Position numbers and translations under genes: made by a program. Shown here piece by piece: positions 1 through 64,000 of a stretch of DNA of 64,000 bases. Within the stretch, counting starts at the first letter, position 1, and every line of letters begins with the position of its first letter. Below the pieces are notes generated by a model. That model searched no databases. It was given only the letters and a program-made list of their open reading frames with translations, and was not told the DNA's origin. Origin of the DNA: an uncultured bacterium (lineage in GTDB: Bacteria > Verrucomicrobiota > Kiritimatiellia > PWTM01); contig CAKZPT010000079.1 of NCBI GenBank assembly GCA_937139365.1, positions 1-64,000 of the forward strand, in the 5' to 3' direction.

Positions 1-49
1 CATGGTGCCAGGTGGCCGTGCCGTCCGGCTTGATGCGCGGCGTTCTCAT
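1..49 (-). CDS. Partial N-terminus of a REP-associated tyrosine transposase-like (Y1_Tnp/IS200-like) protein, truncated by window edge
   Basis: Minus-strand ATG at 49 gives MRTPRIKPDGTATWHH..., resembling the typical RAYT N-terminus (PRIKPDGT..xHH/HV). Only 16 codons are visible. Confidence 0.5.
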   Translation of the reverse strand, partial: MRTPRIKPDGTATWHH

Positions 50-219
50 GGCTCGCCGCCTCCCGGAGCCGACGCCCCATGCGCCAGCCCCACACCACCC
101 AGAAGGCGCGAGCCGCGAGTTTTTCCGTAGAGGCGGTAAATGGCTGAAATTCTCGATGGACGGAGCCGGACGCTTGGAACGGCACATGCCGGGCACTGGG
201 CAGATAGATGAGGGCGCGC

Positions 220-247
220 TTGCCGTCACACCGAAGCGGCGTACACT
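220..247 (+). promoter_or_regulatory. Candidate sigma70-type promoter: TTGCCG (220-225), 16-bp spacer, TACACT (242-247)
   Basis: -35/-10-like hexamers. The predicted start lies within a few nt of the ATG at 254. Confidence 0.4.
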
Positions 248-253
248 ACGGCC

Positions 254-310
254 ATGAGCACGCGGAATAATTCACATGCCTGGCACCGGGAGAACGGGGG
301 ATCGCGGTAG
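254..310 (+). CDS. Candidate attenuator leader peptide MSTRNNSHAWHRENGGSR
   Basis: Short ORF ATG254-TAG308 with His-Ala-Trp-His codons (275-286), immediately upstream of a terminator hairpin and hisF-hisI-trpE-trpG. Confidence 0.5.
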   Translation: MSTRNNSHAWHRENGGSR

Positions 311-333
311 GCCGAAGCCTATGCTGCGCGACT

Positions 334-356
334 CCCCGGGTTACTCCGGGGTTTTT
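334..356 (+). terminator. Rho-independent terminator/attenuator hairpin upstream of hisF
   Basis: CCCCGG (334-339) / CCGGGG (346-351) stem, 6-nt loop, then TTTTT (352-356); 30 nt before the hisF ATG. Confidence 0.65.
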
Positions 357-385
357 CATTTCCGGAGAAGAGCCGGAGCTTCGGG

Positions 386-1144
386 ATGCTGGCCAAGCGA
401 ATCATACCGTGCCTCGATGTGACGGGCGGACGGGTCGTCAAGGGCGTGAAGTTCGTGGAGCTTCGCGACGCCGGCGATCCCGTGGAATGCGCCCGCGCTT
501 ACGAGGCACAGGGCGCCGACGAACTTGCTTTCCTCGACATCACGGCCTCCCACGAGGGACGGGACACCATGGTGGCGATCGTGCAGTCGGTCGCCGAATG
601 CGTCTTCATGCCACTGACCGTGGGAGGAGGGATCCGCAACGTCTCGGACATCCGCCGCATGCTGCAGGCCGGAGCGGACAAGGTGTCGGTCAACACCGCC
701 GCCGTGGAGCGGCCAGAACTCATCTCCGAAGGGGCGCGGCGGTTCGGAAGTCAGTGCATTGTGCTGGCGATCGACGCCCGTCGCCGCGGTCCGGGCCAGT
801 GGGAGGTCTTCACCCATGGCGGACGACGGCCAACGGGTGTGGACGCCGTGGAATGGGCGCGCGAAGGCGTTCGCCGTGGCGCCGGCGAGATCCTCCTGAC
901 CAGCATGGACTGCGACGGAACCCGCACGGGATACGATCTCGAACTGACGCGGTCGATCGCCGACGCGGTCCCGGTACCGATCATCGCGTCGGGCGGCGCC
1001 GGCACCCTCGAGCATCTGGTCGATGCGGTGACCATCGGCCGAGCGGACGCCGTGCTGGCAGCCTCGATTTTTCACTTCGGCGAGTTCAGCATTCCCGTGG
1101 CCAAGGCCCATTTGCGAGCGCGCGGCGTGGAGGTCCGACTGTGA
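386..1144 (+). CDS. hisF: Imidazole glycerol phosphate synthase subunit HisF
   Basis: [23 protein letters not shown]...; HisF hallmark sequence. Confidence 0.97.
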
Positions 1145-1163
1145 CCGCATCCGGGGGGGCATC

Positions 1164-1574
1164 ATGAACGACTTGGAGGAAGGCTCCGCGCTTCGTCTCG
1201 ATTTCGGCAAATTGAGCCAGGCGGCGGCCTGTGGCGGATTGATTCCCGTCGCTGTGCAGGACGCCGACTCCGGCCAAGTGCTGCTGGTCGCCTACACGAA
1301 CGAAGCCGCGTTCCGCGCCGCCCTCGCCGCGCGGCGCCTCATCTTATGGAGCACATCCCGGAACGAACTGTGGGAGAAGGGACGCACCTCGGGCGATACG
1401 TTCGACCTGGTCGAGGTGCGGGTCAACTGTGAGCAAAATTCCCTTCTCTACCGCGTTCGCGCTCGGCGCGGCGGGATCTGCCACACCCGCGGCGCCGACG
1501 GCCGGCCGCGGACGACGTGCTTTTACCGCCGCCTCAACCTCGACACCGGCACGCTAGACATGGTGGAACCGTGA
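1164..1574 (+). CDS. hisI: Phosphoribosyl-AMP cyclohydrolase
   Basis: LVAYTNEAAF..., LWSTSRNELWEKGRTSGDT, CHTR motifs. Confidence 0.95.
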   Translation: MNDLEEGSALRLDFGKLSQAAACGGLIPVAVQDADSGQVLLVAYTNEAAFRAALAARRLILWSTSRNELWEKGRTSGDTFDLVEVRVNCEQNSLLYRVRARRGGICHTRGADGRPRTTCFYRRLNLDTGTLDMVEP

Positions 1575-3123
1575 GCACGGCCACCAACGCAACGCGATTT
1601 CGAATCCATCCCGACCGGGCGGAGTTTCGCCGCCGCGCGGACGCGGGGAACCTCATTCCCGTCTGGGTCGAGGTTTTCGCCGACCAGGAAACGCCGGTCT
1701 CCGCCTACGAACGCGTTCGGGCCGTGCTGCGCCAAAGGGATCGGGCCTCGCACACGTTTCTTCTCGAAAGCGTGGAGGGCGGCGAACGGGTGGGACGGTA
1801 TTCGTTCATCGGCGGCAAGCCGAGGGCGATCCTCCGAGCCTGGGGCCGGCGGGTCGTGGTGCAACACGAAGATGGCTCCCGCTCGACGATCCCCGACGCC
1901 GATCCGCTCGATGCGTTGCGCGCCTTCATGTCCCGGTACCGGCCAGTGCCGGACGACCGCCTGCCGCCCTTCATCGGCGGCGCGGTCGGTTTCCTCGGCT
2001 ACGACGCGGTCGCCGTGTTCGAACCGACCGTGCCGGTCCGCCACGACCGCGCGTTACGGGCGCCGGACATGGTGTTCATGATCACGGACACCCTGCTGGT
2101 GTTCGACCGTGTACGGCATACCCTCAGGATCATCGCGAACGCGTGGATCCGAGACGGCGAAGATCCCGACGCAGCCTACGACGGGGCCGTGCGCGCCATC
2201 GAGGCGATGGCCTCCGCGCTGCTGGCGCCGCTGCCGCACGAACTCACCGATGTCCATCCGCCGGTCGAGGGGCTCACCCCGTGCTCGGCCATGGCGCGCG
2301 CAGAGTTCGAGGCGGCGGTGCGCCGCGCGCAGGACTACATCCGCGCCGGCGACGTGATTCAGGTGGTCCTCTCCCAGCGCGTCGAGGTGGATTTTTACGG
2401 CGATTCAGTAGACGTCTACCGCGCCTTGCGCTGGGTCAACCCATCGCCCTACATGTTCCTGCTGGACCTGGGCGACAGCGCGATGGTCGGCAGCTCGCCG
2501 GAGACCCACGTGCGGCTCGATCACGGCCACGCCGAGATCCGCCCCATCGCCGGCACGCGGCCGCGGTCCGAAGACCCCTTCGAGGATGAACGCCTTGGGA
2601 GGGAGTTGTTGAGCGACCCGAAGGAACGCGCAGAACACATCATGCTGGTGGACCTGGCTCGGAACGACCTCGGACGGGTTTGCACCTCCGGTTCGGTGAG
2701 GGTGCCGGAGCTGATGGTCATCGAGCGCTACAGCCACGTGATGCACATTGTCTCCGAGGTCGTCGGCCAGCTCGCCCCGGGCCGGGACGCCTACGACCTG
2801 ATGCGGGCCACGTTCCCCGCCGGCACCGTGAGCGGAGCGCCGAAGATCCGCGCGATGCAGATCATCGCCGAGCTCGAGGCCTCGCGTCGCGGGCCGTACG
2901 CGGGCGCAGTGGCGTATTTTAGCTTCGACGGCAACCTCGACTCGTGCATCACGATCCGGACCCTCATCCTCGACGAGGGACGGGCCTACGTGCAGGCCGG
3001 CGCCGGCGTGGTCGCCGACTCCGATCCGGGCCGTGAGTACGAGGAAACCTGCAACAAGGCCCGGGCGCTGTTGTATGCCCTGGCGATGTCGCGCGCCTTC
3101 CGGTCGGGAAGGCCTCCCCCCGC

Positions 3124-3127
<4 letters not shown>
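1571..3127 (+). CDS. trpE: Anthranilate synthase component I
   Basis: [35 protein letters not shown] motifs; GTG start overlaps the hisI stop (GTGA). Confidence 0.95.
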
Positions 3128-3687
<560 letters not shown>

Positions 3688-3705
3688 TCGGCCAAAGGAG
3701 CCCCC

Positions 3706-4116
3706 ATGGTCCGAATGTCCATTGTCTACCGCGGTGACTTGCGCTGCGAAGCGGTTCACGGCCCGTCGGGCTCGCGCGTCGAAACGGACGCCCCGGCGGA
3801 CAACGGCGGCCGGGCCGAGCGTTTCTCGCCGACCGACCTGGTCGCCGCCGCGCTCGGCAGTTGCATGATGACGATCCTCGGCCTGCGCGCTCGGGAACGC
3901 GGCTGGGACCTGGCTGGCATGACCGCCGAGATCGAAAAGGAGATGGGCGGCCCGCCGCGTCAGATCCGGCGCATCGGAGTACGGTTGAATATGCCCATCG
4001 CGCTGGCGCCGGCCGACCGGGCCGAGGTCGAAGCGCTCGCGAAGGCCTGCCCCGTCGCGCGCAGCTTGCATCCCGCACTGGAAGCCGACATCCGCTTCGT
4101 CTGGCCGGAGAGGTGA
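3706..4116 (+). CDS. OsmC family protein
   Basis: FSPTDLVAAALGSCMMTILGLRARERGWDL...CPVARSL. Confidence 0.85.
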   Translation: MVRMSIVYRGDLRCEAVHGPSGSRVETDAPADNGGRAERFSPTDLVAAALGSCMMTILGLRARERGWDLAGMTAEIEKEMGGPPRQIRRIGVRLNMPIALAPADRAEVEALAKACPVARSLHPALEADIRFVWPER

Positions 4117-4133
4117 ATGCGCGGCGCGGCCCG

Positions 4134-5660
4134 CTATTCGCGCCGGTCGCCCGCCACCGCGTAGAGGCGGCGGTGAGTGGCGACATAGAGGCGTCCGTTG
4201 GCGGCGGCGGGTGAGCCCCAGATCGCGCCGCCCTCCAGCAACGCGTCACCGAGCACCTCCAACGCCGCGGCGGCGCGCAACGTGTGAAGCCGCCTCCGGT
4301 GAGTGCCGATGAAGACCCGGCCGTCCGCGCACAGCGGCGATCCCGAGACCTCGCTCGAGAGTTCCATGGTCCACCGCGGAGTGCCGTCGCCGGCGTCAAA
4401 ACAGTGAAGCTTTCCCCCACTGTCGGGGATGAAGACGAGGCCGTCGCGGACCGCCGGCGTGGACATGCAATGGCGGACCAGCGGCCGACGCCACCGCTCC
4501 CGCAGGCGCACCTCCACGCCCACGGGCTCCGCATCTATGCAGACGACCCAGGCCTCTCGCTTACCCCACCAGCGGTCGCCGCCGACGGCCACGTAGATCC
4601 GGCCGTCCACGAGCACCGCCATCCCCTTGATCGTCGAAGGGCCGCCCGCTTCCCGGCGGCCGTTCCACTCGCAGGCGTTCGCTTTCACGGTCCCCGGGTC
4701 GAGGTCCAGGCGGCCCACGCATCTGAGCGTCGCCGACGCCTCGCGGTCGGCGGATAAGCGCTCCAACGGCTCGAATACGCGCACGACGGCATCGGCGCCG
4801 CCCAGCACAATCGGGGGACGCCCCGCCAGCATCCCTAGGGCCGGCGAGGACCACTGGCAATGCACGATCCGGGGACCGATCCGTTCCGTGTCCTGCGCTA
4901 GAAGACGCCCCGTCCGCTTGTCGACCGCGATGAGCGTCGCGGCGTCCGGCCGCCGGATTCGCCGGTGGGTGTTGTCCACGCCGTTGCAGGTGTTCAGGTA
5001 GAGCAGATCCCCGTCCACGAGAACCGAGGCATAGGTAGCGTCGTGGGTGTGGATGCCGGGTGTCGTGCGAAGGTCCAGCGACCAGACGATGTCGGCGTCC
5101 AGCGGGCCCAGGCCGGCCGGGGTTTCGCCTTAGGGCGTCAGGAACCGATCCTCATCGAAAAAGGGGCCGTCGTTGCCGTCGGCCAGGCCGTCGGCGCCGA
5201 GGCACAGCAACTCGCCGCGGTTGCCGAGGACGTACAGCCGGCCTTCCTCCACGGTTGGCGGAGAACAGAGACCGGCGCCCGGCCAGTCGAGGTAGATGTC
5301 GCCCGTGAGCTTCGGCACCGCCAGTTGCCACAGCAGACGGCCATCCGACTCGGCGAAGCACATCAGGACGCCGCGGTCGCCGCCGCGACGGGCGTCGCGC
5401 GGCCGTCCGTAATTGGTACCGATGATCACTCGGCCTTCGGCGATGACGGGCGTGCCATAGGTCTTCGTGCCCATCTCCGCAGTCCACGAGGGCGGCCCGG
5501 GCACGGACGGGTGGAACGAGACGGGCAGGCCCGTTTCAGGCGAGACCATGTTGCGCGAATGGCGCGCGCCCCACTGGGGGCTGTCCCCGCCGAGGGCGAG
5601 CGTGGCCGCCGTCAGGACGGCCGCAATGGGCGGCCGTGCGCGAGCGGACCGGCGGCTCAT
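4134..5660 (-). pseudogene. PQQ-like beta-propeller repeat protein interrupted by one in-frame TAA (5130-5132)
   Basis: ORFs 5130..5660 and 4134..5018 are in the same frame; ...RFLTP*GETPAGLGPLDADIVWSLDLRTT... continues the family sequence. Confidence 0.75.
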
Positions 5661-6748
5661 ACGGGCGGACTCCCCGCGCGAGCCGTCCCGCGCGTCCAGA
5701 ACGGCAGGGCCACGACGCGGCCCGCCAACACGGCCCCTCGCCCGCGAACCGAAAGGGGGGTCCCCACGGCATCCCAGCCCCGATTCACGTACGCCAGCGC
5801 AATCGCCGTCTCCACGCTTGGGCCGTACGCGCCGCTGGTCACCCGGCCGACTTCGCGGCCGTCGGCCAGCACTTCATCGCCGGCCCGGGCCGCGCGGCGT
5901 CCCTCCAGCGCAATGCCAACCAGATGCTGATCACACCCCTCGCGCAGGTCCCGCTCCACCCGCGGGCGGCCGATGAATGCCTTGCCCGGATCCACGAAGG
6001 CCCCGTGCGCCGCGGCCACGGGAGACCGGTCCACTCCCAGCTCATGGCCGTACAGCGGATACCCCATCTCGAGCCGCAGCGTGTCCCGTGCGCCCAGACC
6101 TGCCGGTGCCGCCCCGGACGCCAAAAGCCGCCGCCACAATTCAGGCGTCCGATCGGACGGCACATAGACCTCGTACCCCCATTCGCCCGTGTAGCCCGTC
6201 CGGCTGATCAGCATTCGACCGCAGGGACTGTCCATCTCGACGAAGCGGAAATAGCCGAGCAGCGGCACCGGCATGCCCAGCGCCGCCGCCAGAACTGCGT
6301 GGGAAGACGGCCCCTGCACGTCGAGCTTGCCCATGCCGGCCGACAGGTCTTCCACGAGCGTGCCGCTCGACACATGGCTGCGCACCCATTCGAAATCCGA
6401 CGTCCGCGTGCCGGCGTTCACGATCAGTCGGAAGCGCTCGGGGCCGAGCCGGTAGCATGTGAGGTCGTCCAGCACACCGCCGTCCTCGCGCAGGAGGTAG
6501 CCGTAGCGGCAGCGGCCGACCGGAAGATCCCCCACCCGCTGCGTCAGGAGCCGTTCGAGATCCACCGCGGCCTCCGGCCCCGAGCATTCGATCTGGCCCA
6601 TGTGGCAGGTGTCGAATACGGAGCATGACTGGCGCGTCCGGCGGTGCTCCTCGAGAATGCCAGCGTAGCTCAGCGGCATGTCCCAACCGGCGAACTCCGT
6701 CATCCGGGCCCCGAGGCGCAGGTGTTCACTGTACAGCGGAGTGCGCAT
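5657..6748 (-). CDS. gcvT: Aminomethyltransferase (glycine cleavage T protein)
   Basis: MRTPLYSEHLRLGARMTEFAGWDMPLSY..., GYTGEWGYEVY. Confidence 0.95.
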   Translation of the reverse strand: MRTPLYSEHLRLGARMTEFAGWDMPLSYAGILEEHRRTRQSCSVFDTCHMGQIECSGPEAAVDLERLLTQRVGDLPVGRCRYGYLLREDGGVLDDLTCYRLGPERFRLIVNAGTRTSDFEWVRSHVSSGTLVEDLSAGMGKLDVQGPSSHAVLAAALGMPVPLLGYFRFVEMDSPCGRMLISRTGYTGEWGYEVYVPSDRTPELWRRLLASGAAPAGLGARDTLRLEMGYPLYGHELGVDRSPVAAAHGAFVDPGKAFIGRPRVERDLREGCDQHLVGIALEGRRAARAGDEVLADGREVGRVTSGAYGPSVETAIALAYVNRGWDAVGTPLSVRGRGAVLAGRVVALPFWTRGTARAGSPPV

Positions 6749-6890
6749 GCGCCGACTCTAGCGGCGGAAGTCCGGCGCCGCAAACACCCCCTTTCCCGCC
6801 GGGCATCCGCCTCGTCGCCGTTTTCGCGCGAAGGAAAACCCGGTATCTTTCCGGCAACGGCATGGCCGTGAGCGGAGGCGACGACGGGCG

Positions 6891-7784
6891 ATGAAGGCCG
6901 CGGCATGGATGGCGGGCATGGCGATGGTGTGGGGGGCGGCCCGGGCCATGGAGGTCGGCGAGGGCTTTCGAGTTGTGCCCATTGGCCCCAGTTCAAGGTT
7001 CGAGGCGGCGGCGGTGGCCGATCTCAACGGAGATGGGCGGCCGGACATTTTCTGTGGCGGGTTCTGGTACGAGGCCCCCTCGTGGACGCCGCATTTCGTT
7101 CGCGAGGTCGAGGCGCGCGACGGTTACCACCTCGATTTCGGCGCGATCCCGCTCGATCTCAACGGGGACGGGCACACCGACATCGTCGGCGCCACCTGGC
7201 ACAACCGGGACGTCTACTGACTGAACAACTCTGACCGGGCGGGCGATCCGTGGAAGCTGCGAACGGTGGACACGCCGGGGAACATCGAGACCGTATTGGC
7301 CGCCGATCTCGATGGCGATGGTCGACCGGACATTTTGCCCAACGTCGTCGGGACGCCGGCGTGGTACTCGTGGCGGCCGGATCCCGAGGCGGATGGCGGC
7401 GTGCGGTGGACGCGGCATCCGTTGCCGGGGCAGGTCGGCAGCCACGGCTTGGGCGTCGGGGATGTGGACGGCGACGGCCGGCCCGAAGTGATCACGGGCA
7501 AGCGGTACTACGCGCACAACGGCAAGGACCCCGGAGCCGAGGACCCCCGCTGCGTTCACGCCTACTCGTGGGATCGCAATCGCGGCACGTGGGCACGCCG
7601 TACCCTTGCCCATGGCGGCCCGGTCGGTTTCGGCATTTCCACGAAGGCCGACGATATCGACGGCGATGTCGATTTGATCTGCCCCGGCAAAAGCGGCCTC
7701 TATCTGATTGAAAATCTGGGCAATGAAGCTTCCCGACGAGGGAGGCCAAGTCCGGATTTGACGCCGATATCACCAAATCGTTAA
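6891..7784 (+). pseudogene. FG-GAP/VCBS repeat protein with in-frame TGA (7218-7220)
   Basis: DLNGDGRPDI, DLDGDGRPDI and DVDGDGRPEV repeats; 6891..7220 and 7266..7784 are in the same frame across the TGA. Confidence 0.75.
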
Positions 7785-7810
7785 GATCAATCGGATCGGA
7801 AAGGAGAACG

Positions 7811-9172
7811 ATGCAAATGAGCGTTTCGCGCGTAGGTCGGCGAGGTTTTTTGGCGGCGGCCACGGCGGGAGCGGCGTTGGCGGCGGTGCGCGGGGCTCGG
7901 GGTGTCGCCGCGCCGCGCCGACGGCACGAATCGGTCCTGCAGTTGGCCCTGCCGAAGATGGAAAAGGTGAGGATCGGGGTCGTGGGCATCGGCTCGCGCG
8001 GCTACGAGGCGGTCCGTCGCCTGTGCCGGATCGAGGGGGCGGAGGTCGTGGCCCTGTGCGACATCCGTCCGGAACGGGTGGCGGCGGGGCAGCATATTTT
8101 GGAGAAGGCCGGCCAACCCAGGGCAAAGGAATACAGCGGCGGTGAGAACGAATGGCACCGGCTGTGCGGCGACGCCGACGTCGATCTGGTCTACAACTGC
8201 ACCCACTGGGACCTTCACGCGCCCATCTCCGTTCGCGCGATGCAGGAGGGCAAGCACACGGCCGTGGAGGTTCCCGCCGCCATCACCCTGGAAGAATGCT
8301 GGCAGTTGGTCGAGACGGCCGAGGCGACCCGCCGGCACTGCATGATGCTCGAAAACTGCTGCTACGGCTACACGGAGCTGACGGTCCTTCGGATGTGCCG
8401 CGAGGGGCTGCTGGGCGAGCTCATCTATGGCGAAGGGGCCTACATCCACGATTTGCGCGCCTTGCTGATGAACGAGAAGGGGTATTTCAGGATGTGGCGC
8501 CTGGAACACCAGCAGAAACGAAACGGGAACCTGTACCCGACCCACGGGCTTGGGCCGATTGCGCAATACATGGGGATCAACCGCGGCGATCGGTTCGAGA
8601 GCATGGTCTCGATGAGCTCGCGAGAGCGTAGCCTCAGCCTGTACGCCGAGACGCGGTTCCCGCCCGAAGATCCGCGGCGGAAAACGATCCGCCGCGGGGA
8701 CATGAACACCTCCATCATCCGCACGGCCCTGGGCCGCACCATCCTTGTCCAGCACGACGTCGTCAGCCCTCGGCCCTACAGCCGGATCAACCTGATCTCC
8801 GGCACGAAGGGCTGCTTCGCGGACTATCCCCCGCGCCTGGCACTAGAGCCGGATGCCCACCAGTGGATCGAAGGCGAGGCACTGAAAGAGTATCTGACCA
8901 GGTATACGCATCCCCTCTGGCACAAGGTCGGCGAGGAGGCAAAGAAGGTGGGCGGCCATGGTGGAATGGATTTTGTGATGGACTGGCGGCTGATCCAGTG
9001 TCTGCGCAACGGCGAACCGTTGGACCAGAGCGTCTATGACGCCGCCGCGTGGAGCGCGATCGCGCCACTCAGCGAGTGGTCCGTGGCCCGCGGAGGCGCG
9101 CCCATCGAGGTGCCGGACTTCACGCGGGGCGAATGGCAGCGCGTGCCGCCCCTGCCGATCGTCGGCGCATAG
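7811..9172 (+). CDS. Gfo/Idh/MocA family oxidoreductase with Tat-type leader (GH109-like)
   Basis: SRVGRRGFLAAATAGAA leader; RIGVVGIGSRGYEAVRRL Rossmann motif; VVALCDIRPERV. Confidence 0.8.
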   Translation: MQMSVSRVGRRGFLAAATAGAALAAVRGARGVAAPRRRHESVLQLALPKMEKVRIGVVGIGSRGYEAVRRLCRIEGAEVVALCDIRPERVAAGQHILEKAGQPRAKEYSGGENEWHRLCGDADVDLVYNCTHWDLHAPISVRAMQEGKHTAVEVPAAITLEECWQLVETAEATRRHCMMLENCCYGYTELTVLRMCREGLLGELIYGEGAYIHDLRALLMNEKGYFRMWRLEHQQKRNGNLYPTHGLGPIAQYMGINRGDRFESMVSMSSRERSLSLYAETRFPPEDPRRKTIRRGDMNTSIIRTALGRTILVQHDVVSPRPYSRINLISGTKGCFADYPPRLALEPDAHQWIEGEALKEYLTRYTHPLWHKVGEEAKKVGGHGGMDFVMDWRLIQCLRNGEPLDQSVYDAAAWSAIAPLSEWSVARGGAPIEVPDFTRGEWQRVPPLPIVGA

Positions 9173-9254
9173 CGACGCCCCATTCCGACGGCGGCCGAGG
9201 GCCTGGGCGCAGCCTGCACGCGGTGCGGCCCTCCAATCGCCGGGTGCCAGGGTT

Positions 9255-9301
9255 TTCCAAGCATTGGAAGACTTGGCACTGCGGGCTTCCAAGGATTGGA
9301 A
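9255..9301. repeat. Two-unit array of TTCCAA-N3-TTGGAA palindromes, 32-bp pitch
   Basis: TTCCAAGCATTGGAA (9255-9269) and TTCCAAGGATTGGAA (9287-9301). Confidence 0.8.
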
Positions 9302-9408
9302 TTTTGCCGCTTCGGCCCGCTTCCCGCCCCCTTCCAGTTGGCCGACTGCAGACCGGTCAGGGCGGTTTTAAGTGCCTGCTCGGAGACGCTCGGCCGCGCG
9401 CATCACCA

Positions 9409-9479
9409 GTGCCTGTCCCCATTTTATGCATTGATTTCCAGTAGCTTGTAAGATGCGAAAAAGTGTCTGTCCCCAATTC
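9409..9479. repeat. Two copies of an AGTG(C/T)CTGTCCCCA element, about 53 bp apart
   Basis: AGTGCCTGTCCCCATTTT (from 9409) and AGTGTCTGTCCCCAATTC (from 9462). Confidence 0.6.
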
Positions 9480-9605
9480 GCGCGCGAGTTGCCAAGAAGA
9501 AGACGCGCAGGTGCGGAGGGGCGCATCCTCTCCGTTGGCTTGCACGGGTCGGACAGCGGGAGTACGCTGCCCAATCGCGATCGAGTCGCAGGTGAAAGGG
9601 GACCG

Positions 9606-10424
9606 ATGATGAAGATGAATTGGATCGTTGTGGGCGCCGCCGCGCTGGCCGCCGGCTGCATCGAAAGCCGAACCGTGGTGACGGTTAAGAACGACGGAAG
9701 TGGCCGGATCGTGGTGGAGGAATACATGTCGCCGCAACTGACGGCGATGATGGACCAGTTCAAGGACACGATCGCCCCCGGCGCAACCAACAAGCCCGCT
9801 ACAGCCGCCGATCCCCTCGCGATGTTTGCCGACCAGATCGAGAAGAAAAACCGGGAGTTTGGCGGCAAGGCGCGGCTGGAGAAGAGGGAACCGGCGGCCA
9901 ACGCTGCCGGATGGAAGGGATTTCGCCTGACCTACGCCTTTGACGACGTCCGCCAGGTTCTGCTCCCGCTCGGAACCAGCGCCGAGGGCGACGAGGAGAA
10001 GCCCTCGGACCGAATGAAGGTCGAGTTCACGCCCGGACAAAAAGCCGTCCTCCGGCTCGTACCGGCGGCCGACGTGGACCAACCATCCGGTGTCTCCGCC
10101 GCGCCGGCCTCTCCCCCGCCGGAGGCGAATCCGCAGATGGCCGCGATGATGGCCCCCATGTTCGCGGGCATGCGGGTCTCTCTGGCGATCGCTGTGGACG
10201 GGCGAATCACCCGCAACGACGGTGGCTACGTCGCCTCCGACGGCAAGTCGGTCACGCTGCTCGATGTGCCGGTCGACAAGCTGCTGGGCCATGCCGAGGC
10301 CATGAAGCTGATGATGGACAAGTCGATTGGGGACGCCGAAAAGGCACGGCTTCTGGCGGGTCTGAAAATTGACGGACTGCAGGTGACGGACGTCACCCGG
10401 CCGGTCACCATCGAGTTCGAATAA
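9606..10424 (+). CDS. Putative lipoprotein of unknown function
   Basis: MMKMNWIVVGAAALAAGCIES lipobox (LAAGC); no recognised domain. Confidence 0.7.
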   Translation: MMKMNWIVVGAAALAAGCIESRTVVTVKNDGSGRIVVEEYMSPQLTAMMDQFKDTIAPGATNKPATAADPLAMFADQIEKKNREFGGKARLEKREPAANAAGWKGFRLTYAFDDVRQVLLPLGTSAEGDEEKPSDRMKVEFTPGQKAVLRLVPAADVDQPSGVSAAPASPPPEANPQMAAMMAPMFAGMRVSLAIAVDGRITRNDGGYVASDGKSVTLLDVPVDKLLGHAEAMKLMMDKSIGDAEKARLLAGLKIDGLQVTDVTRPVTIEFE

Positions 10425-10439
10425 GGACGGCCGCCCACT

Positions 10440-11693
10440 TCAGCGGGGCAGCGAAGACTCGACGATGCCGTCCACGGGGCGGCACTCGTGGATCGCCCAC
10501 GCCTTCGCAAATTCGGGGTGGCTTATGGGATAGGCCCTTGCCACGGCGCGGCGCAGCGCCGGCAGAGCGCGGGCCAGCACAATGGCGCCGGCCGCGCCCT
10601 TGTCGCCGCCGCCCAGCATTCGCTCTCCCAACACGCCGGGCACCGTTCGGGCGATGTCGCACATCGTCTCGAGCTCCGGTCCGGAAATCTGGTATTGGTC
10701 TCGCAGGCCGATCCCGTCGGCCCGGAACAGCGCGCCCAGCCGCGCGATGTCGCCTTCCCGCCAAGCCCGAAGCATCCCGCGGAACCGTCGTTGGGCGTGG
10801 TAGAGATAGGTCAGCCGTTCGCAGTGATGGGGATGCGTCGTCTGGAACCGCGCCAGGATCCGGCGGTAGAGATCGGCGCTCCGCACGTCGGCCAATTGCC
10901 GGATGCCGAACTCCGGCCCCGCCAGCGCCACCAGTTCCTCGCACTCGGCCCGGCGGATGCGGTAGGTCGACTTTTCGAGCCCGGGGCGGACCGTACCGGT
11001 GTCCAGGCTGACGATCCGAAAGTCCGGCGCACCGCTCCCCAGCGGCACATGGCGGATGCGCCGATCGGAAGGCCGGTAGTGCGTGCCCATCCCTGCCCGG
11101 GCGAACAGGATCATGATCTGGTCCAACTGCCCGCAGGGCGAGCCGATGTACACGTTTTCCACCGCCTGGGCCATGTCCACGAGGTCGAGCGGGTGTCGCG
11201 GCCGGGCGTGGGCGGCATCGAGCATCGTCATCAGCAGGTTCAGCGTCAGCGACGCAGAGCGCGACATGCCGCCGCCGGGGATGTTGCCCACCAGGACCGC
11301 GTCGAACCCGGCCGGCGGAGAAAACCCCTCTCGGCGCAGGATGAAGTCGGCGCCGCAGGGAAAACGCGCCCACGAATCCCGGATCGAGCGCGGCGGCGGG
11401 ACTTCCCCGGGCCGGAACTCGACGACGCCGTCGCCGGGGAAATTGCCGCTGAAGAACCTGACGCGGCCCGAGGTGTTCGGCTTCCAGGCCAGCCAGATGA
11501 AGCGGTCGGTCCCGATGCCGAAGAGCTCGGTGCCGTTGTAGTCGCCATGCTCGACACCGAAGCAGAAGCGCGAGGAGGATCGCCGCAGGCGCCCGCCGGC
11601 GATGTCGAGCCCCGCCCACGCGGCGAGCCGGCGCAGCAGCACCACGGCCTCGCGGTCCGTCGATGGCGGACGTAAGGCGGCCAAGGCCGTCAC
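10440..11693 (-). CDS. GHMP kinase, galactokinase-like
   Basis: GNIPGGGMSRSASLTLNLL and LGERMLGGGDKGAAGAIVL GHMP motifs; GTG start overlaps the upstream stop (GTGA). Confidence 0.75.
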   Translation of the reverse strand: MTALAALRPPSTDREAVVLLRRLAAWAGLDIAGGRLRRSSSRFCFGVEHGDYNGTELFGIGTDRFIWLAWKPNTSGRVRFFSGNFPGDGVVEFRPGEVPPPRSIRDSWARFPCGADFILRREGFSPPAGFDAVLVGNIPGGGMSRSASLTLNLLMTMLDAAHARPRHPLDLVDMAQAVENVYIGSPCGQLDQIMILFARAGMGTHYRPSDRRIRHVPLGSGAPDFRIVSLDTGTVRPGLEKSTYRIRRAECEELVALAGPEFGIRQLADVRSADLYRRILARFQTTHPHHCERLTYLYHAQRRFRGMLRAWREGDIARLGALFRADGIGLRDQYQISGPELETMCDIARTVPGVLGERMLGGGDKGAAGAIVLARALPALRRAVARAYPISHPEFAKAWAIHECRPVDGIVESSLPR

Positions 11694-13519
11694 CAGAAGC
11701 GGATGTACAGGGCCAGCGTGGCCGCGACGACCAAAGCGCCGAAGATGGCCGCGCCGCGGGACGACTCGACGGCGACCCGGCCCTGCGAACGAAAAACGAC
11801 CGGTTCGGGCAGAGGCCGCACCAGGCCGATCAGCTGCATCACGGCGAGGTCTGCAAAGAAACAGATGGCCATCCGGTCCAGGAACGCGATTCCCGGCCAA
11901 ACGCGCGCGATCAGGAAGTACAGCGCGGGGTTGAGCAGCAGCCCCGCCACGCCGGCGGCGCCGGGCGCGGTGCGGTTCAGCAGGCCAAACACGAAGACGG
12001 CAAGGATGCCGGGCGACACGTACCCCTGAAATTCCTGGATGTACTTGAAAATGCCGCCGAAGCGGGGGTTGTCCAGCAAGGGGGAAACGATGCCGCCGAC
12101 CACGACAAACGCCGCCACGCAGACGCGGCCGACGGCGACCAACAGCCGCTGGGACGCGTCGCGCTTCAGGTACTTCGCGAAGACGTCCATCGTGAAGATG
12201 GTCGAGGCGGCGTTGAGGATCGCGGCCAGGGAGCTGACGATCGCCCCCAGCATCGCGGCCAGCACAAACCCCATCAGCCCGCGGTTCTTGGGGATCAACT
12301 TGCCGATCAGCAGCGCGAGGGCCGAGTCGTGCTTGAAGTCTTGCGGGCGACGTTCGGTCGGTGGACGGCCGGCGGCTTCGGCCCGGGCCCGGGCGGTCTC
12401 GTTGTGGGCGCGGATGCGGTCGGCGAGCGCAGCGACCCTGGGCCATCGCGCCACCGCATCGTCCGGCACCGCGAAGACGTCGGTCGACGCGGTCGAGGCC
12501 GAGGCCCGTTCAAACAGCGCGACGTAGTCCTGTTCGGCCCGGGCGGCCATGTCGCGGCTGAACAGGTTGAACGCAATCATGCCCGGGAACACGATAATGA
12601 AGGGGATTAGCAGCTTCAGCGCGGCGGCGAACACGATGCCCTTTTGTCCCTCGCGCAGAGAGGCGGAGCCGAGGACGCGCTGCGTGATGTACTGGTTAAG
12701 GCCCCAGTAGTAGAAGTTCGGGATCCACAGACCGACGACGAGGGCGGTCCAGGGGATGTTGAGATCGTTGCGCGGCAATACCATGTGGAGCTTGCCGCCG
12801 TTGAGGGCCATCATCCGGCCCCAGCCGCCCATGCCCTCGGCGATCAGGTCGGCGGCGGGGCGGCCGGCGCCATCGACCAGCTCCGCGGGGCTGGCCGCGC
12901 CGAGTCGCTGCAGCGCAAAGGCGAGGATGATGGCCCCGCCGGCGATCAGGGCGGTGCCCTGGATCAGGTCGGCCCACGCGCAGGCCTTGAGCCCGCCGAA
13001 GGCGACGTAGGCGGCCGCCATCAGGCCCATAAGCCAGCAGGCGGCCTCGAGGCTGAGCCGGTAGCCGTTGTCGGCCAACAGATCGCGCATCGTCAGCGCC
13101 CCCGCGTAGATCACTCCCGACAGGCTGACGCCGACGAGGATCACCATCATGAAGACGGCCATGATCAGGCGGGCCCAGTGGTTGTAGCGGTGCTCGAGAA
13201 ACTCGGGAATCGTGAAGATGCCGGCGCGCAGAAAATAGGGCAGGAACGCGAACGCGACCACCACCAGGGTGACGGCCGCCATCCACTCGTAGCTGGAAAT
13301 CGCCAGTCCGAGGTAGTTCGCGGCGCTGCCCGACATTCCGACGAACTGCTCGGCGGAGATGTTCGCGGCGATCAGCGAGACGCCGATCAGCCACCACGTC
13401 AACCCGCGGCCGGCGAGGAAATAGGACTCGCTGTCCGACTCGTGCCGAGATTTGAGCATCCCGAGCGACAGCACCGCCGCGATGAACGCGAAGAAGACGA
13501 CGACATCGAGCGCGCCCAT
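11690..13519 (-). CDS. Sodium:solute symporter (SSS family, SglT-like)
   Basis: MGALDVVVFFAFIAAVLSLGM...YFLAGRGLTWWLIGVSLIAANISAEQFVGMSGSA. Confidence 0.9.
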   Translation of the reverse strand: MGALDVVVFFAFIAAVLSLGMLKSRHESDSESYFLAGRGLTWWLIGVSLIAANISAEQFVGMSGSAANYLGLAISSYEWMAAVTLVVVAFAFLPYFLRAGIFTIPEFLEHRYNHWARLIMAVFMMVILVGVSLSGVIYAGALTMRDLLADNGYRLSLEAACWLMGLMAAAYVAFGGLKACAWADLIQGTALIAGGAIILAFALQRLGAASPAELVDGAGRPAADLIAEGMGGWGRMMALNGGKLHMVLPRNDLNIPWTALVVGLWIPNFYYWGLNQYITQRVLGSASLREGQKGIVFAAALKLLIPFIIVFPGMIAFNLFSRDMAARAEQDYVALFERASASTASTDVFAVPDDAVARWPRVAALADRIRAHNETARARAEAAGRPPTERRPQDFKHDSALALLIGKLIPKNRGLMGFVLAAMLGAIVSSLAAILNAASTIFTMDVFAKYLKRDASQRLLVAVGRVCVAAFVVVGGIVSPLLDNPRFGGIFKYIQEFQGYVSPGILAVFVFGLLNRTAPGAAGVAGLLLNPALYFLIARVWPGIAFLDRMAICFFADLAVMQLIGLVRPLPEPVVFRSQGRVAVESSRGAAIFGALVVAATLALYIRFW

Positions 13520-13608
13520 AACCGTACTCCCGGCCGGCCGTCGCCGGCGCAACGCTCGGGACTATAGGCGACGACGTGCCGGCGCGGCAAGCGGTGGTGC
13601 GGCGCCGC

Positions 13609-14507
13609 TCACCCGCGGCCGCCGTGGCTGCGCTCGCGGTAACGGACCGGCGGCAAGCCCGTCTTCGCGTGAAAAAGGCGTGAGAAATAATGGATCGAGT
13701 TCATGCCCACCCGCGCGGCAACCTCCCGGGCGGGCAGCGAGGTCGCTCGAAGAAGCTCGCCGGCGCGGTTGATTCGCAATTGAAGATGGTATTGGGGGGC
13801 GAAAAGCCAGTGGTCTCGCGAAACTTCTTGCGGAACCAGGAATGGCCGACGTGCAGTTCGCGGGCCAGCTCGCGCATGTCGAGGTCGTGCTTTAGCCGCT
13901 CGGCCATCAGCGGCCGCGCCCTGAGCACCGCCTCGGCGATCTGCTCGCCCGCCAGCGCCCGCCGCGTCTCCTCCGTCGCGACGCGAGCCATCGCCTCCAT
14001 CGCCCAGGCGGCCAGCAAAGGGCCGCCGCCGTGCCGCTCGGTGCGAAGTTCGTCGAGGATCTTCTCGTAGACGTCCACAAGCGACCGCGTCTCGCTGGGG
14101 CGCCGGAGCGGCCGCTGCGGCCGGAAGTTGTGTTCGGCCATCAGCTCCGCCGCCTCGCGCCCAGCAAAGGCCAGCCGGTACTCGTCCCAACCAATGCTGG
14201 GCGCGGGCATGTCCCGGTGCCAGACGCCGGGATAGAGCGAAATGACGTCGCCCGCGCGCACCCGGCGGCGCCCCGTCGCGCGCGATTCGAACCAGCCGCC
14301 TCCCCGCGTGATGTAGACGAGCTGAAACTCATCGAGCACCCGCCCTTGCCGCCACGTGAAGTGGTGATCGCTCGGGTGCTGCGTCGGCGGATAGGGATGC
14401 CGGGCCGGAACGCTGGCGAAGCCGCAGCCGATCACAAACAGGCATCCCCGCCGCGTCTCGTCGGCCAGCGGCAAATACCGGTGCCAAAACCTCGCACGCG
14501 CGCTCAC
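13609..14507 (-). pseudogene. AraC family transcriptional regulator, HTH domain frameshifted at a G6/C6 tract
   Basis: Frame 1 runs to ...HVGHSWFRKKFRETTGFSP; frame 2 supplies QYHLQLRINRAGELLRATSLPAREVAARVGMNSIHYFSRLFHAKTGLPP; junction at 13794-13799. Confidence 0.75.
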
Positions 14508-14589
14508 GCCGTGGACGAGGTCGCCGCCGGCCAGGGTTGTCCACTTGCCTTGTCCGGCCCGCCCGACGATGATGGTCACGTAGGCACGC

Positions 14590-15673
14590 ATGCACGACGA
14601 GCCCAGGCTGTCAAAGGAATTGATCGTCCTGTCGCGCGAATTCGGGTCGCCGGACTACGTTCGTGGCGGAGGCGGAAACACCTCCGCCAAGACGATGGAC
14701 ACATTGTGGATCAAGCCCTCCGGGACCACACTGGCCAGACTGACACGGGACCGGTTGGTGGCGATGGACCGCGCCCGTCTCAGGCGGCTGTACGCCATGA
14801 CGCCGCCCCCCCGAACCCGCAGCGCGCGAGGCGATGGTGAAGGAGGCGATGGCCGCGGCGGTGCGGCCCGCCACCCCAGGACGGCCCTCGGTGGAGGCCC
14901 CGCTGCACGGCAGTTTCGGCGCCCGTTTCGTGATCCATACCCACCCCGCCCTGGTCAACGGCCTGACCTGCTCCCGGGATGGCGAGGAGGTTTGCCGGCG
15001 CCTGTTTCCCGACGTGCTGCGGATGCCGTACGTGGAGCCGGGCTACACGCTGTGCATGGAGGTCCGGACGGCGACGGCACGCCACCGCGCTGCGACGGGC
15101 ACCGACCCCGCCGTCGTCATGCTGCAGAACCATGGCCTTTTCGTAGCCGGCGACACGCCCGACGCGGTCCGCTCCGCCTATTGGAGGATCATGGCCGGCT
15201 TGCGGGCGGAGTATGTCCGCCGCGGCGTTTCGCCCGACCCCTCCCTGCCGGCGGAGGCCGATCCGGCCGTGGCGGCCCGGCTGGCCGACGAGCTGCGGGC
15301 CGTCATGGGGGCCGAGGCAGCCCATGCGGCAATTGCAGGTCCGTTCGACGTGGCGGAGGGGCCGCTTTCGCCGGACCACATCGTGTACGCGCGGTCATTT
15401 CCCCTGATCGGTCCGGCCGGCAATAAGGAGTTGGAGGGGTACCGCCGGCGGCATGGCGTCTGGCCGAAGGTCGTCGCCACGCCAGAGGCGGTCGCCGGGG
15501 TCGGCGCCAGCCGCCGTGACGCGGAGTTGGCTCTCGAATTCGCTCAGAACGGCTCCCAGGTCCGCCGGCTGGCCATGGCGTTTGGTGGCCCCCGCTATCT
15601 GTCCGACGCGGCCCGTCGGTTCATCGAGAAATGGGAGGCGGAGTCCTACCGGCGGCAGGTGTCGACCTCCTGA
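14590..15673 (+). pseudogene. Class II aldolase/adducin-domain protein, frameshifted at a C7 tract
   Basis: MHDEPRLSKELIVLSREFGSPDYVRGGGGNTSAKT (frame 1), then ...EAMVKEAM...HTHPALVNGLTCSRDG (frame 2); C7 at 14806-14812. Confidence 0.75.
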
Positions 15674-15766
15674 GGGCGGCACCGGGTTTGACACGGGCGC
15701 CCTCCTGCCGCACTCTGCTTCGGTTTGGGAGGCGATTCCTCGCTCCCCGATGGAAAGGATATTTCG

Positions 15767-16783
15767 ATGCGCACGCAAGCAATCGGGATCCTGTGCGGAT
15801 GTGCGGCGGCCCTAGCCGCGCCGGAGCCGAAAGGCGGAGGGCTGGCCATTCCCGACAACCTTTTCGCGCCGGCGCCGGCCGCCGTTGCCCCCACCTCGGT
15901 GGTGGCCGTCGTCGAGGGGCGCCCGATCCTCCAAGCCGACGTCGACCGAGTGGTCGAACGCGCCCTGGCCATCCAGCAGGGACGCATCCCGGCCGGCCAG
16001 ATGAACGTAGTGCGGCAGCAACTGGCGCTGCGCGCCCGGGAGGAGATGATCACGCAGGCGGTTCTTGTGGCCGAGGCGGAGCGGCAAAAGATCCAAGTGA
16101 CCGAGGAGGAGGTGCGCAAGGCGCGCGAGGCCCTGCCGCTGCCACCGGGACAGACCCTGGACAGCGTGCTCGCGGCGCAGGGCATGACGGCCGCCCAGCT
16201 CGACGAGGACCTCCGCCGCGCCCTACGCATCCGCGCCTTGTTGGACAAGAACGTGCAGGTCGCGGAGCCGACCGACGCGGAAGTCAAGGCCTTCTACGAG
16301 CAGAACTACGGCAACTTCAACCTGCCGGAGTCGGTGACGGCCCGGCACATCCTGATCGCCGTGCCCTCGAATGCGACCGAGGCGGTTCGGAGCGAAAAAC
16401 GCGCCGCCGCGGAAAAGGTCCGGGCCGAGCTTCAGGCGGGTGCGGATTTTGCGGAACTGGCCCGGAAGTATTCCGACGATCCCGGCAGCCGGGACCGCGG
16501 CGGGGTGTACACCTTCGGCCGGGGCCAGATGGTCGCGCCGTTCGAACAGGCCGCCTTCACCCAGAAAATCGGGGAAATCGGGCCGCTGGTCGAAACCGTG
16601 TACGGCTTTCACATCATCCAGACCACCAACCGCTCGCCTGCGCGCACGGTGGGGCTGGAGGAGGCCGCGCCGCGGATTCGTGAATTCCTCTCCCGAAATG
16701 GCCGCGCACAGGCCGAGCAGGAGTACGTGAGGAAGTTGCGCGAATCCGCGAAGGTCGTCCTCCCCGCGGCGGCCGGCCCCTGA
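15767..16783 (+). CDS. Parvulin-type peptidylprolyl isomerase (PpiC/SurA-like)
   Basis: ARHILIAVPSNATEAVRSEKR...ADFAELARKYSDDPGSRDRGGVYTFGRGQMVAPFEQAAF. Confidence 0.9.
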   Translation: MRTQAIGILCGCAAALAAPEPKGGGLAIPDNLFAPAPAAVAPTSVVAVVEGRPILQADVDRVVERALAIQQGRIPAGQMNVVRQQLALRAREEMITQAVLVAEAERQKIQVTEEEVRKAREALPLPPGQTLDSVLAAQGMTAAQLDEDLRRALRIRALLDKNVQVAEPTDAEVKAFYEQNYGNFNLPESVTARHILIAVPSNATEAVRSEKRAAAEKVRAELQAGADFAELARKYSDDPGSRDRGGVYTFGRGQMVAPFEQAAFTQKIGEIGPLVETVYGFHIIQTTNRSPARTVGLEEAAPRIREFLSRNGRAQAEQEYVRKLRESAKVVLPAAAGP

Positions 16784-16789
16784 GGCACG

Positions 16790-17521
16790 TCAGGCCTGTC
16801 TGGCCGCCGAATGGCGGGCGCGCCACCGTCGGAGCATTCGCCAGAAGCGGATCGTGTCTGCGCAGGGGCGGATCTTGCTGCGCTCGCCGCCGTAAATGGT
16901 CCGGATGCGCACCGAATCCATCCGGATTCCCCGCGCCGCCATCTCGAGCAGAACCTCCGATTCCGCGGCGAAGCGCTCGGAGTGGGTCTCGAGATACGGC
17001 AGCAGGTCCGTTCGAATGAACCGGAAGCCGCACTGGGTGTCGGGAACGTAGCGGCCCATCTCCCGGCTCAGCAACCAGCTCATAAAACGGTTTGTGAGGC
17101 GGCGGACCAGCGGCATGCCGGCGGGGTTCCACAGTCGGTTGCCGATCAGCACGGGAATGCCGGTCCGCTCGTAGGCCTCGATGAATTTGGGGATCTCCTC
17201 GGGGTCATGCTGGCCGTCGGCGTCGAGCGTGACGACCCCCTCGTAGCTGGCCTCCAGCGCCCGTCGGAATCCCGTCCGCAACGCGGCCCCCTTCCCTGCG
17301 TTCTCGGCATGCCGGATGACCTCGGCCCCGGCGGCGGCGGCGACGGACGCCGTGTTGTCGGACGAGCCGTCGTCGACCACGATCACGGCCAAGCCGTGGC
17401 GTCGCGCCTCGGCCACGACCGGCCCAATCCGACCGCTTTCATTGAAGGCCGGGATGACCGCGCAGAAACGAGCGCGCGGCGACAATGTCGGCCCGCCATC
17501 CTCTGTGCCATCCTCGTTCAT
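16790..17521 (-). CDS. Glycosyltransferase family 2 (dolichol-P-mannose synthase-like)
   Basis: FCAVIPAFNESGRIGPVV...VVDDGSSDNT...GKGAALRTGF...TLDADGQHDPEEI. Confidence 0.9.
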   Translation of the reverse strand: MNEDGTEDGGPTLSPRARFCAVIPAFNESGRIGPVVAEARRHGLAVIVVDDGSSDNTASVAAAAGAEVIRHAENAGKGAALRTGFRRALEASYEGVVTLDADGQHDPEEIPKFIEAYERTGIPVLIGNRLWNPAGMPLVRRLTNRFMSWLLSREMGRYVPDTQCGFRFIRTDLLPYLETHSERFAAESEVLLEMAARGIRMDSVRIRTIYGGERSKIRPCADTIRFWRMLRRWRARHSAARQA

Positions 17522-18411
17522 GCCCCATCTCCCTGGCGAGGGGGCCCGGCCTCGACGGAGCCCCAGAAGTCGCGGAAAACAAACCACTGAACGGGCACCT
17601 CGCCGATGACATCCTCAAGGGCCGCCACGACCCGCTGCTGGATGTCGCCCACGCCACCGGCCGCCGACGGCTCGACGGGTTCGTAAAACCGCAGCAGGAA
17701 GCGGTCGTCGATCTGACGAATCAAAAAGGCGGGCAGGATGGGCGCGCCCGTGCGCAGCGACAGGACGGCCGCCCCCACGGGCATGGGAACCTCGGCGCCG
17801 AAAAAACGAATCGGCCGGCCCCGGTGGGTGAAATCGCGGTCCACCAGGAGCGAGACGAGCTGTCCGTTGGCGAGCGCCCGAAGCAGGCCGCCGACGGCGG
17901 AGCCGAGGGACAGCAGGTGGATCCCGCGCCGCAGCCGGTGATATCGCCAGAGCCGGTCCACGTGGGGCACGCCGGTGGGCCGGTAGACGGCGGTGACGGG
18001 CCGGCCGAGGCAACCGAGCACCAAACCGCCCATCTCCCAGTTGCCGATGTGGCCGGTGACGAGGATGGCCGGTTTCCCCTTTCCGGCGACAGCATCGAAG
18101 TAATCCCGCCGTTCGAATCCGATCCGCGGCTCGAGCTCCGCATAGGAAGAGCGGGAATAACGGTAAAAGTCTACGATGTATTTGCCAAATTGTTGGTAGG
18201 TCTTGCGCACGAGGCTGCGTACATCGCCGCCCGGGGGATGCACGCCGCGGTAGGCGAGGATTCGCCGAAGGTTGGAGGCAACGCCTTGGCGGCCGGCGGG
18301 GTCGGTCATGTAGTATACGTCCGCCACCCGCTGCCCCAGCCAGTAGGAGAACGCCAGCGGAAGCCGCCGGCTGAGCATCGACGCCATCCAATTCGCCGCG
18401 TACCCCGTCAT
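17518..18411 (-). CDS. Lysophospholipid acyltransferase (LpxL/HtrB family)
   Basis: ILVTGHIGNWEMGGLVL, VDRDFTHRGRPIRFFGAEVPMP; ATGA overlap with the GT2 gene. Confidence 0.88.
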   Translation of the reverse strand: MTGYAANWMASMLSRRLPLAFSYWLGQRVADVYYMTDPAGRQGVASNLRRILAYRGVHPPGGDVRSLVRKTYQQFGKYIVDFYRYSRSSYAELEPRIGFERRDYFDAVAGKGKPAILVTGHIGNWEMGGLVLGCLGRPVTAVYRPTGVPHVDRLWRYHRLRRGIHLLSLGSAVGGLLRALANGQLVSLLVDRDFTHRGRPIRFFGAEVPMPVGAAVLSLRTGAPILPAFLIRQIDDRFLLRFYEPVEPSAAGGVGDIQQRVVAALEDVIGEVPVQWFVFRDFWGSVEAGPPRQGDGA

Positions 18412-18508
18412 CGTCCGAACCACGCCAGCCCAGCCTACGGAGCGGCCTGCCCGTACGCAAGGCGGGCGTTGACCGAGCGCGGCGAACGCGGGAAACTGGA
18501 GACTGGTC

Positions 18509-19480
18509 TTGGAAACCATCCTCCAGTTTGACAACGCGCGCGAAGCGCAGGACTTGACCGGCCCGGCCGGCCGGTGGCTCGAGCGAGTAGGCGGAGCGCT
18601 CGGCGTGCGCCTGACGGCGCGCGAGGCGTGGCTGAAGATCGAAGGACCCGACGACGCGGTCGAACGGGCCGCCCGGCTGTTCCGCCTGCTGCGCGCCGCC
18701 CGCAACCGCGGTGCCGTGCCTCGGGAGCAGGGCGTCATGTTCGCCGTCCGCGCCGTGCTCGAGGGCCGCGAGGCCGAGCTGGAGCGCCTCCACGCCACCC
18801 GGATCGCCGTGGCCGCCGGGATGCCGCCCGTCTTTCCACGCACCTTTGGGCAACTTCGATACGTCGAAGCCATCGCCGCCTGCGATTGCACCTTCGGCAT
18901 CGGCCCGGCGGGCACCGGCAAGACCTACCTGGCGATGGCGATGGCCGTGTCCACGCTGCTGCGCGGCGAGGTCGGCCGCATCATCCTGACCCGGCCTGCG
19001 GTCGAGGCGGGCGAGGCCCTCGGGTTTCTGCCCGGCGACGTCGAGCAGAAGGTCCTTCCGTACCTGCGGCCGCTGCGGGACGCCCTCTACGACATGATGC
19101 CCGCCGAGGAGATCGAGCGGTGCACGTCGCGCGGCGTGATCGAGGTCGCGCCGTTGGCCTACATGCGGGGACGGACGCTCAACCACGCTTTCGTAATCCT
19201 CGACGAGGCCCAGAACACGACCCCCGAGCAGATGCTGATGTTTCTTACGCGGCTGGGCTTCGACTCTAAGTGTGTCGTTACGGGCGATCTGACGCAGATC
19301 GACCTTCCCGGGCGCACAATGTCCGGCCTCTTCGAAGCCCGCCGGACATTGGACGGCATCGAGGGCATTCGGATTTGCGAACTGGACGACTCGGACGTCG
19401 TGCGCCACGAGCTGGTCCAGAAGATCATTCAGGCATACCGCCGCAGCCGGACGAGGCGGACGGGGCGGGGCCGGGCATGA
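18509..19480 (+). CDS. PhoH family ATPase
   Basis: [50 protein letters not shown]. Confidence 0.95.
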
Positions 19481-21861
19481 GCGAATCCTCCGCGCCAACG
19501 CGTGGTCGCCATCGTCCGAACCGCGGCCGCTGCCGTCCGCGCGGGCGCCGCGACGGTTTCCCCGTGCAACTGCTGGCCGCGGCCGCGGCGGCCTGGGTCG
19601 GCGGCTCGGCGCTGCTGTTCGGCACCTGGCCGACCGTCCACGGGCAACTGGCCATCGGCCAGCGGGCCCCAGCCACCCTCGTGGCGCTGACTGATTTTGA
19701 ATGCGCCGATCTGGCCCGCACCGAGTCGGCGCGCCAGCGGGCGGCTGATGCCGTTCCGCCGGTTTTCACGGTCAGCCTCTCGCCGTTGGTCTCGGCGGCC
19801 GGCGCGATGGTCCGCCTGGCAGGGATGCTGGCGGACCTACGCCAGCGCGACGCCCCCGCCGACGTCGTCCGGGCGGATCTCGCCCGCTCGCTGCATCTGT
19901 TGGGCGCAGATCTAACGCCTGAGGAGGCGCAGCTTCTGGTCCCCGAGCGGGAGGCCGGGGCTCCCGTCGCCGAACGCCTCACCAACGCGCTAGCCACAGT
20001 GTGGATGGCCGGCATCGTGTCCCCCGCCGATCGCGACGGGGTGATCGCCGAGCTTGCCCGCAACGGCAAGGTGGTCCTCGACGCCGGTCCCAGCGGCCCC
20101 CTGCGGATCACAGACGTCGAGTCCCTGCGGACGCCGGCAGAGGCCGCGGTGGCGTTCGCAGATCTGGTAGCCGCCTCGGAGGCCCCGCTCCGCGCCCCGC
20201 ACGAGGCATTGGTCCGCATGGGTCTGGGCTGGATGCAACCCAACCTTGCCTACTCCCCCCCGATGACGGCCGAACGGCGGCGCCAGGCGGCCGAGCGGGC
20301 GCAGGTCATTCCGATGGTTGTACGTGCGGGCACCACGTTGATCGAGGCCGGCGACGCCGCCACGGCCCAGACCGTCGAGATGCTCGCCGCGCATGAACGC
20401 CGACTCCGCGAACGGATGCGCCCCGCCGACGAGTGGCTGCAACGGCTGGGCCGATCGGCCTTTCTGGCCGTCGCCATTTTGTGCAGCTTGGCCATGTTGC
20501 CGATGCTCGACCCGACCGCGCGGCACGGCTGGAAGCCGTCGGCACTCTACGTGGTCCTGGTGCTGCTGAGCATCGCGTCGGCGCGCGCCGTTCCGGCGCT
20601 GGCCAGCGTCGGGCTGCTGCCACGTCCCTACGTGGACTTCTTTCTGCCGACTGGTTTGGGCGCGTTGCTGGCGGCGCTCCTCGGAGGCCGGCCGATGGCG
20701 ATCGCGGTCGGCGCGGGTAGCGCGCTGGCCGCCCCGCTGTTCGCCACCGACCCATTTCATAGCCTCTACCGCGGCGCCGTGGTAGCCACGGCCGCGATCC
20801 TGGCGGGGCGGCACGCGCGGCGTCGATCCCGCATCTACCGGGCCGGTGTTTGGATGGGCGCGGTCGCCGTGGCGTTCGTCGTGTTCGAGGCCCTGTTGAT
20901 CCGCAACCCCGTCCGCGTTGCCGCGGCGCAGGCCGCCTCCGTCATGGCGACGAACATTGTCGTGGCCACCGCGACGCTTGCCTTGTTGCCCCTGCTGGAG
21001 ACCGCGTTCGGGCTGACCAGCGACATCCACCTGTTGGAGTTGTCCGACCCCGCCCATCCGCTGCTCCAGCGTCTGGCGACGGAGGCCCCGGGCACCTACC
21101 ACCACAGCCTCATGGTGGCCAACCTGGCTCAGGCCGCGGCCGATGAGATCGGCGCCAACAGCCTGTTGGCGCGGGTCGGGGCGCTGTACCACGACATCGG
21201 CAAGCTCGCCAACCCCAGGTACTTCATCGAGAATGTCCCATCGGGCGCCAACCCGCATGCGGATTTGGCCCCCCACATGAGCACCCTGGTCATCCTCTCC
21301 CATGTCCGGGAGGGATTGACCCTCGCCCGCCAGTACCGCCTCCCTGCTCCGATCCGCGAGGCGATCAGCCAACACCACGGCTCCACCACCGTCTCTTTCT
21401 TCTATTCCCGCGCACTGGATGCCTATCACGCGGCCGCCCGACTCGCCCCCCTCATCGCCACCCCGCCTCAGGAGGACGAATACCGCTACCCCGGCCCCCG
21501 CCCCGCCAGCCGCGAGGTCGCCCTGATCGCACTGGCGGACTCCGTCGAGGCGGCCAGCCGCTCGCTGGCCAACCCGTCGCCTTCCCGCATCGAACGCCTG
21601 GTGAACGACCTGCTCCATCAGCGGCTGCTCGACGGCGAACTCGACGACTCGCCATTGACGTTCGTCGACCTTCGCCGGATCGCACGCGCGTTCGCCTTCA
21701 CGCTGAACAGCATGTATCACGGACGGATCGCCTATGGATCGCCCGAGGATTCGGATCGTCAACCGGTCGGCAACGCGGGTGCCCGCGGCGCCGCTTCGGC
21801 GGCTGACGGAATTTCTGATGACTCTCGCCGCGCGGCGGAGGCCGCGCAGACGATGGGATGA
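19477..21861 (+). CDS. 7TM-HD family phosphohydrolase (PgpH/YqfF-like)
   Basis: TYHHSLMVANLAQAA...LYHDIGKLANPRYF HD motif with multiple TM segments; ATGA overlap with phoH. Confidence 0.9.
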   Translation: MSESSAPTRGRHRPNRGRCRPRGRRDGFPVQLLAAAAAAWVGGSALLFGTWPTVHGQLAIGQRAPATLVALTDFECADLARTESARQRAADAVPPVFTVSLSPLVSAAGAMVRLAGMLADLRQRDAPADVVRADLARSLHLLGADLTPEEAQLLVPEREAGAPVAERLTNALATVWMAGIVSPADRDGVIAELARNGKVVLDAGPSGPLRITDVESLRTPAEAAVAFADLVAASEAPLRAPHEALVRMGLGWMQPNLAYSPPMTAERRRQAAERAQVIPMVVRAGTTLIEAGDAATAQTVEMLAAHERRLRERMRPADEWLQRLGRSAFLAVAILCSLAMLPMLDPTARHGWKPSALYVVLVLLSIASARAVPALASVGLLPRPYVDFFLPTGLGALLAALLGGRPMAIAVGAGSALAAPLFATDPFHSLYRGAVVATAAILAGRHARRRSRIYRAGVWMGAVAVAFVVFEALLIRNPVRVAAAQAASVMATNIVVATATLALLPLLETAFGLTSDIHLLELSDPAHPLLQRLATEAPGTYHHSLMVANLAQAAADEIGANSLLARVGALYHDIGKLANPRYFIENVPSGANPHADLAPHMSTLVILSHVREGLTLARQYRLPAPIREAISQHHGSTTVSFFYSRALDAYHAAARLAPLIATPPQEDEYRYPGPRPASREVALIALADSVEAASRSLANPSPSRIERLVNDLLHQRLLDGELDDSPLTFVDLRRIARAFAFTLNSMYHGRIAYGSPEDSDRQPVGNAGARGAASAADGISDDSRRAAEAAQTMG

Positions 21862-22222
21862 GGTCAGCGTCATCCTCCTCGGCCCCTCCGCCATGCGCCG
21901 CGCCCACGCCCGATGTTTCGGCTCCGAACGCGACACGGACGTCATCAGCCTTGCCTACCGGCCGTCCGTGCCCGGCGAGGGCTGGACCGGCGAGATCCTG
22001 GTCAATCCCTCGCTGGCGCTGCAGGCCGGTCCGCCGGCCGCCGCCCGGCGCGAGCTGGCCCTTTACATCGCGCACGGCTGCGATCACCTGTGCGGGGGGC
22101 GCGACGAGCGGCGCGGCGACCGGGTTCGCATGCTCCGCCGCGAGCACCGGTGGCTGGCCGCCGCCCGCCGGCGCGGCCTTTCGCCGGAGGCGTTGCCGCT
22201 TATCTCCGCCCGCCAGCGATGA
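21734..22222 (+). CDS. ybeY: Endoribonuclease YbeY (rRNA maturation factor)
   Basis: RDTDVISLAY..., GEILVNPSLA, IAHGCDHLCGGRDE; phoH-pgpH-ybeY synteny. Confidence 0.85.
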   Translation: MDRPRIRIVNRSATRVPAAPLRRLTEFLMTLAARRRPRRRWDEVSVILLGPSAMRRAHARCFGSERDTDVISLAYRPSVPGEGWTGEILVNPSLALQAGPPAAARRELALYIAHGCDHLCGGRDERRGDRVRMLRREHRWLAAARRRGLSPEALPLISARQR

Positions 22223-23202
22223 GCAACCTCGTCCGGGACACGGCCATCGCGTTGCGCTTTGCGCCCCACTCCAACTCCTCGCGGTTCGTCGTGTGGTTCG
22301 GGCGGGAGCAGGGCCGCTTCGTAACCCTGATCCGGGGCGCCCAGCGGCCAAAAAGTTTTTTTCTCGGCCAATGTGACCTCTTCGCCACCAGCGACATCGT
22401 CTTCTACCGCCATCCCCGCCACCCGGTGCACCTGGCACGGGAATGCGCGCTCGTCCGGGCGCGGCCCGTCCTGCGCCGCGACTGGCGCGCCGCCGCGGCC
22501 GCGTCGTACGCCTCCGACTTGCTGCAGCGCAGTCTCCCTCGCGAGGAGCCGCACCCCCGCCTTTATAACGTGGTCTCCGACTGGCTCGACACCCTCGGTT
22601 CGCCGCGTCCGGTGGAGCCGGATCTGTGCTGGTTCGAGCTAGCGTACCTTGCGGCGGAAGGACTGGCCCCGCGCCTCCAGGGTTGCGTCGCCTGCGGCGC
22701 GGCGCTCGACGCCGGCCGGCCCGCGCGGTTTGTCACGGGCCGGGGCGGGTTCCTCTGCGGCCGCTGCGACACCGGCCCGGCTGGCTCTCGCACATTTCGC
22801 CTCGGGCCCGCCGACCTGGCCGTCCTGCGCTCGTGGCAGGCGGCGGAACGTCCCCGCCGGCTGGACGCCTCCGGCGTTCCGCCCGAGACCGTGCGGCGGA
22901 TTGCCGATCTGCTCGGGGATTTCCTGCGGCACCACCTCAACCTCCCCTTGCCCAGCCGCGACCTTGCCTTCGAGATCATCCGGTTCCGACCCCGTCGTGC
23001 CGCGTTGTCGCCAAACGCCGGCGCGACTAAGATCGCCATGGGTGGGCGAGTGGCGGAATCGGCAGACGCGCAAGACTTAGGATCTTGTGGAGTCATCCGT
23101 GGGGGTTCGAGTCCCCCCTCGCCCACCAACCCTGTCGCGGAGAACATGCGCCCAACGGAGACCGCCGATGACCGGTACGACCCGGATCAGCCTGTCGCTT
23201 GA
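22219..23202 (+). CDS. recO: DNA repair protein RecO; the ORF runs through tRNA-Leu
   Basis: [25 protein letters not shown]..., CVACG...CGRC zinc site; no stop before 23202. Confidence 0.8.
23044..23128 (+). tRNA. tRNA-Leu (anticodon UAG), CCA encoded
   Basis: Acceptor GGGCGAG/CTCGCCC, class II long variable arm, anticodon loop CTTAGGA, T arm GGGGGTTCGAGTCCCCC, 3' ACCA. Confidence 0.95.
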
Positions 23203-23584
23203 CCACGCCCTAGCGGCCGCGTTCGACCAGCACGTCCGACGCGAAGGCGCGCCCAGCCGTTCCAAGGCCTTCGCCGACCTGATCCGGCGACATCTGGTCG
23301 AACGCGAATGGGCGGAAGGCCGGGAAGTCGCTGGCGCCGTTACCGTCCTCTATGACCGCCACCGCAGCGACCTCGTCCGCCGGCTCAACCGGATCCAGCA
23401 CGACCACCATCGCCATATCCTCGCGGTGCAGCACTTTCACCTCGACCACCACCGATGTTTGGAGATTCTCGCTGTCCGCGGACGGCCCGAGGAAATCCGG
23501 CGGCTCGTCGAGCGGATGTCGGCGCTGAAGGGGATCAAGGCCGTATCCGTAGCCGGCGCCTCCACCGGGCGGCAGCTACCGTGA
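23168..23584 (+). CDS. nikR: NikR-like nickel-responsive ribbon-helix-helix regulator
   Basis: [19 protein letters not shown]-terminal [31 protein letters not shown] metal-site region. Confidence 0.88.
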
Positions 23585-23600
23585 CCCCGGAGGGGACGCG

Positions 23601-24908
23601 ATGGAACGCTTTTCGATGGGGATCGGCGACCGCTTCGGCCGCGAAGGCCGCGCTCAACTGGCCGCCTTCGCCGCGGCGCGAGGCGAGGGGATTGAGGCGA
23701 CCCCGGTCTGGAACAAGTCGCACCGCGAGCACCGTCTGACCGGGACGGCGCCGATTGACGTCCGTCGCGAGGCCGAAGCCGCCGTCGCCGCGCTCGGCTG
23801 GACCGGCTCGTAGCACGTGGATGTTGATCACATCTGACCCTCAAACGTCCATGCCTTCGTCGAGTGGAGCGATGTTTTCACGATCGATGTCGCCGGCGCG
23901 ATCGGCCGCGAACCGCCAGCCGGGGAGCTGGGCGCATTCGAGGAGTTCCTTCGCGCGCACCTGCCGGCGACGGTCGAGCTGCCCGACGGGACGCGCGCGC
24001 TCGACCCCGCCCGCGTGGCCGTCGCGGCGAGCGCATGTCTGGAGGCCGCCCGCGAGGCGGCCGCCACATGTGCGCTGATCCGTGAGGGGGCCGGTGACCG
24101 CGCGGTTCACATCGAGGTCTCGATGGACGAGACCGACCGCCCACAGTTGCCCGAGCACCTGTTCGTCATTCTCGCCGCGCTTGCCCGGTTCGGGGTTCCG
24201 GTTCGGACCCTGGCGCCGCGATTTCCCGGAGCGTTTCACAAGGGCGTGGACTACCAGGGGGATATCGAGGAGTTTGCCCGCCATTTCACCGCCTGCGTCC
24301 AGGTTCTCCGGACGGGCCGCGAGGTCTTCGGACTTCCGGCCGATTTGCGGTTGAGCCTCCACTCGGGCAGCGACAAATTCGCGCTTTATCCGGCCATTCG
24401 CGACATCCTGCGCCGGACCGGCGCCGGCCTCCACGTGAAGGCCGCAGGCACGACATGGCTGGAGGAATTCGCGGGGCCGGCGGCCGCCGGCGGCGGCGCG
24501 CTCGCGCTGGCCAAGGAGGTGTACCGGCAGGCCTGGCCGGCATACGAGGAACTCGTCGCGCCCTACGCCGCCGTGGTCGACATCCGCCGCGAACGGCTCC
24601 CGTCGCCGGATGAGATCCGGCGGTGGTCGGCGGCCGAATTTGTCGCCGCGGTCGTCCACGATCCCACCAACCCCGCGTTCCAGCCCGACCTTCGCCAGTT
24701 TCTGCACGTGGCGTACCCGGTGGCGGCCCGGATGAGCGCCGAGTTTCTCTCGGCCCTCGACGCGCACCGGTCGGAGATCGAGCCGCGCGTCACGTCCAAC
24801 CTGCTGGTCCGGCATTTGCGCCCCTGTTCGCCCCCGAAGCGCCGAGCGGTTCGCCCACTCTCGGTGCAAGGGGGCTGCTTGCGCAATCTGCCGCCGAGTG
24901 GAAGCTAA
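23601..24908 (+). pseudogene. uxaE: Tagaturonate/fructuronate epimerase-like protein (UxaE family) with two in-frame stops
   Basis: MERFSMGIGDRFGREG...WNKSHREH; SLHSGSDKFALYPAIRDIL; HVKAAGTTWLEE; TAG at 23811 and TGA at 23835, otherwise one continuous frame. Confidence 0.65.
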
Positions 24909-24918
24909 CTTGGCAACG

Positions 24919-24965
24919 TTCCAACCCTTGGATAGTGTGACGGTCAGGAGTTCCAATCATTGAAA
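24919..24965. repeat. Two-unit array of TTCCAA-N3-TTGGAA-like palindromes, 32-bp pitch
   Basis: TTCCAACCCTTGGAT (24919-24933) and TTCCAATCATTGAAA (24951-24965). Confidence 0.7.
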
Positions 24966-24989
24966 ACCACAGACCTCGGCCCCGCGCGG

Positions 24990-26303
24990 ATGGACCGCCG
25001 CCGTTTTCTCACGATGGGCGCCACGGCCGCCGCGGCGGGGGCGACCGGCTGCGTGACCAATCCGGTGACGGGAAAATCGGAGTTTTCCCTCATTGGCCCC
25101 GACGACGAGGTGCGGATGGATCGCACCAACGCGCCGCATCAGATTTCGGCCGATTACGGCGTGCTCCTCCATCCCGCCGTTCGGTCGTACGTCGAGTCGG
25201 TGGGGCAGAGTTTGGTCGCCGTGTGCCACCGTCCCGGCATGCCCTACTCCTTTCGTCCGGTCTACGCCTCCTACATCAACGCGTACGCGTTCCCCGGCGG
25301 CACCATCGTGGCCTCGCGGGGCATCCTGCTGGAGCTTGAAAACGAGGCCCAACTGGCCGGGCTGTTGGGCCACGAGATCGGGCACGTCTGCGCGCGCCAC
25401 ACCGCCAAACGGATGACATCGGCGATCGTGACGCAGCTGGCCGTGGCCGGCATCGCGGCGGCGATCGAGGCCAAGGGGCACGGGAACACCGCCGCCGTCG
25501 TCGCCGGCCTTGGGGCGGTGGCGGGCGGTGCGCTGCTGGCCCGCTACAGCCGCGACGACGAGCGGCAGGCCGACGCCCTCGGCATGGAGTACATGGTCAA
25601 GGCCGGCCACAACGCCGAGGGCATGGTCGGCCTGATGGACATCCTGCTGCGTCAGGAGAAGCACAAACCATCTGCGCTCGAGATGATGTTCGCCACTCAT
25701 CCGCTTAGTCGCGAGCGGCGCGACACGGCCGCGGAGCGCGCGCGCACGACGTGGGCGGCCGGCGCCGGGCTGCCGCTCGGACGGGAGCGTTTCATGGACG
25801 CGACCGCCCCTCTGCGGCCGATGAAGCCGATCGTGGCTGCGGTGCAGCGGGGCGACGAGTCCATGGCCCGCGGCAACCCCGGCGAGGCCAAGCCCGCCTA
25901 CGCCGCCGCGCTGGCCGCCGGTCCGGAGGACTACGAGGCGCTGCTGAAAATGGCCGCCTGCTGCATCGCGCTGGGCCGCCCCGGCGAAGGGCGTCCCTAC
26001 GCTCAGCGCGCCCGCGCCGCCCATCCCGACGAACCGCAGGCCCTGCACGTCCTCGGGATGATCGCCCTCTTGACGCGCCAGCCGGACCAGGCCCACGAAC
26101 ACTTCGTGGAGTACGAGCGGCGGCTGCCCGGCAACCCGGCGACGGTCTTTCTCGACGGCCTTGCGCTGGAGCGAATGGGCCGCCGGCAAGAGGCCGCGCG
26201 GCGTTATCTCGAGTTCCTCCAATCCGGCGCGCAGGGGGACGAGGCCAACCACGCGCGCCATCGGCTGATCGAGTGGGGCGTCATCCAGCCCGCCGCCAAA
26301 TGA
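24990..26303 (+). CDS. M48 family metallopeptidase with TPR-like C-terminus
   Basis: [18 protein letters not shown] HExxH motif; lipobox-like GATGC; ...[15 protein letters not shown]. Confidence 0.92.
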
Positions 26304-26313
26304 GGTACCACGC

Positions 26314-27015
26314 ATGCCCCCCGAGCTGATCGTCGCGCTGGATCTGCCCGACCTCGCCGCGATCGGACCGCTTGTGGACCGACTTCCGGACGGGGTGCGC
26401 TGGTACAAGGTCGGCCTCGAGTTGTTCGCCGCAGCCGGCCCCGCGGCGTTGGATCCGTTGCGCGAGCGCGGCCGGCGCGTGTTTCTCGACCTCAAGCTTC
26501 ACGACATTCCGCGAACGGTCGAACGGGCGGTCCGGTCTGCAGCGGGCCACGGAGTCGGGCTGCTGACCCTACATGCCTCGGGCGGCCCGGCCATGATCGC
26601 CGCGGCCGCGCGGGCCGCCCGCGAACTCGGTCCCGAGCGACCGCGCATCGTCGCCGTGACGGTGTTGACCAGCCTCGATGCGGCCGACCTGGCGCGCATC
26701 GGCGTCGCTCGGCCGCCCGCGGACCAGGCCGAGGAACTGGCGGCGATGGCCGTGGAGGCCGGCGCGGACGGTGTCGTCTGTTCGGCGCTCGAGGCCGCGC
26801 GCCTGCGGGCACGGCTGGGGCCGTCGGCCCTCCTGATCACTCCGGGGATCCGCCTGCCATGCGGAGAGGCGGGCGATCAGAAGCGCGTGGCCACCCCGGC
26901 GGCAGCGGCCCGGGCGGGCGCCGACTTCGTCGTCGTTGGCCGGCCGATCCTCGACGCGCCCGACCCGGCCGCCGCGGCGACCGCGGTCCTTGCCGAGCTG
27001 CGGGCGACGGGATGA
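26314..27015 (+). CDS. pyrF: Orotidine 5'-phosphate decarboxylase
   Basis: [10 protein letters not shown]..., [22 protein letters not shown]...QKRVATP. Confidence 0.95.
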
Positions 27016-27040
27016 GCCCGCCCCGCAGCCCGCCGGCGCC

Positions 27041-28525
27041 ATGACCGCAGCGTTCTGGTTCGAGCTGGGCACGGTGGCCCATTTCCTGGCCGCGGCGGCC
27101 GCCTCGATCCACGCGATCCGGCTCAAGCGAGAGGCCAGCTCGGCGCTGCTGTGGCTGTTCCTCATCTGGTCCTTTCCCTTCGCGGGCGCGGCGGTGTACG
27201 TCGTGTTCGGGATCGACCGCATTGCCGACCACGCCATGCGCCGCGCGGCCGCGCACGGCGCCTTTTGTGGCGAGCGGGGCGCGCGCGCCGAGGACCCGCT
27301 CGCGATGGCCTACTGGCGACGCGTCCGCGAGGAACAGGCCATAGCGCCGAGCTCGGAGGAGGCCGCGGCGCTCCACCGTGCCATGGATGCCCTGCTTCCG
27401 GACTTTCCCCTCCTTGGCGGCAACCGGATCGACCTTTTGGTCACCGGCGAGGAGGCCTACCCCCGAATGTTGGACGCCATCCGCGCGGCGCGGCACCACG
27501 TCCACCTCCAGACCTTCATTCTCGCCAACGATCCGGTCGGGCGGCGGTTCATGGATCTGCTGGTCGACAAGGCCTCCGAGGGCGTCGAGGTGCGGCTCCT
27601 GTACGACCGGTTTGGCTCCACGCCCGCGATCGTCACCGGCTTCCTCCGGCGCTACCGCGGACGCCATCCGAACTTGCGGCTCGCCGGATGGACCCTGGCC
27701 CAACCGCTCCGACGGCAGTTTCAGGTGAACCTGCGCAACCACCGCAAGATCCTCGTCGTGGATGGGCGCATCGCGTTCACCGGGGGCCTCAATCTCTCCG
27801 GGGTCAACGCGACGGCCGACGGCCGCCCGCCCGACCGCGATGTTCACTTCGAGGTCCGCGGCCCGGCCGTGCACGAGCTGCAGTTCTCGTTTTTGAGCGA
27901 CTGGCATTTTATGACGGCCGAACCGGTGGACCGCCTTCTCCGGGCCGAACTGTTTCCCTCGCTGGTGCCGGAGGGCAGCACGCCACTCCGGATCGTCAAC
28001 GGCGGACCGACGCTCGATGGCGAGGTGATGTCCGACGTCGTGTTCCTACTGCTCGCCGCCGCCCGTCGGCGGATCGTGCTGGTAACCCCCTATTTCGTGC
28101 CGCCGCCGGACATTCTTCGCGGCCTGCGCGCCGCCTCGCTCCGCGGCGTCGATGTCCGGTTGCTGGTGCCCCAGGTCAACAACCACGTCTACGCCGGCTT
28201 GGCGGGCCGGTCGTACTACGGCGCCGTCCTCGCCGCGGGCGGTCGTATTTTCGAGCGAGCCCCGCCGTTCATGCACACCAAGGCGCTGTTGATCGACGAC
28301 GGCGTCGCCATGGTCGGCACTGCCAATCTCGATTCGCGCAGCCTGCGGCTGAACTACGAGACGAATCTCGTGGCGATGGACGCCCGCTTCACGTCGCGGC
28401 TGGACGCGGCGATCGGAGAGGAATTCCGGCGCGCACACGAGATCCGGCCGGCGGACTGGGCGGCCCGTCCGGCGCGCCACCAGCTCCTGGAGCGAGCTTG
28501 CGCGCTGCTTTCGCCGATTCTCTAG
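27041..28525 (+). CDS. cls: Cardiolipin synthase (phospholipase D family)
   Basis: NHRKILVVDGRIAFTGGLN and MHTKALLIDDGVAMVGTANLDSRSL HKD motifs. Confidence 0.93.
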   Translation: MTAAFWFELGTVAHFLAAAAASIHAIRLKREASSALLWLFLIWSFPFAGAAVYVVFGIDRIADHAMRRAAAHGAFCGERGARAEDPLAMAYWRRVREEQAIAPSSEEAAALHRAMDALLPDFPLLGGNRIDLLVTGEEAYPRMLDAIRAARHHVHLQTFILANDPVGRRFMDLLVDKASEGVEVRLLYDRFGSTPAIVTGFLRRYRGRHPNLRLAGWTLAQPLRRQFQVNLRNHRKILVVDGRIAFTGGLNLSGVNATADGRPPDRDVHFEVRGPAVHELQFSFLSDWHFMTAEPVDRLLRAELFPSLVPEGSTPLRIVNGGPTLDGEVMSDVVFLLLAAARRRIVLVTPYFVPPPDILRGLRAASLRGVDVRLLVPQVNNHVYAGLAGRSYYGAVLAAGGRIFERAPPFMHTKALLIDDGVAMVGTANLDSRSLRLNYETNLVAMDARFTSRLDAAIGEEFRRAHEIRPADWAARPARHQLLERACALLSPIL

Positions 28526-28620
28526 CGCGAGCAGGCCGCCGCACTCGCCAGATGGGCGCCGATGCCCGGGCGTTCCGCGCCTGCGCCCCTGCCGGGGCCG
28601 GGGCGAAGCGGCCGGGGCGA

Positions 28621-29739
28621 TCAGAGCGGCGACATGGGGGCCAGCGGCTCGAACGACGTTCGCTCGTCGAACCGGCGGCTACGGCGGGCTCGAAGCACCG
28701 CATCCTCCGGCGGCGCCTCGAGGAAGAGCGCGTCGGCGTCGGGAAACTCCCGCTCCAGCCAGCGCAATCCCTCGTCGGGGCCGAGGATCAGGAGCACGGT
28801 GGACAACCCGTCGGCGGTGACGCAGTCGTCGGCGATCACCGTGACGCTCATTCCCGCACGTGGGACCGCACGGCCGGTCCGGCCGTCAAAGACGTGGGTG
28901 ACCGGCCGGCCCGCGGCATCCCGCCGCTGGCGCCGGTAGCCGCCCGAGGTGGCCACGGCCAGGTCGGACACCTGCAGCACGCCGGCCAGCCGCTCGCCGG
29001 GCAGGGTCTCGGCGCGCGGCTGGTCGATGCCGATGCGCCACCGCCGGCCCGCGGCGTTGCGCCCAGCCGCGTACAACTCGCCGCCGACCTCGACCATGAA
29101 ATCCCGTGCGCCGAGGGCGCGCAGCCGCGCGGCGATCCGGTCCACGGTCCATCCCTGCGCAACGGCGTTCAGGTCCAGCTCCATCCCCTCGCGGCGCTTG
29201 ATCATCGCCGGCGGCGGTCCCTCGTCGAGAATCCAGTCGCGCCATCCGACCGCCTCGAGGGCACGCGAGAGTTCGACGTCGTCGGGAGGGCGCGCGGGCG
29301 TGTCGGGTCCGAATCCCCAACGGCGCAAAACGGTCCCCAGGGTAGGGTCGAAGGCCCCGCTCGTGCGGGCGGCGAGATCCCGGGCCAGCGTCGCCACACG
29401 GTGGAAGCCGGGCGAGCTTTCGAATCGTTCCCCGGCCGGGGTGCGGTTGAACCGGGCGATTTCGCTGTTGGTGTTCCATAGCGAAAACGCGCCGTCCGCC
29501 TCCGCAAGGGCTTGGTGAACGCCCTCCTCCACGGCTCCGCCGGCGACGCGGGGCGGCACCCGAACCCGCACGTGGTACCACGTGCCCTGAGCCTCGCCGC
29601 TCCACTCCGCCATCCCGCCGGTGGGGGCGTGCCGGCGAAGGGACCACACGGTCGCGCCGAGCACGGTGGACGCCACCAGGAGCGTGCGCCAGAGGTCGAA
29701 TCGGCGCGGCTGGACAAGGCGCGGGCGGGCGTCGGGCAT
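28621..29739 (-). CDS. apbE: FAD:protein FMN transferase ApbE
   Basis: DLNAVAQGWTVDRIA, VEVGGELYAAG, THVFDGRTGRAV; directly downstream of nqrF. Confidence 0.92.
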   Translation of the reverse strand: MPDARPRLVQPRRFDLWRTLLVASTVLGATVWSLRRHAPTGGMAEWSGEAQGTWYHVRVRVPPRVAGGAVEEGVHQALAEADGAFSLWNTNSEIARFNRTPAGERFESSPGFHRVATLARDLAARTSGAFDPTLGTVLRRWGFGPDTPARPPDDVELSRALEAVGWRDWILDEGPPPAMIKRREGMELDLNAVAQGWTVDRIAARLRALGARDFMVEVGGELYAAGRNAAGRRWRIGIDQPRAETLPGERLAGVLQVSDLAVATSGGYRRQRRDAAGRPVTHVFDGRTGRAVPRAGMSVTVIADDCVTADGLSTVLLILGPDEGLRWLEREFPDADALFLEAPPEDAVLRARRSRRFDERTSFEPLAPMSPL

Positions 29740-29749
29740 CCGGACCGCC

Positions 29750-30985
29750 TCACCCGAACTCGTCGTAGGCGATCATGTCCTTTTCGACGCCGAGGTCGAA
29801 CAGCATCCGGTTGACCGCCGCGATCATCATCGGCGGGCCGCAAAGATAGTACTCGATCTCCGTCGGGTCGGGGTGGTCCTTCAGATAAAGATCGTAGACG
29901 ACCTTGTGGATGAACCCGGTCGGCCCGTCCCAGCGGTCCTCCGGCAGCGGCTCGCTCAGTGCGACCGTGTAGCGGAAGTTGGGAAACTGCGCGGCGATCG
30001 CGCGGAAATCCTCGTCGTAGAACATCTCGCGGCGGGACCGGGCGCCGTACCAGAAGCTGACCTTCCGCGCGGTACGGCGGGTCAGGAACAGGTCGAAGAT
30101 GTGGCTGCGCATCGGCGCCATGCCCGCGCCGCCGCCGATGTAGAGCATCTCCCGCTCCGTCTCCTTCGCGAAGAACTCCCCGTAGGGACCGCTGAGCATG
30201 ACCTTGTCACCGGGTTTGAGGCTGAACATGTACGTCGAGGCCAGGCCAGGCTGAACGCCGGGCATCCCAGGGGGCGGGGTCGCGATCCGGACGTTCAGCA
30301 TGACGATCCCGGACTCGGCGGGGTGGTTGGCCATCGAATAGGCGCGGAAAATCGGCTCCGGATTGGTCGCCGTAAGAGCCCAGAGGCCGTACTTGTCCCA
30401 CGCGTCGCGGAAGCGCTCGTCAATGTCGAACGATCGGAACGAGAGGTCGCGGTAGGGGGGGATGTCGATCTGGATGTAGCCGCCGGCCCGGAAGTTCAGT
30501 GTCATGCCCGGTGGCAGATCGAGGACCAGCTCCTTGATGAACGTGGCGACGTTCCGGTTGGAGCGGACGGTCGCCTCGAACTTCCGGATCTCGAGGACCT
30601 CGGCCGGCACCCGGATGCGCAGGTCGCGTTTGACCCTCAACTGGCAGGCGAGCCGCCACCCCTCGCGGGCCATCGCGCGCGAGATGTGGCCGGCCTCGGT
30701 CGGCAGCAGCTCACCCCCGCCCTCGGTGACGATGCACTTGCACATCGCGCAGGTGCCGCCGCCGCCGCAGGCGGAGGGAAGGAAAATCTTCTGCGCGGCC
30801 AGCGCGGACAGCAGCGTCGGCCCGGAGTCCACCGTCAGACGCTTCTGGCCGTCGTTGACGTCAATCGTCACCGGCCCCGAGGGCACCAGACGGCGCGAGG
30901 CGGCGTTGAGTCCGGCGACGAACAAGAGAATGAGGCCGGTGAACACGGCCGCGCTGACGGCCATCAGCAGAATCAATTCGCCCAT
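29750..30985 (-). CDS. nqrF: Na+-translocating NADH:quinone reductase subunit F
   Basis: [15 protein letters not shown] 2Fe-2[25 protein letters not shown]. Confidence 0.96.
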
Positions 30986-30997
30986 CGCCGTTCCGCC

Positions 30998-31612
30998 CTA
31001 GAGCTGGATGCCCGAGAAGATCATAAACGTCATCGCCATCAGGCCGGTCATGATCATGGTGATGCCGAGGCCGCGCAGCCCCGGCGGCACGTTCGAGTAC
31101 CGGAGCTTGCGCCGGATCGCCCCCATCGCGACGATCGCCAGCGCCCACCCCGCCCCCGACGCCACGCCGAACACCGCGGCCTGCGCCGCGCCGTAGTTGC
31201 GCTCGACCATGAACAGCGACCCGCCGAGGATCGCGCAGTTCACCGTGATCAGCGGCAGGAAAATCCCCAGCGACTGATAAAGCCTCGGAAAGAACCGGTC
31301 CAGCGTCATCTCCACCAACTGGACCATCGAGGCGATCGTCGCGATGAAGACGATGAACGTCAGGAAGGACAAGTCCAGCGCCGCCAAGGCCGGCACGCCC
31401 GTCCAGGCCAGAGCCCCCGGCGCCAGAAAGACGCGGCGCAGCGCCCAGTTGACCGGCACGGTAATGGACTGGACGAAGATCACGGCCACCCCCAGCCCGA
31501 TCGCGGTCTCCATCCGCTTCGAGATCGCCAGAAACGAGCACATCCCGAGGAAGGAGGAGAGCAGGATGTTTTCGATGAAGATGGACTTGATCGCGAGGCT
31601 GAGCAGCTCCAT
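30998..31612 (-). CDS. nqrE: Na+-NQR subunit E
   Basis: [33 protein letters not shown]. Confidence 0.96.
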
Positions 31613-31625
31613 GGCTCGGGTCTCC

Positions 31626-32252
31626 TCAGGCCGTCTCGTAATGGCGGATCAACGTCCGCTGGGCCCAGATCAGGAGCCCCAGCACGATGAACGCGCCGGG
31701 CGCCAGCAACAGAAGCCCGTTGTTGACGTAGCCGTGCCGGTAGAGCGCCGCCGGAACGACGGCGTGGCCGAACAGCCGACCCGACCCCAGAAGCTCCCGC
31801 ACCGTCGCGACGGCCACCAGCACAGCGCCGTACCCTAGGCCGTTGCCGAGCCCGTCGAGGACCGATGGGATCGGCGGGTTTTTCAGCGCGAACGCCTCCA
31901 GCCGCCCCATCACGATGCAGTTGGTGATGATCAGCCCCACGAACACGCTGAGCTGGCGGCTGATGTCGAACAGGTACGCCCGTAGAAACTGGTCGGCGAG
32001 GATGACCAGGGTCGAGACCACGACCATCTCGACGATCATCCGAATGCGGGAGGGCACCGAGTTGCGGATCAGCGAGATCACCAGGTTCGAGCCGGTCGTC
32101 ACCACGGTCAGCGCCAGCGCCATCACGACCGCGGTCTCGAGCTTCACCGTCACCGCCAGCGCCGAACAGATGCCGAGGATCTGGATCGTGATTGGGTTGG
32201 ATTCGGACAGCGGATCTTTGAGGGGTTTCCAGAACGTGGCCATGGCCCTCAT
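31626..32252 (-). CDS. nqrD: Na+-NQR subunit D
   Basis: [22 protein letters not shown]...[17 protein letters not shown]. Confidence 0.95.
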
Positions 32253-32959
32253 CCCCCCTTGCCCATCGCCCGAAGGTACGGCGCATAGGCCTCGAGCGAA
32301 CGGTTCAGAAACGACATCACCCCGCGGCCGGTCAGCGTCGCTCCGCTGATGCCGTCCACCACCACCCGCGACGCGTCGTCGGCCGCCCCAGGCGACGCGG
32401 CGCCCTTCGCGATGACGATCGGCCGGAGATGGTCGCCGTCGCGGATGCGTCGGCCCCGGAACTGCTCCTGAAACCACGGCTGCTCGATCTCGCCGCCCAG
32501 CCCCGGCGTCTCGCCGTGCCGGTAGAACGTTAACCCGACGATCTCCGAGAGCGTCGCGTCCAGCGCCAGGTAGCCGTAGATCGTGGACCAGAGCCCTTTG
32601 CCCGAGACCGGGAACGCATGGCGGGCGGGTCGTCCGTCCTCGATCCACTGGAACACCGGCAACGCCGGCGAGCCGGCCGCGGGCGCGGAGGTCGTGACCG
32701 TGCCAGCGGCCGGGTCGAACCAGACCTCCCGGACGCTGTGCGCATACAGGGCGTTTACCTGCGCCGCGGGCAGACGCCGGCCGCGTCCGTCCGTTACGGC
32801 CGCCCCCAACGCCTTCAAGACGTTGAACCGCCGGTCCAGTTCGGACATCCGCTCCTGGCGGGCTCGGAGGCCGGCGCTGGCGCCGGCCAGCAGGGCGCTG
32901 GCCGCCAGGCAGACCGCGCCGGCATACGCCAGCACATACCCCTCGCCCGACCTAGGCAC
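32249..32959 (-). CDS. nqrC: Na+-NQR subunit C
   Basis: [13 protein letters not shown]...[13 protein letters not shown] (FMN-Thr SGATLT motif); GTG start inferred. Confidence 0.93.
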
Positions 32960-34160
32960 GGCGCCCCCTCTCCAGGTAACGCGCTCGGTTCGCGACATGC
33001 GCGCGCAGGACCGCGTAGTCGATCAGCGGGGCCATCGCATTCATGAAAAGGATCGCCAGCATGTTCCCCGCCGTATAGGCAGGGTTGAAGAGGCGCACCA
33101 CCACCGTCAGCGCCCCGATCAGGAACCCGTAGATCCACTTGCCCTCGTTCGTCGCTGCGGCGGACACCGGATCAGTGGCCATGAACACTATGCCGAACAG
33201 CGCGCCTCCCATCACCATCTCGTACCAGAACGGCAGCGCGAGGATGGGATAGGCCTGCAGGGTTCCGGCGGGCAGGAGGTTGATCGACCCCGCGGTCAGC
33301 GCCAGCCCCAGCAGGCCGCCGACGATGATCCGCCACGAGCCGACGCCGGTGACGAGCAGCACCGCCATGCCGAGCAGCACCGCCACCGCCGACGTCTCCC
33401 CGAGACTGCCCGGTTCCAGCCCCAACGTCATCGACCGCAGCGTGTGCCCCGCTTCGGCGAGGTGGGCGACGATGTCCACCCCCGCCGGCGCGCTCTTGGC
33501 CACCGCCAAGGCCGTCGCCCCGCTGACCCCCTCGGCCAGCCCATGCCCGGCCGGGGCCGCGATCCATACGGCGTCGCCGGACATCTGTGCCGGATAGGCA
33601 AAATAGAGGAAGGCCCGCGAGGCCAGCGCCGGGTTGAGGACGTTGAACCCGACCCCGCCGAAAATCTCCTTCGCAACGACCACCCCGAACGTGATGCCCG
33701 CGGCCACCTGCCACAAGGGAATCGTCGGCGGCAGCGTCAGCGGAAAGAGGATCCCCGTAATCAGGAAGCCCTCGTTGATCTCGTGCTTCCGCACGGCGGC
33801 GAACAGCACCTCCCAGAAGCCGCCGACCGCGTAGGAGGTCACGATGATCGGCACCACCAGCCGGGCACCTCGCAGCAGGTGCGCCCACAACGGCGCCTCC
33901 GCCATCCCCGCCGCCCGGTGGTACTGGAAACCCGCGTTGTACATGCCGAACAGGATGCACGGGATTAGCGCGTAGAAGACGGTGATCATGTACCGCTTCA
34001 TGTCCAGTGCATCCCGCACGTGCGGAGGACCGGAAGTCGTCGTCGCGGGCGTGAAGACAAAGGTCTCCAGCGCCTCGTACACCGGCCACAGCGGCCGCAA
34101 CGGCCCGCCCTCCTCGAACTTCGGGCGGAGCTTCTCGAAGCTTCGCAGCAGCGGGTGCAT
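32952..34160 (-). CDS. nqrB: Na+-NQR subunit B
   Basis: HEINEGFLITGILFPLTLPPTIPLWQ; AEGVSGATALA (FMN-Thr motif). Confidence 0.96.
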   Translation of the reverse strand: MHPLLRSFEKLRPKFEEGGPLRPLWPVYEALETFVFTPATTTSGPPHVRDALDMKRYMITVFYALIPCILFGMYNAGFQYHRAAGMAEAPLWAHLLRGARLVVPIIVTSYAVGGFWEVLFAAVRKHEINEGFLITGILFPLTLPPTIPLWQVAAGITFGVVVAKEIFGGVGFNVLNPALASRAFLYFAYPAQMSGDAVWIAAPAGHGLAEGVSGATALAVAKSAPAGVDIVAHLAEAGHTLRSMTLGLEPGSLGETSAVAVLLGMAVLLVTGVGSWRIIVGGLLGLALTAGSINLLPAGTLQAYPILALPFWYEMVMGGALFGIVFMATDPVSAAATNEGKWIYGFLIGALTVVVRLFNPAYTAGNMLAILFMNAMAPLIDYAVLRAHVANRARYLERGRRA

Positions 34161-34163
34161 GGA

Positions 34164-35558
34164 TCAGAGCCCCTCCGCCTCGGCCATCGCCAACCCTTCG
34201 CGGATGATCCCGACGAGGTCCATCTTGGAAGGACACGCGAAGGCCGCCAGCGCCACATCCTCCGGCTCCAGCTCCAGTATCCCCAGTTGAATCGCCTCCT
34301 CCCAGTCGCGCGCCAACACCGCCCGGATCAGAAAATCGAGGCGGATGCGCATCGGCAGATACCGGTCGTACAGTCCCGTGGCGACCATCGCCCGGGGCGC
34401 CCCCTGAAGGCTCGTACCCAGCGGCCACGCCCCACCTCGCCGCCACGCCGACACAAACGTCTGAGAAAAACTGAAGCGCCCATCGAGGGGATTGGCCCAG
34501 GCCAACAGGTGCCGCTCCCGGTCCTCCGGCAGCACCGTCACCGACGAGGCCCATGGCGGCAAAAAACCATCCGGCGCCACCGCCGTGCCTGACAGCGCAT
34601 CTCCAGCGACCACTCTCATCTCCCCCGCAGCCAGCCGCGCCGGTAACCAGGCGGACAAGGCCACGCCCCACGGCACCCGATAGTGACACGCCCGGCCCTC
34701 CGCCACCCCCGGCCCGCCCAGCGCAACCAGTCGCCAGCCCGGCATCGCCCCCTCCAGCAGAAACTTGCCGATCAAGGCCAGATCCGCCAGCCGAACCGTC
34801 CACACATGCTCCCCCGGCCGGATGGGATCGAGGTGATGAATATGCACCCCCGAGTTTCCCGAAGGATGCGGCCCCGAAAACCTGGCCAGCGTCACGCCCC
34901 CCGCCCCGGCGATCCGCTGCGGGAGATCCCGGCCCGAACCGGCGCACAAATACACCGGACCGGCCGTCAGACGCCGCAGCGCCGCCAATCCCGTCGCGAT
35001 CGCGTCGGTTTCCTGCGAGGCGATCAGCAGCGGATCGGCCTGAAATGGGGCTGTCGCCATCGCATTGACGAAGATGGACTTCGGCTTCGAGTCACGCCTG
35101 GGCATTCTCGAAAATGGCCGCTCGACGATCAATGAAAGCATCCCGGAGGAGCGCAGCCGGCCGAGAATCTCATCGCCAGGCATCCGCTCCAACTCCCCCG
35201 CCGTCGCCTTTGCAAAAGGCTCGACCTCATCGGCTCCGTCCGGTTCCACAACCACCCGCTGGAGGATCCTGCGCGGCCCAAAGTCGATCGAACGCACCCA
35301 GCCCGCCACCGGCGAACACAGCCGGAAGTCAGGGTCACGCTTGTCGTACACCAGCGGCGTTCCCCGCCGGATCCGGTCGCCTACCGCCACCATCGGGCGC
35401 GGCTTCATGCCCCTCACCCAGAGCGGCTGAACCGCAACCGGACCCGAAACGGGCTCCGCCGCGACGGAGGCTTCGGGCGCGCCAGACAACGGCACGTCGC
35501 GTCCGCGACGGATCACGAACAGGGGCTCACTGCCCGAAATCTTGCGCTGTGCTCCCAT
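34164..35558 (-). CDS. nqrA: Na+-NQR subunit A
   Basis: Start of nqrA-F order; GMKPRPMVAVGDRIRRGTPL, HHLDPIRPGEHVWTV. Confidence 0.92.
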   Translation of the reverse strand: MGAQRKISGSEPLFVIRRGRDVPLSGAPEASVAAEPVSGPVAVQPLWVRGMKPRPMVAVGDRIRRGTPLVYDKRDPDFRLCSPVAGWVRSIDFGPRRILQRVVVEPDGADEVEPFAKATAGELERMPGDEILGRLRSSGMLSLIVERPFSRMPRRDSKPKSIFVNAMATAPFQADPLLIASQETDAIATGLAALRRLTAGPVYLCAGSGRDLPQRIAGAGGVTLARFSGPHPSGNSGVHIHHLDPIRPGEHVWTVRLADLALIGKFLLEGAMPGWRLVALGGPGVAEGRACHYRVPWGVALSAWLPARLAAGEMRVVAGDALSGTAVAPDGFLPPWASSVTVLPEDRERHLLAWANPLDGRFSFSQTFVSAWRRGGAWPLGTSLQGAPRAMVATGLYDRYLPMRIRLDFLIRAVLARDWEEAIQLGILELEPEDVALAAFACPSKMDLVGIIREGLAMAEAEGL

Positions 35559-35971
35559 GAACCGAAGACGCGACAATATATCCACGCGGTTCGGCCCGTC
35601 AACGTATGCAGGTGGCAAGAGATGCCACGCAGTGACGCGAATAACCGCGCATCGTCACAAAAAACCGCCTCGGCAGATCTGTTTCGTGGGCCGTGCAACT
35701 GAGGTCCGTCTCCGTCGAGTGGCCGGAATGATAGGTTGCAGATGCGGCACGGACGTCACAAATTCGGGGCAGCCATCGTTCATGAATTGGCGACCATTTA
35801 AGATTCCGGTTCTCCGAAAGATGGGGCCGGCTGGAGGCGGCTGGGCCCCCGGCACAATTGACAAACAGGGTCGAATGCATGCGGCCATTCGACGTGCCAT
35901 GAGCACTCCGAACAAGCCGGCCCAGTTTCAGGATCTGGGCAAACCCTACGAGTGCTGCGATCGCAGCGCTC

Positions 35972-38100
35972 ATGGCGCTCCACGGGGCGGCGGCCAATCC
36001 GATCCAGCTCCCATCGCCCGACGACCACCGCCTGTCCCTCGTCCCGCTCCTGCTGCTAGCGCCGGGCGACGAGATTTGCGCGACCGGGGCGGTTGCCAAT
36101 CTTGGCGTCGCCCCTATCGAGGCGCTGACTGAATGGGAGATTCGCTACGATCCCTTGTTGGACGCCTTTCCTCTCCCCCTTCTCGGTCCGGATCTCGCAT
36201 ACGGCCGGCCGAGTTGGACGGAAATCGACGGACAACTTGCTGAGAGCAATTCGTTGACCGATGGCCGTGCGTACACGACGCGCGAGCCGTCGCTCCGTCG
36301 CGAGGGATATCGCGAAAGCCGTTCAAACGGTGAATCTATAGGAAAGTGGTCCCCATCGTCCGCATCGAATATCTGGCCGGCGACGCGAACTGGATCTGGC
36401 GCAGGGACGTCCAAGCGTCCGAGGACGGCCGACAATGGACAGAGCTGATGCGAGATTTCGACGCCCACAAAAAGTGGGGACGTGTAGCGCTGCCGATTTT
36501 CGGACCGGTGTCGGATCGCTATGTCCAGTGGCGTGTGCACCGCGGTGGCAGCCCCATGGACGTCGTGCGTTGTCCGGCGGAAATGCGGGTGTACGTGGCC
36601 TCGCCGCCGGCCCCACCGCCCTGGAAAGAGGCGCCCGTCGAACAGGGCTTGGTTCGTGTTCGGGCAAAACCGCCTGGCGAGCCGAGCCGGGCCTGTGGCG
36701 AATGGCCGTGCGGATGCGTTCCGGCGGTCGCGGATGCTGCCCGGACATGGGTGATGGTGGCCGGAGACCCGCCGTCCACGATGGCCGAGGCGTCGCGGTT
36801 TGGCATCAACGGCTCCAACACCAAGATGGCGCCCCTTTTGCGTCGACCCGGGATTCGATGGGTCAGGTTTGAAAACCTAAAGTGGCCGATGGTGTCTCCG
36901 GGGTCGGCCGAGTTCCGCTTCGACGGATCCGTCGGTCCCCGTGGCGCGTCCACCATGACGCCATTCTGCAATGCTACCGGGAGGCCGGTCTCGACGTGCT
37001 GCCGTTTTTGTTCATGACCGCTCCCCACGCCAGCTCGCCCCCCGCCGACATCACGAACCGGCAGCGCCGGATGTTTTACCTGCCCAGCGACGACTCGGAG
37101 TTTGCGGAATACGCGTTCCAGACGGCGGCGCGATACGGGACGCGGCCACACCCGGTGGGGGCGCTGCGGACACCGGACGGGCAGTCCGGCCTCGGATGGC
37201 TGACCGTTTACGAAATCTGGAACGAACCGAACCTGTCAGATCCGCGATGAGGAGCATGGGCGGTTCGTTGGACCGGTATCTGCTGTTGCCTCGCGCGGCG
37301 GCGGAGGCCGTTCGCCGCGCCGATCCCGCCGCGAAAATCGCCAATGGCGGGTTTGCGGGCGTGGACGTGGACACCGTCGACCCCCTCCGCGTTTTCCTAT
37401 CCCGACGGGCGCCGTCCGCTCGATTTCATCGACATCCTGAACGTCGGTTGTTACACCGGACGCGAGGCTCCGGAGACCGCCCTTGAGGATTTCAACGCCG
37501 GCGGCGCCGGCGAGCTGCCCCCGCCGAAACAATTCCGCCGTCTCGCGAGGTGGCGCGATCGGAACAAGCCAGGGATGCCCATCTGGCTGACGGAAACAGG
37601 GTACGGCTCGGCCGGCCCCTTCGGAACCGACGAGCGCACCCAAGCGGCCCGCCTCCCGCGGATGGTCATGCTCGCGCTGGCTAACGGAACGGACAAGGTG
37701 TTCGTGTACCGCGAGAGCTGATCCACGCCCGCCAAGCACGCTGCCTCGGCATTGGTCCGCAACGACGGCACGATCAAACTGTCCTTTCTGAGCTACGCAA
37801 CGCTGGTGCGCAGGATGGACGGAGTACGCGGAGATGCGGTGCCGCTATCCGTCGGCGACTCCAATGTGGTGGCGCTGGTCTGGGAGTCCAGGACCGCCGC
37901 GCCGCCGATCACGGCCTGGACCATCGAGGACCATCCAAGACGCCTGGAACTCGACCTCGGCGAGGCGGCCGTCTGCGATGCGTTCGGGTGGTGCATGACG
38001 GTCGCCTGTGCGACGGGGATCGAACTGTCGATCTTTCCTCTCTACATCCGGCCGAACGTGCGGACCGATGGGATGGTCCGGGCTATGGCGCGCGCCTTGG
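35972..38100 (+). pseudogene. Degenerate secreted glycoside hydrolase-like protein (TIM-barrel, ...VYEIWNEPN...WLTETGYGS)
   Basis: Consecutive fragments in different frames (35972..36448, 36346..37017, 36882..37250, ~37246.., 37344..37721, 37752..); in-frame TGA at 37719. Confidence 0.7.
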
Positions 38101-38761
38101 AGGACCGGCGGCGGAACGAAATGGCGGACGCGGAGCTTGGACGCCGGAGAGGATGGGTGTTCAATTTTGGTCCGGAAACCCATCGCATGTTTCGGTGGAT
38201 CGGCGTCGAACGCGAGGTCGTCAGCGTGCCCGCGGCCACGGTGTTCGAGGACGGCCGCGGATACGGTTGGTTTGGTCGGCGTGACCGCCGCGTCCGACGG
38301 CCGGAGGCCGTGGGCCAGGGACCCCATGGAACGGACTCTCACGTCCGCATCGCTCCCAAGGGGCGGTTTCGCGTCCTCACGGGCCCCTGGCGATTCATGT
38401 TGAGGGTTTCTGCTGAACCAGCAGGGACCACGGGCATGACGGCCGTTTCCGATGCCAAGGAATGGTCCGTTCCCTTCAGCGCCAGCATCCGGCCATCTCG
38501 ACCTCGTGTTCGCCGGATGGTCCGCGCTGCATTGGTTGTCGCTGCTCGAAAAACCATCGCCTTGAGTAAGTGCCACAACGACACTTCTTGGCTGTAGAGT
38601 CACTGCGCCAGAGTGCCATTATGGCTTGCTCTTGGTGACAGTCAAATTGTTCTTAATTCACCATCAATAATTTATCCATGTATACATGCGTGGCATGTCT
38701 GTTGCTGTCCAGCTTGATGGATCGCATAAGGCGAACCAGAGAGAACGCGGAGGTGATCAGG

Positions 38762-39187
38762 ATGATGCTGAACAGTGCATGGTGGGATCCGATGGCGGAA
38801 CTGGCGAGGTTCCAGCGGGAGATGAATCGGCTGATGGATGCCTTTTGCCAGTCCAGCGACCTGTTCCCGCGCGTCAATGCGTGGGCGGACGATAACACGG
38901 TGGTGGTTCGCGCCGAAGTGCCTGGGGTGGACCCGGCCTCGCTGAAGGTCTCGGTGGCCAGCGATGTCTTGACTCTGGAGGGGGAGCGGTCGGAGGCGAC
39001 TCCGCCGAACCTTCGGGAAGCGCATCGTCAGGAGCGGGCTGCCAGGACCTTCTCTCGGTCTCTTCGTCTCCCCTGGGAGGTCGAGGAAGGTCAGGTGAAG
39101 GCCGTGCAGAAGAACGGCGTGCTGACGGTCACCCTGCCGCGGCGGGAATCGACGAAGCCCCGGCCGATCGCGGTGACCGCAGAGTGA
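38762..39187 (+). CDS. Hsp20/alpha-crystallin family protein (copy 1)
   Basis: VRAEVPGVDPASLKVSVASDVLTLEGERS...NGVLTVTLPR. Confidence 0.93.
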   Translation: MMLNSAWWDPMAELARFQREMNRLMDAFCQSSDLFPRVNAWADDNTVVVRAEVPGVDPASLKVSVASDVLTLEGERSEATPPNLREAHRQERAARTFSRSLRLPWEVEEGQVKAVQKNGVLTVTLPRRESTKPRPIAVTAE

Positions 39188-39203
39188 GTTTGGAGGTGAC
39201 ACC

Positions 39204-39602
39204 ATGAACAATGCGAAGGAATTGCAGGTGCAGAGGGTAGAACCCCGGCCGGTGGATGCCACGCGGAATCGCCCCGTCTGCCGTCCGGATACGGACATCT
39301 ATGAAACCGACGAAGCGATCGTGGTGGTGGCGGACCTGCCCGGGCTCGATCAGTCGAATGTGACGGTCGAATACCAGGACGATGTGCTCACGGTCCGCGG
39401 TCACGCGCCGGCGCCGCCCGCCGTCCAGGGCGAACCGCTGTTCCGCGAGTTCGTGGATCGCGATTTCGAGCGCTCGTTTTCGATCAGCGCCGCCATCGAC
39501 CGTGACCGGATCAGCGCGCGGATGAAGCACGGGGTCCTGACGGTGACCCTGCCGTTCGCGCCGGAAGTCCGGCCGAAGCAGATCGCTGTGACGTCGGATT
39601 GA
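39204..39602 (+). CDS. Hsp20/alpha-crystallin family protein (copy 2)
   Basis: VVADLPGLDQSNVTVEYQDDVLTVRG...HGVLTVTLPF. Confidence 0.92.
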   Translation: MNNAKELQVQRVEPRPVDATRNRPVCRPDTDIYETDEAIVVVADLPGLDQSNVTVEYQDDVLTVRGHAPAPPAVQGEPLFREFVDRDFERSFSISAAIDRDRISARMKHGVLTVTLPFAPEVRPKQIAVTSD

Positions 39603-39621
39603 TGTAGAAAGGAGGAAAACG

Positions 39622-40128
39622 ATGAGCCGCAGTCTGATTCCGTGGCGCCGACGCGCGCCCGCGCCGGCGCGGGTCGAGGACAATCCGTTCGAGGTCCTGC
39701 ACCGCGAGATGACGTCGTTGTTCGACGGTTTCTTCCGCGAGTTCGAACAGGCGTTCCGCGGTTGGCCGGGCCTCGCCCGGGGCGGCGGACCCGCGCTCGC
39801 ACCGGCGGTGGATGTCTCGGAGACGGACGACGAGGTCCACATCGCCGTGGACCTCCCCGGCCTGACCGAGAAGGACGTCGAAGTCAGCATTGACGACGAC
39901 GTGTTGGTCGTCCGCGGCGAGAAGAAGCAGGAACGAGAGGAAAAGAAGCGCAACTATCATCTCCTCGAGCGCTCCTACGGGCGTTTCGAGCGGCAAGTGG
40001 AGCTCCCGGGCGGGCTCGATCTCGACCGCGCGGGCGCCAAATTCAAAAACGGCGTGCTAACCGTGACCCTGCCAAAGCGTCCAAACGCTCAGTCCCGTCG
40101 ACGCACCATCGAAGTCCGGGAGGAATAA
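39622..40128 (+). CDS. Hsp20/alpha-crystallin family protein (copy 3)
   Basis: IAVDLPGLTEKDVEVSIDDDVLVVRGEKK...NGVLTVTLPK; strong SD AAAGGAGG. Confidence 0.95.
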   Translation: MSRSLIPWRRRAPAPARVEDNPFEVLHREMTSLFDGFFREFEQAFRGWPGLARGGGPALAPAVDVSETDDEVHIAVDLPGLTEKDVEVSIDDDVLVVRGEKKQEREEKKRNYHLLERSYGRFERQVELPGGLDLDRAGAKFKNGVLTVTLPKRPNAQSRRRTIEVREE

Positions 40129-40142
40129 TCCACTTCTGCCTG

Positions 40143-40164
40143 GCCGCGCGGCCCCCCGCGCGGC
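40143..40164. terminator. Perfect 9-bp GC hairpin between convergent genes (bidirectional terminator-like, no T-tract)
   Basis: GCCGCGCGG-CCCC-CCGCGCGGC. Confidence 0.4.
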
Positions 40165-40240
40165 TCTCGTCGTATACAGACGGGTCGGCCGGGTGCGCGA
40201 TCCCTAGTCGCTTCGGCACCCAACCGGGGACCGACGCGGC

Positions 40241-41599
40241 CTACGCGGGCGGAGCCTTGGGAACGTGGCCCAGTTCCATCGCGTCCGCCGCCATTTGCCG
40301 CGCGCGGCGGATCGATCGCTCGGCCGATTCATGCAACTCCGCCCAAGACAACGGTCGCCGGGCCACACCCTCGACCACCGCCTGCGTGCCGACGTCGGCC
40401 GCCTCGCGGGGAAACACCTCCCAATCGTCCATCGTCGGCAGAATCCGGTCGACCGAGAGACGGGGGCCGACGGATCCTGCCAGCGAACGGGCCGCGGCCA
40501 GGCACATCGTGTCGGTGATGGTGCGTGCCCGCACGTCCAGGACTCCTCGGAAAAGACCGGGAAAACACAGCGAGTTGTTCACCTGGTTGGGAAAATCGGA
40601 GCGGCCGGTCGCGAAGACCGCCACGCCGGCCTCCGCGGCCTCCCAGGGCCATATCTCGGGAACGGGATTTGCGCACGCAAAGACGATCGCGTCGCGCCGC
40701 ATGGTCCGCAGCCACTCCGGCCGGATCGTGCCGGGGCCGGGCGTCGAACAGGCGATGACGACGTCGGTGTCCCGGATGGCCTCCGGAATGCCGCCCGTCC
40801 GTCCTTCCGCATTCGTCTCGAGGCAGAGCCGCCACTTGGCGGCGAACCGATCCCGCACCGCCTCCACATCGCGCCGGTCGCGCCCCAACAGGCCGCGGCT
40901 GTCCACTACGTAACACCGGCCTGGATCGGCCCCGGAGGCCATGAGCAGCCGGGCGGCCGCCGTGTTGGAGGCGCCCGCCCCGATCAGCGCAATGGCGACA
41001 TCGCCGATCCCCTTGCCCACCACCTTCAGCGCATTGATCAGTCCGGCGAGGATCACTGTCGCCGTCCCCTGCTGGTCGTCGTGCCAAACGGGAATCTCGG
41101 CCTGCTCGCGCAACCGGTCCAACACCTCAAAGCACGACGGCTGGGCGATGTCCTCCAGGTTGATGCCGCCGAACGAGGGTTGGATCGCCAGTACGAAATC
41201 CACGAGGGCCTGCGGCTCGTGCAGATCGACCACAAGGGGCACGGCGTCCACTCCCCCGAGGTATTTGAACAACAATGCCTTCCCCTCCATCACAGGAAGC
41301 CCCGCCGCCGGCCCGATATTCCCGAGGCCCAGTACACGGCTGCCGTCGCTGACCACGGCCACCGTGTTGCCGCGATTCGTGTGGTCAAAGACCCGCTCCG
41401 GCCTTTCCGCGATGTCGCGGCAGGGAGCGGCGACGCCGGGCGAATACCAGATCGCGAAGTCGTCGAAGCCGGCCACGCGGCATTTGATGCCAGTCTCGAC
41501 CTTGCCGCGGTAAAAGGGATGCAGCCGCATCGCCTCGCGGGCTGGCGCCTCCGCCCGCGCCCGCAGTTCCGCGCCGTTGTCCGCCGGGTTGCTGTTCAT
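40241..41599 (-). CDS. NAD(P)-dependent malic enzyme
   Basis: WYSPGVAAPC..., HDDQQGTATVILAGLINALK, FACANPVPEI. Confidence 0.93.
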   Translation of the reverse strand: MNSNPADNGAELRARAEAPAREAMRLHPFYRGKVETGIKCRVAGFDDFAIWYSPGVAAPCRDIAERPERVFDHTNRGNTVAVVSDGSRVLGLGNIGPAAGLPVMEGKALLFKYLGGVDAVPLVVDLHEPQALVDFVLAIQPSFGGINLEDIAQPSCFEVLDRLREQAEIPVWHDDQQGTATVILAGLINALKVVGKGIGDVAIALIGAGASNTAAARLLMASGADPGRCYVVDSRGLLGRDRRDVEAVRDRFAAKWRLCLETNAEGRTGGIPEAIRDTDVVIACSTPGPGTIRPEWLRTMRRDAIVFACANPVPEIWPWEAAEAGVAVFATGRSDFPNQVNNSLCFPGLFRGVLDVRARTITDTMCLAAARSLAGSVGPRLSVDRILPTMDDWEVFPREAADVGTQAVVEGVARRPLSWAELHESAERSIRRARQMAADAMELGHVPKAPPA

Positions 41600-41705
41600 T
41601 GGTTGATTTCGTCCCGCCATCGGCCGCGGGCCGCAAGAGCATGACCGATGCCCGCCCGTCTGCCGACCACGGCGCCGGCGCCGTCGGATGGAATGCCGGC
41701 GGCGG

Positions 41706-42620
41706 TCACCCCTGCCATTCGGTCTTGTCCACCGTGGTCTGGAAGTCCGCGACGACGACTGCCGGAGCCTCTTCGCCGGCGGTCGCCGCTAGGTCGCTGG
41801 GCGTGGGCTTGCCCACGTAGATCAGCCCGTGCATCGGACATTTCTCGACGGCCTGGTCCACCCCCTCCATGTGATCGGGGTCGTATGCATCGTAGTCGAT
41901 CACCGGCAGGTGTCCGTCGGTGAACTGGAACACGGGGCTTCGCTTCCCGCACGCACGGCAGCCGATGCACCCGACGGTGCAGACGTCCTTGACCTCCTTA
42001 CCGAAATCCTTGTTCGAGCAGGCGATCACGAGCATCCGGTCGCGCTTGAAGGGCACCATCGTGATGATATTGCGTGGACACACCCGGGCGCAGGCGCCAC
42101 AACCGGTGCACGCCTCGTAGTTTACCACCGCCAGTCCGTCGCGGATGTGGATGGCGTCGAACTCGCAGGCCCGCACACAGTCGCCGAGGCCAAGGCATCC
42201 GTAGACACACCCCTGAACGCCGGCGACGAGATTGGCGGCCGCACAGCTCGGCTCGCCGCGGTACTCCGCCCGCTGCAGCCGCTCGTTCAGGCTGGCCCGG
42301 CAATGGACCACCGGACGCCGCGGCCACGACGGCTTGAGCTCGACCCCCATGATCGCCGCAACCGCGGCCGCACACGAGGAGCCACCGACGGGACACTTGT
42401 CCGGCAATTCGCCGTTCAGCACGACCGCCTCTGCATAGCTGGCGCACCCGACGTAGCCGCATCCGCCGCAGTTGGCGCCCGGAAGCTCGCCCAGCACCGC
42501 CTCGACCCGCGGGTCGACCTCCACGTGCAGAGCGTCCTTCGCCCACCCCAACACCCAGCCAGCGCCCACCGCCAGCACCAACATGGAACCGCCCGCCAGT
42601 CCGATGACCAAAAGATCCAT
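41706..42620 (-). CDS. rnfB: RnfB-type ferredoxin subunit, no adjacent rnf genes
   Basis: ELPGANCGGCGYVGCASYAEAV, CTGCGACARVCPRNII, multiple 4Fe-4S motifs, N-terminal TM. Confidence 0.9.
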   Translation of the reverse strand: MDLLVIGLAGGSMLVLAVGAGWVLGWAKDALHVEVDPRVEAVLGELPGANCGGCGYVGCASYAEAVVLNGELPDKCPVGGSSCAAAVAAIMGVELKPSWPRRPVVHCRASLNERLQRAEYRGEPSCAAANLVAGVQGCVYGCLGLGDCVRACEFDAIHIRDGLAVVNYEACTGCGACARVCPRNIITMVPFKRDRMLVIACSNKDFGKEVKDVCTVGCIGCRACGKRSPVFQFTDGHLPVIDYDAYDPDHMEGVDQAVEKCPMHGLIYVGKPTPSDLAATAGEEAPAVVVADFQTTVDKTEWQG

Positions 42621-42802
42621 ACGGTCCAGTCTAACGTGCCCTGTCCGACCGGCCAAGCCGGCCCGGCTGCCGGTGTGCCGTCCCAGCGCCGTCTCCGATC
42701 GCCGCCGTCGTTGATCCCCTCCCCGGCCGCGCGGCGCGCCCCGTTGCTTGACCTACCCCGCCGACGGACCTAGCCTTCTACCGCCAGCGCCATGGAGGCC
42801 CG

Positions 42803-43678
42803 ATGACACCCCTATTCCTCAGCCGCCGGCAATTTCTGGCCGCAAGCGCGGCGGCCGGCATCGCCCCAGCCGGACGCACCGCCGCCGAACCGCGCCGTTT
42901 CCTGTTCGGCGCATGTCAGGCGCCGGACCGTCTCGCCTTGCTCAAGGAGGCCGGCTACGACTTCCTCGAGGCCGACGTCGCCGGCCTTCTGATGCCGGCG
43001 AAGCCCGACGAGGAGTTCGACCAGAAGACCGCACGGTTTCTGCCCCTCCCCATTCCGATTCGCTCGTGCACCGGCTTTTTCCCCCACTCGATTCCACTGG
43101 TGGGACCCAGCGTGGACATGGCGGCGATCGAGCGGCACGCGGCCACCACGTTCCGCCGCGCCCGGCAACTGGGCATCTCGTTCATCGTCCTCGGCAGCGG
43201 GGGTTCGCGCAAGATCCCAGACGGCTTCGATCCGGCCCGCGCCCGCGAGCAATTCATTGAGGTCGGCCGTCGGCTGGGCCCGCTGGCGGAGCCCTGCGGC
43301 GTGACGGTCGTATTGGAACCGCTCAACCGCGGCGAAACCAACTTCCTCCACACCGTCGAAGAGGGCATCGGAGTAGTTGACGCCATCGCCCACCCCAACG
43401 TGCAGCTGCTGGCCGACTTCTACCACATGTTGAGGGAGGACGAGGGGCCGGCGTCGATCGAAAAGGCGGGCGCGCGGTTGCGCCACTGCCACATCGCCGA
43501 AAAAAAGGACCGGGCCGCGCCTGGCACGTCAGGCGAGGATTTTCGGCCATTTTTTCACGCACTCAAGAAGATCGGGTACGCCGGCGGGGTCTCGATCGAG
43601 GGCAGATGGAGCAAGGACCTCGCCGCCGACCTTCGTCGCGCGCTGGAGACGATGCGCCGTCAGGCCGCCGAGGCTTGA
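42803..43678 (+). CDS. Sugar phosphate isomerase/epimerase (xylose isomerase-like TIM barrel) with Tat-like leader
   Basis: LSRRQFLAASAAAGIA; VVLEPLNRGETNFLHTVEEGIGVVDAIAHPNVQLLADFYHM. Confidence 0.85.
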   Translation: MTPLFLSRRQFLAASAAAGIAPAGRTAAEPRRFLFGACQAPDRLALLKEAGYDFLEADVAGLLMPAKPDEEFDQKTARFLPLPIPIRSCTGFFPHSIPLVGPSVDMAAIERHAATTFRRARQLGISFIVLGSGGSRKIPDGFDPARAREQFIEVGRRLGPLAEPCGVTVVLEPLNRGETNFLHTVEEGIGVVDAIAHPNVQLLADFYHMLREDEGPASIEKAGARLRHCHIAEKKDRAAPGTSGEDFRPFFHALKKIGYAGGVSIEGRWSKDLAADLRRALETMRRQAAEA

Positions 43679-43686
43679 AAAACCTC

Positions 43687-45715
43687 TTACCCTCCGTGAA
43701 GGGCGGGGCGGGCGAGCTCGACGACCACCGCGCAGGGCCGGTCGTGGGGGCGGTCCAACAGGAACATGGCCTGCCATTTTAACGGCGGGTCGGGGCGGCC
43801 GTTTTGGTCGCCGCCCCACCAGTGGGCCCCGTCGGCGAACAGGCTCAGCCGGATCCACGTCCACTCGCCGTCGCGCGTCAGTTCGGCGGCGCGCGCCTGG
43901 AAGACCTCCCCGCTGCGGTCCTCAACGCGACAGGTGATCCGGCACGGATCGCCGACCGCGCGCGCCCAAAGGCCCAGCACCTCCGGCACGCCCTGGACGG
44001 ACGCCGCGTCGGGCGCGGAGGGCTGCACCGGAAAATAGGCATAGCCGGTGTCGGTGGTCACGGCGACGCACAGCGCCGGGCACGTCCACCCGGGCAGAAG
44101 CCCTTCCGCTGCGATCGCCCGCGCTTTCGCCCCATGGCGGGGTGCGGGGCGGCCGTCGGAGTTCATACGAACGCGATACCGGGCCGGATCGAACGGCTGG
44201 ATCGGCCGCCAGCGGGGGGCATCGGCCTGCGCGATGACGACCGATTCGAGCCATACCTCCGCCCGCGACACGGCGGCCGGCGCCGGCCGCCGCACCACGA
44301 CGCGTCCGGAGGGGAGGTCCAGCTCGTGGCGGGTCGCCGTCCCGTCAGCGCCGGCGATGCGCAGGGCGGCGCGAAGCGGCGGCCCGAACCCTTTCTCGAC
44401 AATCGCCACCATGTTGTCGTCCGAGGGGCCGGGCGCGACATCCAACGACGTGACGCGCCCGTCGGACCAGTCCCACTGTGTGGGGCGCTTCAATTCGCCC
44501 ACGGCGGCGGCGGGCACCGCGATATAGCACGGTGCGTCCGTCAGCCGCACCACGGCGTCGTTGCCCACGCGCGCCGGCGCGCCAAGGTGTCCCTCGAGAG
44601 GCGCACCGACCATGGATGCCGGCAGGCGCAGGTCGGCGCCGCCAGGATCGAGCGTCCACGCGGCCAGCCGCCAGCCGTGGGTCTCGCGATACAAGAGGAC
44701 CCAGTCGGCGGGCCTCGATCCGCCGTCGATCCGGGGCAGCGAACACCGGCGATCGAACCGGGCGTCGCCCAGGTGCCGGTGAAGCGTCACGGCGGCCACA
44801 TCGGCCGGCTTCGGTGCGAACGCCGGCACGGCGTTGGTGCGCCAGCGATGGGCGACCACGCCGAAATGATGTTCCGGGTCCTTCGGGTCCAACCCGTCGT
44901 CGCGCCAGTCGTACCAGATGGACAGCGGAATGCCGCAAGCCGCGTTGACCAGCCATTCCCGCGGCAACAGGCGCCCCTGGCGGTCGGCATCAAATTCCTC
45001 CCAGACGGCGGAATAGCCCCACTCGCCCGACAGGATGGGCACGGACCGTCCCGAGGGCGCGTATCGGGCGATCAGGTCCCGCAGCCGTCCGTACTCCGCC
45101 GCCACGGTTTCAGGGTCAGTCCGGCGGTAGGGATCACGGTCACGGCGTGCCAGTGCTCCAGCAGGCCGCCACGGAAGCATTCCTCGAGAAAGGCCCAGTC
45201 GATTTGCGAGACGGCGGGGCCGACGAGCCGCTCCTCCGGCGCGGCGGCGCGCACCTCGCGCGCGACGGCGCGCGCCAGCGCGATGTAATCGGTGACGTTG
45301 GGCGCCGGCTTCCAAAACTTTCTCAGGTTCGGCTCGTTCCAAAGTTCCCAGAGGTGTCCGCGGCCGCCGCCCACCGCGCGAAAGCCGCCCGTCCCTCTTC
45401 CGTGCGCGGCGCCTCGCCGTTGTCGTAATGGGGGTTGCCGTAGTCAAGGATCCAAAGCGCCCGCAGCCGATGGTCCGCGAGGGTGGCCGCCAGCCGGTCG
45501 TACGCCGAAAAATCGTACTCGCCGCGCCGCCGCTCGATCGCCGCCCAGAACATGTCCATCCGGACCCAGCCGACGCCCGTCGCCGCAAGGGTCTCCATCT
45601 CGCCCGGCCGCGGATCGGTGAAATGGATGTTCACGCCGCGTTCGTCGCCGCCGAAAACGCCGGCCGCGGCGGCCGCCCATACGGCCGCGCAAAATCGCCA
45701 TCGGGTCCGGAGCAT
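43687..45715 (-). pseudogene. Secreted glycoside hydrolase (WELWNEPN TIM-barrel type) with two frameshifts
   Basis: Fragments 45323..45715, 45072..45374 and 43687..~45130 on successive frames; GVGWVRMDMFWAAIE, LWELWNEPNLRKFW, ILSGEWGYSAVW. Confidence 0.75.
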
Positions 45716-45818
45716 GCCGTTCTCTCCGACTTCGGTTTGTCCGGCGGCTCGTCATGACTTACCTTTTCCTCGCTTCGCCGCCGGTCCGGCGGCACTATAG
45801 CAAAGCGAGGAGGATTCG

Positions 45819-46550
45819 ATGAACATGCATCGCGCGATCGCGCTGGCGGCCGCATCGGCGGCGATCAGGGTGGCAGCGGCCGACCTGAATCCAGCCGCGG
45901 TCCCGACCGATCGGATGACCAACGAATGGTGGGCGAAACGCCACGAGGCCAAACTGGCCGACCCGGCCCGCGCCGGCTGCCGGCTGCTGTTCCTCGGCGA
46001 CTCGATCACCCAGGGATGGGAGGGGCCGGGGAAGGCCGTGTGGGACCGCTACTACGCCCACCGCGCCCCGTTCAACCTCGGGTTCAGCGGCGACCGGACC
46101 GAGCATGTCCTCTGGCGCCTGGACCACGGCGAAATCGACGGCATGTCGCCGGAGTTGGTCATCCTAATGCTCGGCACGAACAACACCGGTCACCGGAAGG
46201 ATCCGCCCGACCACACGACCGAAGGCATGAAGCTGATACTCGATCGCCTGACCCGCCGGCTGCCTCAGGCCAAGGTCCTCTTGCTGGCGGTCTTTCCCAG
46301 GGAGGCGCGCCCCGATGGAGAGCTGCGCCGCATCAACGACGCACTCAACGAGCGGCTCAAGGCATTGGCGGATGGCGAACGGGTGATCTTCGTGGACATC
46401 AATGCGAAGTTCCTGGCGCCCGACGGCTCGCTCCCGACAGAGATCATGCCCGACTTCCTTCACCCGAAGGAACAAGGCTATGCAATCTGGGCCGCCGCCA
46501 TCGAGCCGTGGGTGTCGCGGATCCTCGGCGACACGCCCGTGGCGCCCTGA
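45819..46550 (+). CDS. SGNH/GDSL-type hydrolase (secreted acetylhydrolase-like)
   Basis: LLFLGDSITQGWEGPGK, GFSGDRTEHVLWRL, LMLGTNNTGH, MPDFLHPKEQGY. Confidence 0.9.
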   Translation: MNMHRAIALAAASAAIRVAAADLNPAAVPTDRMTNEWWAKRHEAKLADPARAGCRLLFLGDSITQGWEGPGKAVWDRYYAHRAPFNLGFSGDRTEHVLWRLDHGEIDGMSPELVILMLGTNNTGHRKDPPDHTTEGMKLILDRLTRRLPQAKVLLLAVFPREARPDGELRRINDALNERLKALADGERVIFVDINAKFLAPDGSLPTEIMPDFLHPKEQGYAIWAAAIEPWVSRILGDTPVAP

Positions 46551-46602
46551 CCGGGCCGCCGGTCCGCCGCTTCCCGGTCTCGGACACCGAACGGCGTCAG
46601 GT

Positions 46603-46681
46603 TTCCAAAGATTGGGCGCACTTCGCCGCGAAGTGTCCAACCATTGGACACACCTCGCCGGCCGGCCTCCAAGGATGGGAT
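46603..46681. repeat. Three-unit array of TTCCAA-N3-TTGGAA-like palindromes at exact 32-bp pitch
   Basis: TTCCAAAGATTGGGC (46603), GTCCAACCATTGGAC (46635), CTCCAAGGATGGGAT (46667); possible degenerate fourth unit TTCCCGGTCTCGGAC at 46571. Confidence 0.8.
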
Positions 46682-46715
46682 GCCGTCGCCCGTCGGCCGT
46701 GACCGGCCAGGACGA

Positions 46716-48485
46716 CTATTCCTCGACCAGCGTGCGGATGTGAACTTCCCGAAGCTGGCGCGGATCCACCCGCGACGGGGCGTTCATCATCAGGTCCACG
46801 GCCTTCTGCGTCTTCGGGAAGGCGATCACGTCCCGGATCGAGGCGGCGCCGACCATCAGCATCACGAGGCGGTCGAGCCCGAGGGCAATGCCCCCGTGCG
46901 GCGGCGCCCCGTAGCCGAGCGCCTGGATCAGGTGGCCGAAGCGATCGGCGATCTCTTCGTCTGGGAGGCCGAGCCGGCGGAACATCCGCTGCTGCAGCTC
47001 GGGATCGTGGATCCGGATGCTGCCGCCGCCCAGCTCCACACCGTTGAGCACGATGTCGTAAGCCAGCGCGCGCACGGAGAGCGGATCGGAGTCGAGCCGA
47101 TCGAGGTCCTCGGGGTGCGGCGCCGTGAACGGATGGTGCATGGCCTGAAGGCGGTTGTCCTCGCCGCGCTCGAACAGGGGAAATTCTGTGATCCAGACGA
47201 ACGCCATCGCATCGCCCGCGAGGGCGCCGGCCAGCTCTCCGCACATCAGCCGCAGGCGGCCCAGGAAGGGGTGGACCTTGTCCGCCTCGTCTGCGGCGAA
47301 GAGCACCAGATCCCCGGCCCGGATGTCGAGGCGCGAGGCCAGCTCGGCTTTCTCCCCCTCGCTGAGAAACTTCACGATCGGGGATTTCCAGGAGCCGTCC
47401 GGCTGGACGCGGATATGGGCGAGGCCGCCGAAACCCGACTGTTTGGCCAGTTCCGTCCATTCGTCGGTGACCCTCAACGGCACCTCGGCCAGGCCGGTGG
47501 CGTTGATGGCTTTCACGACATGCCCGCGCTCCACCGCCTGGGCGAACAGCTTGAAGGAGCTGCCCCGGAAGATGTCGGTCAGGTCGGTGATCGCCAAGCC
47601 GAACCGCAGATCGGGCTTGTCGCTGCCGTACCGGCTCATCGCCTCGGCGTAGGGCATCCTCGGAATCGGCGATGGGGGTTCGGGCCGGCCGGCGGCGCGG
47701 CAGACGTCCGCGAGCAGGCCGTCGACGAGGGTGTAGATGTCCTCCGGCTCGATGAACGACATTTCGATGTCGATCTGCGTGAACTCCGGCTGGCGATCCG
47801 CGCGAAGGTCCTCGTCCCGGAAGCAGCGCGCGATCTGCATGTAGCGATCCATGCCGGCCATCATCAGCAGTTGTTTGTACTGCTGCGGCGCCTGCGGCAG
47901 CGCATAGAACATGCCCGGGTTGACCCGGCTGGGCACCAGGTAGTCCCGCGCCCCCTCCGGCGTGCTCTTGGTGAGGATCGGCGTCTCGATCTCGAGGAAT
48001 CCGAGGCGATCGAAATACCGGCGCGCGGCCATCACGATGGCGTGGCGCTGCGCGAGGTTGGCCTGCATACGGGGTCGGCGCAGGTCGAGGTGGCGGTGGG
48101 TCAGTCGCAGGTCTTCCGCAACTCTGGCGGCCCCGGCGTCGTCCAACGGAAACGGCGGCGTGCGGCTTCGGTTGAGCAATTGGATCGCCGATCCGCGAAC
48201 CTCGATGGCGCCGGTCGCAAGGTTCGGGTTGACCATGTCCGCCGGTCGCGGCTCGACCACGCCTTCGACCCGTACGACGTATTCCGGCCGGGCCCGCTGG
48301 GCCTGCTCCCAAGCCGACTGCGAATCGCGGGGGTCGTACACCACCTGCGTGATGCCGTAGCGGTCGCGCAGGTCGATGAACACCAACCCACCGTGGTCGC
48401 GGACGGTGTCCACCCACCCGCACAACGCCACGCGCCGGCCGGCGTCGCCGATCCGCAGATCTCCGCAGGTATGGGTCCGCATCAT
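46716..48485 (-). CDS. aspS: Aspartyl-tRNA synthetase
   Basis: MMRTHTCGDLRIGDAGRRVALCGWVDTVRDHGGLVFIDLRDRYGITQVV; class II motifs. Confidence 0.97.
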   Translation of the reverse strand: MMRTHTCGDLRIGDAGRRVALCGWVDTVRDHGGLVFIDLRDRYGITQVVYDPRDSQSAWEQAQRARPEYVVRVEGVVEPRPADMVNPNLATGAIEVRGSAIQLLNRSRTPPFPLDDAGAARVAEDLRLTHRHLDLRRPRMQANLAQRHAIVMAARRYFDRLGFLEIETPILTKSTPEGARDYLVPSRVNPGMFYALPQAPQQYKQLLMMAGMDRYMQIARCFRDEDLRADRQPEFTQIDIEMSFIEPEDIYTLVDGLLADVCRAAGRPEPPSPIPRMPYAEAMSRYGSDKPDLRFGLAITDLTDIFRGSSFKLFAQAVERGHVVKAINATGLAEVPLRVTDEWTELAKQSGFGGLAHIRVQPDGSWKSPIVKFLSEGEKAELASRLDIRAGDLVLFAADEADKVHPFLGRLRLMCGELAGALAGDAMAFVWITEFPLFERGEDNRLQAMHHPFTAPHPEDLDRLDSDPLSVRALAYDIVLNGVELGGGSIRIHDPELQQRMFRRLGLPDEEIADRFGHLIQALGYGAPPHGGIALGLDRLVMLMVGAASIRDVIAFPKTQKAVDLMMNAPSRVDPRQLREVHIRTLVEE

Positions 48486-48721
48486 GACTTTGGGTCCTGT
48501 CCGGGGTCGGGCCGGGCAGCATAGGCAAGCCCCCCCGCCGCGTCAAACACCACCGTTCCGCGCCCTGCCGGCATCGTGACCGATGGCGGCCGCGCCGCCC
48601 TACGGCCATCCTCCGCACTCCGGCGGCGAACCAACGATCGCCGATGTGCGACGAACCACAGCCCCCCTCGGAGCCGTCATCGCGAGTCGGCTTCCCACTC
48701 CGTCTTCCCCTGCGCCGGACC

Positions 48722-50263
48722 TCATGCGCCGCCGAGCGGATGCGATGCGTCGCCGTCCCACACGGATGGCAGCGGATGGCCGGGCTCCGCCGAGGCCGAG
48801 GGACCAAACTGCTCGTGGAACCACACTTTGTAGGGGTTGGCGGTCGCCAGGGGCACGTCCTCGTTGCACATGCAGGACCGGACCGAACGCCACCACTCGT
48901 CGTGCGCGCCGGCCAGCTCTGCCACGAGTCCGGGGCGGGCAGCCGCGATATCGCGAGATTCGGCAGGGTCCGTCTCGAGGTCGAACAGCTGCCACGCCGC
49001 AGGTCGGTGGGGCGGCGAGACGGACACCAGGTGGTGGCGGCCGCGACGGACCGTGCACTGGATGAACTTGTACTCATCGAAATTGGCGCACCGCGGCCAA
49101 CGGCCGAGGTGGCTGAACAGCGTCCGCTGCGGCCAGTCCGCCGTCGGATCGGCCAGAAGCGGCGCCAAGCTGCGTCCCTCCCATCCGGCGCGCACCGCGT
49201 CGGGCACGGGGACGCGGGCGATGTCGGTCAGCGTGGCGAACAGGTCAACGTGCGCCGCCAGACGCTCGCAATCGGCAGGCCGGATGCGGCTGGGCCAGTG
49301 CGCGAACAGCGGCACCCTCGTGCCGCCCAGCCACGGCGTGCCCTTGGCCCCGCGCATCCCCGCGTTGAACACCTGGGCGCCGGCGCTGCCGTTGTCCGTG
49401 AGATAGAGCCGCAACGTGTTCTCCACTCACCCCCACTGGGCCGGCGCCTCTCGAGGCCGGCCGACGTTGTCGTCGATGTTTTCGATCATCCCGTAGAAGC
49501 CCTCGATCTTCTCCGGCACGCGGCCCGCAAATCCCCGGCGGTAGGTCTCCGGAGCGTGGTGCAGCACATAGGGTGCGTTCGGCGCGATCTACGCGAAGAA
49601 TGGGCCGCGCCCGCGGCGCGAGCCGATCCAGCGGATCGCTTGCGCAAAAAGAGCATCGGTGCAGAACCCCTTCGTGCGGACGAAGCGGCCGTTGTGACGC
49701 ACCACCGGATCGAAGTACGTGTTGCCCGGCACGTCGCCGCAACTGCCCTCGTAGGTCTGTCCGATCCCGCCGCCACCGTGAATGAAGACCTCGTCGAAGC
49801 CGCGGCGCGCGGGCTGGTAGGGCGCCTCGTCGCCCAGATGCCATTTGCCGAACGCACCGGTCGCGTAACCCGCCGCCCGGAGCACCTGAGGCAGCGTGAC
49901 GGCCTCCAGGCTCATCCGTTCGCGCTCCAGGATCGTGTGCGTCACGCCGAAGCGGAACTCGTGGCGGCCGGTCATGATCGCACACCTCGTTGGCGCGCAG
50001 GTGGGGCCGACGTGGAAGTCGGTGAACCTCACGCTCTCCGCGTGGAGCCGGTCGAGGTGCGGCGTGCGGAGCAACGGGTTGCCGTGGCAGGCCAGGTCGC
50101 CATAGCCTTGGTCGTCCGGGATGACGACGACGATGTTCGGCCGGTCTGTGTCAGCCGCCCGGACCATCCGCCCCGCCCAACCGGCGCCGGCCGCGGTCGC
50201 CGCGCGCGCCAAAAACTGTCGCCGCCCAAGTCCGTTACGCCATCGCGCGATGCCGTTGGCCAT
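48722..50263 (-). pseudogene. Arylsulfatase (CAPTR Cys-type) with two in-frame stops
   Basis: GPTCAPTRCAIMTGRH active site; GKWHLG; TAG at 49589-49591 (expected Tyr in PFFAY) and TGA at 49427-49429; frame otherwise continuous. Confidence 0.8.
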
Positions 50264-50295
50264 GACCGTCCTCCTTGATCCCGCGCATCGATCGA

Positions 50296-51296
50296 TCACC
50301 CGGCCGCGACGATGTCCGCGTCGAACTCCAACCGGATCACGAGCACCTCATTGGCCCGCTCGTTCACAGGCAGACGCCACAGCCGCAGGTACGCCGTCTG
50401 CTCCCGGTGGTCGCTCGGCAGCATCTCGACCGACCGCCGCACCGCCTCGCCCGTGTTGAGGAGAACCGCCCTCGCCGGCGCCGTCCGCATCGGGTTCAGC
50501 TTCACGGCGTTGCAAAGCCGACGCCTCGGCCGCTTTCGCGTCGTACTCGCGCTCCGGCGTCCCGAAGTCCCCCTCGTCGAACCCACGGTTGTTGATGACG
50601 ATCCCGGGCTGCAGCTCGCGGATCATCGCGTTCACCGACGGGTCGCGGTGTTGCGGCACATTCATGTCCCACCAGAACCCGTGGATCCGACCGTAGTTCG
50701 TGCACAGTTCCCGCACCTGCTCGCGCAAGAAGTCCATGTAGCGATCCCAGTCCGGCGTGTCCCCCGGCTGCGGCGGCAGCTCGTGATGCCGGCCCTGGTT
50801 GGGATAGCAGGGGTGGGTCCAGTCGGCGATCGAAAGGCACAACGGCATGCGGCGCCGGTGGCCGGCGTCGGCGAGCATCGCCAGCACGTCCCTCCCGTAC
50901 GGCGTGTTCATTGTGTTGAACGCCGTCTGCCGGGTGTCCCACAAGCAGAAGCCGTCGTGGTGCTTGGTCGTGAAACACACGTACCGCATACCGGCCTCGG
51001 CGGCGAGGTCCAGCCATTGGTCGAGATCGTAGTGCCGCGGCTTCCACTGCCGGGCCAGCCTCACGTATTCTGCTAGCGGCGCCCGCCCCCGCCATTGTTC
51101 CTGCTCGTGAACCCCCCGAATGGCGACCCCAGTGGATGAACAGGCCGAACCGCGCTTCGAAAAACCAGTCGCGCCGGTCCCTGAACCGCGGGATGCCCGC
51201 CCGACGCACCGCCGCCGGGGCCGACGGCGCCGCCGCACCGCTCGCGCCCGCCGCCAGCGCCGCCGCACTTCCTGCCAGAAACCGCCGCCGGTTCAC
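50296..51296 (-). pseudogene. Alpha-L-fucosidase (GH29-like), frameshifted and internally truncated
   Basis: FFEARFGLFIHWG | VAIRGVHEQEQW...MRYVCFTTKHHDGFCLWDT...GIVINNRGFDEGDFGTPE; then a frameshift to a short C-terminal piece. Confidence 0.8.
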
Positions 51297-51386
51297 TCCG
51301 CGCCTCCTCCTGGTTCCGGCTTAGCCGCCCGGCCGACGTCGGGCAATCTTCAGGCGTTTTTGATATGCTCCGTCCGCGTGACTTCG

Positions 51387-54332
51387 ATGCGGTTCGACGA
51401 CACGCGCCCCCCTTTCTGGGCCACCCCCCTGGCCGGCGAGCTAGAGGGTGAACTGGATTGTTCGGCGCTGGCCCGCCGCCTGTACGGCCAGGACGCCTCG
51501 ATCTACGAGCAGTATCCCCTCGGCGTTGCGCGCCCCCGAAACCTGCGAGATTGCCAAACCCTCGTCCGCCGCGCCGTGGCGGAGCGATTTAGCCTGATCG
51601 CCCGCGGCGGCGGCACCAGCCTGGCCGGCCAGTGCGTCGGCGCGGGTCTCGTCGTCGAGTTCACCCGCCACATGAACCGCATCCTCGAACTCGACCCGGC
51701 CGGCCGGCGGGCGCGGGTTCAGGCCGGCGTGATCCAGGACGACCTCAACGACGACGCCGCCGTCCACGGCCTTATGTTCGCGCCGGACACGTCGACGTCG
51801 CGCCAGGCGACCGTCGGCGGCATGATCGGCAACAACTCCTGCGGCGCGTTCTCCGTCCGATTCGGCACAACGCGGGACCACGTCGAATCTGTCGAGGTCG
51901 TCCTGTCCGACGGCTCGACCGCCGAGTTCGGCCCGATCCCGCTCGCGGAACTCGAGGCGCGCCGCCGCGCGGACACGTTCGAAGGACGACTGATCGACGG
52001 GGTGCTGGGCCTGGTGGACCGGCACCGCGATGCGATCCTGGCCGCGGCGCCAAAGCCGGGCGTCCGGCGGCGGAACGCCGGCTACGCGCTCGATGCCCTG
52101 GCGACGGGCCAGCCGTGGAACCCTGGTGGTCCGCCTTTCAACCTCGGGCGCCTCGTCTGCGGCAGCGAGGGGACCCTCGCCCTGGTCGCCTCGGCGGCCG
52201 TCCGTCTGGTCCCGCGTCCGCGCGGACGGCGGTTGATGTGCGTCCACTTCGATTCGGTCACCGCCGCTTGCGACGCGACGCCCGACGTGCTGCGTCACGA
52301 CCCAGTCGCGGTGGAACTGATGGACGGCGCGCTGCTGGAGGCGACCGGCCATCATCCCCAGTACGCGCGCGACCGCTTCTGGGTCGTTGGGCATCCAGGC
52401 GCCGTGCTGGCCGTCGAATTCTGGGACGACGACGAGGCCGCGCTCGATCGGCGGCTGGCGAACTTCGAAACCGACCTGCGCGCGCGGAACGTCGGCTACG
52501 CGTGGCCCGTGGTGCCGGCCGACCGCATCGCGCGCGTCTGGGCGTTGCGCAAGGCGGGGTTGGGCCTGCTGACCGGCATCCCCGGCGACGCCAAGCCGGT
52601 GACCGCCATCGAGGACATCGCCGTCGCTCCGGAGGACCTGGGCGCGTTCGTGCGCGAGCTGGACGAATTGCTCGGCCGGCTCGGCTGCTCCTGCGTTCAC
52701 TACGGCCACGCCTCCGTCGGGTTGTTGCACTACCGGCCGATGTTGAACCTGAGGGATCCGCGTGACCTCGAGCGGTTCGTGCGGCTGATGGAGGAAGTCA
52801 TCCCGCTGGTCCGCCGCTACGGCGGCAGCCTGTCCGGCGAGCATGGCGACGGGCGGCTGCGCGCCCCGTACCTTCGGGCGGCGCTGGGCGCGGAGCTGTA
52901 CGACCTATGCGTTCAGGTGAAGCGACTCTTCGACCCCGCGGGCGTCTTGAACCCCGGCAAGATTGTGGACGCGCCGCCGGTGACCGCCGACCTGCGCACC
53001 TCGCCGGCGACGCCCACGCCCGACCTCGAGACCGAGTTCGACTGGTCCCGCACCGAGGGGTTCCTCCGCGCCGCCGAGGCGTGCAACGGGGCGGCCGTCT
53101 GCCGGCAGGGGCCGGGTCGTGGCCTGATGTGTCCCACCTATATGGCCACCGGCGACGAGGCCCACACCACCCGCGCCCGCGCTAACCTGCTCCGGCAGAC
53201 GTTGACGGCGAACGACGGCAGCCGCGGATGGTGGCGGGACCCCGAGCTGGCATCCGTGATGGACACCTGCATCGCTTGCAAGGGCTGCCGCGCCGAATGC
53301 CCGTCCGGCGTAGACATGGCCCGGATGAAGGCCGAATGGGCGGCGAGGCGCAATGCCTCCGGCCTGCCTCCGTTGCGTTCGCTGGTCTTCGGCCACATGT
53401 CGCGCCTCGCCCGCCTCGCGCGGCTGGCTCCCGCCCTGGCCTCCCGGTTGGCCGCGGATCCGCGGGTGAAACGACTGCTGGGCATCGCGGCACAGCGATC
53501 GCTGCCGGCGTGGGCGTCGACCACCTTTTCGGAATGGTTCCGCCGCCGGCGGCCGAATGACGGTCCGAAGGGCGAGGTGGTGTTGTTCGCGGATGAATTC
53601 GTCGAGTACCTCGAGCCGGCCGTCGGCATCGCGGCGGTCGAGTTCATGGAGACCGCCGGCTGGCGGGTCCACTCCGTCGGTGGCCTGGAATCGGGTCGCG
53701 CGCAAATTTCCAAGGGTTTTCTCCGTTCCGCCCGTCGCGCCCTGGCCAATACGGTCTGGCAACTGGCGCCCTACGCCCGGCGGGGCCTGCCGATCGTCGG
53801 TTTGGAACCCTCCGCGCTCCTCGGACTCCGCGACGAGGCGCTCGACTTATTGCCCAACGGGCTTCGCTCGGAGGCCGAGGCCGTCCGCGACGCCGCACGG
53901 CTGTTTCCCGAGTGGGTGGCCGAGCAGGCCGAGGCCGGCCGCCTCGCCGGCTTGCGTCTGCACCCCCTGCCCTGTTCCGACATGCTGCTTCACGGCCACT
54001 GCCATCAGAAGGCCCTCGGCGGAACCGAGGCCGTGCGACGCGCCCTTCAGCTCATCCCCGGCCTGCGCGTGATCGAGTTGCCGACCGCCTGCTGCGGCAT
54101 GGCCGGCTCGTTCGGCTACGAGGCGGAGCATTACGAGCTCTCGATGCGCATGGGCGAGTTGGTCCTTTTTCCCGCCATCCGGGCGCGGCCCGAGGCGGCC
54201 ATCTGCGCCGATGGCGCAAGTTGCCGGCAGCAGATCGCGCACGGCACTGGCCGCGTCGCGAGACACTGCACCGAATGGCTTCGTTCCGCCTTGACCGCGG
54301 CCGTCGCGGACGGACCGTCGGATTGGACATGA
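51387..54332 (+). CDS. FAD-binding and 4Fe-4S oxidoreductase (YdiJ / D-2-hydroxyacid dehydrogenase-like)
   Basis: LIARGGGTSLAGQCVG, GGMIGNNSCGAFSVRFG, CIACKGCRAECPSGVDM, TACCGMAGSFGYEAEHYELS. Confidence 0.93.
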   Translation: MRFDDTRPPFWATPLAGELEGELDCSALARRLYGQDASIYEQYPLGVARPRNLRDCQTLVRRAVAERFSLIARGGGTSLAGQCVGAGLVVEFTRHMNRILELDPAGRRARVQAGVIQDDLNDDAAVHGLMFAPDTSTSRQATVGGMIGNNSCGAFSVRFGTTRDHVESVEVVLSDGSTAEFGPIPLAELEARRRADTFEGRLIDGVLGLVDRHRDAILAAAPKPGVRRRNAGYALDALATGQPWNPGGPPFNLGRLVCGSEGTLALVASAAVRLVPRPRGRRLMCVHFDSVTAACDATPDVLRHDPVAVELMDGALLEATGHHPQYARDRFWVVGHPGAVLAVEFWDDDEAALDRRLANFETDLRARNVGYAWPVVPADRIARVWALRKAGLGLLTGIPGDAKPVTAIEDIAVAPEDLGAFVRELDELLGRLGCSCVHYGHASVGLLHYRPMLNLRDPRDLERFVRLMEEVIPLVRRYGGSLSGEHGDGRLRAPYLRAALGAELYDLCVQVKRLFDPAGVLNPGKIVDAPPVTADLRTSPATPTPDLETEFDWSRTEGFLRAAEACNGAAVCRQGPGRGLMCPTYMATGDEAHTTRARANLLRQTLTANDGSRGWWRDPELASVMDTCIACKGCRAECPSGVDMARMKAEWAARRNASGLPPLRSLVFGHMSRLARLARLAPALASRLAADPRVKRLLGIAAQRSLPAWASTTFSEWFRRRRPNDGPKGEVVLFADEFVEYLEPAVGIAAVEFMETAGWRVHSVGGLESGRAQISKGFLRSARRALANTVWQLAPYARRGLPIVGLEPSALLGLRDEALDLLPNGLRSEAEAVRDAARLFPEWVAEQAEAGRLAGLRLHPLPCSDMLLHGHCHQKALGGTEAVRRALQLIPGLRVIELPTACCGMAGSFGYEAEHYELSMRMGELVLFPAIRARPEAAICADGASCRQQIAHGTGRVARHCTEWLRSALTAAVADGPSDWT

Positions 54333-56503
54333 CGCCGGAGCCGGCCACCCAACGGATGCGCGAGTGGCCATGGGTCGCGGCCGCCCTCGGTGCCGCCGTG
54401 GTGGCGCTGGCCGCCGTCGCCGCGTTCATCCTTCGGCACCATTCGATCAAGGCCTGGTCCGATCCCGTCAACTGGCTGACGTTCGCCCGCGATTTTGCCG
54501 CAGAATTCAGGAGCAGCCGGTTCGCCTGCGGCTATCCGATCTTCCTGCGCCTGATCCTGCCTCTGACGGGGCCGTTTGGGGTCTTCCTGAGCAATCTGCC
54601 GCTGGTGCTCCTAGTGATGGTCCAGGCCGGCTGGCTCGCGGCGCGGGCGTTGCCCGACGCGCGTCCCGCGGTCCGCGCGGCCGCGGCCGCGGTGACCGTC
54701 GCCCTGCTGGCCGCCGCCGATGCCCACGTCTTGCTGACGATGGCGAATCCGTACCGCGACCCGCTGTCCCACGCCCTCCTTTTGGCGTCGCTCCTGATGG
54801 TCGCCAAACGGGCCGATGGTCAGCGCCCCTCCCCCGCCGCTTCGTTCGTCGCCGGCCTGGTTTTCGGCCTCGCTTTCACGGTCCGCGAACCCGCGTTGAT
54901 CACGGCGTTGCCGATCGGGGTGCTCCTGCTGTGGGTCCAGCGCAGCCGGCCAGAGTTCGCCCTGCCGCGCTGGATCGGCTGGGCGGCGGCCGGCGCCGCG
55001 CTGGGCGCCGCGCCCCTCGTCGTGCAAGGCATGGTCCGCGCCGGCGGCTCGGCTCCCCTGCCTCCCCAATCCATCGCCGAAGGTCGCCTGATGCCGGGGT
55101 TGCACTGGGCGGCACTCGCCCAGACCGGCCGTCTGGCCACGGCGTATTTCTCCACCTTCTCCGGCGTGCGGCCCTTGATCCCGATCCTCTGGGCCATCGG
55201 ACTGGTCGGTTCCGCACTCGCCCGCCGGCGGAGAGCGTTGTGCCTTTTGGCCATTCCCGCCGGGCTCTACTCGGCGTTTTATTCCTTCTACTGGACCTTT
55301 GTGCCCCGCTATTTTTGGATCGCCCTCGTGTTCGGCGCTGCGACCGCCGGCTGGCTCGTGGGCCATGTCGCGGACCGCCTAACCCGACGGCGCTCTGCCT
55401 GGCTGGCCGCCGCCCTGCCCGTCCTGGTCGCCGTCTCCGCCTGTGGCGCGCTGGCGGCATGGCTGGCGCGGATCCCGACGCCCTCTGAGCGCTTCACAAT
55501 ACACCACGCTCGCCGCCTTGCGACCGCTGTCGAACGCATCGTTCCCGCCAACGCGCACTTCCTCGCGCCACGTCCGTTTTGCGAGATCGTCCGATGGTTC
55601 AACCGGCTCGACGCATGGCCGGCCTCGTGGTTGTGGGAGCCGGGCGTCGCGGATCCGTCGCGCAGCCTGCGCCGCCGGCTGGCGGCGTCGTTCGACGGCG
55701 ATCGGCCCGTTCTGGCCGGTGAACTCCGGCTCGCCGGACGCCGCGACATCGAATTTTCAGCGCTCCGACGAGCATTTTCCTCCCATCGACTCGAATCGCT
55801 CGACCTCGAGCCCTACGGTCTGGGTCGCCAGCGCGTGACCTTCTGGCGGCTCGAACCCTGGACCGCGACCCAGCAGGAATGGACGGTCTATTCGCCCCTC
55901 TCGAATTGCGTGTTGCAAATCGACGCCGGCCCGCTCGACGAACCGGCTGAGCTGCAGGTGGACGGCGCGCCGCCGATGGTGGCCCGTCCCGGCGCAAACT
56001 TTGTCGCACTGCCCCGCGTGGGCGATTTCCGAGTCCGGCTCCATTCGACCGTGCCGGTCCCCCGCCTGCCCGTGCGAATCCTTGCTCCCGACGAACCCCT
56101 CCTGCTCGACTTCGATGTCTCGGCCGATGTTCCTTGCCTGGCGTGGCTGGCGGATGGCTTTCGCATTCCCCCCTACGGCCTTGCCGCGCCGGTGGTGGAA
56201 CGCACCGGCGATATCCGGCTGCCCACCGCGTTGCCGGGCAACCCGGGGCCTCGCCGCGTGCGTCTCCGCGTACGCGCGACCGAGCCGGCGACTGGATCCG
56301 TCCTCCGCTTTGCGGTGGGGATGGCCGGCAACGAGTGGGAACTGGCCGTTCGAATGGACCGACGATTTCACGAACTCGACATCGGGCCGGCCACGCCGCC
56401 TGCCGGCGTGGAGTGGACCTGCAGAATCCGCGTGATCGACCCCGGCCCCGACCGCGGCCTCGAGGTTGAAAGCATCGCAATTGCCTCCGCCACCGACGGC
56501 TAA
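54329..56503 (+). CDS. Multi-TM membrane protein, GT39/PMT-like architecture with C-terminal beta-rich domain
   Basis: About 9-11 hydrophobic segments in N-terminal two thirds; YRDPLSHALLL, RYFWIALVFG; ATGA overlap with the upstream gene. Confidence 0.65.
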   Translation: MTPEPATQRMREWPWVAAALGAAVVALAAVAAFILRHHSIKAWSDPVNWLTFARDFAAEFRSSRFACGYPIFLRLILPLTGPFGVFLSNLPLVLLVMVQAGWLAARALPDARPAVRAAAAAVTVALLAAADAHVLLTMANPYRDPLSHALLLASLLMVAKRADGQRPSPAASFVAGLVFGLAFTVREPALITALPIGVLLLWVQRSRPEFALPRWIGWAAAGAALGAAPLVVQGMVRAGGSAPLPPQSIAEGRLMPGLHWAALAQTGRLATAYFSTFSGVRPLIPILWAIGLVGSALARRRRALCLLAIPAGLYSAFYSFYWTFVPRYFWIALVFGAATAGWLVGHVADRLTRRRSAWLAAALPVLVAVSACGALAAWLARIPTPSERFTIHHARRLATAVERIVPANAHFLAPRPFCEIVRWFNRLDAWPASWLWEPGVADPSRSLRRRLAASFDGDRPVLAGELRLAGRRDIEFSALRRAFSSHRLESLDLEPYGLGRQRVTFWRLEPWTATQQEWTVYSPLSNCVLQIDAGPLDEPAELQVDGAPPMVARPGANFVALPRVGDFRVRLHSTVPVPRLPVRILAPDEPLLLDFDVSADVPCLAWLADGFRIPPYGLAAPVVERTGDIRLPTALPGNPGPRRVRLRVRATEPATGSVLRFAVGMAGNEWELAVRMDRRFHELDIGPATPPAGVEWTCRIRVIDPGPDRGLEVESIAIASATDG

Positions 56504-56631
56504 ACATCTCCCGGAGAGGCCCAGTCCCAACTCTGCGCGCCGTGGTTTTTCGGCCGGGGTTGCCAGCGGTATCGAACCCACCGAGGTGGGTCGGCCTGCA
56601 GAAGGAACGCGGATCTTTCGCCGCTGCGCCT

Positions 56632-59016
56632 TCAACGCCTCGCGCCGGGGAGGTTGCGGGGCGTCCACACCGGGTTTTCGAGGGTGCCTCTCAGTTCGAA
56701 TTCCAGGAGCCGCGTGACCGGTAGGGTCAGCAGCCGGAGCACGTCCGCAGCCGCGCCGCTGCGCAGCAGCTTAGCCCCCACGACGAAGTCAAGCCGGCGA
56801 TCCAACGCGTACGCCCCCCGCCCCTCGAGTGAAAGAACGTCGCCCCGCAGCTCCGCCAGGTCGGTCCAGATCCATCCATCCGCGACCCGAAACGACGCCC
56901 GAAAATCGCCCTGCGACACGAATCCAAGGCCGGGCACGACCGAGGAGAGATGGCGCGACAGGCCGCCGAACAGCGGAATTTCCAGGAGATGGCCTCGTCG
57001 CACGCGAACGGTGCCCACGCCCACGACTCCCGCCCCCTGGCCACGGCCTACCCGGCCGGTCAGCGACAGCTCTCCATATAGTCGCCCGATCTGGGGAAGA
57101 TCGTTCCGATCGGTCACCGCCCGCAACACCTCGGCCAGGGCGGCGTTGGTGACAGACATCGTGACGGCGTACTGCGTCCGCTCCGCCGGTCCGGCGGGCA
57201 GAATCAGGCCGGCCCTCCCGCCGAACGAGCCGCCGAATGCCTGGCCGCCGAACGAGCGGATGTCCACGCGCCGCCCTTCGACGGCAGCAGCCACGGAAAG
57301 GCGGTCGGCCGTGAACCACGCGAAGGAGACCGTCCCCCCTTCGAAGACTAGTTCACCCTGGTGATTTGTGCGCTCGCCGTAATCCACCGTTCCGCGCACC
57401 GCGAGGCGGCAGGAATCGCCAAAGCCGAATTGCGACATGAACAGGTGCGGTCGCGGGCCCGCCAGCCGCGCCACCACCGGGGGTGGGACGGTAGCAACCG
57501 CATCCACGAAGACGCTGCGTCGCGTCGGGTCGTGTTCCGCCCGGCCGGCGATCCATCCGTGAGGGGCCTCGGCATATACGTCCTCCAGCCGAACTACGCT
57601 GTCGCGCACGGCAAAGCGGGCCGAGGCCCTTCGGAGAAGGGCGCCGTTCCAGGCAAAGTTGGACGCCTCTCCGGTCCCTTCGATCTCCAAGCTACCCGGA
57701 TCGTCCCATGGGACGCGAAAGACCATCCGGATTGAGGGCGGCGGACCAAACCACCGGGCGGCAGACGCGTTGAGCAACTGGGCCGGCGTCATCCACGCCG
57801 CCAACGCCATCGGATCGAATGCGGCGGCAAGCCCGCCCGTGACGACGCAGGCGGCCAGATCCACCGTCCCCTGCGCAACCAACGGTCCCGCGCCGGAACC
57901 CTCGCCCACGATGGCCAGAAGACGCTTCACCTCGATCTGACGGGATGACGCCACCAGTTCCGCACGGGCCTGCTCGACCCAGACACCGCCCAGCTCGAAT
58001 CGCGAGGCGGCCACCCATCCCTTCCCGCGCACGCCTCCGGGATGTGCTGGATCCGGCAACACCGTGCCCTCCAAGCGCAGCGGCCCTTCCACGCGTAGCG
58101 CCGCGGACGCCCGATACCGGTCGGCCGCCGGCGGAAGCGGAAATGCCATCGCCAACAGGGGCGACAGACGAGCGGCAAGGGACACCTCCGGCGGATGGCC
58201 CGGCCGCCAGGCACCAGCGATCGAAAGCCGGCTCCCGACGCCGTCCAACGCAAGACGCAGCACCGACAGCGTCCGCTCCGACCACCGCGCCGAGATGTCC
58301 CATCGCTCCCACGGCAGGCCGGCCCATGTCGCGGCCCCGCCGGATCCCACAAGCTGCACATCGGCGCCCCCGGGGTCGTCCAGATCGATCCGGCCGGCCA
58401 GGCGCAAACATCCGCCCCGAAACTCGACGCGCTGCCATGGCTGCGGCCAACGGGGCGGCGCGACGACAGGCGGGCCGGGCGGCGGTCGCGGAGCCGCGGC
58501 TCGGGCCCACGGCCCCGTCCGCCTGACGTGAAGGTCCACGTCAAGGTCGGCGCCCGCCCATGTCCCGCGACCAACGATCCGCCACCAAGCGCCTGATTCC
58601 GCAATGGCGCGCCCGGCCAGCGCCGTCAGGCGGCCCAGCGGATCGGCGCCCGCACTCCGCCACTCCACCTCCGTGTCGCGCCATTCCACCACGGCGGGCT
58701 CCCATCGACCCGATAGGAGGGTCTGGAGCGTCCACGCCGCCGCCAGAGTCCCAGCCCGCAGATGGATGCTCCCGCCGCCGGCACGCGACGTCCAAGCGAC
58801 CTTCTCCGCAACGACGCCAAGTGGCCATCGCCAGCGGAGGGTGGCCAGCGTCATCGTCGCCCCGCGCCGGGCCAGGGCGCGCTCCACCCCGCGGATCAAC
58901 GGCGCCGGCGCCCCCCATCGCGTCAAAGCCAATGCCGCGAAGAGCAGGGCGATCATGAGCGCAACCGCCACGCGACGGGCGGCCCGCCGGCGCGCGACGC
59001 GCCGGCCCGGAGTCAT
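56632..59016 (-). CDS. AsmA-like / large periplasmic-facing protein with one N-terminal TM
   Basis: Single TM; repeated beta-rich composition; ...GRVGRGQGAGVVGVGTVRVRRGHLLEIPLFGGLSRHLSSVVPGLGF.. typical of AsmA-like C-terminus. Confidence 0.65.
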   Translation of the reverse strand: MTPGRRVARRRAARRVAVALMIALLFAALALTRWGAPAPLIRGVERALARRGATMTLATLRWRWPLGVVAEKVAWTSRAGGGSIHLRAGTLAAAWTLQTLLSGRWEPAVVEWRDTEVEWRSAGADPLGRLTALAGRAIAESGAWWRIVGRGTWAGADLDVDLHVRRTGPWARAAAPRPPPGPPVVAPPRWPQPWQRVEFRGGCLRLAGRIDLDDPGGADVQLVGSGGAATWAGLPWERWDISARWSERTLSVLRLALDGVGSRLSIAGAWRPGHPPEVSLAARLSPLLAMAFPLPPAADRYRASAALRVEGPLRLEGTVLPDPAHPGGVRGKGWVAASRFELGGVWVEQARAELVASSRQIEVKRLLAIVGEGSGAGPLVAQGTVDLAACVVTGGLAAAFDPMALAAWMTPAQLLNASAARWFGPPPSIRMVFRVPWDDPGSLEIEGTGEASNFAWNGALLRRASARFAVRDSVVRLEDVYAEAPHGWIAGRAEHDPTRRSVFVDAVATVPPPVVARLAGPRPHLFMSQFGFGDSCRLAVRGTVDYGERTNHQGELVFEGGTVSFAWFTADRLSVAAAVEGRRVDIRSFGGQAFGGSFGGRAGLILPAGPAERTQYAVTMSVTNAALAEVLRAVTDRNDLPQIGRLYGELSLTGRVGRGQGAGVVGVGTVRVRRGHLLEIPLFGGLSRHLSSVVPGLGFVSQGDFRASFRVADGWIWTDLAELRGDVLSLEGRGAYALDRRLDFVVGAKLLRSGAAADVLRLLTLPVTRLLEFELRGTLENPVWTPRNLPGARR

Positions 59017-60779
59017 GGCGCGCCGCTCCCGCGCGCGGGCGCGGCCGCGGCGGTCTCGGCCATCAACGCCATCGCCGTGGCCTGGTCCACGATGCCCACC
59101 ACGTCGCGGCCGCGGACCAGCATATAGACGCCCTCGCCCACGGTGGCACCCATCAGAATGGCGGGCGCCACGCCGGCCTCACCGGCCACCAAAACGGTCA
59201 GCGTGGCCATGGGCGGGTCCAGACCACACGACACCAGTTCCCGCGGATTCTCCGCCACCAGGTGAGTCGCGCGCAACTGGGCCAACGCCTGCAGGCGGGC
59301 TTGGACCGCGGCCGGCGGGACTGCCTCGCCCGTGCTCAGCGCAAACCCGTTGGTGGCCGTGCGGGTCGCCCGCTCTTCGACGCCGCCCTTGGAAAGAATC
59401 CAGCCGGAGACTGACTCGGGCGGGATCGACAGCAACACGCGACTGCGGTACCGAAGGGGATCGGCCGACAGAAACCCCGGCACCTTGGAGCGGATCCGCA
59501 CCGTGTTGGTGCCGTCGGCATCGATGACGACGGCCGGCACAGTTTCGCCCGGTGTCTCCGTCACCACGACCGTCGCGTCGGGCGGAGCGTCCGCCACGCG
59601 GTGGAATTCGATACGGACGGCCCGATCGGCAGCCGGGCGCGCCTCGGGAACGGCGAACTCCTCGATCCGCGTGGCGGTCCATTCCTGAAGGAAGGTGCGG
59701 ATTCGCTGGCTGTCGCCCTCGACCGTAGCGGGTTCCAGCAGGGACCATGCGTCGCCGTTCCGAACGACCTTCAGGCGGCGGTCACCGCGCACCAGGCTCC
59801 AAGCGGAGATGTCGTCCGGCGACAACGGCACCAGCCGGCGATCCCGGAGCTCATCTACGGGCAATCCCAGTGCGATCGGGATCACCGAGGGGATGGTGAA
59901 CACAGAGGGGCGGCCGGGCCAGGCCGCGTATACGCGAGTCGGGGACGTCTCCATGCGATGGCCGATTCGCAGTGAGATCGGCCCCCCTCCGCCCGCGCCC
60001 GGTTCCAGCGTGACCTCCACGGCCCCGTCGTCAAGGCCGTAAGGCGCGCCGACCGCGACGTCGTCGCGTACGAACTCCTCGATCCGGGCGCCGAGCAACA
60101 TCTCGATTAGCCGGACCACGACGGTGCGGTCGGCACGGGCGAGAAACGGCTGGCGAATACGCCAACCTTGCGCGTCACCGCGGACGATGTGGAGGTACCC
60201 GTCAGGCCGACGGATGCGGATCTGGCTGACGTCGGCGAGGCCAGGAAAAAGGGTTCGATCCCGGAGGTCGCCGACGAAGGACGGCACTGCGGCCACGAGG
60301 TTCGTCGACGCGGTGGCGAGGGCGCCGTACGGACCTACCCGGACGAACACCCGTCGGCCGGGCATGGGTTCGCCAATCTGGAACTCGAGATTGCCTCCCG
60401 GCCGGACGACGCGCACGATCGCCAGCGGGGGGGCCAACCCGTAATCACGCAAAGCGGCTTCGGGCACGGACGGCAGGGAGACGGTCAACTCGGACGAGAG
60501 GGCGTGAAGCAGGCGGGACACGACGGACGCATCCGCCGCCGTCGCCAGCGGCTCGGCCAGCCTCCAAACGGGGCCCTCCCGCGTCAGCCGCGCACGGAAA
60601 TTGGGGCGTTCGACACCCAGCGCCGACACTTCGTCCGGCTCGAAGCGGATGGCGCGGGCGGCCTGGTCGGCGCGGTCTGCCCGGCGCGTCTCCCATCGGA
60701 CCGAGGCGAACCACGCGCCCGCCAACAGAACCGTCAGGCCGGCGAGAACACGGTTGGCTCGGCTGTCGAAGGGATTCAT
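59013..60779 (-). CDS. DUF4340 domain-containing protein
   Basis: N-terminal TM; repeated Trp/FVGDLRDRTLFPG-type modules; located after the GldG-like gene; ATGA overlaps. Confidence 0.75.
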   Translation of the reverse strand: MNPFDSRANRVLAGLTVLLAGAWFASVRWETRRADRADQAARAIRFEPDEVSALGVERPNFRARLTREGPVWRLAEPLATAADASVVSRLLHALSSELTVSLPSVPEAALRDYGLAPPLAIVRVVRPGGNLEFQIGEPMPGRRVFVRVGPYGALATASTNLVAAVPSFVGDLRDRTLFPGLADVSQIRIRRPDGYLHIVRGDAQGWRIRQPFLARADRTVVVRLIEMLLGARIEEFVRDDVAVGAPYGLDDGAVEVTLEPGAGGGGPISLRIGHRMETSPTRVYAAWPGRPSVFTIPSVIPIALGLPVDELRDRRLVPLSPDDISAWSLVRGDRRLKVVRNGDAWSLLEPATVEGDSQRIRTFLQEWTATRIEEFAVPEARPAADRAVRIEFHRVADAPPDATVVVTETPGETVPAVVIDADGTNTVRIRSKVPGFLSADPLRYRSRVLLSIPPESVSGWILSKGGVEERATRTATNGFALSTGEAVPPAAVQARLQALAQLRATHLVAENPRELVSCGLDPPMATLTVLVAGEAGVAPAILMGATVGEGVYMLVRGRDVVGIVDQATAMALMAETAAAAPARGSGAP

Positions 60780-62278
60780 GCGCGCCGTCTCCACCACACC
60801 GCCAGGCCAGCGAGGGCGACCGCGCCGGGCACCCCCCCGACCACGGCCAGTCCGAGCCATCGCAGTCCGACGCGGCTGATGTCGATCCGCGTCGGACTGA
60901 TTCGGCGGGGGGGCACGTCCACCCTCTCCCGGCGTTCGAGCAGCCAATTCAACGCCCCGATGAAAAAATCACCGTTGCCGCTGACCATTGCGCCGTTCGC
61001 CACGAAGGCGCAATCGCCGACGACCACCAGCCGCGCCGGCCGGATGCCGAATGCCCATTCCTCCGGATCACCGCGCTCCACGGCGACGGCCACCGAGACC
61101 GGCCCGCGCCGGTCCCTTCCCTCGTGGAAGACCCACGGTAGGGTCGAGTATTCGGCCTCGGCCCATCCGTGGTCGCTGGTCAGCGCGAGACGAACCACTC
61201 GCGGCCGGTCGGCGCCGGCGACCGGACCCGCGGTGACCTCGGCCGGCTCGACGGAGCGAGGGTTGTAGAACACGCACGCTAAGTCGCGCATCCGTTCCGT
61301 CGCGCCATGGCGGAGGAAGCGCGTGATCAGCAGGCCTCCGCCCAGCGTTCGTCCCTCGTCCACGACCCGGTCGTCCCCGACCTCGACGCCCCAGCGACGG
61401 AGCCAGGATTCGAGGCCCGTCCGGGTCCCGCCCTCCAGCAGGATCATCGCACGGCCGTTGCGCTCCAGATGCGCGTGAACCATGTCGAGCACCGGCTGCG
61501 GTAGGCGCGAACGCGGCCCGGCGATCAGCAGCACGGAGCAGTCGGCCGGGATGCCGGCGTCCTCGCTGAGGACCAGCGGCCGAACCTCGATGCCCTCGCG
61601 CCGGATGAGCCGCGCCGCGGCGGCCAGCCCGCGGAGGCGTTCGGTGTCGTCGGGAGATCGCTCGCCGTGGCCCGTCAGGGCATAGACGACCGGCGCTTTG
61701 GTCCGCGTTACCTCGTGGATCGCCGAACTGATCGCCGCCTCGCCGCGGAACGCCGTTCGAACCCGCGACGATCCCGGGCCGGCCCCGGAGGGCGCCTCCT
61801 CGTACAGGTCGCCCGGGTCCAGCACACGCACGCGGTCGCCGGCGGCCACGACGAGGCACTCGACCGACGCCAGCGGCCAACGCCGCGCCATCCCGTTGAC
61901 GGCCGCCACCTCGCGATCGGGGTCCAACCGCCGCACGCGGACCCGCGGCGTTGCCGCCTGGTAGTTGGCCAAAAGGTCGAGCGCGTCGTCCAACTCCGGT
62001 CCCGGCCGCAACAACACGACCACCTCGACCGTGTTGGTCAGCCGGCCCAAAAGGTCCAGCGTGGCCTCGGAGAGGGAATGTCTTCGGTCGCGGCTAAGGT
62101 CGAGGCGGGCATAGTGGCGACGCGCCAGCGCGTGGGCCAGACCGGCGCACGTCGCGGCGAGGACCACGGACAGCAGCAGCGACGCGCCCACCCCCATGCG
62201 TCGGCGCCGCATCCGGCGCAGCCGGCGTCGAAGGTCGGACCCGTGGACGCGGCCGCCGCTCACCGCCATCGCTCCCAT
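60776..62278 (-). CDS. GldG-like ABC transporter auxiliary protein
   Basis: HYARLDLSRDRRHSLSEATLDLLGRL...VVYALTGHGERSPDD...IAGPRSRLPQPVLDMV. Confidence 0.85.
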   Translation of the reverse strand: MGAMAVSGGRVHGSDLRRRLRRMRRRRMGVGASLLLSVVLAATCAGLAHALARRHYARLDLSRDRRHSLSEATLDLLGRLTNTVEVVVLLRPGPELDDALDLLANYQAATPRVRVRRLDPDREVAAVNGMARRWPLASVECLVVAAGDRVRVLDPGDLYEEAPSGAGPGSSRVRTAFRGEAAISSAIHEVTRTKAPVVYALTGHGERSPDDTERLRGLAAAARLIRREGIEVRPLVLSEDAGIPADCSVLLIAGPRSRLPQPVLDMVHAHLERNGRAMILLEGGTRTGLESWLRRWGVEVGDDRVVDEGRTLGGGLLITRFLRHGATERMRDLACVFYNPRSVEPAEVTAGPVAGADRPRVVRLALTSDHGWAEAEYSTLPWVFHEGRDRRGPVSVAVAVERGDPEEWAFGIRPARLVVVGDCAFVANGAMVSGNGDFFIGALNWLLERRERVDVPPRRISPTRIDISRVGLRWLGLAVVGGVPGAVALAGLAVWWRRRA

Positions 62279-63003
62279 TCCACCACCCGCTCCGCGCCAA
62301 ACAACACGAACGCCGTGTTGATCAGGTAGAAGGCCGCCACACGGCTATCGAACACGCCCCGCGCAAAGTCCGCCATGTGGGCGATCGGCGACAGCCACGT
62401 CGCCAGTGCGTCACCCCCTCCGTCCGGCCACAACCACGCGACCAGGCCGGAGGAGAGGAACAGCGCGATGAAGGTAAAGGCGAGAAGTCCGGCCGAGATT
62501 TGGGACCTCGTCAGGGCGGAAGCGAACAGGCCGAGGGAGAGGAAGAACCCTCCGATGAGCAGCGCTCCCACCCCCAGCCCCCATGCCGCCGCCGGATCGA
62601 CGGTCGGCGGGGCGGCCGCAAACGCGCGCAGCAGCGGGCCGTAGGCCAGCGTCGGGGCCAGCGTCGCCGCGAACAAGGCCAGCGTGGCCGCATATTTGGC
62701 GCCCACGACGGCCCCCGGCGTCACCGGAGCGGTTAACAGCGTCTCCAGGGTGCCGCTGCGCCGCTCCTCCGCAAACAGGCGCATCGTCAGCAGCGGCGCG
62801 GCGGCCGTCATCGTCAGCACAAAGCCCCAACCGGAGACCTCGACTAGACCGGCCGACGACGGCGCCCCCGAGGACATCGAGGTGACGAGGATCCAGAACC
62901 CTGTCCCGACCACGACGAGGAAAAGGACCGCCACCACGTAGGTCGTGGGCGAGAGAACATGGGCGGCCAGCTCGCGCCGGCAGAGCACCAGCCACTGCCT
63001 CAC
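62260..63003 (-). CDS. ABC-2 type permease (GldF-like)
   Basis: CRRELAAHVLSPTTYVVAVLFLVV...MRLFAEERRSGTLETLLTAPVTPGAVVGAKY. Confidence 0.88.
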   Translation of the reverse strand: MRQWLVLCRRELAAHVLSPTTYVVAVLFLVVVGTGFWILVTSMSSGAPSSAGLVEVSGWGFVLTMTAAAPLLTMRLFAEERRSGTLETLLTAPVTPGAVVGAKYAATLALFAATLAPTLAYGPLLRAFAAAPPTVDPAAAWGLGVGALLIGGFFLSLGLFASALTRSQISAGLLAFTFIALFLSSGLVAWLWPDGGGDALATWLSPIAHMADFARGVFDSRVAAFYLINTAFVLFGAERVVEWERWR

Positions 63004-63944
63004 GGCGCCCTCTCCCCTGCGCCGGTGAGGGCGACGAAGACCTGTTCCAGCGACAACTCCTCGCTGCGCAGTTCCCGTAGGGCCCATCCCCTCGACGCCG
63101 CCAACGCCGCAACCTCGGGCCGCGGATCGCCCTCGCCAGCCGCCTCGAAACGGGCCTCGCCCCAGCCCCCACCAGCATCCTCCCACCGCACGCCGGCGCC
63201 GTCGGCCAGCCGGGCCAGCGCCGCGCATGCCTCCTCTGCCGGCGCGCGAAGCTGAACGACAACCCTGCGGCGCCCGCGCAACGAGGCCGCCAGCGTCTCC
63301 ACCGGTCCCTGGGCAAGAAGCCGGCCGCAGTGGAGGATCAGCACCCGATGGCACGTCATTTCGACCTCGGGGAGGATGTGGCTGGACAACAGGATCGTGT
63401 GTCGGGCCGCCAACGTCCGGATCAGTTCGCGCGCCTGCCGGATCTGGTTCGGGTCAAGCCCCAGCGTCGGCTCGTCCAAGATCAGCAACTGCGGCTCGTG
63501 AACGAGGGCGTCGGCCAACGCCACCCGCTGGCGGTACCCCTTCGACAACTGGCCGATGATCCGCCGGCGGACATCGGCCACCCCGCACATTTCCGCCGCC
63601 TCGGCCACGCGCGCGGCCACGCGCCGGGACGTAACCCCCTTCAGCGCCGCCCGGTAGCGGAGGTACTCCTCCACCCGCATCTCGGGATATAGCGCGGCGT
63701 GTTCCGGAAGATAACCGATGCGCCGCCGCACGCCGACCGGGTCATCGAGCACCGAAAGGCCCGCGACCCGGATGGAGCCGGCCGAGGGGCAGAGGTAGCC
63801 GGCGATCATCCGCAGGGTCGTCGTCTTGCCGGCCCCGTTGGGGCCGAGCATTCCGACGATTTCCCCCCGGCCGATCTCAAAGGTCAGGTTCTGAACGGCG
63901 GTGACCGGCCCGAACCGGCGGGTCAACTGTTCGACCGCAACCAT
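63000..63944 (-). CDS. ABC transporter ATP-binding protein (GldA-like)
   Basis: GPNGAGKTTTLRMI, LSKGYRQRVALADALVHEPQLLILDEPT. Confidence 0.95.
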   Translation of the reverse strand: MVAVEQLTRRFGPVTAVQNLTFEIGRGEIVGMLGPNGAGKTTTLRMIAGYLCPSAGSIRVAGLSVLDDPVGVRRRIGYLPEHAALYPEMRVEEYLRYRAALKGVTSRRVAARVAEAAEMCGVADVRRRIIGQLSKGYRQRVALADALVHEPQLLILDEPTLGLDPNQIRQARELIRTLAARHTILLSSHILPEVEMTCHRVLILHCGRLLAQGPVETLAASLRGRRRVVVQLRAPAEEACAALARLADGAGVRWEDAGGGWGEARFEAAGEGDPRPEVAALAASRGWALRELRSEELSLEQVFVALTGAGERAP

Positions 63945-63950
63945 GCCGCG

Positions 63951-64000
63951 CTACTCCGCCACCACCGCCAGCGTGTGAGTCCGGGCCACAATCAGGCCCT
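63951..64000 (-). CDS. 3' end of an upstream CDS (...GLIVARTHTLAVVAE*), truncated by window
   Basis: Open frame to window edge terminating at TAG 63951-63953. Confidence 0.35.
   Translation of the reverse strand, partial: GLIVARTHTLAVVAE

Follow-up and report, generated by a model that had tools for sequence, protein, structure and literature searches.

Helically phased palindrome arrays in Kiritimatiellia as candidate sites of a chromosome-architecture protein

Results

The stretch of DNA analysed here (64,000 nucleotides, referred to as the window) carries a GDSL/SGNH hydrolase gene and aspS in convergent orientation, a setting that the preliminary description of this DNA had named and that the coordinates and strands of both genes confirm (Table 1). 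Between them lie three 15-bp palindromic units, which follow each other at steps of exactly 32 bp. Read directly from the sequence, all three fit KTCCAA-NSN-TTGGAM, the palindrome with G/C-rich centre that characterizes the array units of this genome. With up to two mismatches to TCCAANNATTGGA allowed, 24 matches are found in the window compared to 5.5 in shuffled sequences, and no shuffle reached 24. With up to three mismatches to TTCCAANNNTTGGAA, the window contains four pairs and one triple of units at exactly 32 bp, while 60 dinucleotide shuffles contain none. The phased array claimed in the preliminary description was thus recovered with three of its "three, possibly four" units. The fourth, one further step upstream, is weaker. 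Its 8 of 12 consensus bases are reached by just 4 of about 2300 positions flanking other arrays of the same genome, and by none of 92 positions at +/-32 bp from those arrays, which yields a p of about 0.004, calculated after the fact; a decayed fourth unit is no more than plausible as judged from the sequence. Among seven relatives compared, none has a counterpart of this array beside aspS.

Table 1. Coordinates of the array units, further arrays and flanking genes (window positions unless a locus is named)
Feature	Position	Strand	Remarks
Palindromic unit 1, TTCCAAAGATTGGGC	46603..46617	.	1 mismatch vs TCCAANNATTGGA
Palindromic unit 2, GTCCAACCATTGGAC	46635..46649	.	0 mismatches vs TCCAANNATTGGA
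Palindromic unit 3, CTCCAAGGATGGGAT	46667..46681	.	1 mismatch vs TCCAANNATTGGA
Candidate decayed fourth unit, TTCCCGGTCTCGGAC	46571..46585	.	8/12 consensus bases, exact 32-bp step
Two-unit array of the same kind	9255..9301	.	32-bp step
Two-unit array of the same kind	24919..24965	.	32-bp step, in divergent gap
GDSL/SGNH hydrolase gene	45819..46550	+	PF13472, E 2e-33
aspS	46716..48485	-	PF00152, E 5e-119, and GAD domain
Mixed-step array	L177:7089-7256		
Mixed-step array	L063:7587-7723		
Mixed-step array	L054:2704-2840		
Mixed-step array	L253:6849-6985		

Two further features of this region were noted. A separate inverted repeat, GCACTTCGCCGCGAAGTG (46618-46636), occupies the spacer between units 1 and 2 and may be a local transcript-end hairpin; there is no T-run at this position. 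Moreover, a glycosidase-like gene (43687-45715) and a sulfatase-like gene (48722-50299) are each split over several reading frames and look like pseudogenes or assembly errors.

A survey of motif and spacing over the genome and its relatives had been proposed in the preliminary description, with a lack of phased units elsewhere as the outcome that would speak against an array; the result was the opposite. The genome (2.82 Mb, 117 contigs) contains 78 matches to TCCAANNATTGGA, both strands counted, and 65 strict pairs, compared to none for the reversed control pattern; of the KTCCAA-NSN-TTGGAM kind there are 71 pairs, again with no control match. All nine genomes of the family have pairs (10 to 110 per genome), and in several other genomes a longer motif, TTTTCCAA-N3-TTGGAAAA, is found. 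Within Kiritimatiellia, a class name inferred for this genome set from record titles (Kiritimatiellae/Kiritimatiellia, or older labels such as Lentisphaerae), pairs are present in 84 of 288 genomes, with a maximum of 1764 in one genome, and the control pattern has matches in one genome only. The distribution is patchy, several families of the class being free of arrays. In other classes of the phylum 5 of 194 genomes show pairs, with one to three each, and viral sequences contribute four stretches among 2.9 million contigs. One genome available as a single contig of 3.88 Mb (G079, contig C1) has 73 of its 112 units in coding DNA, often as single units, and in this contrasts with the genome of the window and with G012, whose arrays are paired and mainly intergenic.

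The outer pair of the middle unit, G/C, had been described as a compensatory-looking change. In the array units of the same genome, however, the outer bases vary independently, the combinations T-A, T-C, G-A and G-C occurring 43, 18, 16 and 8 times (Fisher p=0.80), and the check for covariation of half-sites was negative within this genome. Pooled over genomes, symmetric double mismatches number 17 compared to 4.6 expected, 14 of the 17 affecting the outermost pair. We rejected this excess as covariation, since in the window's own genome T and G are interchangeable at the outermost position and no covariation is seen there.

Spacings between units correspond to whole helical turns (21-22, 31-32, 42, 52-53 and 62-64 bp). 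A spacing of 32 bp is nearly exclusive in the window's own genome; other genomes use 31 and 32 bp, some also 22 bp. When spacings of 30-33 bp are left out, the remainder still falls at multiples of 10.5 bp with a mean phase of zero, both in genomes not chosen by spacing (Rayleigh R 0.72, p ~1e-4) and in the GTDB loci (R 0.73, p 2.5e-6). Spacings that would include a half turn (26-27 or 36-37 bp) are absent from the sets analysed. The spacers between units diverge freely, and neither spacers nor flanks are conserved among the arrays of the window's genome. Whole-turn spacing is the signature expected of proteins that line up along one helix face; in RNA there is no reason for it.

Some arrays of six to seven units (mixed-step arrays, Table 1) mix two-turn steps of 22 bp with steps of 30-31 bp, the 22-bp step often standing at the ends. 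In another locus (L142:616-771, SKLK01000250.1) an hddC-like gene contains six identical TTCCAACGATTGGA cores at 31-bp steps, with similar spacers and an open frame, which suggests, as far as the sequence goes, that arrays may grow by tandem duplication with the reading frame intact.

To describe the placement of units on the chromosome, densities per kb were determined for coding DNA and for the gaps between tandem, divergent and convergent genes. In the window's genome these amount to 0.04, 0.59, 0.64 and 1.12, respectively, in a sample of 728 kb mostly picked for carrying arrays, so that the absolute values are inflated while the comparison between gap types is unaffected. A contig of G012 shows the same order (0.03, 4.2, 8.6 and 14.1). 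Genes were called by a simple codon-usage caller, and single gene contexts may thus be wrong. Neither an enrichment upstream of starts nor an absence from convergent gaps, as promoter operators would show, was found. Given this lack of promoter preference, the convergent position of the window array is ordinary for the system, and the earlier judgement that its placement is unlike that of a promoter operator is borne out. Along one complete genome the loci were not distinguishable from random as regards macrodomains or regular spacing, and 21 samples of it revealed no origin or terminus bias. Domain structure hence lends an architectural role no support; random placement on one complete chromosome is neutral in this respect and neither supports nor excludes such a role.

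Arrays also occur inside genes, among them hemW, an hddC-like nucleotidyltransferase gene and carA. In the hddC-like gene a pair occupies identical codons in five genomes with a diverged spacer, and the corresponding position in a distant relative is occupied by an array of six units. All five genomes retain the glutamine codon CAA and the leucine codon TTG at the first unit of the pair, even though these account for a minority of their codon families in this GC-rich genome (17% and 11%); the nominal product of the codon frequencies, 2e-9, is overstated because the genomes are related. In hemW the array is recognisable in six of eight family genomes compared and missing in two, with no indel at the site. 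In carA a perfect pair lies over the conserved LPTFGICFGHQ codons of G149, is partly decayed in G007 and G020 and does not exist in the window's genome, G214 and G245, again with no indel. Carriers and non-carriers without indels imply that the sites arise and decay in place. Judged from these alignments, the same codons being used and rare ones kept are direct signs of selection at the DNA level on sites within genes.

Class-wide, genes adjacent to arrays are orthologous to other array neighbours in 25 pairs compared to 12.2 expected (p 0.0005), a number that includes a few pairs from close relatives and some that share one array. In recurrent pairs the array lies mostly on the same side of the gene. 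Spacer similarity by itself had no power to match arrays between genomes, apart from one suggestive case inside a gene, that of a methyltransferase (L195).

Discussion

The recurrence of arrays beside the same orthologues makes a global transcription regulator the main and a serious rival to an architectural reading. Such a protein would bind cooperatively and control many housekeeping genes by repression, roadblock or activation, whether from a promoter, within the gene body or at the 3' end. In line with this, some arrays lie just upstream of start codons, pyrE being an example in three distant genomes, and an array of four units immediately precedes carA in the window's own genome, where relatives have theirs inside the gene. 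However, the unit density of convergent gaps equals or exceeds that of divergent ones, arrays lie within genes and the array-neighbouring genes have, by eye, no common function. We consider a global regulator rather unlikely. With autoregulation in mind, we also inspected by eye the surroundings of the largest arrays and the recurrent neighbours, and no common DNA-binding protein was evident there.

Alternatively, the palindromes could mark self-DNA, like uptake sequences or Chi-like sites, and be recognised by machinery for uptake, repair or defence. Their very high copy number, which in G079 extends to coding DNA, and the near absence of arrays from viral contigs would fit. A mark of this kind, however, needs neither whole-turn pairing nor conserved positions, and viruses of the class are possibly just few in the collection; we regard this reading as improbable.

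The two alternatives raised in the preliminary description, a mobile repeat and an RNA hairpin array, fail direct tests. A mobile or selfish palindrome (of REP, MITE or Rickettsia type) that spreads through the genome by copying would account for high copy number, patchiness among relatives and long arrays such as that of L142, whose similar spacers look tandemly duplicated. Different arrays, however, have no spacers or flanks in common, the hemW and carA sites were gained or decayed without indels, and the window's own genus is rich in arrays and has no Y1/RAYT transposase; we regard the mobile-element reading as largely refuted and very improbable. RNA hairpins at transcript ends or within messages are highly improbable: the transcribed window region does fold better than shuffles (z -3.2), partly due to the palindromes and partly to the spacer hairpin between units 1 and 2, but covariation between half-sites is lacking in this genome, units are as dense in divergent gaps as in tandem ones, an intrinsic terminator pattern, a T-run and Rfam matches are all absent, and the helical phasing would go unexplained.

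We return to a protein that would read the arrays as DNA. Each 15-bp KTCCAA-NSN-TTGGAM palindrome would bind one dimer of a putative sequence-specific protein. As neighbouring units are three (sometimes two, four or five) turns apart, adjacent dimers would share one face of the DNA and hence be able to touch and to bind cooperatively. Dispersed over every type of intergenic gap and the inside of genes, such arrays could serve chromosome architecture, i.e. anchoring, looping, compaction or segregation, which appears more likely than control of one promoter. This reading, in which a dimeric protein occupies the arrays cooperatively along one helix face and probably serves chromosome architecture, has in our estimation about even chances of being correct. 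A nucleoid or chromosome-organisation site had been among the options of the preliminary description, and the scattered sites without promoter bias, some of them in genes, keep it worth considering.

Several known systems invite comparison. At Noc, SlmA and MatP sites, a dimeric chromosome-organising protein recognises palindromes that are dispersed. The present sites are likewise dispersed palindromes; they differ in sequence, and no origin or terminus bias was seen here in the 21 samples. Noc-type sites were considered and rejected, since the window's genome has one HTH_ParB match and no second ParB, and a single match is the usual state in carriers as well as in non-carriers. REP/BIME elements with a RAYT transposase are short palindromes, often intergenic and grouped. 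Short grouped palindromes are found here as well, whereas the spacers are not copied and the sites evolve by substitution. This candidate was likewise discarded: the array carriers G000, G007, G020, G291 and G149 have zero PF01797 matches, and copies in the window's genome share no sequence beyond the palindrome. HIP1 of cyanobacteria is a very abundant, lineage-specific palindrome, whose fixed octamers do not form helically phased arrays. The lineage-specific abundance is alike, while the present motif is a palindrome interrupted by a free centre and repeated at fixed spacing.

Of the concepts found, SegB of Thermoproteota comes closest. Its palindromes, of 13 bp with G or C at the centre, occur chromosome-wide, mostly off promoters and often within genes, with 46 motif sites in S. 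solfataricus, and the protein is linked to chromosome organisation (PMC12284271). The arrays are likewise scattered palindromes with central G or C, free of promoter bias and also present within genes. The Kiritimatiellia sites differ in sequence and lineage, reach far higher copy numbers and form helically phased arrays, of which the text consulted on SegB makes no mention. A search by motif strings and taxon, with most subscription journals and bioRxiv outside its coverage, found no published description of the motif, and the palindrome arrays are apparently a large set of DNA sites new to the literature.

In a wider and more tentative formulation, with chances somewhat short of even, Kiritimatiellia may own a chromosome-architecture system in which a putative protein assembles on phased arrays at tens to >1000 loci, with sites selected even within the codons of conserved enzymes. 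To our knowledge, sequence-specific chromosome-organising sites are known from few bacteria and were mostly discovered via the protein. Here the sites have been seen before the protein, over much of a poorly studied class and together with a physical rule, that of whole turns. The putative binding protein and its role thereby become searchable, and, as a warning, such sites would shape codon choice in these genomes.
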